A stretch of 36,757 nt of DNA from Flavobacteriales bacterium (lineage in GTDB: Bacteria; Bacteroidota; Bacteroidia; Flavobacteriales_C; GCA-002722245), in the NCBI GenBank assembly GCA_029251005.1, contig JAQXEE010000129.1, positions 1-36,757 on the forward strand, given 5' to 3'. Below, one piece after another: positions 1 to 36,757 of this stretch. Numbering within the stretch: position 1 is the first letter of the stretch; each line of letters begins with the position of its first letter. The notes beneath the pieces were generated by a model. It had not been told where the DNA came from. It saw only the letters and a list, made by a program, of their open reading frames with translations, and searched no databases. Made by a program: the position numbers and the translations under genes.

Positions 1-163
1 GCCCCATATCCTTAATGGTTTTTCTAGTGGCTTGCACAAAATCTGTAGTTTCCTTTCTTTTACAGCTTCCTCCATTACAAAAGAAAAGGCATTTTTTAGT
101 TTCAATCAAATCCTTTACTGCCATTTTAGATAAGTGTGGTTCAATAATTAATTTTAAAGTCAT
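1..163 (-). CDS. (2Fe-2S) ferredoxin / thioredoxin-like protein, partial
   Basis: The first 54 codons of a minus-strand gene run off the left edge of the window. Residues 23-36 read KKCLFFCNGGSCKR, which has the look of the thioredoxin-like [2Fe-2S] ferredoxin family: a beta strand ending in a Cys-rich turn (Cys25, Cys29, Cys34). The second cysteine pair would lie outside the window. Met1 at 163 and Met14 at 124 are both possible starts; with a transcription start near 170, Met1 leaves almost no leader and Met14 leaves about 45 nt, similar to the TonB receptor gene. The promoter carries the same dyad as the zinc-locus promoters 26 and 34 kb away, so this gene probably belongs to that regulon. 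The family assignment rests on a short stretch and is moderate. Confidence 0.55.
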   Translation of the reverse strand, partial: MTLKLIIEPHLSKMAVKDLIETKKCLFFCNGGSCKRKETTDFVQATRKTIKDMG

Positions 164-176
164 AAAAATACAGGTA

Positions 177-229
177 CAAAAATACTAATAATCTTTTAAA
201 TGCAACTGTGTTGCATTTAAAAGATTATT
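177..229 (-). promoter_or_regulatory. Promoter with Zur-type dyad for the ferredoxin-like gene
   Basis: Minus-strand -7 element TATTTTTG lies at 184-177. Upstream is a perfect inverted repeat with 20-bp arms (187-206 and 210-229) around TGT, with core GCAAC-TGT-GTTGC centred at 208. The TTG of its right half is 18 bp upstream of the -7 element and can act as the -33 element. The centre is 31 bp from the last G of the -7 element, exactly as at 26660 and 34185. There is no second dyad at the downstream position (centre 171) seen in the other two promoters. Confidence 0.75.
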
Positions 230-230
230 T

Positions 231-323
231 CAAGTAACTAAGGGAAGGTATGAATCAGATTTGCTCTACCATAGCTATAAGGATATTGAGGACGAATTTG
301 TTACTCAGTTTAAGGTTGTTTGA
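231..323 (+). pseudogene. Possible glycosyltransferase family 2 C-terminal remnant
   Basis: A short open frame contains GRYESDLLYHSYKDIEDEF before a stop at 321-323. The pattern DLLxxSYxxIEDxxxxxN/F resembles the C-terminal part of KdtX-type family 2 glycosyltransferases. No catalytic domain precedes it; upstream lies the ferredoxin promoter palindrome. If correct it is a decayed fragment of a gene that once extended to the left. The match is short and made from memory. Confidence 0.35.
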
Positions 324-390
324 TAAGAAATTTTCTGATTCCCCTTTAGTTATAGGTGTTTGAATATAGTTTAGACTCTCCAGATTTAGA

Positions 391-464
391 CTTAAATGGT
401 TCGAGATTTGACCATGGGGCTCACAGACGAAAAAAGCCTTAGTATTTGCTAGTTTTTTTTTGAA
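391..464 (+). repeat. Dispersed AAGTGGTTCGA repeat, copy 1
   Basis: The copy begins TTAAATGGTTCGAGATTTGA, continues with a CTCACAGA box, and ends in an imperfect hairpin (CTTAG...CTAG) flanked by A and T runs. It aligns over about 75-80 bp with copy 2 at 1581. It lies just downstream of the beta-lactamase-like gene, so the hairpin may also be that gene's terminator. Confidence 0.6.
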
Positions 465-1541
465 TTACAAGTACAGCTTTTTACATTCTTTTATAAAAGG
501 AATAACCTCTTGGTCGAAGTTATAGCTCCAAGAATTTGTAAATATGAAAACGCCGAATTTTTTATCGGGAACCATCAAAAAATAGGAGTCGCTTTTATAT
601 CCAAAATTCCCTCCTTTGGAGATGTTGGTATGGCCTTTTTTATCTTTCCAGGCATCAAAGCACAAACCATTTTCAGGGGTGTATGCTGTCCACATTTTAT
701 CAAGAGTTTGTTTGGTAATAAAACCGCTTTGATTGTGATAGATTTTCATCAATTCAATCAACCATTTCGAGAAATCATTATTGGAGGATTTAAGCCCTCC
801 AGAACCCAATACGCCATTTGTATACAAGTTTTTGTTTATCGGTACTGGCCCTTTTCTTTTTTGTGCATGTGGAGTAGCTAAGCTCGTATCCAATAAATTA
901 TTTACCTGACTAAAAGTAGAATTATTCATCTTCAATGGCTGAAGAATTTCTGTTGCCATGTAATCTGAGAATTTTTGTCCCGTTACCTTTTCAATTACTA
1001 CTTCTGCAACCATAAAACCAAGATTGCTGTATTCGTATTGAACCCCAGGTTTGAACCTTAGTTTTGTTTTTTTTATGTGAAGAGCAATTCTTTCTTCACT
1101 ACTTGAATTGATTTCCTCATCAAAATGGTCTTTTTTATTGATGAACTTTTCTAATCCAGAAGTATGTGAAATCAAATGAATAACCCGAATTGAATCGGAA
1201 GAATATTTACCATAATTAGGTTTAAAATCAGGGCAATAGTTAACAACAGGTTTGTTAAGGTCAATTTTACCCTCCTGAGCTAATTTCATGATCGCTGTTC
1301 CTGTAAAGACCTTTGAAATTGATGCCAGAAAAAACTTACTATTTTCATTTACTTTTTGATTAGTCTTTAAACTTTTAACACCCAAGTTCTTTTGATAAAC
1401 AACGGAATCATTTTTAATTACAGCAAGAGTAAGCCCTGGAACATTTGTATTCTGATAGATGTTTTCAGCTAAACTATTTAGTTGAATATTATGTTGAGCA
1501 ACACCACTAAAGCAAAGTAGAATCAAAATCCATCGAATCAT
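465..1541 (-). CDS. Serine hydrolase, beta-lactamase (class C / PBP4-like) family
   Basis: A 358-residue secreted or periplasmic serine hydrolase. Residues 1-16 form a signal peptide ending VAQ. The family's catalytic motifs are visible: SxxK as SISK at 74-77 (nucleophile Ser74, general base Lys77), Tyr-x-Asn as YSN at 171-173, the HTSG box at 126-129, and a C-terminal GGNFGY segment near 310 in place of the KTG box. The family includes class C beta-lactamases, D-aminopeptidases and esterases; these motifs do not separate them, and in Bacteroidota most such proteins are probable peptidases or esterases rather than resistance enzymes. It stands alone between two copies of a dispersed repeat (391 and 1581). 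ATG start. Confidence 0.85.
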   Translation of the reverse strand: MIRWILILLCFSGVAQHNIQLNSLAENIYQNTNVPGLTLAVIKNDSVVYQKNLGVKSLKTNQKVNENSKFFLASISKVFTGTAIMKLAQEGKIDLNKPVVNYCPDFKPNYGKYSSDSIRVIHLISHTSGLEKFINKKDHFDEEINSSSEERIALHIKKTKLRFKPGVQYEYSNLGFMVAEVVIEKVTGQKFSDYMATEILQPLKMNNSTFSQVNNLLDTSLATPHAQKRKGPVPINKNLYTNGVLGSGGLKSSNNDFSKWLIELMKIYHNQSGFITKQTLDKMWTAYTPENGLCFDAWKDKKGHTNISKGGNFGYKSDSYFLMVPDKKFGVFIFTNSWSYNFDQEVIPFIKECKKLYL

Positions 1542-1580
1542 AAGTTCTTAATCTTTTTTTCTAATATACTTTAAATCTCG

Positions 1581-1660
1581 CTCTAAGTGGTTCGAGATTT
1601 GACCAGATTGGCCCACAGATAAAAATAACCTCAGCATTTTCTGGGGTTTAATTTTGAATC
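1581..1660 (+). repeat. Dispersed AAGTGGTTCGA repeat, copy 2
   Basis: The copy contains AAGTGGTTCGAGATTTGACC, then GGCCCACAGAT, then a hairpin AACCTCAG/CTGGGGTT followed by a T-rich tail. It is the best match to copy 1; together the two copies bracket the beta-lactamase-like gene as direct repeats. Confidence 0.65.
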
Positions 1661-1737
1661 ATTAGTAAATGCCCGTATAAAATATCCTTCAATAGAAGGA
1701 GCTATATGCACTTTCTACTTTGTTATTAAGAGTTCTG

Positions 1738-4101
1738 TTATCTGTAAAGTACAAACCTTGATGTTTGAATCTTCTTGCTCGAAATTGACACTTGAAGAAG
1801 ATACATCCCGTTTTTAATTCCAGGAGGAAGATTGATTTTGGTTTCACTTGAACTGAGATTTTTTAATTGATAAATAATGTTCCCTTTTAGATCAAGAACA
1901 ACTATATCATAAAAGGCTAATTCATTATTTACCTCTATTGTTAAGCTGTTTTGAACAAGGGTAGGGCTTAGTTTAAATAAATAGTCATTGATTTCGTTGT
2001 CGAAGACAGACGTAATCAAATTGGAACTGTGGTTATTGTCAACACCAATATTCGGAGCTTGGTTTTCAATGTCTATCCAATTACCAAAGGCGTCTTCTTC
2101 TGGATAAGCTGAAATACTCGAAAATATTCCTTGTCCCGCCATAGGGAAAGCTGGTTGATAAAAAGACTTTCCTGCATCTACCATAGAACTTCCCGAATAA
2201 ACTTTAAACCCTTCCATTTCCAAAGAACCCGCATCGTGGAAGCCTGGCCATGTATCAACAATTTTATTGTTGTCTCTGTTTTGAAAGTTGGTACTTATGT
2301 TTCCTTTAAAATAGTTGTTAGAAACCCTCAAACTTCCATTTGAAATATCTATTACTGGACCTTCGCTTCCAATGCTGGCTCCCCCAGTAGTCATGAAGGC
2401 ATTGTTGTAGATATAGGTATTCCTTGCATAAATCTCAATATTTGGACTATAGTTTTCTGTGTAGTAAATAGTATTATTATAGATATAACTGTTATTTGAT
2501 CTAATAGGACTATTCCCACTTCCTACAAAGCCGGAAATCCAAATAGTATTTCCATGATTATTTCTGTACCCGTCATTTACACTGACATTAAATCGATAGA
2601 CACAACGGTTGTTAGATCCTAAAATCTCGCAAAATCCCCCCTCGCTGTTCTGGCTGTAGTTGTATTGATAGATGACGTCTTCATTCCCAAAATCGATGTG
2701 CATTCCATAAGAGTCTCCGTTTCCTTTTACATCATAGGATTTATTATACTGAGCAATCACATGCTTACATCTAAAGGTCCACATCCCGCTACCTCGACCT
2801 GCTAGCCTGGTTTCAGTACCATTACTATAGCCTGTCTGATCAAAGTCATTATACTCTACCAATGCATTGTACATTTTACCGAGAATAACTCCGGAGCCAC
2901 CTGTTTGAAAGAATGTATTGTTTTTAATCACAAAGTTCATGTTTCGATTAATGGTCCAATCAGAGTTGTTAAAATCTCCTGAGTGTGTTGCCCAAATACC
3001 TGCTTTTCCTATATGACTGAAATAACAATTCTCAATAAGTACATCTGCAAACCGCACTTCGGTAATCATATTATCTTCAGTATCCTCCTCATTTGCGTCG
3101 GAATCAAAACGTAAGCCTGTTACTTTTATAGCATCAAAATCTTCAGGCAATCCAACGCTGTAAACATCTGTGATTTTAAGATGATGAAAAGTTAACCCAC
3201 GGGAAATTCCACCCCATTTATTGGCTTGACAATAAATACCAAAGCTTTTTTTGTCATTCCAGCCATATCGAGTATCGTTTTTCCGGTCGTTTTTTATCCA
3301 TAAATGTGAAATTTTGATGTAACTCGCATTAACAAGATTTACGGCACTCAAATAATCCCCTCCAGAAATAATTCCAGAACCGGAAAGTATAGGTAATTCT
3401 CCAGGTCCGTAATAAGAAATAGCTATGGGATTGTTTTCAATTCCTGATCTTTTAACTTTGAGTTCGCCTTTGAAGGTGTCTCCAGAACGAAAAAGTAAAC
3501 GATCCCTGGGGTTTAAAAAGCCACCATTACCATCTGTTTCAAATGCTTCGCTAGCTTTTGCTAAGGTCTTCCATGGTTTCGAGTATGTACCTACATCAGA
3601 ATCATTACCATTTGTAGCAAAGTAATAAACGTTAAAATTTTCAGTTACTCTAATCTTGTCCATCAAAATATTTTCGTGAGTGGCCTTTAAAGTAATGGTA
3701 TTCGTTCCAGCCACCAGATTTACCTTAAACAAAGTTGATCGAGCTTTATCTTCGTAGGCCCAATTCGATTTATAAAGTGTTTTGGTACTTGCTAATCCAC
3801 CATTTATTGAAACATCAACCGATTGATTTGTTCCTCCATTGAAATGAAAGACTTCCACTTTATAAACTCCATTAGCCGGAATACCTTCTATCACAAAAGT
3901 GATCGTTCCTTCAATGGATGAATTATTTTTCAATTTAACAAAAGTACCATTTGAGGCGTTTTCACTATTTTCTATTGTATAGCTATCTGAAAGTGTTGCT
4001 TCTTCAGCTTCTAAATTTACAATTATTGAACCAAGCAAAACTGAGGGCATGAACCAGACAAGAAGGAGCAATAAAATTTTATTAAGTAGATTTATTTTCA
4101 T
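1738..4101 (-). CDS. Secreted right-handed beta-helix protein with CBM-like domain and T9SS tail
   Basis: 787 residues. A signal peptide (about 1-25) precedes a carbohydrate-binding-module-like beta-sandwich (about 27-155, with the EAEEATLSD start typical of CBM6/CBM35). From about 158 (YYFATNGNDSDVGT) to 640 there is a parallel beta-helix of the pectate-lyase/inverting-hydrolase type, with many Asn/Ile-rich turns such as NNTFFQTG and YNNTIYYT. The last 75 residues form a T9SS type A sorting domain (IVVLDLKGNIIYQL ... GMYLLQVS ... RFVLYR). It is probably exported to the cell surface or medium and acts on a polysaccharide, as lyase or hydrolase; the substrate cannot be read from sequence. It forms a single-gene unit, and a 30-bp palindrome lies 54 bp upstream of the start. 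Confidence 0.85.
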   Translation of the reverse strand: MKINLLNKILLLLLVWFMPSVLLGSIIVNLEAEEATLSDSYTIENSENASNGTFVKLKNNSSIEGTITFVIEGIPANGVYKVEVFHFNGGTNQSVDVSINGGLASTKTLYKSNWAYEDKARSTLFKVNLVAGTNTITLKATHENILMDKIRVTENFNVYYFATNGNDSDVGTYSKPWKTLAKASEAFETDGNGGFLNPRDRLLFRSGDTFKGELKVKRSGIENNPIAISYYGPGELPILSGSGIISGGDYLSAVNLVNASYIKISHLWIKNDRKNDTRYGWNDKKSFGIYCQANKWGGISRGLTFHHLKITDVYSVGLPEDFDAIKVTGLRFDSDANEEDTEDNMITEVRFADVLIENCYFSHIGKAGIWATHSGDFNNSDWTINRNMNFVIKNNTFFQTGGSGVILGKMYNALVEYNDFDQTGYSNGTETRLAGRGSGMWTFRCKHVIAQYNKSYDVKGNGDSYGMHIDFGNEDVIYQYNYSQNSEGGFCEILGSNNRCVYRFNVSVNDGYRNNHGNTIWISGFVGSGNSPIRSNNSYIYNNTIYYTENYSPNIEIYARNTYIYNNAFMTTGGASIGSEGPVIDISNGSLRVSNNYFKGNISTNFQNRDNNKIVDTWPGFHDAGSLEMEGFKVYSGSSMVDAGKSFYQPAFPMAGQGIFSSISAYPEEDAFGNWIDIENQAPNIGVDNNHSSNLITSVFDNEINDYLFKLSPTLVQNSLTIEVNNELAFYDIVVLDLKGNIIYQLKNLSSSETKINLPPGIKNGMYLLQVSISSKKIQTSRFVLYR

Positions 4102-4154
4102 GGAAGATAAGTTACTATGTTAAGTCGCTTCACATTTAATTTGGAGCTAAAGTC

Positions 4155-4184
4155 TATGTAAATGCAATCTTTTGCATTTACATA
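4155..4184. promoter_or_regulatory. Palindrome upstream of the beta-helix gene
   Basis: A perfect inverted repeat with 13-bp arms (4155-4167 and 4172-4184) around TCTT. The half-site ATGCAA resembles the zinc-locus half-site, but the spacing between halves is one base shorter and no TAnnTTTG lies at the regulon distance. It is a candidate operator for another regulator. Confidence 0.4.
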
Positions 4185-4240
4185 TTGGACTATAAATTTA
4201 GTTCTATTTTTTATTACTTTATCAATCTTTGACCATCCTC

Positions 4241-4390
4241 AATCAAAAAGTTCGAGCTTTTACATGTTTGGTCCACAAATACATTAAGTCGCTGATTTTC
4301 CGTGACTTTTTTGTTTTTCTGATTTTTGAAACAAAATGTAAGTTTTTGATAATCAACCTTAAGTGGTTTGATGTCCACTTGGGTCTAAAA
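4241..4390 (+). repeat. Dispersed repeat, long copy A (units 3 and 4)
   Basis: Two units 116 bp apart. The first, AAAAAGTTCGAGCTTTTACA with a GGTCCACAAATAC box, is followed by AAGTCGCTGATTTTC and a T run. The second unit reads AAGTGGTTTGATGTCCACTT. The whole block aligns with 6055-6205, where the units are 115 bp apart. Confidence 0.65.
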
Positions 4391-4432
4391 TTTATTCATG
4401 GAGTATAACAAAGTACCGGTCATTTAGTTTCT

Positions 4433-4789
4433 TTATTGTTTTTTGTACTTTGTGTTTCTTTTATCTCCTAGCTTTTCAATTAATTTTAATTTGACGGCGC
4501 TGGCTAAATCTCTACTTGCCGTGGGGCTGGAGATGGATTTGAAGTACTTTAAATAATCTGATCTTGTAAACTCAGTATTGATTTGTTGGATTAATATTTG
4601 AATTCGATCTTTAGCTTTTAAAGTGATTTCTTTTTGATTAAGATATGGTTCTAAAGCTTCGTTTAGGACGTTAAGCATGAAATGAATAAATGCCTTACTA
4701 GAAAAAGTAATTGTTTTTGCTAAAGCGTACAATTGCGATACTATTTCAGGTAATTTCAATTTGACAGCAATGCAAGAAATGGGGGTCAT
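4433..4789 (-). pseudogene. Fic family protein, C-terminal fragment
   Basis: 118 codons resembling the C-terminal part of Bacteroidota Fic (AMP-transferase) proteins. It covers the last helices of the Fic fold (FIHFMLNVLNEALEPYLNQ) and the winged helix that follows (SDYLKYFKSISSPTASRDL then KLIEKLGDKRNTKY). The catalytic HPFxxGNGRxxR motif is absent, so this is an inactive remnant or at most a free-standing winged helix. An IS5-type transposase fragment lies immediately upstream in a different frame, consistent with insertion and decay. Confidence 0.6.
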
Positions 4790-4791
4790 GG

Positions 4792-4974
4792 TTAATAGCT
4801 TTGATATAGAACCATACGTTCTTCAATCATATGGAATGCCCTATTATCCAAGTTTAATAGAAGGATTTGGTTCCAGTTAGTGAATATTGATTTATCAATC
4901 CAAAAATATAGTCCTCCACGTTGTTTAAGGCTATAGTTACTGCTATTGGTGATTTTATGTTTGTAGGCTCTCAT
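4792..4974 (-). mobile_element. IS5-type transposase N-terminal remnant
   Basis: 60 codons starting MRAYKHKITN and continuing with NYSLKQRGGLYFWIDKSI. This matches the N-terminal signature of IS5-family transposases (K-x-x-N-W-x-x-Y-N-x-x-L-x-x-R-G-x-L-x-x-W-I-D). Similarity ends after about 37 residues, there is no DDE domain, and no terminal inverted repeats were found, so it is a dead fragment. It lies between two Fic remnants and between the two long copies of the dispersed repeat. Confidence 0.5.
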
Positions 4975-5029
4975 GCTACAAAATTGGTAACTTTATTCTA
5001 TGGAGTTATCCATGCAATAAGACCCAAAA

Positions 5030-5134
5030 ATGACAGCTACAAGAGATATCAATGATTTGATTGAAAAAGATATTTTAATGAAAAATAAATCGGGGAAAAA
5101 AAGCACTTCCTACTTATTAAATTTAGGATTGTAG
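5030..5134 (+). pseudogene. Fic-type winged-helix C-terminal fragment, opposite strand
   Basis: 35 codons reading KMTATRDINDLIEKDIL, then a KSGKKSTSY segment and the end LLNLGL. This is the C-terminal winged helix of many Fic proteins. An in-frame TAA at 5018-5020 closes it upstream, so no Fic domain is attached. It lies on the strand opposite to the Fic remnant at 4433 and overlaps the 3' end of the zinc-ribbon gene by 12 bp. Its sequence differs from the first remnant, so two separate Fic genes appear to have decayed here. Confidence 0.55.
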
Positions 5135-5527
5135 TCTGCTTTCAATTATTTTCTTAATCTTTTTTGCATCTCCTACAGAGAAATCTTCAACTTTTAATTG
5201 CTGATTACCTGTGCTATAAATTAATATATCTGAATCAATCAATTTCCTGTCAATTTCTATGGAAGATATTCTTGAAAAAGGAATTGATGATTCATCAACG
5301 CCAATTAGGTACTTGTTTCTTTTCTTATAAATAACCTCATTATCAGTAATAACTAGCCTATCTGGAGTTAATATGTTCCCTCCCAATAAGATGTTAGAAG
5401 AAAATTCAAATGTCTCCAGTTTTTCCTTAAAGTCAGTTTTGATAGTGTTTTTAGTACTTTTTTGACCACAAGAAGAACAAAAATTATCACTCTCTTTTAA
5501 TTTATTTCCACAAGAAGAACAAAACAT
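5123..5527 (-). CDS. Zinc-ribbon protein with PH-like C-terminal domain
   Basis: 134 residues. The N-terminus is a double-CxxC zinc ribbon (Cys3, Cys6, Cys17, Cys20; FCSSCG twice). Residues about 35-134 are all-beta with a final helix (DAKKIKKIIESRL), the pattern of short bacterial PH-like domains (ILTPDRLVITDNEVIYKKR ... IPFSRISSIEI). There is no signal peptide or membrane segment, so it is probably cytoplasmic. Function is unknown. Its 3' end overlaps the Fic winged-helix fragment on the other strand. The reading frame is intact although its surroundings are decayed. Confidence 0.7.
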   Translation of the reverse strand: MFCSSCGNKLKESDNFCSSCGQKSTKNTIKTDFKEKLETFEFSSNILLGGNILTPDRLVITDNEVIYKKRNKYLIGVDESSIPFSRISSIEIDRKLIDSDILIYSTGNQQLKVEDFSVGDAKKIKKIIESRLQS

Positions 5528-6054
5528 AATCTAGACTTTTAAAAGTTAAATAGAAGACTCATTTAAAGTTAGTGAAAAGCAGGTCTTGTTGCATGGATAG
5601 ATTTCGCCGTTTAAAGTTATTAATTTTCTGTGATGAGAATCTACAATCAAAAAATAACAATAGCAGCTCTAAACTGAATTTTTTACTTAAAGTTAGAGAG
5701 AAAAGTTAAGAATAAGATCTGCAATTCGAGCATAAACCATACCCTTAAGAGTTAGGTTATAGTTAAGATTAATATCATTTCTAATGTGGGCACTTAGTTT
5801 CATATGCCTCAAAGTATTTTCTTCCTAACTATATATGTTTGCCGGAAGAATATGAACTTTCAAAAAAACATGTTGCAACAATTTTTATAGGTTCATTCCC
5901 ACTATTTATAAGCTAAGTAGGTTTAGGATTCTCTGTATCAATAATCATTGGGTTGTCATTTTGGATTTGTTAAAAAAAGTAGGACAGTTTTTTGAAGACC
6001 TGTTTTGTTGTAAATTATTCTTCCTTGATATGTCTTTAAAGAGCTCAATATCTT
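5528..6054. other. Intergenic stretch, probably decayed coding sequence
   Basis: No intact gene is visible. On the minus strand near 5700-5770 a short frame reads NLTLKGMVYARIADLILNFS, reminiscent of the linker helix of a Crp/Fnr-type regulator. On the plus strand near 5900-5970 a frame broken by stops reads GFSVSIIIGLSFWI, a membrane-helix-like remnant. Both readings are weak. Confidence 0.3.
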
Positions 6055-6205
6055 GATTTAAATGGTTCGAGGTTGTCCAAATTTCACCTAGAATACATTA
6101 AGTCACTGATTTTCAGCTATTTTTTTGGTTTCTGAAGTTTCAATTAAAATATAAGTCGTTGATAATACAATTTAAGTGGTTCGATTTACACTTGGTTGTT
6201 AAGAG
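6055..6205 (+). repeat. Dispersed repeat, long copy B (units 5 and 6)
   Basis: Two units, AAATGGTTCGAGGTTGTCCA and AAGTGGTTCGATTTACACTT, 115 bp apart. They are joined by a stretch containing ATACATTAAGTCACTGATTT and GTTGATAAT, which matches long copy A almost block for block. The two long copies are direct repeats around the Fic/IS5 remnants and the zinc-ribbon gene. Confidence 0.65.
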
Positions 6206-6244
6206 GGCTAAAATTTAGTGGGGCGTTAATTGATATAAGAACAA

Positions 6245-6274
6245 AAGCGATTTGAGTTAATACCCAAATCGCTT
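6245..6274 (-). terminator. Rho-independent terminator after the Hsp31-like gene
   Basis: Hairpin AAGCGATTTG / CAAATCGCTT with a 10-nt loop. On the minus strand it is followed by a T-rich run. It closes the three-gene unit 8874-6295. Confidence 0.75.
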
Positions 6275-6294
6275 AGTATTAGAGTATCTAATTT

Positions 6295-7197
6295 TTATTT
6301 TAATTCTTTCAATAAAGTTTTGGCTGCTAACTTGCCAAGTTCATTTGATGCCAAAGGACTTGCCCCAGTTATTAGTTTCCTGTCTACACAAACTGTTTCG
6401 TCAGATTCTGTATTAACAATGTTAGCACCTAATTCTTTTAAGCGTTCACTTACGCCGTTTTTCATATGTCCTGGTAAATAACCAACCATTGGTGTCATTT
6501 CATCAACGGCGTCAGGAAATACAGCCATTTTGTATCCGTCGTATAGAAATTTGTTCTTATCAAGGGTGGTTGATAACAAAGAGCCTGGCCCGTGACAAAG
6601 AGTAATTGTAAATAAATCGTTGTTGTGTGCCCAATTTAATGACTTTGCAACATTTCTATCTTCTGGGATACCAATCATAGCACCATGTCCTCCTGGGACG
6701 AAAACGGCCGCGTAAGAATCAGCTTTAGAAAATGAATTGGCAATGAAATCTTTTAGCTTTTTAGGATGTTCAAAATTAGCTTTGTACTCCTTGTAAATTG
6801 CTTTCACGTTTTCATCTTCATTTGGGAAAGCCCACATTTCAAAAGCAACTGGTTTTCCTGTAGGAGTGACTATTTCAAATTTAAATCCTGCATTTTTCAG
6901 ATGTAGCATTGGAACAAGCGCTTCAATAGGATGGTTACCTGTAGAAAATAATTTTCCATTCTTCATTTCTAAGTTTTTTTCTTCAGTGAAAATCACTAAA
7001 ATCTTAGATTTTTCTCCCTCATATTTTGTGTACTCGATGTATTCAAAATCTGTTTTAGAAACAGTCCCTAGTGACAATGCTAAATTTGATGGACTGTAGG
7101 AACCGTCATTTTCTAATGTGGGCTTTGCCAAAAAGTAAATTACTACAAAGGCTACCACAATGACACTTGCTAATCCAATTAATATTTTTTTTATCAT
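6295..7197 (-). CDS. DJ-1/PfpI family protein, Hsp31 (HchA)-like, membrane-anchored
   Basis: 300 residues. The core (about 64-300) is a DJ-1/PfpI fold close to E. coli Hsp31/HchA: VFVPGGHGAMIGIPED at 165-180 and the nucleophile elbow TLCHGPGSLL, with Cys201-His202 as the catalytic pair. Known relatives act as glyoxalase III, converting methylglyoxal to lactate, and as stress holdases. Unlike cytoplasmic HchA, residues 5-23 form a hydrophobic helix (signal anchor), so the enzyme is probably tethered facing the periplasm. It follows the oxidoreductase gene by 34 bp and a Crp-type regulator gene, which suggests a carbonyl or electrophile stress unit. The terminator is at 6245. Confidence 0.85.
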   Translation of the reverse strand: MIKKILIGLASVIVVAFVVIYFLAKPTLENDGSYSPSNLALSLGTVSKTDFEYIEYTKYEGEKSKILVIFTEEKNLEMKNGKLFSTGNHPIEALVPMLHLKNAGFKFEIVTPTGKPVAFEMWAFPNEDENVKAIYKEYKANFEHPKKLKDFIANSFSKADSYAAVFVPGGHGAMIGIPEDRNVAKSLNWAHNNDLFTITLCHGPGSLLSTTLDKNKFLYDGYKMAVFPDAVDEMTPMVGYLPGHMKNGVSERLKELGANIVNTESDETVCVDRKLITGASPLASNELGKLAAKTLLKELK

Positions 7198-7230
7198 GAT
7201 TATATTTTTCAGTTTTTGAGAGGATATTGC

Positions 7231-8214
7231 TTAACTAATTTTAATTACAATTTTTCCTTTTGCCCTACCAGTTGCAAGATGTTCGAAGGCCTGAATAGCG
7301 TCAGGAAATGGATAAATTTTATCTACGATTGGTTTTATTTTATCGTCTTCAATTAGTGATTTAATATCATTTAAATGTGCTCCGTTGGGGTGCATAAAAA
7401 TAAATTTGTAAGTTGCATTTTTCTCCTTACTCGCGTTCGCTATTTCTTCTGGTAATTTGTAATCAGGTATTCCGAACATTTTAGCACTTTCCTCATCTAA
7501 AGCACCCACTACACTAACTACTATTCCACCTTTTTTGACTACTTCGAAAGATTCAGCAGAGTAGTGCTTGCCAAGTGTGTCAAACACTATATCTGCATTT
7601 TTTACTATGTTTTTGTAATCTTCCGTTTTGTAATCAATAACTCTGTCAGCTCCCAGTTTTTTTACCCAGTCTACATTACTTGTACTTGTGGTAGTGTAAA
7701 CATAAGCTCCTTTTGCTTTAGCATATTGAATAGCAAAACTTCCAACACCACCAGATCCAGCATGAATAAGTACTTTATCGTTTGCTTTGATGTTTGCGTA
7801 TTCTAAAGACTGTAAAGCAGTTAATGCTGCTAATGGTAAACCTGCGGCTTCTTCAAAGGAAATGTTGCCTGGTTTTTTTGAAACCGCTTCACTTGTTACC
7901 GCAACGAAGTCTGCCAGTGTACCCATTTGTTCTTGAGGAACTCTTGAATACACTAAGTCACCAATTTCAAAATTACTGACGTTGCTACCTTTTTCTACCA
8001 CAACTCCACTTACGTCATAAGCAGAGGTGCTTGGTAATGGTATTGGTAGCAGAGCTTGTAAGTTTCCAAGGATAATACTTTTGTCTATAGGGTTAATGGC
8101 TGCTGCTTTAACTGCTATAAGTACTTCGTTTACTTGTGCAGTTGGTTTGCTAACTTCGTTAAAGGCTAAGCTTTGTTTTAATTCACCGTATTTTACAATT
8201 TGTAACGCTTTCAT
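7231..8214 (-). CDS. NADP-dependent quinone oxidoreductase (MDR superfamily)
   Basis: 327 residues of the zinc-independent medium-chain dehydrogenase/reductase family. It has a GroES-like N-terminal domain (about 1-125) with AINPIDKSI, then a Rossmann domain with the nucleotide-binding loop HAGSGGVGSFAIQYAKAKGA at 151-170. The structural-zinc cysteines of true alcohol dehydrogenases are missing, which fits quinone or enone reductases. The last residues (AFEHLATGRAKGKIVIKI) are the family's standard end. It is second in a unit behind the Crp-type regulator (gap 84 bp) and 33 bp ahead of the Hsp31-like gene. The probable role is reduction of reactive carbonyls or quinones. Confidence 0.88.
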   Translation of the reverse strand: MKALQIVKYGELKQSLAFNEVSKPTAQVNEVLIAVKAAAINPIDKSIILGNLQALLPIPLPSTSAYDVSGVVVEKGSNVSNFEIGDLVYSRVPQEQMGTLADFVAVTSEAVSKKPGNISFEEAAGLPLAALTALQSLEYANIKANDKVLIHAGSGGVGSFAIQYAKAKGAYVYTTTSTSNVDWVKKLGADRVIDYKTEDYKNIVKNADIVFDTLGKHYSAESFEVVKKGGIVVSVVGALDEESAKMFGIPDYKLPEEIANASKEKNATYKFIFMHPNGAHLNDIKSLIEDDKIKPIVDKIYPFPDAIQAFEHLATGRAKGKIVIKIS

Positions 8215-8298
8215 ATCTGTATAGATTTATCTGATTAATAACTTCTATATAAATGTAAGTAGGGAAATTTGAGAAAAATTTACCCTATGGTAAGAAAG

Positions 8299-8874
8299 CT
8301 ATTTTTTTACTTTTTCTACCCTAATTCGACTCAAGCTTTGCTGGGTGATTCCCAAGTAGGAGGCAATGTGAAAATTTCGAGTGTGCTGTTCTATGTCGGG
8401 GTACTGCTGTAAAAAAAGGTCATATCTCTCCGGAGCACTTAATTGGAGTTGATTCAATATGCGTTTATGTAAACTAACCACGTGGCGTTCTAAATTGTGT
8501 CTTTGATAGGATTCAAATTCAGGAAAACGAGCGTGAATTCCATCCAGTTCTTTAGCGTTAAACTCTATTACGCTTGATTCGGTGAGGCATTCTACTGTTA
8601 GTGTTGCGAGTTCATCTGTATGAACTGCAATATAATCGCTGATCCACCAGTTTTTAATTGCAAAAAGTAACGTGTGTTCCTTTCCGTTTTTATCAACACA
8701 AAAAGACCTTAAGCAGCCATTGGTGACAAAGAATGTTTTTTTAACCGCTTGACCTTCACGAATCAATACTTCACCTTTAGAAAATTTTTTTTCTTCTGAG
8801 ATAGAATAAATAAACTCTTCTGCTTCTGAAGTCAAATCTATACTGCTTTTTATTTTATTGATTAAGTCTTTCAA
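8299..8874 (-). CDS. Crp/Fnr family transcriptional regulator
   Basis: 191 residues. A cyclic-nucleotide-binding-type beta roll (about 20-115: KGEVLIREGQ ... KTFFVTNGCLRSF) is followed by the dimer helix and a C-terminal helix-turn-helix (HIASYLGITQQSLSRIR, about 169-185). The effector is unknown; the cAMP phosphate-cassette residues are not conserved, as is usual in this Bacteroidota subfamily. The only start that gives a full-length protein is TTG at 8874: an in-frame stop lies two codons upstream and no early ATG exists. It is the first gene of the unit with the oxidoreductase and Hsp31-like genes, so it is a likely local regulator. Confidence 0.85.
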   Translation of the reverse strand: MKDLINKIKSSIDLTSEAEEFIYSISEEKKFSKGEVLIREGQAVKKTFFVTNGCLRSFCVDKNGKEHTLLFAIKNWWISDYIAVHTDELATLTVECLTESSVIEFNAKELDGIHARFPEFESYQRHNLERHVVSLHKRILNQLQLSAPERYDLFLQQYPDIEQHTRNFHIASYLGITQQSLSRIRVEKVKK

Positions 8875-9010
8875 TTCTTATTATTTTAACCAATTAAACT
8901 GTGTCTTTACGGTAACTGTTTTCTTTTCAATAAGAAGCAGACAATTTAATTATATGCTGTAAATTTAATCCTTATTTTTTTGGCTTATCGATAAATAGCC
9001 AAATATCATC

Positions 9011-9048
9011 TTCCAAAAAGTTCGATAATTGAGACCTCTGTCTCACAC
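9011..9048 (+). repeat. Dispersed repeat, degenerate copy 7
   Basis: AAAAAGTTCGATAATTGAGA followed by a TCTCACACTA box, matching the first 38 bp of copies 1-3. It runs directly into the palindrome at 9047-9080, which takes the place of the hairpin that ends the other copies. Confidence 0.45.
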
Positions 9049-9080
9049 TAAAAAAGCCATCTTAAGATGGCTTTTTTAGT
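9047..9080. terminator. Bidirectional terminator palindrome without an adjacent gene
   Basis: A perfect 34-bp palindrome: ACTAAAAAAGCCATCTT and its reverse complement. The A-run/GC-stem/T-run layout works in both directions. Neither flanking gene ends here: the Crp-type gene starts 172 bp to the left and the lipoprotein gene starts 397 bp to the right. A second hairpin (TATAGTC-CA-GACTATA, 9084-9099) follows. Confidence 0.7.
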
Positions 9081-9476
9081 CAATATAGTCCAGACTATAA
9101 ATAATCGTCTGATTTGGTTTAGCATACTTGCCTATTGGGCTAATTTATAAGTACAGGTTAAAAAATAATATTTTTTTCTTGAGGCGCGATAACAATAACA
9201 TCAGCTGAATTAATACAATAAGAATGTAAGTCTAAATCAATTGTATAATCATGTATATTTAAAGATCTAGAGCTCTTTGTGTATTATATGTATAGATAAA
9301 CTTGAGGGTAATACTTTATTCGTGGAGTTGATTTTTATTTGTGAGGAGAAAAATAGCTGATTAGAATACGACACTAAAACCCGTTTGTTGTTATTAAATC
9401 AAATAAAATATGCTCTGCCAAAGCAACCTTTTTAAAATTCATAGCGTCTTTAAGTCAACTTAGTTGTTTAACTAAA

Positions 9477-9845
9477 ATGAAAACTACACTCTTAACGCTA
9501 ATATTGCTAGTAAGTATTGTTTTCACTTCTTGTAAAAAAGAAACAGAAAATAAACTAGTAAAATATTACTCTACTCATAAAATTAGTTTATCTGAAAGTG
9601 AACTTTACGTATGCAAAACGGGGTTTAGCGGTGACGAAGAAGGCGGAATTGTAACCATACAAGGAAAAAACTACGTTCTTAGTGAAGTAATAAGAGATGA
9701 CCTTTTTGAAATTGTGTATCAATACCAGCCTAAACCAGGCTTTGTTGGAAAAGATACTGTTCAAGTTGTGATCGAATCTGGCTGGAATGGTGTTAGTGGT
9801 TACGATAAAAATTATTACCACAATTTTTATTTTGAGATAGAATAA
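9477..9845 (+). CDS. Small lipoprotein, function unknown
   Basis: 122 residues with a lipoprotein signal: MKTTLLTLILLVSIVFTSCK, lipidated Cys19. The mature part is short and beta-rich (EIVYQYQPKPGFVGKDTVQVVIESG ...), resembling a single Ig-like or cadherin-type surface domain in which PGFxGxDxxxV is the usual edge motif. It is probably anchored in the outer membrane or periplasm. ATG start; no close neighbour on the same strand apart from the chitinase gene 250 bp downstream. Confidence 0.65.
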   Translation: MKTTLLTLILLVSIVFTSCKKETENKLVKYYSTHKISLSESELYVCKTGFSGDEEGGIVTIQGKNYVLSEVIRDDLFEIVYQYQPKPGFVGKDTVQVVIESGWNGVSGYDKNYYHNFYFEIE

Positions 9846-10040
9846 ATGCTTTAAAAGGTAAAAGAGATAGAATTTAAAATTAATAGTCCATTTTTAGTAA
9901 AGTATTAATAAAAACAAAAAAGAGTGCGTATCCTATTAAAGGCAGGCAGCAGAACAATCTCATTTTTGAATAAAAAACTCTAATTATGAAGCACTTTTGT
10001 GAGCACTGCCTCGGTTTATTTTTAATATAATTTTAATTTG

Positions 10041-10048
10041 TATCTTTG
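10041..10048 (+). promoter_or_regulatory. Bacteroidota -7 element of the chitinase gene
   Basis: TATCTTTG matches TAnnTTTG exactly, 46 bp before the ATG at 10095. The same octamer occurs at 36514. A -33 TTG is not clear. Confidence 0.55.
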
Positions 10049-10094
10049 CAAACGTCGAACTAAATAACCTCTAGTGGGTTTAATACTAAATTCA

Positions 10095-13000
10095 ATGAAG
10101 AAAATATTACTAACTTCCGTAATGGCAATTTTGAGCGTTTTTAGCCTCAATGCTGCCAATCTAAACATTGCCAATTTAATTACATCATCTGATTGGAATA
10201 CTATATTTCCAAATAGGGCCCAAGCTGGTCATGTTCAGGGAGCAACGGATGATTTTTACTCGTATGACAGATTTACTTCAGCTGTAGATAAAATTTCAGA
10301 ATATTCGGTAACTTTCTCTTCAGGACCTGATAATCAAGGAACCTCTGTTGCTGTTACAAAGGCGGGTGGTTCATCATGGACATATATTATAACATCCTCT
10401 TCATGGGCTGGAGCTGATTATACAGTTGACTACTCAACGTTCTGTAATACAGGTAATGATTATAATGACAAAAGAGAACTATCAGCTTTTTTAGCAAATA
10501 TTACAAAAGAAACAACTGGTGGTTGGGTTGATCCAGATCCATCAAAAGGAGCAAGTGAGCAACCAAATGGAAGCCATGGTTCATGGGGACTTCATTGGTT
10601 AAGAGAACTTGGTCCAGGAGGTAACGCAAGTGCAAAATCCTCAAACTGTTATACGACAGGCTCAACAATTGATTACCAACCTGCAGCAGGTAAATGTTAC
10701 TACGGAAGAGGGCCTATTCAAATTTCATACTTTTATAATTACGGTAACTTTAGTGAATTCTTATACGACGATAAAAGTTTAGTTTCTAATCCTGATTTGT
10801 TAGAGCAAGATGGTGAATTAGCATTATTAAGTGCAATTTGGTTTTGGATGACTCCACAGTGTCCTAAACCTTCATGTCACCAAGTAATGCAAGAGATTTA
10901 TGACGAGTCAGCTACTTCGTACTCTAGTGCAAAAATGAGTAAAAAAGGGTTTTTACACACTGTAAACATTATAAACGGTGATGTAGAGTGTCGTGGTGCA
11001 AATGCTAAACCGCTTTTAAGATCAAAGTTATATAAATACTACATGTCGCTAATAGGGTTTACATCAACTGAGATTTCAAGTGAAGACATGGGGGAGTATT
11101 CTACTTTATGTAATAGTGGAGGTACCATGGTAAAATACACTTCATGTGACTTTCAAAATGTTGTAGTAAATAACTGTTCTACTCCTGCATTGGGAGCTGA
11201 CAAGGAACTTTCTGGAGGAACAGCATCTTTAGATGCTAGTGTTACTCTTAAAACTGATGAAACCATCGCATGGTTTAAAGATGGAAATATTATTAGTGGA
11301 GCAACAAGCACAACATATACAGTAACTTCAACTGGTACCTATAACGTTGTTGTAACAGGAGAAGACTGTACGAAAGAGGATCAAATTATTGTTTCAGCTG
11401 AAGTATTTATATGTTCAGAACCTGCATTGGGAAAGGATAAGGAACTAGTTTCTGGTACTACAACATTAGATGCTAACATTACTCTTGCAAGTGGTGAGAC
11501 AATCGCTTGGTATAAAGACGATGTTTTAATTAGCGGTGCAACAAGCACAACACACACTGCAAATGAAGCAGGAGCATATGAGGCTGTTACTACAAGACCA
11601 GGATGTAATGGGGAAGATGTAATTATTATTTATAATGAAGGAGAAGGACCTACTTGTTCAAAGCCTGAATTAAGTGATACTGTAGAGTTAACTGGAAGTT
11701 CTGTTGTTTTAAACTCGAACATTACCACGCTTCAAGATGGTGAAACTATCGCTTGGTATAAAGATGGAAGTGCAACTCCTATACTGAATGCTTCAGGAAC
11801 TACATATACAGCTACTTCTACAGGAACATATAAAGTTGTTTTAACCGGTTTAGATTGTACTGAGGAAGATGAGGTCGTAGTTGCCGTTATATGCTCTAAA
11901 CCTAATCTAGGAGGTGATAAAGGTTTTGGTGATGGTTCAGTTCTTTTAGATGCTAATATCACACTAAAACCCGGAGAAACAATTTCATGGTACAAAGATG
12001 GTGGGAACCTATGGAATTCTGCTACTACGTATACAGCTACCGCACTTGGAATATACAAAGTTGTTGTTATTTCAGGACCAAATTGGGATCCAGCATGTAC
12101 AGTAGAAGATGAAGTTGAGGTTGCTGAAACAACATGCTCTACACCTGGACTTGGAGAGGATATTAGTCTTTGTCAGGGAACATCTGTTACGTTAGATGCT
12201 AATGTAGTACTTGAACTAGGAGAATCTCTTAAATGGTATAAAGATGATGTTGAGATAAGCGGTATTACTACAAATACTTACACTGCAGATGCAGTTGGAA
12301 CCTACAAGGCAGAGGTTACGATAGACAATTGCGTAAGATCGGACGAAATTGTTGTAGCTGATGGTGGTTCTCAACTTCTTGATGTTTCAGCATCTAACAA
12401 TGGGGAATTTTGTTCCACTAGTGCTATTACTGAAGTTACTTTAACAGTTACAGGTGGTGAAGGTGAATACGTATTTTATGATGTACCTACAGAAGGAGAA
12501 CCTTTAGCTACTGGTGCATCATTTGTTGTTGGTGGCGATCTTGTTGAAGATGGTGAATCAAAAACATTCTACGTTCAAGAGCCAAGTGGACCTCCAGTTA
12601 CACTTGGAGGTAGTGAGTCGGTTAATGGTAGTGCTTGGGCCAATCAGTCAACAAATGGTAGTTGGAATAACTACAGAATCGTTGTTAACACACTTGAGAA
12701 AGTTACTCTTGAGTCTGTCGATATTGTTTTCTGGCAAAACCACGTTTCTCATACAATAGTTGTAACAGTTTACGAATTAGGTACTAATAATGCTGTCTTG
12801 ACAAAAACTGTAGAATTAAACGGTGATGATCTTTCATATGTTTCTGGTTCTACACATCCTTTAAACAAAGTTCAATTAGACCTTGAATTCCCTGAAGGAA
12901 ACTATGAGATATCATTTATTGGAAGTTCATTTACATTCAATGTAGCGCAGTCAGGTGTTGATTTCAGTGATCCAAAATTCACTTCCGAAGGAGTTGTAGA

Positions 13001-13421
13001 GATCAAGGGGGTTACACTACCTACTGGATGGGGTTATCCGGAAGTAAACGGAACACATCTAGGTGTTTACAATTGGGTTTTCAAATCTGGATCAGCTGGT
13101 GCGTGTGGAAGGGCTTCTGTAGAAGTTTCTGCTGATTGTGGTACTACTACCGATACTAAAGAGCTTCTTACAGATGTAATAGCTGTTTATCCAAACCCTG
13201 CTACAGATGTTTTGAATATTAACTTAGGGAATATTAATGCAGAAAACAGTTCTATTGAATTATATAGTTCTGTTGGACAATTGGTAATGTCTCATAATAT
13301 TGGTTTAGAATCTGGAAACGTTATTCAGTTTGAAACAAGTGATATTGATGGAGGACTATATTTCGTTAAAGTTCTTTCTGAAGGAAAGAACTATACAACA
13401 GGTGTAGTTATTACAAAGTAA
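10095..13421 (+). CDS. GH19 chitinase with five Ig-like repeats and T9SS tail
   Basis: 1108 residues from the ATG at 10095; a GTG seven codons earlier is less likely because MKKILLTSVMAILSVFSLNA is a clean signal peptide. The catalytic domain (about 25-340) is glycoside hydrolase 19: FLANITKETTGGW with the catalytic Glu at about 139, a second Glu at about 171 (WLREL), CYYGRGPIQISYFYNYGNF (about 201-219), WFWMTPQ and KPSCHQVM. It should hydrolyse chitin by inversion. Five tandem Ig-like repeats of about 80 residues follow, each opening with C-S-x-P-x-L (nt 11175, 11412, 11655, 11892, 12135). Then come an unassigned beta-rich region (about 770-1020) and a T9SS type A sorting domain (VYPNPATDVLNI ... 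GLYFVKVLSEGKNY). It is exported to the surface or medium. The terminator is at 13436. Confidence 0.93.
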   Translation: MKKILLTSVMAILSVFSLNAANLNIANLITSSDWNTIFPNRAQAGHVQGATDDFYSYDRFTSAVDKISEYSVTFSSGPDNQGTSVAVTKAGGSSWTYIITSSSWAGADYTVDYSTFCNTGNDYNDKRELSAFLANITKETTGGWVDPDPSKGASEQPNGSHGSWGLHWLRELGPGGNASAKSSNCYTTGSTIDYQPAAGKCYYGRGPIQISYFYNYGNFSEFLYDDKSLVSNPDLLEQDGELALLSAIWFWMTPQCPKPSCHQVMQEIYDESATSYSSAKMSKKGFLHTVNIINGDVECRGANAKPLLRSKLYKYYMSLIGFTSTEISSEDMGEYSTLCNSGGTMVKYTSCDFQNVVVNNCSTPALGADKELSGGTASLDASVTLKTDETIAWFKDGNIISGATSTTYTVTSTGTYNVVVTGEDCTKEDQIIVSAEVFICSEPALGKDKELVSGTTTLDANITLASGETIAWYKDDVLISGATSTTHTANEAGAYEAVTTRPGCNGEDVIIIYNEGEGPTCSKPELSDTVELTGSSVVLNSNITTLQDGETIAWYKDGSATPILNASGTTYTATSTGTYKVVLTGLDCTEEDEVVVAVICSKPNLGGDKGFGDGSVLLDANITLKPGETISWYKDGGNLWNSATTYTATALGIYKVVVISGPNWDPACTVEDEVEVAETTCSTPGLGEDISLCQGTSVTLDANVVLELGESLKWYKDDVEISGITTNTYTADAVGTYKAEVTIDNCVRSDEIVVADGGSQLLDVSASNNGEFCSTSAITEVTLTVTGGEGEYVFYDVPTEGEPLATGASFVVGGDLVEDGESKTFYVQEPSGPPVTLGGSESVNGSAWANQSTNGSWNNYRIVVNTLEKVTLESVDIVFWQNHVSHTIVVTVYELGTNNAVLTKTVELNGDDLSYVSGSTHPLNKVQLDLEFPEGNYEISFIGSSFTFNVAQSGVDFSDPKFTSEGVVEIKGVTLPTGWGYPEVNGTHLGVYNWVFKSGSAGACGRASVEVSADCGTTTDTKELLTDVIAVYPNPATDVLNINLGNINAENSSIELYSSVGQLVMSHNIGLESGNVIQFETSDIDGGLYFVKVLSEGKNYTTGVVITK

Positions 13422-13435
13422 ATATTTTAACATAT

Positions 13436-13474
13436 CCATAAAAAAAGCCACTCAAAGAGTGGCTTTTTTTATGG
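13436..13474 (+). terminator. Rho-independent terminator of the chitinase gene
   Basis: GCCACTC-AAA-GAGTGGC stem with an upstream A run and seven Ts, extended by CCAT/ATGG at the base. It lies 15 bp after the stop codon and can work in both directions. Confidence 0.9.
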
Positions 13475-13711
13475 ATTAAGCTCAGAAGTAGTAGCGGGGT
13501 TTTATAGAAAAGTAATATCAATTATCTGACAATTGGTATCAAACTTAAAATAGAACATCAGGTAATGCTAAACTAAATTTGTTGGTTTATAGATTTTATC
13601 AAAACTTAATCTTTGATTTTAAATTTTTAAATCCTCGCTGAATTCAGCAGTTTTAATAAAATGACACCATTAACTTAAACAGATTGGAATATTTTTAACT
13701 AAAATCTTAAC

Positions 13712-14047
13712 ATGAAAAATTTATTACTTCCGATAACCTTTGCACTAAGTTTCCATTTTACGTATTCACAAAAAGTATACATTGAAAACGTAGCATCAAG
13801 AGTGGAAGTAAAAGTATATATAGAAACTGTTGCTTTTCGAGCTGATCTAATAGTTTACAGGGAAAATGTATCATCCCGTGCCTCGGGTAATAATGGCCTA
13901 TGGTTTTATGAAAATGTAGTATCGAGGGCAGATAAAAAAGTGTTTTATGTAGATGTAGCTTCACGAGCAGACTTGAAAATATTTTTCACCGATGTAAAAT
14001 CCAGAGCCGGATGGAGAAATAATAATAAAAAGCATCTTATGCTTTGA
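13712..14047 (+). CDS. DUF6150-type secreted repeat protein
   Basis: 111 residues. A signal peptide (about 1-19, ending TYSQ) is followed by seven short repeats of about 13-15 residues with the pattern (K/L)-(V/I)-(Y/F)-x-x-x-V-x-S-R-A: VYIENVASRV, VYIETVAFRA, VYRENVSSRA, FYENVVSRA, FYVDVASRA and FFTDVKSRA. Bacteroidota DUF6150 proteins have this alternating aromatic/Ala pattern and end with GWxxNxKxHLx, as here. Function is unknown; it is secreted or periplasmic, and the regular strand-turn period suggests a small beta structure. It is a single gene, convergent with the lysozyme gene. Confidence 0.7.
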   Translation: MKNLLLPITFALSFHFTYSQKVYIENVASRVEVKVYIETVAFRADLIVYRENVSSRASGNNGLWFYENVVSRADKKVFYVDVASRADLKIFFTDVKSRAGWRNNNKKHLML

Positions 14048-14165
14048 TTTTTAGCAAAATATTTTAAGATTAACTGTTAACATAAAAATATTCCATTAGC
14101 CCCAATTTATTTAAGTATTTAATAATACCCTCTAAAAATTTTGGAATAAATTAATTAACATAAAT

Positions 14166-14912
14166 TTATTGATTTATTGTAGCAGTGTTAATACACATTT
14201 TACCCAAATCGGTGAGGCTTCCTTGAAAGTCGTTTCCATCCACACGGCCTCTTATTCCCTTTATTTTAACTCGTTCGGTGAATTGGTGGAATTTCCAGTT
14301 AATATGCTTTACTTTTCTTTTATCAGAGTAAGAGGCAATCCATATTGGGTAGGATTTATCGATAACGCCTTTTAATTGATCCTCATAGAATTTTCTTCCA
14401 CTGTAAATCATGGGTTTAACCCCGTATTTTGCTTCGGCAAGTTTTAGCCAGTTTAAAACACCTGCTTGAAGATTTTTCTTTCCCAGTTTACTGTGTTCTT
14501 CAACGTCAAGTATTGGTATGAAATCACCCTTTTTTAAAACAGTGTTATTAGAAAAGTTTGTAAACTGTTTTGTTGAATTTTCGTTGGGTCGGTAGTAGTG
14601 GTAAGCCCCTCTGATGTAGCCATATTTCTTAGCATTTTTCCAGTTTTTTTGGAAACGCGAGTCAACACCATCGTCTCCCATTGTAGAGCGAATAAAAATG
14701 TATTTTATCGGGTGATGTGATTTTTGCAACTTGTTCCAGTTAATTTTTCCCTGGTAGTGCGAAATATCAATTCCGAAAATATATTTTGAATGCCCAAAAA
14801 GATAACTTTCTCTATCATCAGCAGTCATGAAATTGACGAACAATGCAAGTAATCCCCCTATGAATATTCCAATAAAAAGGTTCTTTATTTTAAATTTCTT
14901 CCGCGCTTTCAT
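14166..14912 (-). CDS. GH25 lysozyme-like muramidase, membrane-anchored
   Basis: 248 residues. Residues 11-29 form an N-terminal membrane helix after a basic segment. The rest is a glycoside hydrolase 25 domain: FGIDISHYQGKINW (Asp49 in the first strand), YIFIRSTMGDDGVD, GAYHYYRP, the catalytic strand FIPILDVEE (Asp136 and Glu138), PMIYSGRKFYED and WKFHQFTE near the end. GH25 enzymes cut the beta-1,4 bond after N-acetylmuramic acid in peptidoglycan. The anchor places it in the periplasm, which suggests cell-wall remodelling rather than export. Single gene, ATG start. Confidence 0.9.
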   Translation of the reverse strand: MKARKKFKIKNLFIGIFIGGLLALFVNFMTADDRESYLFGHSKYIFGIDISHYQGKINWNKLQKSHHPIKYIFIRSTMGDDGVDSRFQKNWKNAKKYGYIRGAYHYYRPNENSTKQFTNFSNNTVLKKGDFIPILDVEEHSKLGKKNLQAGVLNWLKLAEAKYGVKPMIYSGRKFYEDQLKGVIDKSYPIWIASYSDKRKVKHINWKFHQFTERVKIKGIRGRVDGNDFQGSLTDLGKMCINTATINQ

Positions 14913-15462
14913 TCAGTTTTTGGTTCTGTTAGTTCTTGAAATTAAAAATAGAAATTTGAAACAATAATGCATTGATAGGTTTATTATTCAAACAAACATC
15001 TTTATTATTCGTGTTTTAAATGGTGGCTGTTACTAAGTTTTTTAAAACCAGAGCGTCCCTAATTTTTTTCATAATATTTCAACCTATTTTGTCTTTAAGC
15101 CATAATACTTCAAAACTAAACGTTCCTAAAAAAAAGACAAATACATTCATGGCGAAAATAAAATTAACAAAAGGGTAATTATACTTTCTGCGGGAAAGAA
15201 TTATTTAACAGGTGAAAATTTAGGTTTTACGGTGGATAAGACATTTGTTATTCTCAAAATAGGGAATTAAATAGATGTTGTCTAAGGTGGTATTTACAGG
15301 ATTTTTTCTGCTTTTTTAAGATCATAATTAGGTGCATAAAAACTAGTTTTTGTGATTCCACTATTAAAAAGCATTTTATTAAAACGGATGTAAATTATAA
15401 TTAAAAATAAGATGAGGGTATTATTTTATATTGTTTCTTTGACTCTTTAATTCTAACCAAAG
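14913..15462. other. 550-bp intergenic region with a fossil T9SS tail
   Basis: Apart from the promoter of the lysozyme gene on its left and of the 15463 gene on its right, the only recognisable content is the fragment at 15175-15270. A 14-bp palindrome (AAAAACTAGTTTTT) lies near 15338. Confidence 0.45.
15175..15270 (+). pseudogene. Remnant resembling the chitinase C-terminal end
   Basis: An open frame without a start codon reads VIILSAGKNYLTGENLGF and ends after 31 codons. It matches the end of the chitinase sorting domain (KVLSEGKNYTTGVVITK), and the DNA shares CTTTCTG, GGAAAGAA and AACAGGTG in order over about 34 bp. It appears to be the leftover tail of a T9SS cargo gene, perhaps from a partial duplication. 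Confidence 0.4.
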
Positions 15463-16020
15463 GTGGAGCATCATTTTAAAATATTTGGCAATGGTTTATG
15501 GGTAAGGATTTACACATTGACGGATGCTGAGGTTAAGGAAATGAAAGTGCTTACTTCTAATTTAAATGTAAGCTTGGAACAAATTGTTTTTGATGATGAT
15601 TTGATGGGGCAATTAGGTTTGACATCTTGGGCAGATTTAAAGGTGGATGTTTCGCTGATAATGACGACGGTCTGTGAGAGAAGTAAAATGGAGGTGAGTT
15701 GTAAGGGGAAACGATTGCTAAAATCTGGAACGCTTGATTTGATTAATCCTAATTATTTATTTCCTTTATATGAATTACAAGAAGATAGTTTTATAAAAAA
15801 ATTGAATTCCAATACATTAGTTTTTGGAGAGGTGCTTACAGGGCAGATTTATCGCGGTAGGTTTGATTGTGAAAAATTTAACGTGAGCAAATTGAGCTTT
15901 TCGGTTTTACCATTTTTGAACGATTTGAATATCTCAAAGGTGTGTTACGACAATTTAGAATTGGTGTCTACTTCTGATCAATTTATTACCCGATCATTTT
16001 TTGCTTTTTTGAGTAAGTGA
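15463..16020 (+). CDS. Hypothetical protein, 185 residues
   Basis: I do not recognise this family. The protein starts at GTG (15463) with MEHHFKIFGNGLWVRIYTL and has no signal peptide or membrane helix, so it is probably cytoplasmic. The first half is acidic (VFDDDLMGQLGLTSWADLKV), the second rich in Leu/Phe and beta-prone (SFSVLPFLNDLNISKVCYDNL). The only earlier in-frame start would lie in the AT-rich leader. The frame has normal codon use for the window. No same-strand partner lies close. Confidence 0.6.
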   Translation: MEHHFKIFGNGLWVRIYTLTDAEVKEMKVLTSNLNVSLEQIVFDDDLMGQLGLTSWADLKVDVSLIMTTVCERSKMEVSCKGKRLLKSGTLDLINPNYLFPLYELQEDSFIKKLNSNTLVFGEVLTGQIYRGRFDCEKFNVSKLSFSVLPFLNDLNISKVCYDNLELVSTSDQFITRSFFAFLSK

Positions 16021-16175
16021 GATTAGAATTGTCAATTTTTTATTTTCAAAAGAAAAATAGTTAAATAAAATTGTTGGATAAATCAGGTGCTTTTAGGTTT
16101 TTAAATGATTTGTTAGCGGTTGATTGGATAAAAAACCTACAAAATGTAAGGTTGTGGTTAAGCGGTTTTGTTTAA

Positions 16176-16592
16176 TTATTCTCCGGAAACTATTTTAGTT
16201 ACTGTAAGCGAGAACAACAAAATCCATAATATCGTTCTGATCCAATTTAAGCGGACCAATTGTGCTAGAAATTTTTCACTAACATTACCTCGCGATATCT
16301 CATTGTGCATCGGCGCAAATTTAAATAAGGTTATTGCCCATAAGAACATAACAATAGCAGCATATAACAGTGTATTAAAAGCTTGATCTTCATATACTTG
16401 AAATAATGAAATACTCAGTTGTCCTAACATTAGAGGAATAACAATGACTGCAATTCTCTTGGTGTAAATATTGTGCCAGTGAATTAAACTTTTTAAAGGG
16501 TAATGAAGAAAGCTTGGATAAATAATAAGCTGTACCATTAGAATAAGCACAAGTAATCCTGAATCAAATAAAAGACGAAAAAATTCTAGCAT
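16176..16592 (-). CDS. Four-helix inner-membrane protein, DUF1772-like
   Basis: 138 residues with four predicted membrane helices (about 5-27, 48-68, 75-95 and 115-135). The segment LVRLNWIRTILWIL resembles the N-W-x-R-T-x-x-W motif near the end of DUF1772 (anthrone-oxygenase-like) membrane proteins, and FAPMHNEI between helices 3 and 4 also fits. Function is unknown. It is a single gene convergent with the 15463 gene. ATG start at 16592. Confidence 0.6.
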   Translation of the reverse strand: MLEFFRLLFDSGLLVLILMVQLIIYPSFLHYPLKSLIHWHNIYTKRIAVIVIPLMLGQLSISLFQVYEDQAFNTLLYAAIVMFLWAITLFKFAPMHNEISRGNVSEKFLAQLVRLNWIRTILWILLFSLTVTKIVSGE

Positions 16593-16740
16593 AATACGAA
16601 TGCTCTAAATTAGAATTAAGTTTATTTAAAAACGAAAAAACACAAGGTAATTAACGTTTTGTGTAGCTTTTCATGGAACCCTTCTATTTATTGCTTTAAG
16701 TATTTTGACTATTTGATTAGTGTAGCGCTTTGATACTTTA

Positions 16741-16798
16741 TCCTAACGCCCCTTTAGGGTGATAGGATTTTATTACCGCGAAGCGGTTGGGCTTTTTT
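16741..16798. repeat. Paired GC-rich hairpins in an intergenic region
   Basis: Imperfect stem 16741-16751 / 16757-16767 (TCCTAACGCCC with GGGTGATAGGA), then ACCGC-GAA-GCGGT at 16775-16787, ending in GGGC and a T run. GC content is well above its surroundings. It could be a degenerate terminator or part of the dispersed element that follows at 16839. Confidence 0.4.
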
Positions 16799-16838
16799 AA
16801 CGAAAATATTTTTGTTCTCATAATTGCCGCCGTTTTAA

Positions 16839-16912
16839 GTCATCCAGATCGTGGCGCGGGATCTTTAAGCAATTTTTTAAAGTTTCGGCAGTCGTACTTT
16901 CTTCTGAATGAC
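16839..16912. repeat. REP-like palindromic element
   Basis: 74 bp bounded by GTCATCCAGA and TCTGAATGAC (9 of 10 complementary), with GGGATCTTTAAG inside. The form GTCATcC...GGATCTTT...AATGAC is typical of short dispersed palindromes in Bacteroidota genomes. The interior is GC-rich (GTGGCGCGGG) against an AT-rich background. Confidence 0.55.
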
Positions 16913-17063
16913 GGTTTTACTTGGTATTCCGTTTGTGTGGACAAACTTTAGATTCATATAAAGATTAGCTTACTTTAATTAAAGGCATACTCAAAATGAA
17001 ATACAGCTCAACTAGGCAGTTGTATGGGTATATTAGGAGGTTGAATAGCTGTACATACAAAAG

Positions 17064-17098
17064 AAAAAACACCTTACGTTTTGCGTAAGGTGTTTTTT
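17064..17098 (-). terminator. Terminator of the PEBP gene
   Basis: Perfect stem of 15 bp (AAAAAACACCTTACG / CGTAAGGTGTTTTTT) with loop TTTTG, 53 bp past the stop codon of the gene ending at 17152. Confidence 0.9.
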
Positions 17099-17151
17099 GT
17101 GCTTGAAAAATACTAGATGGTTTTTTTCAAAACCCCAGTAAAATGTATTTA

Positions 17152-17649
17152 TTATCTTTCGTAATACATTACAATACTCGCTTTAGAAATTGTGTTAGCC
17201 CATAAATTGTAGCCTACAATTGCAGGATTTGTATTTTCATCTAGTCCTAATGTATCTGTTTTTAAGGCATGAACGGTGATGATATATTGATGAGGGCCAT
17301 GTCCTTCTGGAGGGCAAGGACCACCGTATCCTTTTGTGCCATAATTATTAACACTTTGTATAGCGTTTTGTGGAGCTAATTTTAATTCCGGGTTACCTGC
17401 ATTTTCTTCAATGCTGTTAACACTGTTATTAATATCAAATATTAGCCAGTGCCACCAACCACTTCCTGTAGGAGCATCTGGATCATAAACTGTAATGGCG
17501 AAACTTTTAGTTCCCTCGGGTGCATTCTCCCAGGATAGCTCAGGTGACTGATTTTCTCCATCACTTCCCCAATCGTTAAATATTTGTTTTTTGGTTGCCT
17601 GACCTCCGATTGTTTTACTTTTTAATGTAAATGTATTTTTGCTTTCCAT
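17152..17649 (-). CDS. YbhB/YbcL family Raf-kinase-inhibitor-like protein (PEBP)
   Basis: 165 residues covering the full phosphatidylethanolamine-binding-protein fold. Diagnostic segments are the ligand-pocket motif DPDAPTGSGWWHWLIFDI (about 54-71), GTKGYGGPCPPEGHGPHQY and ITVHALKTDTLGL. No signal peptide, so it is cytoplasmic. The biochemical role of bacterial members is unclear; they are conserved small-anion-binding folds. Single gene with its own terminator at 17064. ATG start. Confidence 0.93.
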   Translation of the reverse strand: MESKNTFTLKSKTIGGQATKKQIFNDWGSDGENQSPELSWENAPEGTKSFAITVYDPDAPTGSGWWHWLIFDINNSVNSIEENAGNPELKLAPQNAIQSVNNYGTKGYGGPCPPEGHGPHQYIITVHALKTDTLGLDENTNPAIVGYNLWANTISKASIVMYYER

Positions 17650-17784
17650 ATGTTATTATAATTTGAAGGGCTAAGATATGGGATTTGGGCTGCTTTACTT
17701 TATCTTAAAAGATCAAAAAGTATTGATAAAAGTCCAATTTGACTAAGCATGTTTTGAGGTGAGCCTTATTTGTATAAATGGTAT

Positions 17785-18072
17785 TTAACGTTTGCTTATT
17801 TTATTTCCCGAAATGCTTTTTTGACGAGAGCATTTAAAACGAGTGATTTCAGTACTTCGTTTTTTTAAATGCTTTTGACTTACACCACTATTAACGCGTT
17901 TTCTCCATCGTTTAAAACTCGATTCTTTGAGATTACTGCGCATTATTTTTATCACCTCTTTTTCGAGCAAAGAAAATTGAAACTTAATCGCTTCAAATGG
18001 GGTTCTATCTTCCCAAGCCATCTCTATTATTCTGTCTAAGTCTTTTGGCGAAAATTGGTCTGATTTGGTCAT
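17785..18072 (-). CDS. TIGR03643 / DUF2805 family protein
   Basis: 95 residues. The first 60 carry the family signature: LDRIIEMAWEDRTPFEAI, then a helix ending EVIKIMRSNLK, then SSFKRWRKRVNSGVSQKHLKK. This looks like a small helix-turn-helix protein. The basic tail (KRSTEITRFKCSRQK) is longer than the core. The family commonly sits beside photolyase/cryptochrome and light-response genes; here its neighbours are the divergent alpha/beta hydrolase and FAD oxidoreductase genes. The 273-bp divergent region holds three GTTAAA half-sites. ATG start. Confidence 0.85.
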   Translation of the reverse strand: MTKSDQFSPKDLDRIIEMAWEDRTPFEAIKFQFSLLEKEVIKIMRSNLKESSFKRWRKRVNSGVSQKHLKKRSTEITRFKCSRQKSISGNKISKR

Positions 18073-18132
18073 TCTTTAGAAGTTTTCTTTAGTATTGCGC
18101 ACTATACCCTTAAATTTAGTAATTAAATGTAG

Positions 18133-18175
18133 GTTAAATATACATATTGTTTAACTATTTTAGTACTTAGTTAAA
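18133..18175. promoter_or_regulatory. GTTAAA half-site cluster in a divergent promoter region
   Basis: GTTAAA at 18133-18138, TTTAACTA at 18150-18157 and TAGTTAAA at 18168-18175. The last two form an 8-bp inverted repeat with a 10-bp spacer. The position between the TIGR03643 gene and the alpha/beta hydrolase gene fits an operator for both. A MerR-type light regulator is the usual partner of such clusters, but none is present in the window. Confidence 0.4.
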
Positions 18176-18345
18176 TCGATGTTGAACGTAAAGAAGGTGG
18201 CTTCTGTATAACTTGTGTTAAGATAAACCCCCGTTTGCTAATTAAGTTCAGAACAAATACTTTTTTGCATTGTATTTTAAAGATTGGGATCAACAAAATG
18301 ATGCCGTCAGATACTCTTGAATTCTGTTTTTTTTGATTGCTATTT

Positions 18346-19119
18346 ATGCTTAAATACAAAATATACAATAAATCTATCGATGCCCAGTGGGTTACATTTA
18401 TCCATGGGGCTGGTGGGTCTTCAAAAGTATGGTTTAAACAAATTAAGGCTTTTACTGCTAATTATAATGTTTTGCTTATTGATTTGCGCGGTCACGGAGA
18501 ATCTAAAGGAATGTTTGACACCGTAAAAAAATATTCTTTTAGCTGCATTAGTGAAGATGTAATTGAGGTACTTGATTTTTTGAAAATTAAAGAGTCACAT
18601 TTTGTAGGTATTTCCTTAGGAACAATCATCATTAGAAACATTGCTGAAATTCAACCTAGTATAGTGAAGTCGATGATTATGGCTGGAGCGATATTAAAGT
18701 TTAATTTGATGAGTCAAATACTAATGCGTTTAGGTTACGTATTGCATAGGGTACTACCTCATATGACTATTTATAAATCATTTGCATTGATTATTCTCCC
18801 TAGGCGAAAGCATAAGTCGTCTAGAAATGTTTTTGTTAACGAAGCTAAAAAGTTGTTTCGGAAAGAATTTATCCGATGGTATAAATTAACAAGTGATGTT
18901 AATCCATTGCTGCGTTCTTTTAGGCGCAAAAAAATTAATAAGCCTTCTTTGTTTATAATGGGAGGAGAGGATTACATGTTTTTGTCAGCCGTTGAGTTAT
19001 TTGTTCAAAGAAACTTTTTGGCTCAGCTTAATGTTATTCCTGATTGCGGGCATATTGTTAATGTTCAGGCTGCCGATCATTTTAACCGTATATCTCTTGG
19101 TTTTCTCAGTGAATTTTAA
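18346..19119 (+). CDS. Alpha/beta hydrolase
   Basis: 257 residues from the ATG at 18346; a TTG three codons upstream is less likely. The order of motifs is that of an alpha/beta hydrolase: oxyanion loop WVTFIHGAGGSSKVW, LLIDLRGHGES, nucleophile elbow VGISLGTII (Ser in G-x-S-x-G), acid region SLFIMGGEDYMF, and catalytic His in DCGHIVNV near the end. The cap domain is short and basic. Cytoplasmic. The substrate is unknown. It precedes the FAD oxidoreductase gene by 105 bp on the same strand, and the two may be co-transcribed. Confidence 0.85.
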   Translation: MLKYKIYNKSIDAQWVTFIHGAGGSSKVWFKQIKAFTANYNVLLIDLRGHGESKGMFDTVKKYSFSCISEDVIEVLDFLKIKESHFVGISLGTIIIRNIAEIQPSIVKSMIMAGAILKFNLMSQILMRLGYVLHRVLPHMTIYKSFALIILPRRKHKSSRNVFVNEAKKLFRKEFIRWYKLTSDVNPLLRSFRRKKINKPSLFIMGGEDYMFLSAVELFVQRNFLAQLNVIPDCGHIVNVQAADHFNRISLGFLSEF

Positions 19120-19224
19120 TTCTATTTTTAGGTGATTTTCTTCATGAAATTATTTTTTAAATAGTGCTGTTACTCATAGCGTTAAAATGATATAATAATT
19201 AACTCAAAAAGCCTAGTAAAGGCC

Positions 19225-20463
19225 ATGGATACTAAAAAAGAAAAGGTTGTAATTATTGGCTCCGGTGTTAGTGGATTGACAGCATCAAGAGTTTTGGAAG
19301 AAGCGGGTTTTTCTCCAGTTATTTTGGAAGCAGAATCCCGACTTGGAGGTCGGTTAAAATCTGATCATGTTGAAGGTTATGTATTAGATCACGGCTTTCA
19401 AGTGCTTTTAACCGAATATCCAGCAGTAAAAAAGTATTTGGACTTAGTAGCTCTTGATTTGATTTCTTTGCTTCCAGGAGCAGCTATTAAAACCAAAATG
19501 AAAACTTATTTATTTGGTGATCCACTAAGATCGTTTAGGTTTCTTTTGCCAGTTATTTTTTCTCCGTTGGGCACTTTAAAGGATAAATGGTTGATTTATC
19601 AATTGCAACGAGAGCTGAAGCAAGATTCATTGGATGTTATTTTTAGTAAAGAAGAATTTAGTACAATAGATTACCTCAAAAAAAAGGGTTTTAGTGTTGG
19701 TATAATTGAAAGTTTTTTTCGTCCTTTTTATGCTGGTATTTTCCTTGAACCAGAATTAAGAACATCTTCTAGGATGTTTGAATTTGTTTTTAAAATGTTT
19801 GCAGAAGGTAGTGCGGTAATACCCAAAAAAGGGATGGAAGCAATACCAAAACAAATGTTTAAAAAACTAAAGCATACTCAATTAAGGTTAAATAGTAGGG
19901 TGGTTGATATTGAGAATAATTTTGTTTTATTGGGCGATGGAGGCCGAATAGAGGCCGATAGAATCATCATTGCTTGTGAGACTCCCAAAAATATAAAAGG
20001 ATTGGAAACTACACCCATCCATTGGAATTCATGTCAAAATTTTTATTTCGAAGTAGACAAAGAAGTTGTTGGTGGTCGTTTAATCGGATTGGTAAGGGAC
20101 ACGAATAGTTTAGTTAATAATATATTTTACCCAACCTCTATTTATGGTGAGGTAAAAAAAGGTAAACATTTGCTTTCTGTTACAGTTGTTAACGATAAAG
20201 GATTGTTGCAAGAAGAGTTGATTACAGCTATAACTAAAGAGCTGGAAATGTTATTCTTGTTTGATTATATTCGGTTGATTAAATCTTTTCATATTAAAAA
20301 AGCACTTCCAAAGATTGATGCTCTTGAGTATAAAGTGGGAAAGGATCAGGTTGCTATATCGGAGTCTATTTTTATAGCTGGTGACACGTGCTCTAACGCT
20401 TCTTTAAACGCTGCTATCCTATCAGGTGAGTTTGCTGCTGAGAACGTAATAAAAAGTTTTTAA
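19225..20463 (+). CDS. FAD-dependent oxidoreductase, amine-oxidase / phytoene-desaturase-like
   Basis: 412 residues. The N-terminal Rossmann motif KVVIIGSGVSGLTASRVLEE (GxGxxG) binds FAD, followed by LEAESRLGGRLKSD and DHGFQVLLTEYPA, typical of the protoporphyrinogen-oxidase-like and phytoene-desaturase-like branch. The C-terminal FAD motif is present (ESIFIAGDTCSNASLNAAILSGEFAA). No signal peptide. Related proteins are found in bacterial photolyase-associated clusters; the reaction is not established. ATG at 19225. It follows the alpha/beta hydrolase, and a weak hairpin at 20496 may end the transcript. Confidence 0.85.
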   Translation: MDTKKEKVVIIGSGVSGLTASRVLEEAGFSPVILEAESRLGGRLKSDHVEGYVLDHGFQVLLTEYPAVKKYLDLVALDLISLLPGAAIKTKMKTYLFGDPLRSFRFLLPVIFSPLGTLKDKWLIYQLQRELKQDSLDVIFSKEEFSTIDYLKKKGFSVGIIESFFRPFYAGIFLEPELRTSSRMFEFVFKMFAEGSAVIPKKGMEAIPKQMFKKLKHTQLRLNSRVVDIENNFVLLGDGGRIEADRIIIACETPKNIKGLETTPIHWNSCQNFYFEVDKEVVGGRLIGLVRDTNSLVNNIFYPTSIYGEVKKGKHLLSVTVVNDKGLLQEELITAITKELEMLFLFDYIRLIKSFHIKKALPKIDALEYKVGKDQVAISESIFIAGDTCSNASLNAAILSGEFAAENVIKSF

Positions 20464-20495
20464 AGACGCTTTTTATTTTAAAATTCAATCATCAT

Positions 20496-20518
20496 AATAG
20501 GAATTTTATCATCCTATT
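20496..20518 (+). terminator. Weak terminator hairpin
   Basis: AATAGGA / TCCTATT with a 9-nt loop followed by TTAG, 33 bp past the oxidoreductase stop. The short T run makes this a weak candidate. Confidence 0.4.
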
Positions 20519-20690
20519 TTAGTGGTTGATTATTTTTAAATAAAAATCAATTCTAAAAAACACCCAGTACTTCCTCCTCGTTTTGATTTACTAACGCTTC
20601 TTATTCAGCTATAAACTTTTGATTGCCTGCTTTTAGTGTGCTCTTTTTTATAAGTTTAGTTGTGGCTTTTGTTAAAATTATTTTGCGGCA

Positions 20691-21149
20691 TTAATTTTTT
20701 ATTAGCACGAATGCATTCAACGATGTGGCAATTATTAACCAAACAAAATAGGGTGCTATTAATAAAGATTTGAGCTTTAATTGTGTCCAGTTGGCGTAAA
20801 AAAAGTATCCAATTAAAATGGTTAAAGCGGAAATAATCACAAGTCCCGCAGCAACATTATGGAATTGAAAAAACACAGGATTCCAGCCTGTGTTTAATAT
20901 CCATTGGATCAAAAATAATGTTACCAGCAGAGCCTTGTTTTTAGAAGTGGGCCACAAGTAAGACATGTATATACTAAAGCAAATCATAATGCTTGTCCAG
21001 GCGAACCCAAAAACCCAACCTGGAGGCGTCCAAGGAGCTTTAGATAACTCTTCGTACCATATTGACGGAACTCCTTTACTTGTAAAGAAGCTTCCGATGG
21101 CAAGTGCCAAAAAATTAATTAAGAGAAATATTATTATTCTGTAATTCAT
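20691..21149 (-). CDS. tspO: TspO/MBR family tryptophan-rich sensory protein
   Basis: 152 residues from the ATG at 21149 (MNYRIIIFLLINFLALAIGS). A longer frame begins 19 codons upstream, but its extra part is charged and precedes a clean first helix. Five membrane helices and the hallmark WYEELSKAPWTPPGWVFGFAWT (split here after helix 1) identify TspO/MBR, an integral membrane protein that binds porphyrins and other ligands. NTGWNPVFFQFHNVAAGLV is the second conserved block. TspO genes often accompany carotenoid and photolyase genes, which fits the neighbouring TIGR03643 and FAD oxidoreductase genes. Convergent with the latter. Confidence 0.92.
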   Translation of the reverse strand: MNYRIIIFLLINFLALAIGSFFTSKGVPSIWYEELSKAPWTPPGWVFGFAWTSIMICFSIYMSYLWPTSKNKALLVTLFLIQWILNTGWNPVFFQFHNVAAGLVIISALTILIGYFFYANWTQLKLKSLLIAPYFVWLIIATSLNAFVLIKN

Positions 21150-21229
21150 TCTAACTAGTTTATACTTTTTACAATCAAATATGGTGATGAGAATCAGTTC
21201 TCTCAAATTACTTAAACAAAAGTGATTTG

Positions 21230-22243
21230 TTATTTTTTACAAAACTTAGCCCGCAGTCCATTGGATAGTTTAATTGTGTAGAATCCTGGAGAAAGTTTGT
21301 CAATCTTAATTTCATTTTGGGCTAAAATTGAGTGTTGAACGGTTGATCCAAGAGCGTTTGTTATTATATATTTCATCTTGTTTGTTGATTCTGTTAAATT
21401 TAAACGAAGAACACTAGATGCTGGATTTGGATATAGCTCAATAGTTGTTTTAAGTTCTTTAATTTCACTACCGTTTAAAGATATTGCGTCTTGATACACT
21501 CTTACATAATCAACATACATTTTTGCAGGAAAAGCTGTGTCATCAATGCTGAATCCGGGCCAATTCCCTCCGATTGCCATATTTAATAAGATGAAAAAAT
21601 TATTATGAAATTCAGATGTACCGTTAATTCCGTTTTCAATGTTTACAATATGATATTGGATGCCATCAATAAGCCATTTTATAAATTTATTGTCCCACTC
21701 TACCGTATATGTATGATATTCATTGCTGTTAATCGAAATTCCTGTGCCGTAATTTGCGTATTGTAAGTTGTGATCTTGCCAATGAATAGTTCCGTGTACA
21801 TCGCTGCTTGTATTTACATGCTCCATAATATCAATTTCTCCACAAGCAGGCCAACCAACCGAAGTTATGTTTTCGCCTAGCATCCAAAAGGCTGGCCATG
21901 AGCCATTAAAAGAAGGGAGTGAAATACTCGCTTCAATTTTTCCATAAGTCCATGATTTTAAACCTTGAGTTTTCAGTCTAGCCGAAGTGTAGGATGCGTC
22001 ACCAAAACTTTCTTTTTTTGCTGTAATCACTAGTTTACCATTTTCAATAGTAGCATTTTCTTGGCGGTAGTATTGAAGTTCATTATTTCCCCATCCATCA
22101 CTTCCTCTTCCTGTCTCGAAAGTCCAGTTGGCGTCAATATGAGTAGTGAATTCATCCGACCATACTAACTGCCAGTTTTGGGCGTTAATCGTACTTGCAA
22201 TTAAAATAAAAAGGTAGAGAGTGATTGTTTTAAGGTGCGCCAT
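21230..22243 (-). CDS. GH16 beta-glucanase (laminarinase-like) with T9SS tail
   Basis: 337 residues. Signal peptide 1-21 (ending INAQ). Residues about 23-255 are a glycoside hydrolase 16 domain: LVWSDEFTT, WTYGKIEASISLP, SWPAFWMLGE and the active-site strand GEIDIMEHV, with nucleophile Glu136, Asp138 and acid/base Glu141. The inserted Met gives the ExDxxE beta-bulge form found in laminarinases. Residues about 265-337 form a T9SS type A sorting domain (ELYPNPASSVLRLNL ... GFYTIKLSNGLRAKF). It probably hydrolyses beta-1,3-glucans such as laminarin outside the cell. Single gene; 314-bp divergent region with the YheT gene. Confidence 0.92.
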   Translation of the reverse strand: MAHLKTITLYLFILIASTINAQNWQLVWSDEFTTHIDANWTFETGRGSDGWGNNELQYYRQENATIENGKLVITAKKESFGDASYTSARLKTQGLKSWTYGKIEASISLPSFNGSWPAFWMLGENITSVGWPACGEIDIMEHVNTSSDVHGTIHWQDHNLQYANYGTGISINSNEYHTYTVEWDNKFIKWLIDGIQYHIVNIENGINGTSEFHNNFFILLNMAIGGNWPGFSIDDTAFPAKMYVDYVRVYQDAISLNGSEIKELKTTIELYPNPASSVLRLNLTESTNKMKYIITNALGSTVQHSILAQNEIKIDKLSPGFYTIKLSNGLRAKFCKK

Positions 22244-22556
22244 TTTATTCCAGGATTAAAAGTTGTTTTTGATTTAAAATTAAAGTAAATACGGAGTTTA
22301 GTGCGGGAAAGTTAGCTAAATAATTGAATTTAAAAACCCCAAATCAACTTTTCAGGAAGAGATACAGTTTTTTTCAGAATAATTACCAAAATACATCCCA
22401 TTTCCCTTGTTACAATTAAAACATACTACTCGGAAGCATACGTGGAATTGTGATTAAAACGGTTAAAAAAAAGACCTGATGTAACCAGTCTATTTTTTAA
22501 TTCCCAACTACCAAACGAAATAAGGTGTAACTCACTTAATTACCTACCTTTGTCAA
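22244..22556. promoter_or_regulatory. Divergent promoter region; -7 element abutting the YheT start
   Basis: On the plus strand TACCTTTG at 22545-22552 matches the -7 consensus and ends only 4 bp before the GTG start codon at 22557. A hairpin-like A-run/T-run element (AAAAAAAGAC ... GTCTATTTTTT) lies near 22468-22498. No clear GH16 promoter was found. Confidence 0.45.
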
Positions 22557-23534
22557 GTGCCAATTGTTAAATTCTCTACATATAAACCCTCTTTTTTATT
22601 TTTAAATAGGCATGTCAATACGATTGTTCCTGCTCTTTTTAGGCGAACGATATTGGACTATAAAAGGGAACGCATTGAAACGCCCGACCAAGATTTTTTA
22701 GATCTTGATTTTTCTAGTATAGGAAGCTCTACAGTTGTTGTAATCCTGCACGGATTGGAAGGGAGTGCAACAAATCCTGGTTTAAAAGGCATGGCAAAAG
22801 CCATTAACAATAAAGGATGGGATGCCGTTGGATTTAACCAAAGAGGCTGTAGTGGGAAAGAAAACCGACTAGTAACCTCTTATCATTTTGGGAAATCCGA
22901 TGACCTAAATATTGTAATTAACTACATCAATAACACATACAATTACCAAAATATATTATTAGTAGGTTTCAGTTTAGGAGGGAATGTTGTGTTAAAATAT
23001 ATGGGAGAACCTCAATGGACTAAAAAAAACATTACCGCCGCTGTTGCGTTATCGGTTCCTTGTGCAATAAGAGATTCGGTATATCAAGTAGGAAAGTGGT
23101 ACAACAAGGTTTACATGCTTAACTTTTTAAAAACCTTAAAACAAAAAGTATTGGATAAATGTTTGGAACATCCGTATATGAATATTGATAAAAAACAGGT
23201 CATCACTGCTAAAAACTTTGAAGATTTCGACAATGCCTATACTGCACCTATTCATGGTTTTAAGGATGCCAACGATTATTGGGATCAATCCAGCTCCAAA
23301 CAATTTTTGCCAGCTATAATTGTACCCACTTTACTAATTAATGCTCAAGACGACCCGTTTTTAACTGCTTCTTGCTTTCCATATAAAGAAGCAGAGGAAA
23401 GTGATTTTTTTCATTTAGAAACGCCAAAAAAAGGTGGACATGTTGGGTTTGTTTCAGCTACTGGTATTTATTGGCATGAGAGAAGAATAATAGCATTTCT
23501 TGCAGAACAATTGACTAATGTAAAGTTAAGTTAA
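22557..23534 (+). CDS. YheT-family alpha/beta hydrolase (esterase)
   Basis: 325 residues. The GTG start at 22557 is supported because the family's N-terminus is present from residue 2 (PIVKFSTYKPSFLFLNRHVN then TIVPALFRR) and the next in-frame ATG is more than 70 codons in. Catalytic features are the oxyanion loop VILHGLEGSATNPG, NQRGCSGKENR, nucleophile elbow GFSLGGNVVLKY, acid region LINAQDDPFL and His in KKGGHVGF. Homologues are cytoplasmic esterases of unknown physiological substrate. The -7 element almost touches the start codon, so the mRNA may be leaderless. Confidence 0.9.
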   Translation: MPIVKFSTYKPSFLFLNRHVNTIVPALFRRTILDYKRERIETPDQDFLDLDFSSIGSSTVVVILHGLEGSATNPGLKGMAKAINNKGWDAVGFNQRGCSGKENRLVTSYHFGKSDDLNIVINYINNTYNYQNILLVGFSLGGNVVLKYMGEPQWTKKNITAAVALSVPCAIRDSVYQVGKWYNKVYMLNFLKTLKQKVLDKCLEHPYMNIDKKQVITAKNFEDFDNAYTAPIHGFKDANDYWDQSSSKQFLPAIIVPTLLINAQDDPFLTASCFPYKEAEESDFFHLETPKKGGHVGFVSATGIYWHERRIIAFLAEQLTNVKLS

Positions 23535-23578
23535 TAGGTATTTTAGAAATATAGATCGGGACTTTTAGTTGTAAGCAA

Positions 23579-26491
23579 TTACCGCATTAAATGAGTAAAT
23601 CCATTGGTTGCTTTTTCTTCACCATGGATAGTTTTATACTTAAGTATCCAGTAATAAACCCCCGCAGGACAATCTTTTCCGTTTACTTGAGACTTACCAT
23701 CCCAAATTGGTAAAATGTTTTCGCTTGCATACATTACTTTTCCCCATCTATTGTACACTATGTAATTAACCTCAGTTGTATACGTTAATAATTTATTAGG
23801 GTTTTCAATTGGTGTAAGGCTTTCATTCGTTCCATCGCCATTTGGAGTAAAAATATTAGGTAAAATTATTTCCACTTCTTCACAAGATTGGTTAACAGTT
23901 AATGAATCTTGAACACTACATGAAAATTCATTTGTTTTTGTTGCAATAAATTGTCCAGTTTGACCTACCGTAATACTTTCTCCAGTTTCATTTGTACTCC
24001 AAGAAACATCTAATCCTTCTGGGTTGGTAACCGTTAAGACTGTAGTTTCTCCAATTAAATCACAAATTGAATCGTCAGCTTGAGTGATGTTAATAGGATT
24101 GGGGTTTAAACGTACAATAATATCAATAACATCCGTGCCAGAACAACCATTGTTATCAATTGCAACAACACTTACTGTTGCTGCCTCATTAATCGTGTAA
24201 GTATCAGAGGTGTCTGTATTATTCCAAACTTCAAGGACATAATCACCAGCATCTAAAGTAAGTGAATTACCTTCACAAAGATACGAATCGCTACCCAAGT
24301 CAATAATTGGTTTAGCGTTTATCGATACCTCAACACTATCACTATCCAAACAATTGTGAATGTTCGAAACAATTACTTTATAGATTCCCACTTGATTAAC
24401 AGTAATAGATCGTTCATTTTCGTTCGTACTCCAAGCCCACGAAGTAAAATCGCCAGCATCAATTATAACACTTTCATCTTCACAAAATGAAACATTTTCT
24501 GGTAATTCTACAACTGGATTTGGGTGGTTTCCGAAAGTGATCTCGGCTGTATCAGTACATCCAAATGAGTTGGTACTTACTATATAATAAGTCCCTGGTA
24601 TTGTGTTTTCAGGTGTATTATATGGGGTTGTTGCGGTGGAGTTTGTGTAATATTCGTTAGTACCCATATTAAGAGAACCAGACGTCCATGTTGGATCAGT
24701 TATATCAACAATATTGGGTAAACATGCAGTTGGTGGATTAGTAATCATTAGTGAAACAGAATCTGTTGCAGTTGAGCATGCGTCGTTTACATTAATATCA
24801 GTTGCTGTATTGTCGGTAGGAGCAGTCTCAAAATCTAAGGTAATCGTAACAGTGTTCACTAAGTCACCAGTGAGTGAGATAGGCACTTCTACGCTAACTA
24901 AATAAACAACACTATCGTTTAAAGGAATATCGATGGTGTCCTGTAGCGCACCATTCATAACGCCAATTGCTTGAGTGGTTGCTGAACCATAGGCTGTAGC
25001 AGTCCAACTAATGTGTTCGCTAGAGATTCCTGCAGGAAGTGGATCCGAAACAATGGCGTCATGAATAAATATATCTCCGTTGTTTTTTGCAACAATTGTA
25101 TAAACAGTTGTTAATCCAGGAATGTAACCCCCATTATTATCCGTTTTGGTTACACCACCATCTCTATTACAAGCGTTTTGGTTAGGATCTAAACTAATAC
25201 CTGTTCCTTGGCCTGTACTGTTCGCAATTATAGCAATACCATTTGCATCAACATTGCCAGTTAATACGCCATCGTTTGTAATATCATTACTTCCATAGGT
25301 GCCATCTCCTTCAATTGCGTCAGGGCAACCATCGTTATCAGAATCCGTGTCTTGGTAATCCGCAATGCCATCATCATCAGAGTCACAATAGTATTGTAAA
25401 ACATTTATGTCATCTAATGCCAAATCATTTCCAGCACCACCACTAGCGTTGTTAGAGAGTACAATTTGAACTTTCGTATTGCTACCTGGATTAAGTGAGA
25501 GAGAGTAATCGTTCCACATATTATTTCGTGGGATATTACCCGTATTAATAGCCGAGCCAATTTGAACGCCATCAAGCGTTTCCAATTTAAATTTTACGTT
25601 TGGCCTAATTCCGCTCCCCGACATAATTAAATCCAATAACCATAAGTTAACAGTAATGTTTAGATTAGGTTCAATATCTATCGTTCTTCTATAAAATTCT
25701 TCGTTAGGATTAATTGATGCATTTACTACCATCATTCTACCATTTACATTTCCAGTGTGATCACCTTGATCTGTCCAGCTAGGGAAATTAGACGCATCTG
25801 GTCGTGCATGTTGGACAATCGCATACTCGCCATCGTTCACCATTAAAGGAATTGCTCCAGTCCAGCATCCTGAGCCTGTTCCATCTTCATAACAATAATT
25901 GGTATATGGAGTAGAGGTTTTCTCCCCAGCACCAAAATCTTCAAAGAAAATAGAGTTACTATCTGAAACACACGTATTCATTTCATCAACATCTAAAATT
26001 CCGTCGTTATCATCATCTAAATCAACATCATCCATAATTCCATCGCCGTCATTGTCAATCAAACTAGTACCATTTCCAGCTACGCCAAAGGTGTATGGAT
26101 TTTCGTTCGCATCATTGTTTGGAATAGAAATTGTCGCCAAATGATTGCCTGTAGATTTAGGGTTGTAAATGACTTTAAAGGTCGTACTTCCTCCAGGAGG
26201 AATAATGGTTAATGTAGGTTGTATTATTTCGAATTGATCATTTGAACTTGTAATACTTCCATTGATTTGAAGATTACTAGTCCCATCGTTTACAATGGTG
26301 TATTCTTTTGTAATGGTTTGAGTTGTGATTCCAGCTTCTCCGAAATCAGTATCGTCAGCTATCGAAGGTGAGGAATCTTCATGCGTGATTTCAAGACTAT
26401 TCCCAAGTAGAGTAATTTCAGTTTGAGCTTTTAGGTTGCCCATTGCAAAAAAAGAAAAAAATACAATAAAAAGAAACTTTCTCAAAAACAT
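23579..26491 (-). CDS. T9SS type B surface protein with TSP3 and Ig-like domains
   Basis: 970 residues. Signal peptide 1-22. Then a choice-of-anchor-D type domain (about 25-140), calcium-binding TSP3-type repeats (DNDGDGIMDDVDLDDDNDGI, about 146-165, and DSDDDGIADYQDTDSDNDG, about 372-390), a concanavalin-like stretch between them, a DUF11-like domain (about 450-570), and several Ig/PKD-like domains with the motif GIYKVIVSN. The last about 90 residues form the gliding-motility-associated type B sorting domain (LPNIFTPNGDGTNE ... YNRWGKVMY ... GVYYWILKY). It is exported by T9SS and is probably cell-surface attached; adhesin is a guess. Single gene, convergent with the YheT gene. Confidence 0.9.
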   Translation of the reverse strand: MFLRKFLFIVFFSFFAMGNLKAQTEITLLGNSLEITHEDSSPSIADDTDFGEAGITTQTITKEYTIVNDGTSNLQINGSITSSNDQFEIIQPTLTIIPPGGSTTFKVIYNPKSTGNHLATISIPNNDANENPYTFGVAGNGTSLIDNDGDGIMDDVDLDDDNDGILDVDEMNTCVSDSNSIFFEDFGAGEKTSTPYTNYCYEDGTGSGCWTGAIPLMVNDGEYAIVQHARPDASNFPSWTDQGDHTGNVNGRMMVVNASINPNEEFYRRTIDIEPNLNITVNLWLLDLIMSGSGIRPNVKFKLETLDGVQIGSAINTGNIPRNNMWNDYSLSLNPGSNTKVQIVLSNNASGGAGNDLALDDINVLQYYCDSDDDGIADYQDTDSDNDGCPDAIEGDGTYGSNDITNDGVLTGNVDANGIAIIANSTGQGTGISLDPNQNACNRDGGVTKTDNNGGYIPGLTTVYTIVAKNNGDIFIHDAIVSDPLPAGISSEHISWTATAYGSATTQAIGVMNGALQDTIDIPLNDSVVYLVSVEVPISLTGDLVNTVTITLDFETAPTDNTATDINVNDACSTATDSVSLMITNPPTACLPNIVDITDPTWTSGSLNMGTNEYYTNSTATTPYNTPENTIPGTYYIVSTNSFGCTDTAEITFGNHPNPVVELPENVSFCEDESVIIDAGDFTSWAWSTNENERSITVNQVGIYKVIVSNIHNCLDSDSVEVSINAKPIIDLGSDSYLCEGNSLTLDAGDYVLEVWNNTDTSDTYTINEAATVSVVAIDNNGCSGTDVIDIIVRLNPNPINITQADDSICDLIGETTVLTVTNPEGLDVSWSTNETGESITVGQTGQFIATKTNEFSCSVQDSLTVNQSCEEVEIILPNIFTPNGDGTNESLTPIENPNKLLTYTTEVNYIVYNRWGKVMYASENILPIWDGKSQVNGKDCPAGVYYWILKYKTIHGEEKATNGFTHLMR

Positions 26492-26636
26492 TTTTAAAAC
26501 TTAAAATGCCAATTTATGGCCTAATCAACGTACAATTTACACAAAAGAATGGCAATTATTTATTTTTTCAGAGGTAATTTTTTTTTCAGTAAAAAAACCT
26601 AACTAGTTTTCTTTGCTTGACTTTATTTTTTTCAAC

Positions 26637-26703
26637 AAGTTTTTAATTTAAACGCAACACGGTTGCGTTTAAATTAAAAACTTTACATTTGCAACATAAT
26701 TGC
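26637..26703 (+). promoter_or_regulatory. TonB-receptor promoter with two Zur-type dyads
   Basis: The -7 element TACATTTG is at 26684-26691. Dyad A is a perfect inverted repeat with 22-bp arms (26637-26658 and 26662-26683) around ACG, core GCAAC-ACG-GTTGC centred at 26660; its TTG lies 18 bp upstream of the -7 element. Dyad B, GCAAC-ATA-ATTGC, spans 26691-26703 (centre 26697), starts on the last G of the -7 element and covers the expected transcription start. Centre distance is 37 bp. Dyad A could also form an RNA hairpin for a transcript arriving from elsewhere. Confidence 0.8.
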
Positions 26704-26737
26704 ATTTGTTCAAGGTTAATTTGTTGGGTAACTTAAG

Positions 26738-29185
26738 ATGATAATTAGATTAAAATTTATACTTGGTATTTTGTCATTACTTACTGTTTCGGTATCAACT
26801 GCCCAAATAGATTCCTGTAATTTTTCTGTTAGTGGGAAAATTTTGGATGTTGAAACCAAAAAACCAATCCCTTTTGTATCTGTATTTATTCGGGGGACAG
26901 AAGAGGGGACAATAGCAAGTGAGAATGGAGAATTCTTGATTGATGGATTATGCTCCAAAACCAATACTTTAATAATTTCATGTTATGGTTATTGCGACTC
27001 AATATGTGAGCACAGTCATCAACATGGTAAAGTTCCTCATATTTACCTTACTCAAAATGTAGTAAACCTTGATAAAATAATTATTAAAGCAGAGGTAAAT
27101 AAAAAAGAAGGAACCGAATCAATTTCGCAAGTTACCATTGAAAAATCGGAATTAAAATCAAATCCAGTTCAAAGTCTCGCTTCAGCAATTTCTGATCAGC
27201 CCGGTGTATCTTTAATATCTCTTGGTTCTAATATTGAGCTGCCTGTAATACATGGGTTATATGGGAATAGAGTTTTAGTTTTAAATAATGGGTTAAAACA
27301 TGGGTTTCAAAATTGGGGACAAGATCATGCTCCAGAAATTGATATTAGCGCTGCTAATAGAATAACCATTGTTAAAGGTGCTGCTGGAGTAAGATATGGT
27401 CCTGAAGCCCTAGGAGGAGCTGTTATTGTTGATCCCAATCCACTTTATTTATCTGAACCCTTTTTTGCTGAAATAGGATCTGGCTATCAAACTAACGGAA
27501 GAGGTTATAATTCAGCATTCGAAGTAGGAAAAGGGGGAGAGAAATGGAGTTACTTTTTTAACGGGAATTATAACAGAATTGGAGATCGCCAATCACCAAA
27601 TTACAACCTTACTAACACAGGTAAGGAAGAGATTTCTGGAGGCTTTGGAACAAGATACCGAGGAAAAAAATGGGATTTTAAAGGATATTACAGTTTAGTA
27701 GACCAAGACTTGGCTATTTTAAGAGGGTCTTTTGCACACAGTGGTGATGCTATTGTGAGGGCTTTTAATGGCGAACAACCAGACTCTGCTTATATTTTAC
27801 CCTTTTCATACGAGATCATGGAACCAAGTCAAAAAACGCAACATCATCTTGCTAAGGGAGAGCTTAAATGGTTTTATTCGGACCATGGAAATATTACTTA
27901 TCGTGTGGGGCGACAAATTAATTACAGAAAAGCATTTGATGTAAGACGAAATTCGAATCTGCCAATTGTTGATTTGACATTATCTACTGTAGACCATCAA
28001 ATAGAATGGAAACATCCTGATTGGTATAAGCTTAATGGAACTTTAGGCTTGCAATATTTTTATCAGGATAATGATAATATTCCAGGAACTCAAACAACTC
28101 CTTTTATACCCAATTACAATACGAGTAGATACAGCGCATTTGTTGTTGAAAGTAAAAGAATAGGTGAAGATATACTTGAGGCAGGTACTCGAATAGACTT
28201 TGAAGCCAATAATGTTAGGGGACGAGAAGCCAACCAAGATATTTTTAGAGATGAATATTCATTTACAAATCTTACATCTACTGTTGGTTATGTTAAAAAT
28301 TTCGCCAAAATTAACACGTTTAGAACGAACCTTGGGACTGCTTGGCGAACACCAAACATGGCAGAGTTGTTTAGTTTTGGTCAGCACGGTTTTAGGACCT
28401 CTTACGGCCTTCTAAGATATTATTATACCGATCAACAAAAGTTAAAAACCGATAAAGTAAGTTCAATTACGGATACAGATGTCCAGCCTGAAAAAGGATT
28501 TAAATTCACGAATGAATTAAAAATCAATAAAACCTATTCAACTCATACTGTTACAATTTATTCAAACTACATTCAAAATTTTATTTATCTAAGACCATTT
28601 GCTGTTGTAGGCTCTTTTAGAGGTCCGCAGCCAGTTTTTATATATGATCAAGCGGATGCTTTTTTTGCCGGTGGGGATTACAGTTGGAAGGTTGATTTAT
28701 CAAAAAACACAAAAGGAACTTTAGGCTTAAGTTATTTGTGGTCAAGGAATATTTCCCAAAACGATGCATTAATTAATCAACCACCTATTTCGATTAATTA
28801 TAAGTTTGTTTGGCGCCAAAACAACTTTTGGAAATTTAAAAAATCAAGTTTTATTGTGAAGCCACTTTACCGTTTGAAGCAAATTCAAGCTCCGCGAACT
28901 GTTACTCCAGAGCAGTTAATAAGTGGGGAAGAGGTGATTTTATCCGATGCTGCAATTTTTGATTTTAAATCAGCTCCTGATGGATATTTTAGGTTGGATA
29001 TGTCATGGCAATTTGAATTTAAGAAGTTACAAGGAAGCATTATGATAAATAATTTATTCAATACGCGTTACCGAGATTACTTAAATGAGATGAGATATTT
29101 TGCAGATGCTCCTGGAAGAAATCTCATTTTTAATCTTAATTATAAATTCAAAACCAAAACCAAAACCAAAACCAAAACCAAATAA
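26738..29185 (+). CDS. TonB-dependent outer-membrane receptor, probable zinc uptake
   Basis: 815 residues. Signal peptide 1-22. Residues about 27-110 form a carboxypeptidase-like regulatory domain (VSGKILDVETKKPIPFVSVF) that carries four cysteines (72, 82, 86, 90) and the cluster CEHSHQHG at 90-97, an obvious metal-binding candidate. Plug domain about 125-240 (PVIHGLYGNRVLVLNNGLKH, APEIDISAANRITIVKG, RYGPEALGGAVIV), then a 22-strand-type barrel ending NLIFNLNYKF. Ten extra residues (alternating Lys/Thr) come from a hexanucleotide repeat. It is co-transcribed with the Asp/His-rich lipoprotein gene 13 bp downstream and controlled by two dyads. Zinc as substrate is inferred from the locus. Confidence 0.88.
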   Translation: MIIRLKFILGILSLLTVSVSTAQIDSCNFSVSGKILDVETKKPIPFVSVFIRGTEEGTIASENGEFLIDGLCSKTNTLIISCYGYCDSICEHSHQHGKVPHIYLTQNVVNLDKIIIKAEVNKKEGTESISQVTIEKSELKSNPVQSLASAISDQPGVSLISLGSNIELPVIHGLYGNRVLVLNNGLKHGFQNWGQDHAPEIDISAANRITIVKGAAGVRYGPEALGGAVIVDPNPLYLSEPFFAEIGSGYQTNGRGYNSAFEVGKGGEKWSYFFNGNYNRIGDRQSPNYNLTNTGKEEISGGFGTRYRGKKWDFKGYYSLVDQDLAILRGSFAHSGDAIVRAFNGEQPDSAYILPFSYEIMEPSQKTQHHLAKGELKWFYSDHGNITYRVGRQINYRKAFDVRRNSNLPIVDLTLSTVDHQIEWKHPDWYKLNGTLGLQYFYQDNDNIPGTQTTPFIPNYNTSRYSAFVVESKRIGEDILEAGTRIDFEANNVRGREANQDIFRDEYSFTNLTSTVGYVKNFAKINTFRTNLGTAWRTPNMAELFSFGQHGFRTSYGLLRYYYTDQQKLKTDKVSSITDTDVQPEKGFKFTNELKINKTYSTHTVTIYSNYIQNFIYLRPFAVVGSFRGPQPVFIYDQADAFFAGGDYSWKVDLSKNTKGTLGLSYLWSRNISQNDALINQPPISINYKFVWRQNNFWKFKKSSFIVKPLYRLKQIQAPRTVTPEQLISGEEVILSDAAIFDFKSAPDGYFRLDMSWQFEFKKLQGSIMINNLFNTRYRDYLNEMRYFADAPGRNLIFNLNYKFKTKTKTKTKTK
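29150..29182 (+). repeat. Hexanucleotide tandem repeat at the 3' end of the receptor gene
   Basis: 5.5 copies of AAAACC just before the stop codon encode alternating Lys/Thr. A unit of six cannot shift the frame; copy-number change would only alter the tail length. Confidence 0.85.
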
Positions 29186-29198
29186 CAATTATTAAATT

Positions 29199-29915
29199 AT
29201 GAAACCAATGAACAAATTTAAAAAGTATAGCATGGTTCCAATGCTAGCAGCTGCAGTTTTATTAACTGGATGTGAAAAAGAAGAAGAAGAAGTGCCAGAG
29301 GAAGAGCATGATCATGAAGTTATTACTAATGTGCATTTGATTTTTACAAACGTAGATGATCCATCAGATGTTGTAGAGGTTGAGGCAGAGGATCATGATG
29401 GCGAAGGAGTGGAGGAGCTTGAGATACTCGATACTATAAACTTAGATGCTTCAAAAACTTATGATCTTACGTTTGAAATTTTAAATGCGCATGACGATCA
29501 TGACTATGATGACAATGATTGCGATGGTATCGATGATGAGGATGATCACGATGATGAGGCAGAAGACATAGGAGCAGAAATTGCTGATGAAGCTGACGAA
29601 CACCAACTATTTTTTGGTTTCACAAACAATATTTTTACTAATCCAGAAGGAGATGGGAATATTGATGATGCATCGCATGATGTAGTTTATAATGATTTAG
29701 ATAGTAAAGGAAACCCACTAGGTTTAAATACAAGTTGGACTACATCTGGAGCGTATGAAGGTGGTAAATTTAGAGTGATCTTAATGCACCAACCAGGTAT
29801 TAAAACCGCTTCATCGAGTTCGAAAGATGGAGATGCAGATTTTGATTTAGAGTTCGTTATCAATATTAATAGTTTACCAATTGTTGCAATTGGAATATCT
29901 GCAGGACTTGAATAG
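29199..29915 (+). CDS. Asp/Glu/His-rich lipoprotein, probable metal-binding partner of the receptor
   Basis: 238 residues. Lipoprotein signal with lipobox LLTGC, lipidated Cys25. The mature N-terminus is strongly acidic with histidines (CEKEEEEVPEEEHDHEVI), and residues about 100-135 contain a dense run of Asp, Glu and His (HDDHDYDDNDCDGIDDEDD). The rest is beta-rich without a known signature (NVHLIFTNVDDPSDVVEV; LVININ-like end). No transport domain is visible. It lies 13 bp after the receptor gene and ahead of a terminator at 29932, so the two are one transcript. It probably gathers or buffers metal at the outer membrane; that role is inference. Confidence 0.75.
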   Translation: MKPMNKFKKYSMVPMLAAAVLLTGCEKEEEEVPEEEHDHEVITNVHLIFTNVDDPSDVVEVEAEDHDGEGVEELEILDTINLDASKTYDLTFEILNAHDDHDYDDNDCDGIDDEDDHDDEAEDIGAEIADEADEHQLFFGFTNNIFTNPEGDGNIDDASHDVVYNDLDSKGNPLGLNTSWTTSGAYEGGKFRVILMHQPGIKTASSSSKDGDADFDLEFVININSLPIVAIGISAGLE

Positions 29916-29931
29916 AATTTAAATATTCTTC

Positions 29932-29963
29932 ACACCCTTACATTTCGTGAGGGTGTTTTTTTT
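29932..29963 (+). terminator. Terminator between the lipoprotein and Fur-family genes
   Basis: ACACCCTTAC / GTGAGGGTGT stem (one T-G pair) with loop ATTTC and eight Ts. It separates the Fur-family gene from the receptor transcript, at least partly. Confidence 0.88.
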
Positions 29964-29975
29964 GATCTAGTAATA

Positions 29976-30383
29976 ATGAATACATCTTCCAAAACGTTAT
30001 TAAAAAACTACGGACTTAAGGTAACAGCAAATCGTTTAACTATTTTGGAAATGATGAAATCTGTTGGTCATGCAGTGTCGCAAAACGACCTAAAATTGAT
30101 GCTTAATAATAGTTTAGATAAGGTGACTGTTTACAGAACTCTGAAGACATTTCAAAAAGCGGGTATAATTCATGAGATTTTAGATGGGAGTGTCCAAGTA
30201 AAATACGCTCTATGCGATATTTCAAAGTGTAATGCTGATGCCCATATTCACTTTAAATGTAATTTATGTGAAAAAACATTTTGTCTCAATTCAATTAAAA
30301 TCCCAAACATTTCATTACCAAATGGCTTTATGGTTTCTAAACAGTTTGTAAGTTTTCAAGGAAAGTGTCAAGGCTGTAGTTAG
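29976..30383 (+). CDS. zur: Fur-family transcriptional regulator, probable Zur
   Basis: 135 residues. Winged helix in the first 80 (LKVTANRLTILEMM; DKVTVYRTLKTFQKAGIIHE), then the metal-binding dimerisation domain. The structural zinc site is complete: Cys95-x2-Cys98 (FKCNLCEKTF) and Cys131-x2-Cys134 (GKCQGC). A regulatory site is suggested by DAHIHF (His90, His92) and nearby Cys/His residues. Fur-family members cannot be split into Fur, Zur or Mur by sequence alone; zinc is favoured because the flanking operons encode MerC, two CobW GTPases and a zinc-dependent FolE. It is the natural candidate for the GCAAC-N3-GTTGC dyads. ATG start. The stop codon is two bases from the stop of the convergent GTPase gene. 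Confidence 0.85.
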   Translation: MNTSSKTLLKNYGLKVTANRLTILEMMKSVGHAVSQNDLKLMLNNSLDKVTVYRTLKTFQKAGIIHEILDGSVQVKYALCDISKCNADAHIHFKCNLCEKTFCLNSIKIPNISLPNGFMVSKQFVSFQGKCQGCS

Positions 30384-30385
30384 GC

Positions 30386-31279
30386 TTAAATAACAGCATT
30401 TAAAGCTTTTAAAAGTGTACCCGGTTCACTTCCTGGTCCAACAGACAATAACATAGGGCCTGTTGTTGGTTGATTTCTGAATTTTCTAATATTAATTGTA
30501 CCATCAGGAATACGTTCAAAGAATGTATAGTTTTCATTGTTCCCGATTTTTGTCACTCCTTTTACTCTTAAGATACTTTTTGGTAGCTTGTTGAGAATAG
30601 CCTTAATGCATTCTTCGTTTGGAAAATCAGGTAGTTCAATTGAGCATGATGCCCAGTGAGCTTTTAAATGATCCAATTTTTCGGGGGTGTTTTTTGATGG
30701 AACAAGTTTTGGGAGAAGATATATATTTAGTTCATCCAAACTGATTATTTCTACATAAGGATTTATAGATTTAACTGATGTTTTTACTTCTTCTATTCTT
30801 GCGTCAGTAGATCCTTCAAGGTGCGTTAATACAATAACTGAGGAAACTTGAATTTGGTTCGATTCCAATTCATTGTGTTCCCCTCTCCGTTGCCAGTTTT
30901 TTACATCAACTACCGAAATTTGAACAGGTGGCAAATATCTGTTTTCTAATCCAACACCTAAAAAGCCCATTAAAGAGCAAGCGTCAGATGTTCCGTTCGC
31001 CTCAATTAGTGTAATTCCGTTTTCTCGCAAAGGGATGCGGTTAACATAATCTCTTAATTCGGCTATACCACTGCAACAAATACAACTGCCATTTAGCGCC
31101 TGAATATGTTTTGGATCTATTTTTTCGGCTAATTGTTGAGCGTCTAAATGAGCATTTTCATAGTCGTTTAAGATAACATAAGGATTCCATTTTTCTGAAA
31201 TAAAACTGTTCGTTAAGTGCCTTAACAATGTTGTTTTACCGGCTCCCAAAAATCCGACGATTGCTATTATTGGTTCCAT
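30386..31279 (-). CDS. CobW/COG0523-family GTPase with degenerate guanine motif
   Basis: 297 residues from the ATG at 31279 ([20 protein letters not shown]); seven more codons upstream are possible but not family-like. P-loop GFLGAGKTT at 9-17 and the metal-binding motif SCICC at 65-69 (CxCC) are intact. The G4 motif that sets guanine specificity, normally NKxD, reads THLE at 152-155. The C-terminal domain (about 205-297) is shorter than in typical CobW_C. COG0523 proteins use GTP hydrolysis to hand metal to client proteins. It is the last gene of the merC operon, 66 bp after the NTF2-like gene with an inverted repeat between them. Confidence 0.85.
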   Translation of the reverse strand: MEPIIAIVGFLGAGKTTLLRHLTNSFISEKWNPYVILNDYENAHLDAQQLAEKIDPKHIQALNGSCICCSGIAELRDYVNRIPLRENGITLIEANGTSDACSLMGFLGVGLENRYLPPVQISVVDVKNWQRRGEHNELESNQIQVSSVIVLTHLEGSTDARIEEVKTSVKSINPYVEIISLDELNIYLLPKLVPSKNTPEKLDHLKAHWASCSIELPDFPNEECIKAILNKLPKSILRVKGVTKIGNNENYTFFERIPDGTINIRKFRNQPTTGPMLLSVGPGSEPGTLLKALNAVI

Positions 31280-31291
31280 TTTTTTAATTTT

Positions 31292-31324
31292 AAATAACAT
31301 CCAAGTTAAACTTGGTTGTTATTT
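31292..31324. repeat. Intercistronic inverted repeat
   Basis: 14-bp arms (31292-31305 and 31311-31324) with one mismatch around TTAAA. There is no T run on the minus strand, so it is not a standard terminator; it may stabilise or process the upstream mRNA or reduce read-through into the last GTPase gene. Confidence 0.6.
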
Positions 31325-31345
31325 AAGTGTAGTTTCGAAACGAGG

Positions 31346-31807
31346 TTATATGCTATAAGGAAATGAAGAGTGGTGTAAATCAATTTTTACTAAACCATTA
31401 AACAGTTTGTAACCAAAAGTATATTCTACTTTAGCCTCGTTATCATTTAAATCGGTAAAAAAGTAATTACCCATAGCAATTGCTCTATCTCCATCTATAA
31501 TAATACCCGCATTTTCAAATCGAACTTTAGTCCATGGATTAATTGCAAAACCTTTATCTTCTGCACATTTTCTATCCTCCCCTGCAATAAAGTATGAAAT
31601 AGCCTCTGCTTTTGAAGGTCTAAATTGCTCAACCGCACATTTCGTAGGTTTAAACAAAACAGGACCTTTTTCAAAACCATACAATAAGTCTAGAAACTCA
31701 CTTGCATACGATTCGCATTCAAGTCTTTTATTTCTTAGGGCTCCAATTTTCACTACACCTAATCCCCACTTTTCTTGAGCTGCCTTTACTTGTTCTTTTG
31801 TAATCAT
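31346..31807 (-). CDS. NTF2-like (SnoaL/CaMKII-association fold) protein of the zinc operon
   Basis: 153 residues, cytoplasmic. The second half (about 95-153) shows the strand pattern of the NTF2/cystatin-like fold: AGIIIDGDRAIAMGNYFFTD, VEYTFGYKLFNGLVKIDLHH and the ending HHSSFPYS, as in the calcium/calmodulin-kinase association domain family. The middle has three cysteines (at CESYA, KCAVEQF and KCAEDKG) and a conserved-looking GFAINPWTKVRFEN. From memory, homologues in zinc-limitation gene clusters are sometimes labelled phosphoribosyl-AMP cyclohydrolase, but no HisI motif is visible. It lies 11 bp after folE and is part of the operon. Its job is unknown. Confidence 0.65.
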   Translation of the reverse strand: MITKEQVKAAQEKWGLGVVKIGALRNKRLECESYASEFLDLLYGFEKGPVLFKPTKCAVEQFRPSKAEAISYFIAGEDRKCAEDKGFAINPWTKVRFENAGIIIDGDRAIAMGNYFFTDLNDNEAKVEYTFGYKLFNGLVKIDLHHSSFPYSI

Positions 31808-31818
31808 AATAGTTTTTG

Positions 31819-32466
31819 TTATTCACTTAGTTTTAAAAACTCATTTCTAATATTCTCATCTAAAAAATCGCCATCATATTCTATTGTGACAGTTGAGCTT
31901 GTTGTATCTTTTATTCCTCTTGTAGATACGCATAAATGCTCTGCATCAACCACTACGATAACACTTTTAGTTTTGAGCGATTTCTGTAACTCATTTAAAA
32001 TTTGAATGGTTAATCTTTCTTGTACTTGAGGTCTTCTTCCGTAGTACTGAACAATCCTATTCATTTTTGATAAACCGATTACTTTTCCTGATGAAATATA
32101 ACCAATATGAACTTTACCGCGCATCGGTAAAAAGTGGTGTTCACAGGCAGAATCAAATGAAATATTTTTTTCTACCAACATTTTACTGTATTGATATTTG
32201 TTATCAAAAGTTGATATAGAGGGCTTATTTTCAGGATTTAAACCACTAAAAAGTTCTTTAACATACATTTTCGCAACACGAAATGGAGTTCCTTTTAAAC
32301 TATCGTCTTTTAAATTAAGTCCAAGTGTTTCCATTATTATCTTAAAATGCTCCTGAATAATAGCTATTTTTTCCTCGTCTGACTTATCAAAAGCATCCGA
32401 AACCATTGGAGTTTCTTTGCTTGTCATTACATGGTTGTCACCAATTATATCTTCTAAATCGCTCAT
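31819..32466 (-). CDS. folE: GTP cyclohydrolase I (type IA, zinc-dependent)
   Basis: 215 residues. It converts GTP to dihydroneopterin triphosphate, the first step towards folate and pterins. The zinc ligands of type IA enzymes are present: Cys108 and His111 in SACEHHFLP and Cys179 in AEHLCVSTRGIKD. Other signatures are GTPFRVAKMYV, HIGYISSGKVIGLSKMNRI and RPQVQERLT. The first 30 residues are an extra acidic extension. It starts 3 bp after the CobW GTPase stop codon and sits under the MerC promoter. Its presence in a probable zinc-starvation operon, directly behind a COG0523 GTPase, suggests metal delivery to this enzyme, as shown for ZagA and FolE in Bacillus subtilis. Confidence 0.95.
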   Translation of the reverse strand: MSDLEDIIGDNHVMTSKETPMVSDAFDKSDEEKIAIIQEHFKIIMETLGLNLKDDSLKGTPFRVAKMYVKELFSGLNPENKPSISTFDNKYQYSKMLVEKNISFDSACEHHFLPMRGKVHIGYISSGKVIGLSKMNRIVQYYGRRPQVQERLTIQILNELQKSLKTKSVIVVVDAEHLCVSTRGIKDTTSSTVTIEYDGDFLDENIRNEFLKLSE

Positions 32467-32469
32467 TTT

Positions 32470-33702
32470 CTAGTAGTCTTGTTTGTGCGGGGGTATTGCT
32501 CTTTGAACGGGCCAGCTATCTTCTATTCCACTTTCCCAATTCACGTTAACAATTTCATTATCGGAGCTTAAACAATTGTTTAATTCCATTACTATTTTTT
32601 CCTTGTTTAAATCTTGACCAATAAATACTAATTCATTTTTTCGGTCCCCAAATTGTTTATCCCAATCTTTTTCAATTACTTCTTGATTGGACATAAAATC
32701 TGCATAATTCGATCTTTCTTTCATCGGCATGCTACTCCACCATACACCTGCGCTATCAGCTTTTAAAGAACCCCCAGCTTGCCCCCAATTCATTGCTTGA
32801 TTAGGTCTTGAATCAAGCCAAAAAAGGCCTTTACTTCTTATAACATTGTGCGGGAAATCATTTTGAATATAGTTCCAAAACCGCTCTGAGTTGAACGGTT
32901 TCTTACTTCTAAAAGCAAAAGAACCAATTCCATACTCTTCTGTTTCTGGTGTGTGCTCAGGTTTATTTAATTCTTCAATCCAGCCTGCACTTTGCTCTGC
33001 TTCATCGTAATCAAATAATCCCGTGTTTATAACCGATTTTAAAGGTACTTTACTGTGCGAAGTTTTAATTATTTTGGCTCTAGAATTTAATTTTGTTATC
33101 ATCGCCTCTAGTAAATCCAAGGTGTTTTTATCCACTAAATCGGATTTATTAATAATTACAACATCCGCAAACTCAATTTGATCGGTAAGTAAATTAACAA
33201 TGGAGCGATCATCCTCTTCAATATCTGTAAGCTCACGGTCAACAAGTAATTCAGGTGATCCAAAATCGTTAAAAAAATTGAAGGCATCAACAACTGTTGC
33301 CATAGTATCGATAAAGCTAAATTTGCTTAAGTCAATACCGTTTTCTTCGTCTTGAAACGTAAAGGTTTGCGCAATTGGAATTGGTTCCGAAATCCCCGTA
33401 CTCTCTATTATTAAATAGTCAAATCTTTTTTCTTGAGCTAAACGTTCAACTTCAACCATTAAATCTTCTCTAAGCGTGCAGCAAATGCAACCATTACTCA
33501 TCTCAACTAATTTCTCCTCAGTACGTGAGAGTGCCCCTTGGTTTTCTACTAGTTGTGCATCAATGTTAATTTCACTCATGTCATTAACAATTACAGCTAC
33601 TTTTAGGCCCTCTTTATTGTTAAGGATGTGATTAAGTAGAGATGTTTTACCAGCTCCTAGAAATCCACTAAGAACTGTAACAGGTAATTTATTTCGTTCC
33701 AT
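32470..33702 (-). CDS. CobW/COG0523-family GTPase, ZagA/ZigA-like zinc chaperone
   Basis: 410 residues. All nucleotide motifs are intact: P-loop GFLGAGKTS (13-21), Walker B region [12 protein letters not shown] (185-188). The metal site GCICC is at 71-75 and the switch-like MSEINID at 42-48. The C-terminal CobW_C domain (about 265-400) contains [27 protein letters not shown] and [11 protein letters not shown]. The length matches the roughly 400-residue ZagA/ZigA group of zinc-starvation proteins. It lies 35 bp after merC and 3 bp before folE, so FolE is the likely client. The gene ends in an Asp-Tyr tail without His-rich stretch. Confidence 0.92.
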
Positions 33703-33737
33703 ATTTTAACTTTTCAAATTTCAACTTCTAATGTTAA

Positions 33738-34148
33738 TTAACAACACTTTTCTTCACATTGACAAAATTTAAGGTTGTAGATGTGTAGCACAATCAAACT
33801 TATGGCAGGGATATAAATTGCTTTTTCAAATAAAGTGACTAGGTTTAAATATTCATTAAATATTACGAAAGAAATAGCCATCCATGTTAACCACATGAGT
33901 ATTTTAATAATTTTATTTGTTGATTTTTTTGTGGAAGCTATAACGGCAAAAAAAGAGATGGTTAAAAAGAGAACATCAATTATTTTCCACCAAACAGGTG
34001 TTTCCTCACAACATGTTGTTGAACAAGTTTTTGCGATGAATAAAAAAGGTGTAGCCAAGCAATGCAATAAACATAAACTGCTTGCAAGCATACCTAGATA
34101 ATCAGATTTATTTATTAAGATTTGATTTCTACCTTCTAAACGCAACAT
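33738..34148 (-). CDS. MerC domain membrane protein
   Basis: 136 residues from the ATG at 34148; a TTG six codons upstream would put the start inside the -7 element. Four membrane helices of the MerC family, with the motif DYLGMLASSLCLLHCLATPFLF (given in parts: CLLHC, Cys26 and Cys30) on helix 1, a second cysteine cluster CSTTCC (42-47) in the first loop and a CQCEEKCC tail (129-136). MerC proteins were first described in mercury uptake; Bacteroidota copies next to COG0523 genes probably handle zinc or a similar soft metal. First gene of a five-gene operon. The operator covers the start codon, so the mRNA may be leaderless. Confidence 0.88.
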   Translation of the reverse strand: MLRLEGRNQILINKSDYLGMLASSLCLLHCLATPFLFIAKTCSTTCCEETPVWWKIIDVLFLTISFFAVIASTKKSTNKIIKILMWLTWMAISFVIFNEYLNLVTLFEKAIYIPAISLIVLHIYNLKFCQCEEKCC

Positions 34149-34191
34149 GGTTGCAAATGTAAGCAAAAATCATTTATTGCAATACCGTTGC
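34142..34191 (-). promoter_or_regulatory. merC operon promoter with two Zur-type dyads
   Basis: On the minus strand the -7 element TACATTTG lies at 34161-34154. The upstream dyad, GCAAC-GGT-ATTGC, spans 34179-34191 (centre 34185), with its TTG 18 bp from the -7 element. The downstream dyad, GCAAC-CAT-GTTGC, spans 34142-34154 (centre 34148), starts on the last G of the -7 element and contains the merC ATG. Centre distance is 37 bp, as in the TonB-receptor promoter. Confidence 0.8.
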
Positions 34192-34205
34192 GCTGAATGA
34201 TTTTG

Positions 34206-34213
34206 TAAATTTG
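34206..34213 (+). promoter_or_regulatory. Possible -7 element for the LRR-kinase gene
   Basis: TAAATTTG matches TAnnTTTG on the plus strand. The TTG of the merC upstream dyad (34188-34190) lies 15 bp before it, so the two divergent promoters may share that dyad. It would give a leader of about 240 nt. Confidence 0.35.
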
Positions 34214-34461
34214 TAATGCTCGATAAGGTAAATTATCATTGATAAACTTATAGTAAACCAGTAGGTTTTTAGCTTTCTTTTAATCAGGCTATTTTTTTAG
34301 TAAATAAAAAAGAATTTGCTGAATTTCGTATTTATTCTTCCCTCGTTATCGTTCTGAAAAACTGTTGGGTTGGCTATTTTTACTTGTTTTGTGAGAAATC
34401 ATTCTGTTTAAATCCAAAAGATTACAAATGCTTAAATTTGAGTATTATTACTTGGAAAATG

Positions 34462-35760
34462 ATGAACACATTAAACGAATTAAAATCAGGGAAATTAATT
34501 GGTTCCAAAAGGTTAAAATTGGCTTGTGGTTTAACGGAGTTTCCCTCCGAAATTATTTCGTTGGCTAGTACATTGGAAATTTTGGATTTATCAGGAAACG
34601 AAATGAGTGCATTACCAGATAGTTTTGCTGAATTAAAGAAACTAAAAATCATTTTTTTCGCCAATAATAAGTTTACTGTTTTCCCTAAAATATTGGCGAA
34701 GTGTCCATCATTAACGATGATTGGTTTTAAGTCAAATCAAATTCATAATGTTCCCGAAAACGCATTTCCGCCTTTATTGCAGTGGCTAATATTAACGGAT
34801 AATAAACTTAAGAATTTACCAAAAAGTATAGGTGAAAGTTATTTGCTTCAAAAGTGTGCTTTAGCAGGTAATTTGATTGAAAAGTTGCCTATTGATATGG
34901 CGAATTGTGTTAATTTGGAATTGCTTCGAATTTCGGCCAACCAACTTCATGAAATACCAAAATGGTTGTTTGAGTTACCTAAATTATCTTGGGTGGCTTT
35001 CGCTGGAAACCCAGGAGCGGATAAGCTTAAATTAAAAACTGATTTGGAGTTGTTTTCTTGGGATGATTTTGAACTTAAAGAATTGTTAGGAGAAGGTGCT
35101 TCAGGTTTAATTTCAAAAGCGAATTGGATTGCTCAAAAGAAGGAAGTAGCCATTAAGGTTTTTAAAGGAGCTGTAACTAGCGACGGATTACCAGAAGATG
35201 AGGTGTCGGTTTCTATCCATGCCGGTATACATGAAAATTTAGTGGAGGTTTTGGCTAAAATTAAAAATCATCCTGAAGGTAAAAGTGGTTTAATTATGGG
35301 ATTAATCCCGTCGAGTTTTATCAATTTAGGAAATCCACCCAATTTTGAAACCTGCACAAGAGATGTATTTGATGAAGCAGCTACATTTACAGAGGAGCAG
35401 TTAATAAAATTGGTAAAGAGTATCGCTTCAGTTAGTGCTCAATTGCACCGTAAAGGAATTAATCATGGCGATTTGTATGCGCACAATATACTTGTAAACG
35501 AATTTTCGGATTGTTTACTTGGTGATTTTGGAGCGGCTACTTACTATAATACCAGCTCAGTTTTAGCCCACAATATTGAACGGGTAGAAGTGAGGGCTTT
35601 TGGATGTTTAGTAGAAGATTTATTGAGCCTTGTTGAGGAAAGTAGTGGACGTAATGTGCCATTTGAAAAGTGGCTAAAACTAATTAAAAAGTGCCGTGTT
35701 CCAACTGTTAAAACCAGATTAAGCTTTGCTGAAATTGTTTGCGAATTGGCAGGATTTTAA
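34462..35760 (+). CDS. Leucine-rich-repeat protein kinase
   Basis: 432 residues from the ATG at 34462 (MNTLNELKSGKLIGSKRLKL), the family's usual start; an ATG one codon earlier and a longer frame to 34384 exist. Residues about 15-195 hold seven to eight LRR units (LEILDLSGNEMSALPDSF, LQWLILTDNKLKNLPKSI and so on). Residues about 208-432 are a Ser/Thr kinase domain: glycine loop LLGEGASGLIS, VAIK lysine, catalytic loop HGDLYAHNILVN and LLGDFGAA. The HRD arginine is replaced by Gly, so it is a non-RD kinase. Cytoplasmic, no membrane helix. The substrate is unknown. Such LRR-kinases occur singly in diverse bacteria. Confidence 0.9.
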   Translation: MNTLNELKSGKLIGSKRLKLACGLTEFPSEIISLASTLEILDLSGNEMSALPDSFAELKKLKIIFFANNKFTVFPKILAKCPSLTMIGFKSNQIHNVPENAFPPLLQWLILTDNKLKNLPKSIGESYLLQKCALAGNLIEKLPIDMANCVNLELLRISANQLHEIPKWLFELPKLSWVAFAGNPGADKLKLKTDLELFSWDDFELKELLGEGASGLISKANWIAQKKEVAIKVFKGAVTSDGLPEDEVSVSIHAGIHENLVEVLAKIKNHPEGKSGLIMGLIPSSFINLGNPPNFETCTRDVFDEAATFTEEQLIKLVKSIASVSAQLHRKGINHGDLYAHNILVNEFSDCLLGDFGAATYYNTSSVLAHNIERVEVRAFGCLVEDLLSLVEESSGRNVPFEKWLKLIKKCRVPTVKTRLSFAEIVCELAGF

Positions 35761-35772
35761 GTGTTTTCCTTT

Positions 35773-35838
35773 TAGGCATATTTAGTTATGCGATAACAAC
35801 ATAGAATTTCTTGAGTGTTGTTAATGCCTATTTTTTTA
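35773..35838 (+). terminator. Two-part stem-loop terminator of the LRR-kinase gene
   Basis: Outer stem TAGGCAT (35773-35779) / ATGCCTA (35824-35830) followed by seven Ts. An inner stem TAACAACA (35794-35801) / TGTTGTTA (35816-35823) stacks directly on its 3' side, leaving a 14-nt bulge on the 5' side. It is unusually large for a plain terminator. Confidence 0.65.
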
Positions 35839-35876
35839 AGATAATTACCTTAAGTTTTTTGTGCCGAAATTCACTT

Positions 35877-36101
35877 TTAATTGTAAATGTAGTTGTCATT
35901 AGGGTTTAAAGCCATTCCATCATGGTTCCAGGTTAAAGCATTGCTAATAGTGGTAAGTGTAGGAGGTTGGTCTCCATAGTTCCATTCTTTTAAATCAGTT
36001 CCTCCACCTAGGTGAGAGAAAAACATACGTCCTGTAGAACAATCAAAAGCTGGGTCAGCTTTGCAAGATAGTTTACACTCATAAGCTAATCCATTTGTAT
36101 T
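35877..36101 (-). pseudogene. Surface-protein fragment, DUF6923-like
   Basis: 74 codons on the minus strand closed by a stop at 36102-36104 and lacking a start. The segments ADPAFDCSTGRMFFSHLGGG and NDNYIYN resemble the repeating Phe-x-Cys ... (N)P-x-D-N-Y-I-Y pattern of DUF6923 domains found in T9SS surface proteins. The fragment ends abruptly after YIYN, so it is an internal piece of a larger, lost gene. Confidence 0.5.
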
Positions 36102-36143
36102 TTAATGCATTAAGTTGAGAAATATAAAGTTGTTGCTTGGTAA

Positions 36144-36413
36144 GCAGAGGGAAATCCTCAGAAACTTACAATTTCTGTGAGTCCAAATCCAATTAACCAA
36201 ACTGCGAACATAGCATTTACAGCAACGGAAAGTGGAATATTTAGCTTAACGGTAACCACGCAAACCGGACAGGTAATGTAAACCGCCAATACAATGGGTG
36301 TTAAAGGAAATAATCATATTTCTTACAATGCAGCAATACTGTCCAGTGGTTCTTATTACTTTATTTTAGAAGATGAAAACGGCAACCGAACCCAGCAATT
36401 GGTGATTAAATAG
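36144..36413 (+). pseudogene. Broken T9SS type A sorting-domain gene tail
   Basis: One continuous frame reads ISVSPNPINQTANIAFTATE, then SGIFSLTVTTQTGQVM, an in-frame TAA at 36279-36281, then TANTMGVKGNNHISYNAAIL and SSGSYYFILEDENGNRTQQL, and ends at TAG 36411-36413. Together this is a complete type A sorting domain interrupted by one nonsense codon, perhaps from CAA. An in-frame TAA at 36141 and no start codon upstream show that the body of the protein is gone. The terminator at 36433 is still in place. Confidence 0.75.
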
Positions 36414-36432
36414 TACTAAGCATAAAGAATTT

Positions 36433-36469
36433 AAAAAGCCATTGAACAGGACTGTTCAATGGCTTTTTT
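36433..36469 (+). terminator. Rho-independent terminator of the lost T9SS gene
   Basis: Perfect 17-bp stem (AAAAAGCCATTGAACAG and its complement at 36452-36468) with loop GA and a T run, 19 bp after the TAG at 36411-36413. Confidence 0.9.
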
Positions 36470-36513
36470 CGTTACTGCTTTTGTTGGTTTTGTATTAAGC
36501 AAACTCTTTTTTA

Positions 36514-36521
36514 TATCTTTG
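36514..36521 (+). promoter_or_regulatory. Bacteroidota -7 element near the right end
   Basis: TATCTTTG, identical to the chitinase -7 element, with TTG about 21 bp upstream. It would leave a leader of about 170 nt before the ATG at 36696; a tiny frame (ATGAAACATGAGAGTTAA) lies in that leader. Confidence 0.5.
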
Positions 36522-36695
36522 CGAAGGTTTTGTAATGAAACATGAGAGTTAATTTTATCGTACGCTAGAATACGTATGTTGTTGTTTACGGGTTAAATCT
36601 AACACTTTTAGCTAATTTTTAGTCTTTGGAATTAATAAAAATAATGCTTTAAGTGTCATTTTTTAACATCAAAACAACGGCTTAAAAATATTTTT

Positions 36696-36757
36696 ATGAA
36701 AAATTTGAATAACAATATATATAATATAGTATCATTTAAACGACTAAAGTTTTCAGG
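36696..36757 (+). CDS. Unidentified gene, 5' end only
   Basis: ATG followed by 19 further codons (MKNLNNNIYNIVSFKRLKFS) and part of the next, open to the edge of the window. The position after a clear promoter and an A-rich leader fits a real start, but the piece is too short to identify. No signal peptide is apparent so far. Confidence 0.35.
   Translation, partial: MKNLNNNIYNIVSFKRLKFS

Follow-up and report, generated by a model that had tools for sequence, protein, structure and literature searches.

The window, as we call the whole 36,757-nt stretch of DNA that was analysed, contains three promoters that carry the same dyad at the same distance from the same promoter element. This raises the question of whether these promoters belong to one regulon and, if so, which protein would bind the dyad and to what signal it would respond.

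Putative operator dyads and promoter geometry

The dyad GCAAC-N3-RTTGC is centred at positions 208 (minus strand), 26660 (plus strand) and 34185 (minus strand), and in all three cases the last G of a TAnnTTTG element lies at +31 from the centre. The last G of the dyad TTG is at +5, leaving an 18-bp spacer to the element (3/3 promoters). These values agree exactly with the initial annotation, which had placed three dyads 31 bp before the last G of TAnnTTTG and their TTG 18 bp before the −7 element. Since TAnnTTTG occurs only 51 times in the window, counting both strands, three exact coincidences at +31 are not due to chance. TAnnTTTG is the −7 box of flavobacterial sigma-A, located at −12 to −5 from the transcription start (PMC9723704); we therefore read these as ordinary promoters of the phylum with what would be an operator built in, the layout at each first dyad being the dyad (with its TTG as −33 element), 18 bp, TAnnTTTG and the start.

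At the most distant of the three promoters, putative operator C (dyad GCAACACAGTTGC, 202–214, minus strand) is the mid-point of a 43-bp perfect palindrome (187–229); its TTG is the −33 element and the −7 element, TATTTTTG, occupies 177–184 on the same strand. The gene downstream (2–163, minus strand) encodes a thioredoxin-like [2Fe-2S] ferredoxin; the contig end truncates it, so that only its start is present. The earlier description of this gene as ferredoxin-like was well founded: the orthologue in a genus mate matches the Thioredoxin-like [2Fe-2S] ferredoxin family PF01257. At the TonB operon, putative operator A1 (dyad GCAACACGGTTGC, 26654–26666, plus strand) is the mid-point of a 47-bp perfect palindrome (26637–26683), with the −33 TTG at 26663–26665 and the −7 element, TACATTTG, at 26684–26691 on the plus strand. 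At the MerC operon, putative operator B1 (34179–34191, minus strand) has the asymmetric dyad GCAACGGTATTGC, which includes the −33 TTG, and the −7 element is again TACATTTG (34154–34161, minus strand).

The initial annotation had counted three dyads in the window, overlooking two others: the total of exact-pattern dyads is five, centred at 208, 26660, 26697, 34148 and 34185. The additional dyads, putative operators A2 (GCAACATAATTGC, 26691–26703, plus strand) and B2 (GCAACCATGTTGC, 34142–34154, minus strand), belong to the two main operons. Each follows its first dyad at a distance of exactly 37 bp, and its first base is also the final G of the −7 element (TTTGCAAC). Placed by the cited position of the −7 box, the second dyad would reach from about −5 to +8, such that A2 overlies the expected transcription start. 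Inspection of the sequence suggests that the true start of MerC is probably the ATG at 34148, inside B2, and not the TTG at 34166. Dyads with up to two mismatches are found 44 times in the window, compared with 41.7 expected; chance is thus accepted as the origin of the two-mismatch copies and rejected for the exact dyads and their geometry.

The same geometric rule holds across promoters from other genomes. A dyad with at most two mismatches starts on the −7 G in 26 of 77 promoters, and in none when the slot is shifted by ±1 to ±5 bp. The dyad-to-dyad offset equals the spacer plus 20 in 26/27 cases: 36 for N16, 37 for N17, 38 for N18, 39 for N19 and 40 for N20. The distance between dyad and −7 element had been described as identical between promoters; this is exact for the three promoters in the window, whereas elsewhere it differs by a few bp among promoters. 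Its constancy follows from the operator halves coinciding with promoter elements.

The dyad in other genomes and the genes behind it

Of the eight places with an exact dyad in the 2.9 Mb genome, six resemble promoters and two appear to be intragenic. One additional promoter-like site (C38:20576), with TATTTTTA at +24 to +31, precedes an M23 peptidase gene. This recalls Vibrio cholerae shyB, a Zur-repressed M23 endopeptidase gene whose Zur box overlaps the −10 region and the start (PMC6381278); however, orthologues in genomes G001 and G002 (67–70% identical) have no dyad, and we rejected this site as a conserved member of the regulon. The initial annotation had staked its proposal on the dyad being conserved in orthologous promoters, and the proposal passed this check. 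In three genus mates the dyad precedes the orthologues of the TonB receptor (66% identical), of MerC, of ZigA and of the ferredoxin/COG0523 pair, as well as a zur-like gene.

The scan of related genomes that had been suggested, for dyads before TonB, MerC and COG0523 genes, gave counts far above the control across the class. The composite GCAACNNNGTTGC-N16–20-TAnnTTTG has 73 matches in 53 of 395 class genomes, compared with three for the reversed pattern used as control. With the spacing left open (N5–35), 393 genomes of the phylum gave 86 matches, of which 53 have N16–21, 16 have N6–8 and six have N22–35. Among named genomes, retrieved by ZigA homology alone, a dyad with at most one mismatch lies no more than 400 bp upstream of zigA in 21/34 Bacteroidota loci, one of the 34 being a Kapaibacterium MAG without a dyad; the genomes with a dyad include Flavobacterium rakeshii, Dyadobacter, Zunongwangia, Mucilaginibacter and Pedobacter. 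Outside Bacteroidota, zigA has the dyad in 4/46 loci, all from betaproteobacteria (Sulfuriferula and three Herbaspirillum) and each with two exact dyads. A homology search of the named genomes with the TonB receptor gave no matches. In the sister genus g2 the pattern is at apparent chance level; since the exact dyads there look mostly intragenic, the regulon appears to be patchy.

The sites were picked without regard to gene content, and the genes downstream of them are therefore independent evidence. The 65 downstream ORFs include 13 MerC, 11 cobW, nine Pyr_redox_2, seven TonB Plug, five DUF4625, two HisI and two FUR matches. In the window, the plus strand encodes a TonB-dependent receptor with CarbopepD_reg_2 and Plug domains (26738–29185), a candidate zinc receptor of the outer membrane. 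It is followed by an acidic, His-rich lipoprotein (29199–29915), whose G001 and G002 orthologues also come after the TonB gene. A terminator scan places a hairpin resembling an intrinsic terminator (29932–29956, plus strand) between the lipoprotein and the next gene, that of a Zur-like Fur-family regulator (29976–30383, plus strand). On the minus strand, the order is a MerC-family membrane protein (33738–34148), a ZigA-like COG0523 zinc metallochaperone GTPase (32470–33702), GTP cyclohydrolase I FolE of type IA (31819–32466), a distant relative of metal-independent carbonic anhydrase (31346–31807; NF047901, E 3.8e-32, under the curated cut-off) and, last, a second COG0523 GTPase with a CobW domain (30386–31300). 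The 32470 protein scores 553.9 bits over 382 residues with the ZigA model NF038288, under the curated cut-off of 600; by this score it is a close relative of ZigA and not ZigA itself. A more distant FolE is encoded elsewhere in the genome. Bacillus subtilis ZagA (YciC) sustains FolE under zinc limitation, and equivalent support would explain the position of COG0523 beside folE. Co-regulation makes MerC a candidate for a role in uptake. No znuABC genes were seen in the window.

The Fur-family regulator

The 29976 protein has the fold of the FUR domain (PF01475, E 7.5e-13). In an alignment of its 25-member clade, H66, C80, H90, H92 and C103 are invariant, as are the structural cysteines C95, C98, C131 and C134. 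C80 aligns with the regulatory Cys of Zur, the sites having been aligned to H77 and C88 of E. coli Zur and to the Cys and His-His ligands of FurB. Judged by these residues, the clade would carry a Zur-type regulatory site, including its Cys. With the E. coli-type Zur equivalog NF008646, the 29976 protein scores 31.5 bits (cut-off 167), and on this basis it is not an orthologue of the narrow E. coli-type Zur group. A clade member is encoded near the dyad in 17 class loci, mostly divergent from the dyad or just downstream of it, and its start is within about 60 bp of the dyad in 13 of these. In Sulfuriferula, the locus that has two exact dyads also contains a regulator gene whose product shares the DRVTVYR stretch of the 29976 protein, which supports a pairing of this stretch with the operator GCAAC-N3-GTTGC.

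The genome encodes a second member of the clade, on contig C133, that is 49% identical to the 29976 protein and has the same invariant ligands. The dyads could be true Zur sites with this paralogue, alone or together with the 29976 protein, as the main binder. No dyad precedes the 29976 gene in the window and the terminator cuts it off from the TonB operon, such that there is no visible autoregulation, unlike for many members of the clade. However, the 29976 gene sits inside the zinc locus and its product clusters with the regulator of G003 (support 98/93), whereas dyads in the neighbourhood of the paralogue are only at chance level. We consider a main role of the paralogue, alone or shared, unlikely.

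A Fur, PerR or Nur-like regulon, responding to iron, manganese, nickel or peroxide, is much less probable still. Searches with the single 29976 sequence put Fur and PerR models slightly ahead of Zur, and the targets include redox enzymes, ferredoxins and, in one case downstream of dyads, a NicO nickel transporter. With the Fur (NF006999, 38.6 bits, cut-off 146) and PerR (NF052545, 38.0 bits, cut-off 180) equivalogs, the 29976 protein scores below the respective cut-offs. Against this reading, the best matches of the clade profile among solved structures are two Zur proteins, those of E. coli (7.1e-15) and M. tuberculosis (Zur/FurB, 5.8e-13); a Fur comes third and S. coelicolor Zur fourth. The invariant C80 at the position of the Zur regulatory Cys also argues for zinc, as do the targets, in which COG0523 and MerC predominate and HisI and FolE are present.

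We conclude that the dyad AAATGCAAC-N3-GTTGCATTT is very probably the operator of a Bacteroidota Zur clade, with the window as the core of the regulon and the operators doubling as −33 and −7/start. From the computed sites, geometry, conservation, gene content, regulator linkage and metal-ligand residues, we infer binding, zinc as the signal, repression, the identity of the start sites and which of the two Zur paralogues acts. Zinc-loaded Zur dimers would bind the first dyad, whose right half GTTGC would supply the −33 TTG. At about one third of promoters, including those of both main operons, a second dyad, which has the final G of the −7 element as its first base, would overlie the transcription start, and the bound repressor would mask the −33 element, or the −33 and −7 elements and the start together, from the primary sigma factor. 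As zinc becomes scarce, Zur is predicted to leave the DNA and the regulon to be expressed. The products would then be proteins for uptake (the TonB receptor with the His-rich lipoprotein, and the MerC membrane protein), COG0523 chaperones together with FolE, and proteins with replacement or redox functions (the metal-free carbonic-anhydrase-like protein, the ferredoxin and, elsewhere, HisI).

Long palindromes and the place of the proposed regulon among Zur systems

The initial annotation had overlooked the long palindromes around the dyads. Perfect palindromes centred on the dyads have arms of 20 nt at 208, 22 nt at 26660 and 20 nt at the extra genomic site. The view that these palindromes work as RNA, in the form of terminator or attenuator hairpins with an incidental spacing to the −7 element, is very hard to sustain, and we rejected it as the main reading. 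A terminator scan flags 26639–26681, and the 47-nt stem has a very high stability. However, the dyad precedes the −7 element and hence lies outside the transcript to be controlled, the genes flanking 26660 diverge, the core is kept in sites with short arms, the second dyad follows the −7 G exactly, and G-T pairs are not enriched at the first mismatches of palindromes (12/31).

Among intergenic repeats with a loop of 3, arms of at least 14 nt are found in 28/123 of those with the GCAAC core compared with 2/283 of those with other cores; an earlier, differently sampled count gave 13/113 and 2/981 (Fisher p 7e-12), some loci in these counts coming from many genomes of one genus and so not being fully independent. 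In genus g153, arms reach at least 12 nt at 19/31 sites, the longest extending 29 nt per side and mirroring the −7 element too. Arm sequences of orthologous promoters differ between species with equal symmetry; five arm positions differ between loci L149 and L150, all compensated, as read by eye. Tandem dyads and long palindromes as alternatives to each other found no significant support (2/11 and 24/66; Fisher p 0.32).

That symmetry reaching well past the footprint of the protein is kept while sequence changes could mean that the palindromes are functional, for example as cruciforms that depend on supercoiling or as extended arrays of repressor, which we regard as doubtful. If so, they would give zinc promoters a further level of control. 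However, the palindromes break off abruptly, with matching beyond the first mismatch at background (0.13–0.39), and wobble-type (G-T) pairs are not enriched among first mismatches (12/31). Genome G289 has long perfect repeats at terminators as well, and the genome studied here has one non-terminator long perfect repeat with a different core, which weakens the case for a Zur-specific function. Template switching at hairpins is an established process by which the arms of inverted repeats are homogenised (PMC8604942). Given the abrupt ends, the lack of wobble enrichment and the long repeats at non-Zur sites, we favour hairpin-driven template switching over selection on symmetry, although this leaves the strong excess at Zur cores unexplained. 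We found no description of such palindromes at Zur operators in the literature searched.

The proposed regulator is like the Zur proteins of E. coli (4MTD), M. tuberculosis (FurB, 2O03) and S. coelicolor (3MWM) in its Fur fold and Cys4 structural site, and the system is like known Zur systems in its targets (zinc uptake, COG0523 and zinc-sparing genes) and in having a palindromic operator over the promoter. Unlike these, it involves a separate clade in which a fifth residue, C103, is invariant, and the operator core GCAAC-N3-GTTGC, whose halves coincide with the Bacteroidota −33 TTG and −7 TAnnTTTG. Zur targets known from other phyla include COG0523, HisI paralogues and a putative ferredoxin; the theme of COG0523, GTP cyclohydrolase, HisI and carbonic anhydrase matches that of regulons with COG0523/YciC, FolE2, HisI and carbonic anhydrase (PMC2770081, PMC6103462). 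A ferredoxin target is common to the S. coelicolor Zur regulon (SCO7676). In contrast to the regulons of other phyla, FolE is of type IA and not FolE2, and there is a prominent place for MerC, TonB and a Pyr_redox_3 enzyme. The survey of COG0523 covered Firmicutes, Proteobacteria and Cyanobacteria (PMC2770081); neither this survey nor the zinc reviews consulted describe a Bacteroidota Zur regulon, and we found neither a Zur operator for Bacteroidota nor such a fusion of operator and promoter in the literature searched.

On the sequence evidence, the Zur regulon is real, of phylum scale and of a known kind, with a fusion of operator and promoter, the functional steps being predictions. The palindromes offer a natural series for the study of inverted-repeat growth at hairpin-forming sites. 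The dyads provide an example of an operator built into the distinctive −33/−7 promoter of a phylum, and their fixed geometry would make zinc regulons readable from sequence across Bacteroidota, with the unannotated MerC-like, DUF4625, DUF6702/HupE and Pyr_redox_3 enzyme families as testable candidates for a role in zinc starvation.

Long palindromes around predicted Zur operators

Long perfect palindromes, with arms of up to 29 nt whose sequence differs by species, are centred on predicted operators of the zinc-sensing repressor Zur, and their ends are abrupt. They lie at positions 187-229 and 26637-26683 of the window, at 1487-1529 of L001, a locus elsewhere in the same genome, and at loci L196, L146, L167, L147, L166 and L145 of genus g153; the Zur-type core shows an excess of long perfect palindromes. 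Another perfect palindrome of the window's own genome (24-nt arms, 1-nt loop; L243:4859, contig C28) has the core AATTGCAGATTCTGCAATT, which is neither Zur-like nor an obvious terminator. This is possibly the operator of a different regulator, extended likewise.

Spacing and paired copies of the dyad

The phylum scan revealed a second spacing class, mainly in family f35, with N6-8 between the dyad and the -7 element, placing the dyad about one helical turn nearer the promoter. Upstream of zigA in the Betaproteobacteria Sulfuriferula and Herbaspirillum (L290, L295, L299, L307), two exact dyad copies are spaced 28-39 bp apart.

Genes of the zinc locus and behind the dyads

Within the predicted zinc-sparing operon, window positions 31346-31807 encode a distant relative of metal-independent carbonic anhydrase. 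Adjoining the zinc locus, and divergent to its MerC operon, is a gene for a leucine-rich-repeat protein with a kinase-like domain at its C-terminal end (34384-35760).

Among the commonest genes under the dyad is that of a thioredoxin-reductase-like FAD enzyme (L060, L068, L071, L074, L083, L087, L088 and relatives). In genus mates G001 and G003, a long-palindrome Zur dyad precedes a DUF6702 gene (regions L032:13503-14072 and L039:4430-5550, both minus strand); in G003 a HupE/UreJ-like gene comes after it. The exact dyad at L001 position 1507 (C38:20576), which lies in a palindrome with 20-nt arms, precedes an M23 peptidase gene (Csd3_N2; L001:219-1451, minus strand), the closest orthologues of which lack the dyad. 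This dyad-preceded gene is reminiscent of the Zur-regulated ShyB.
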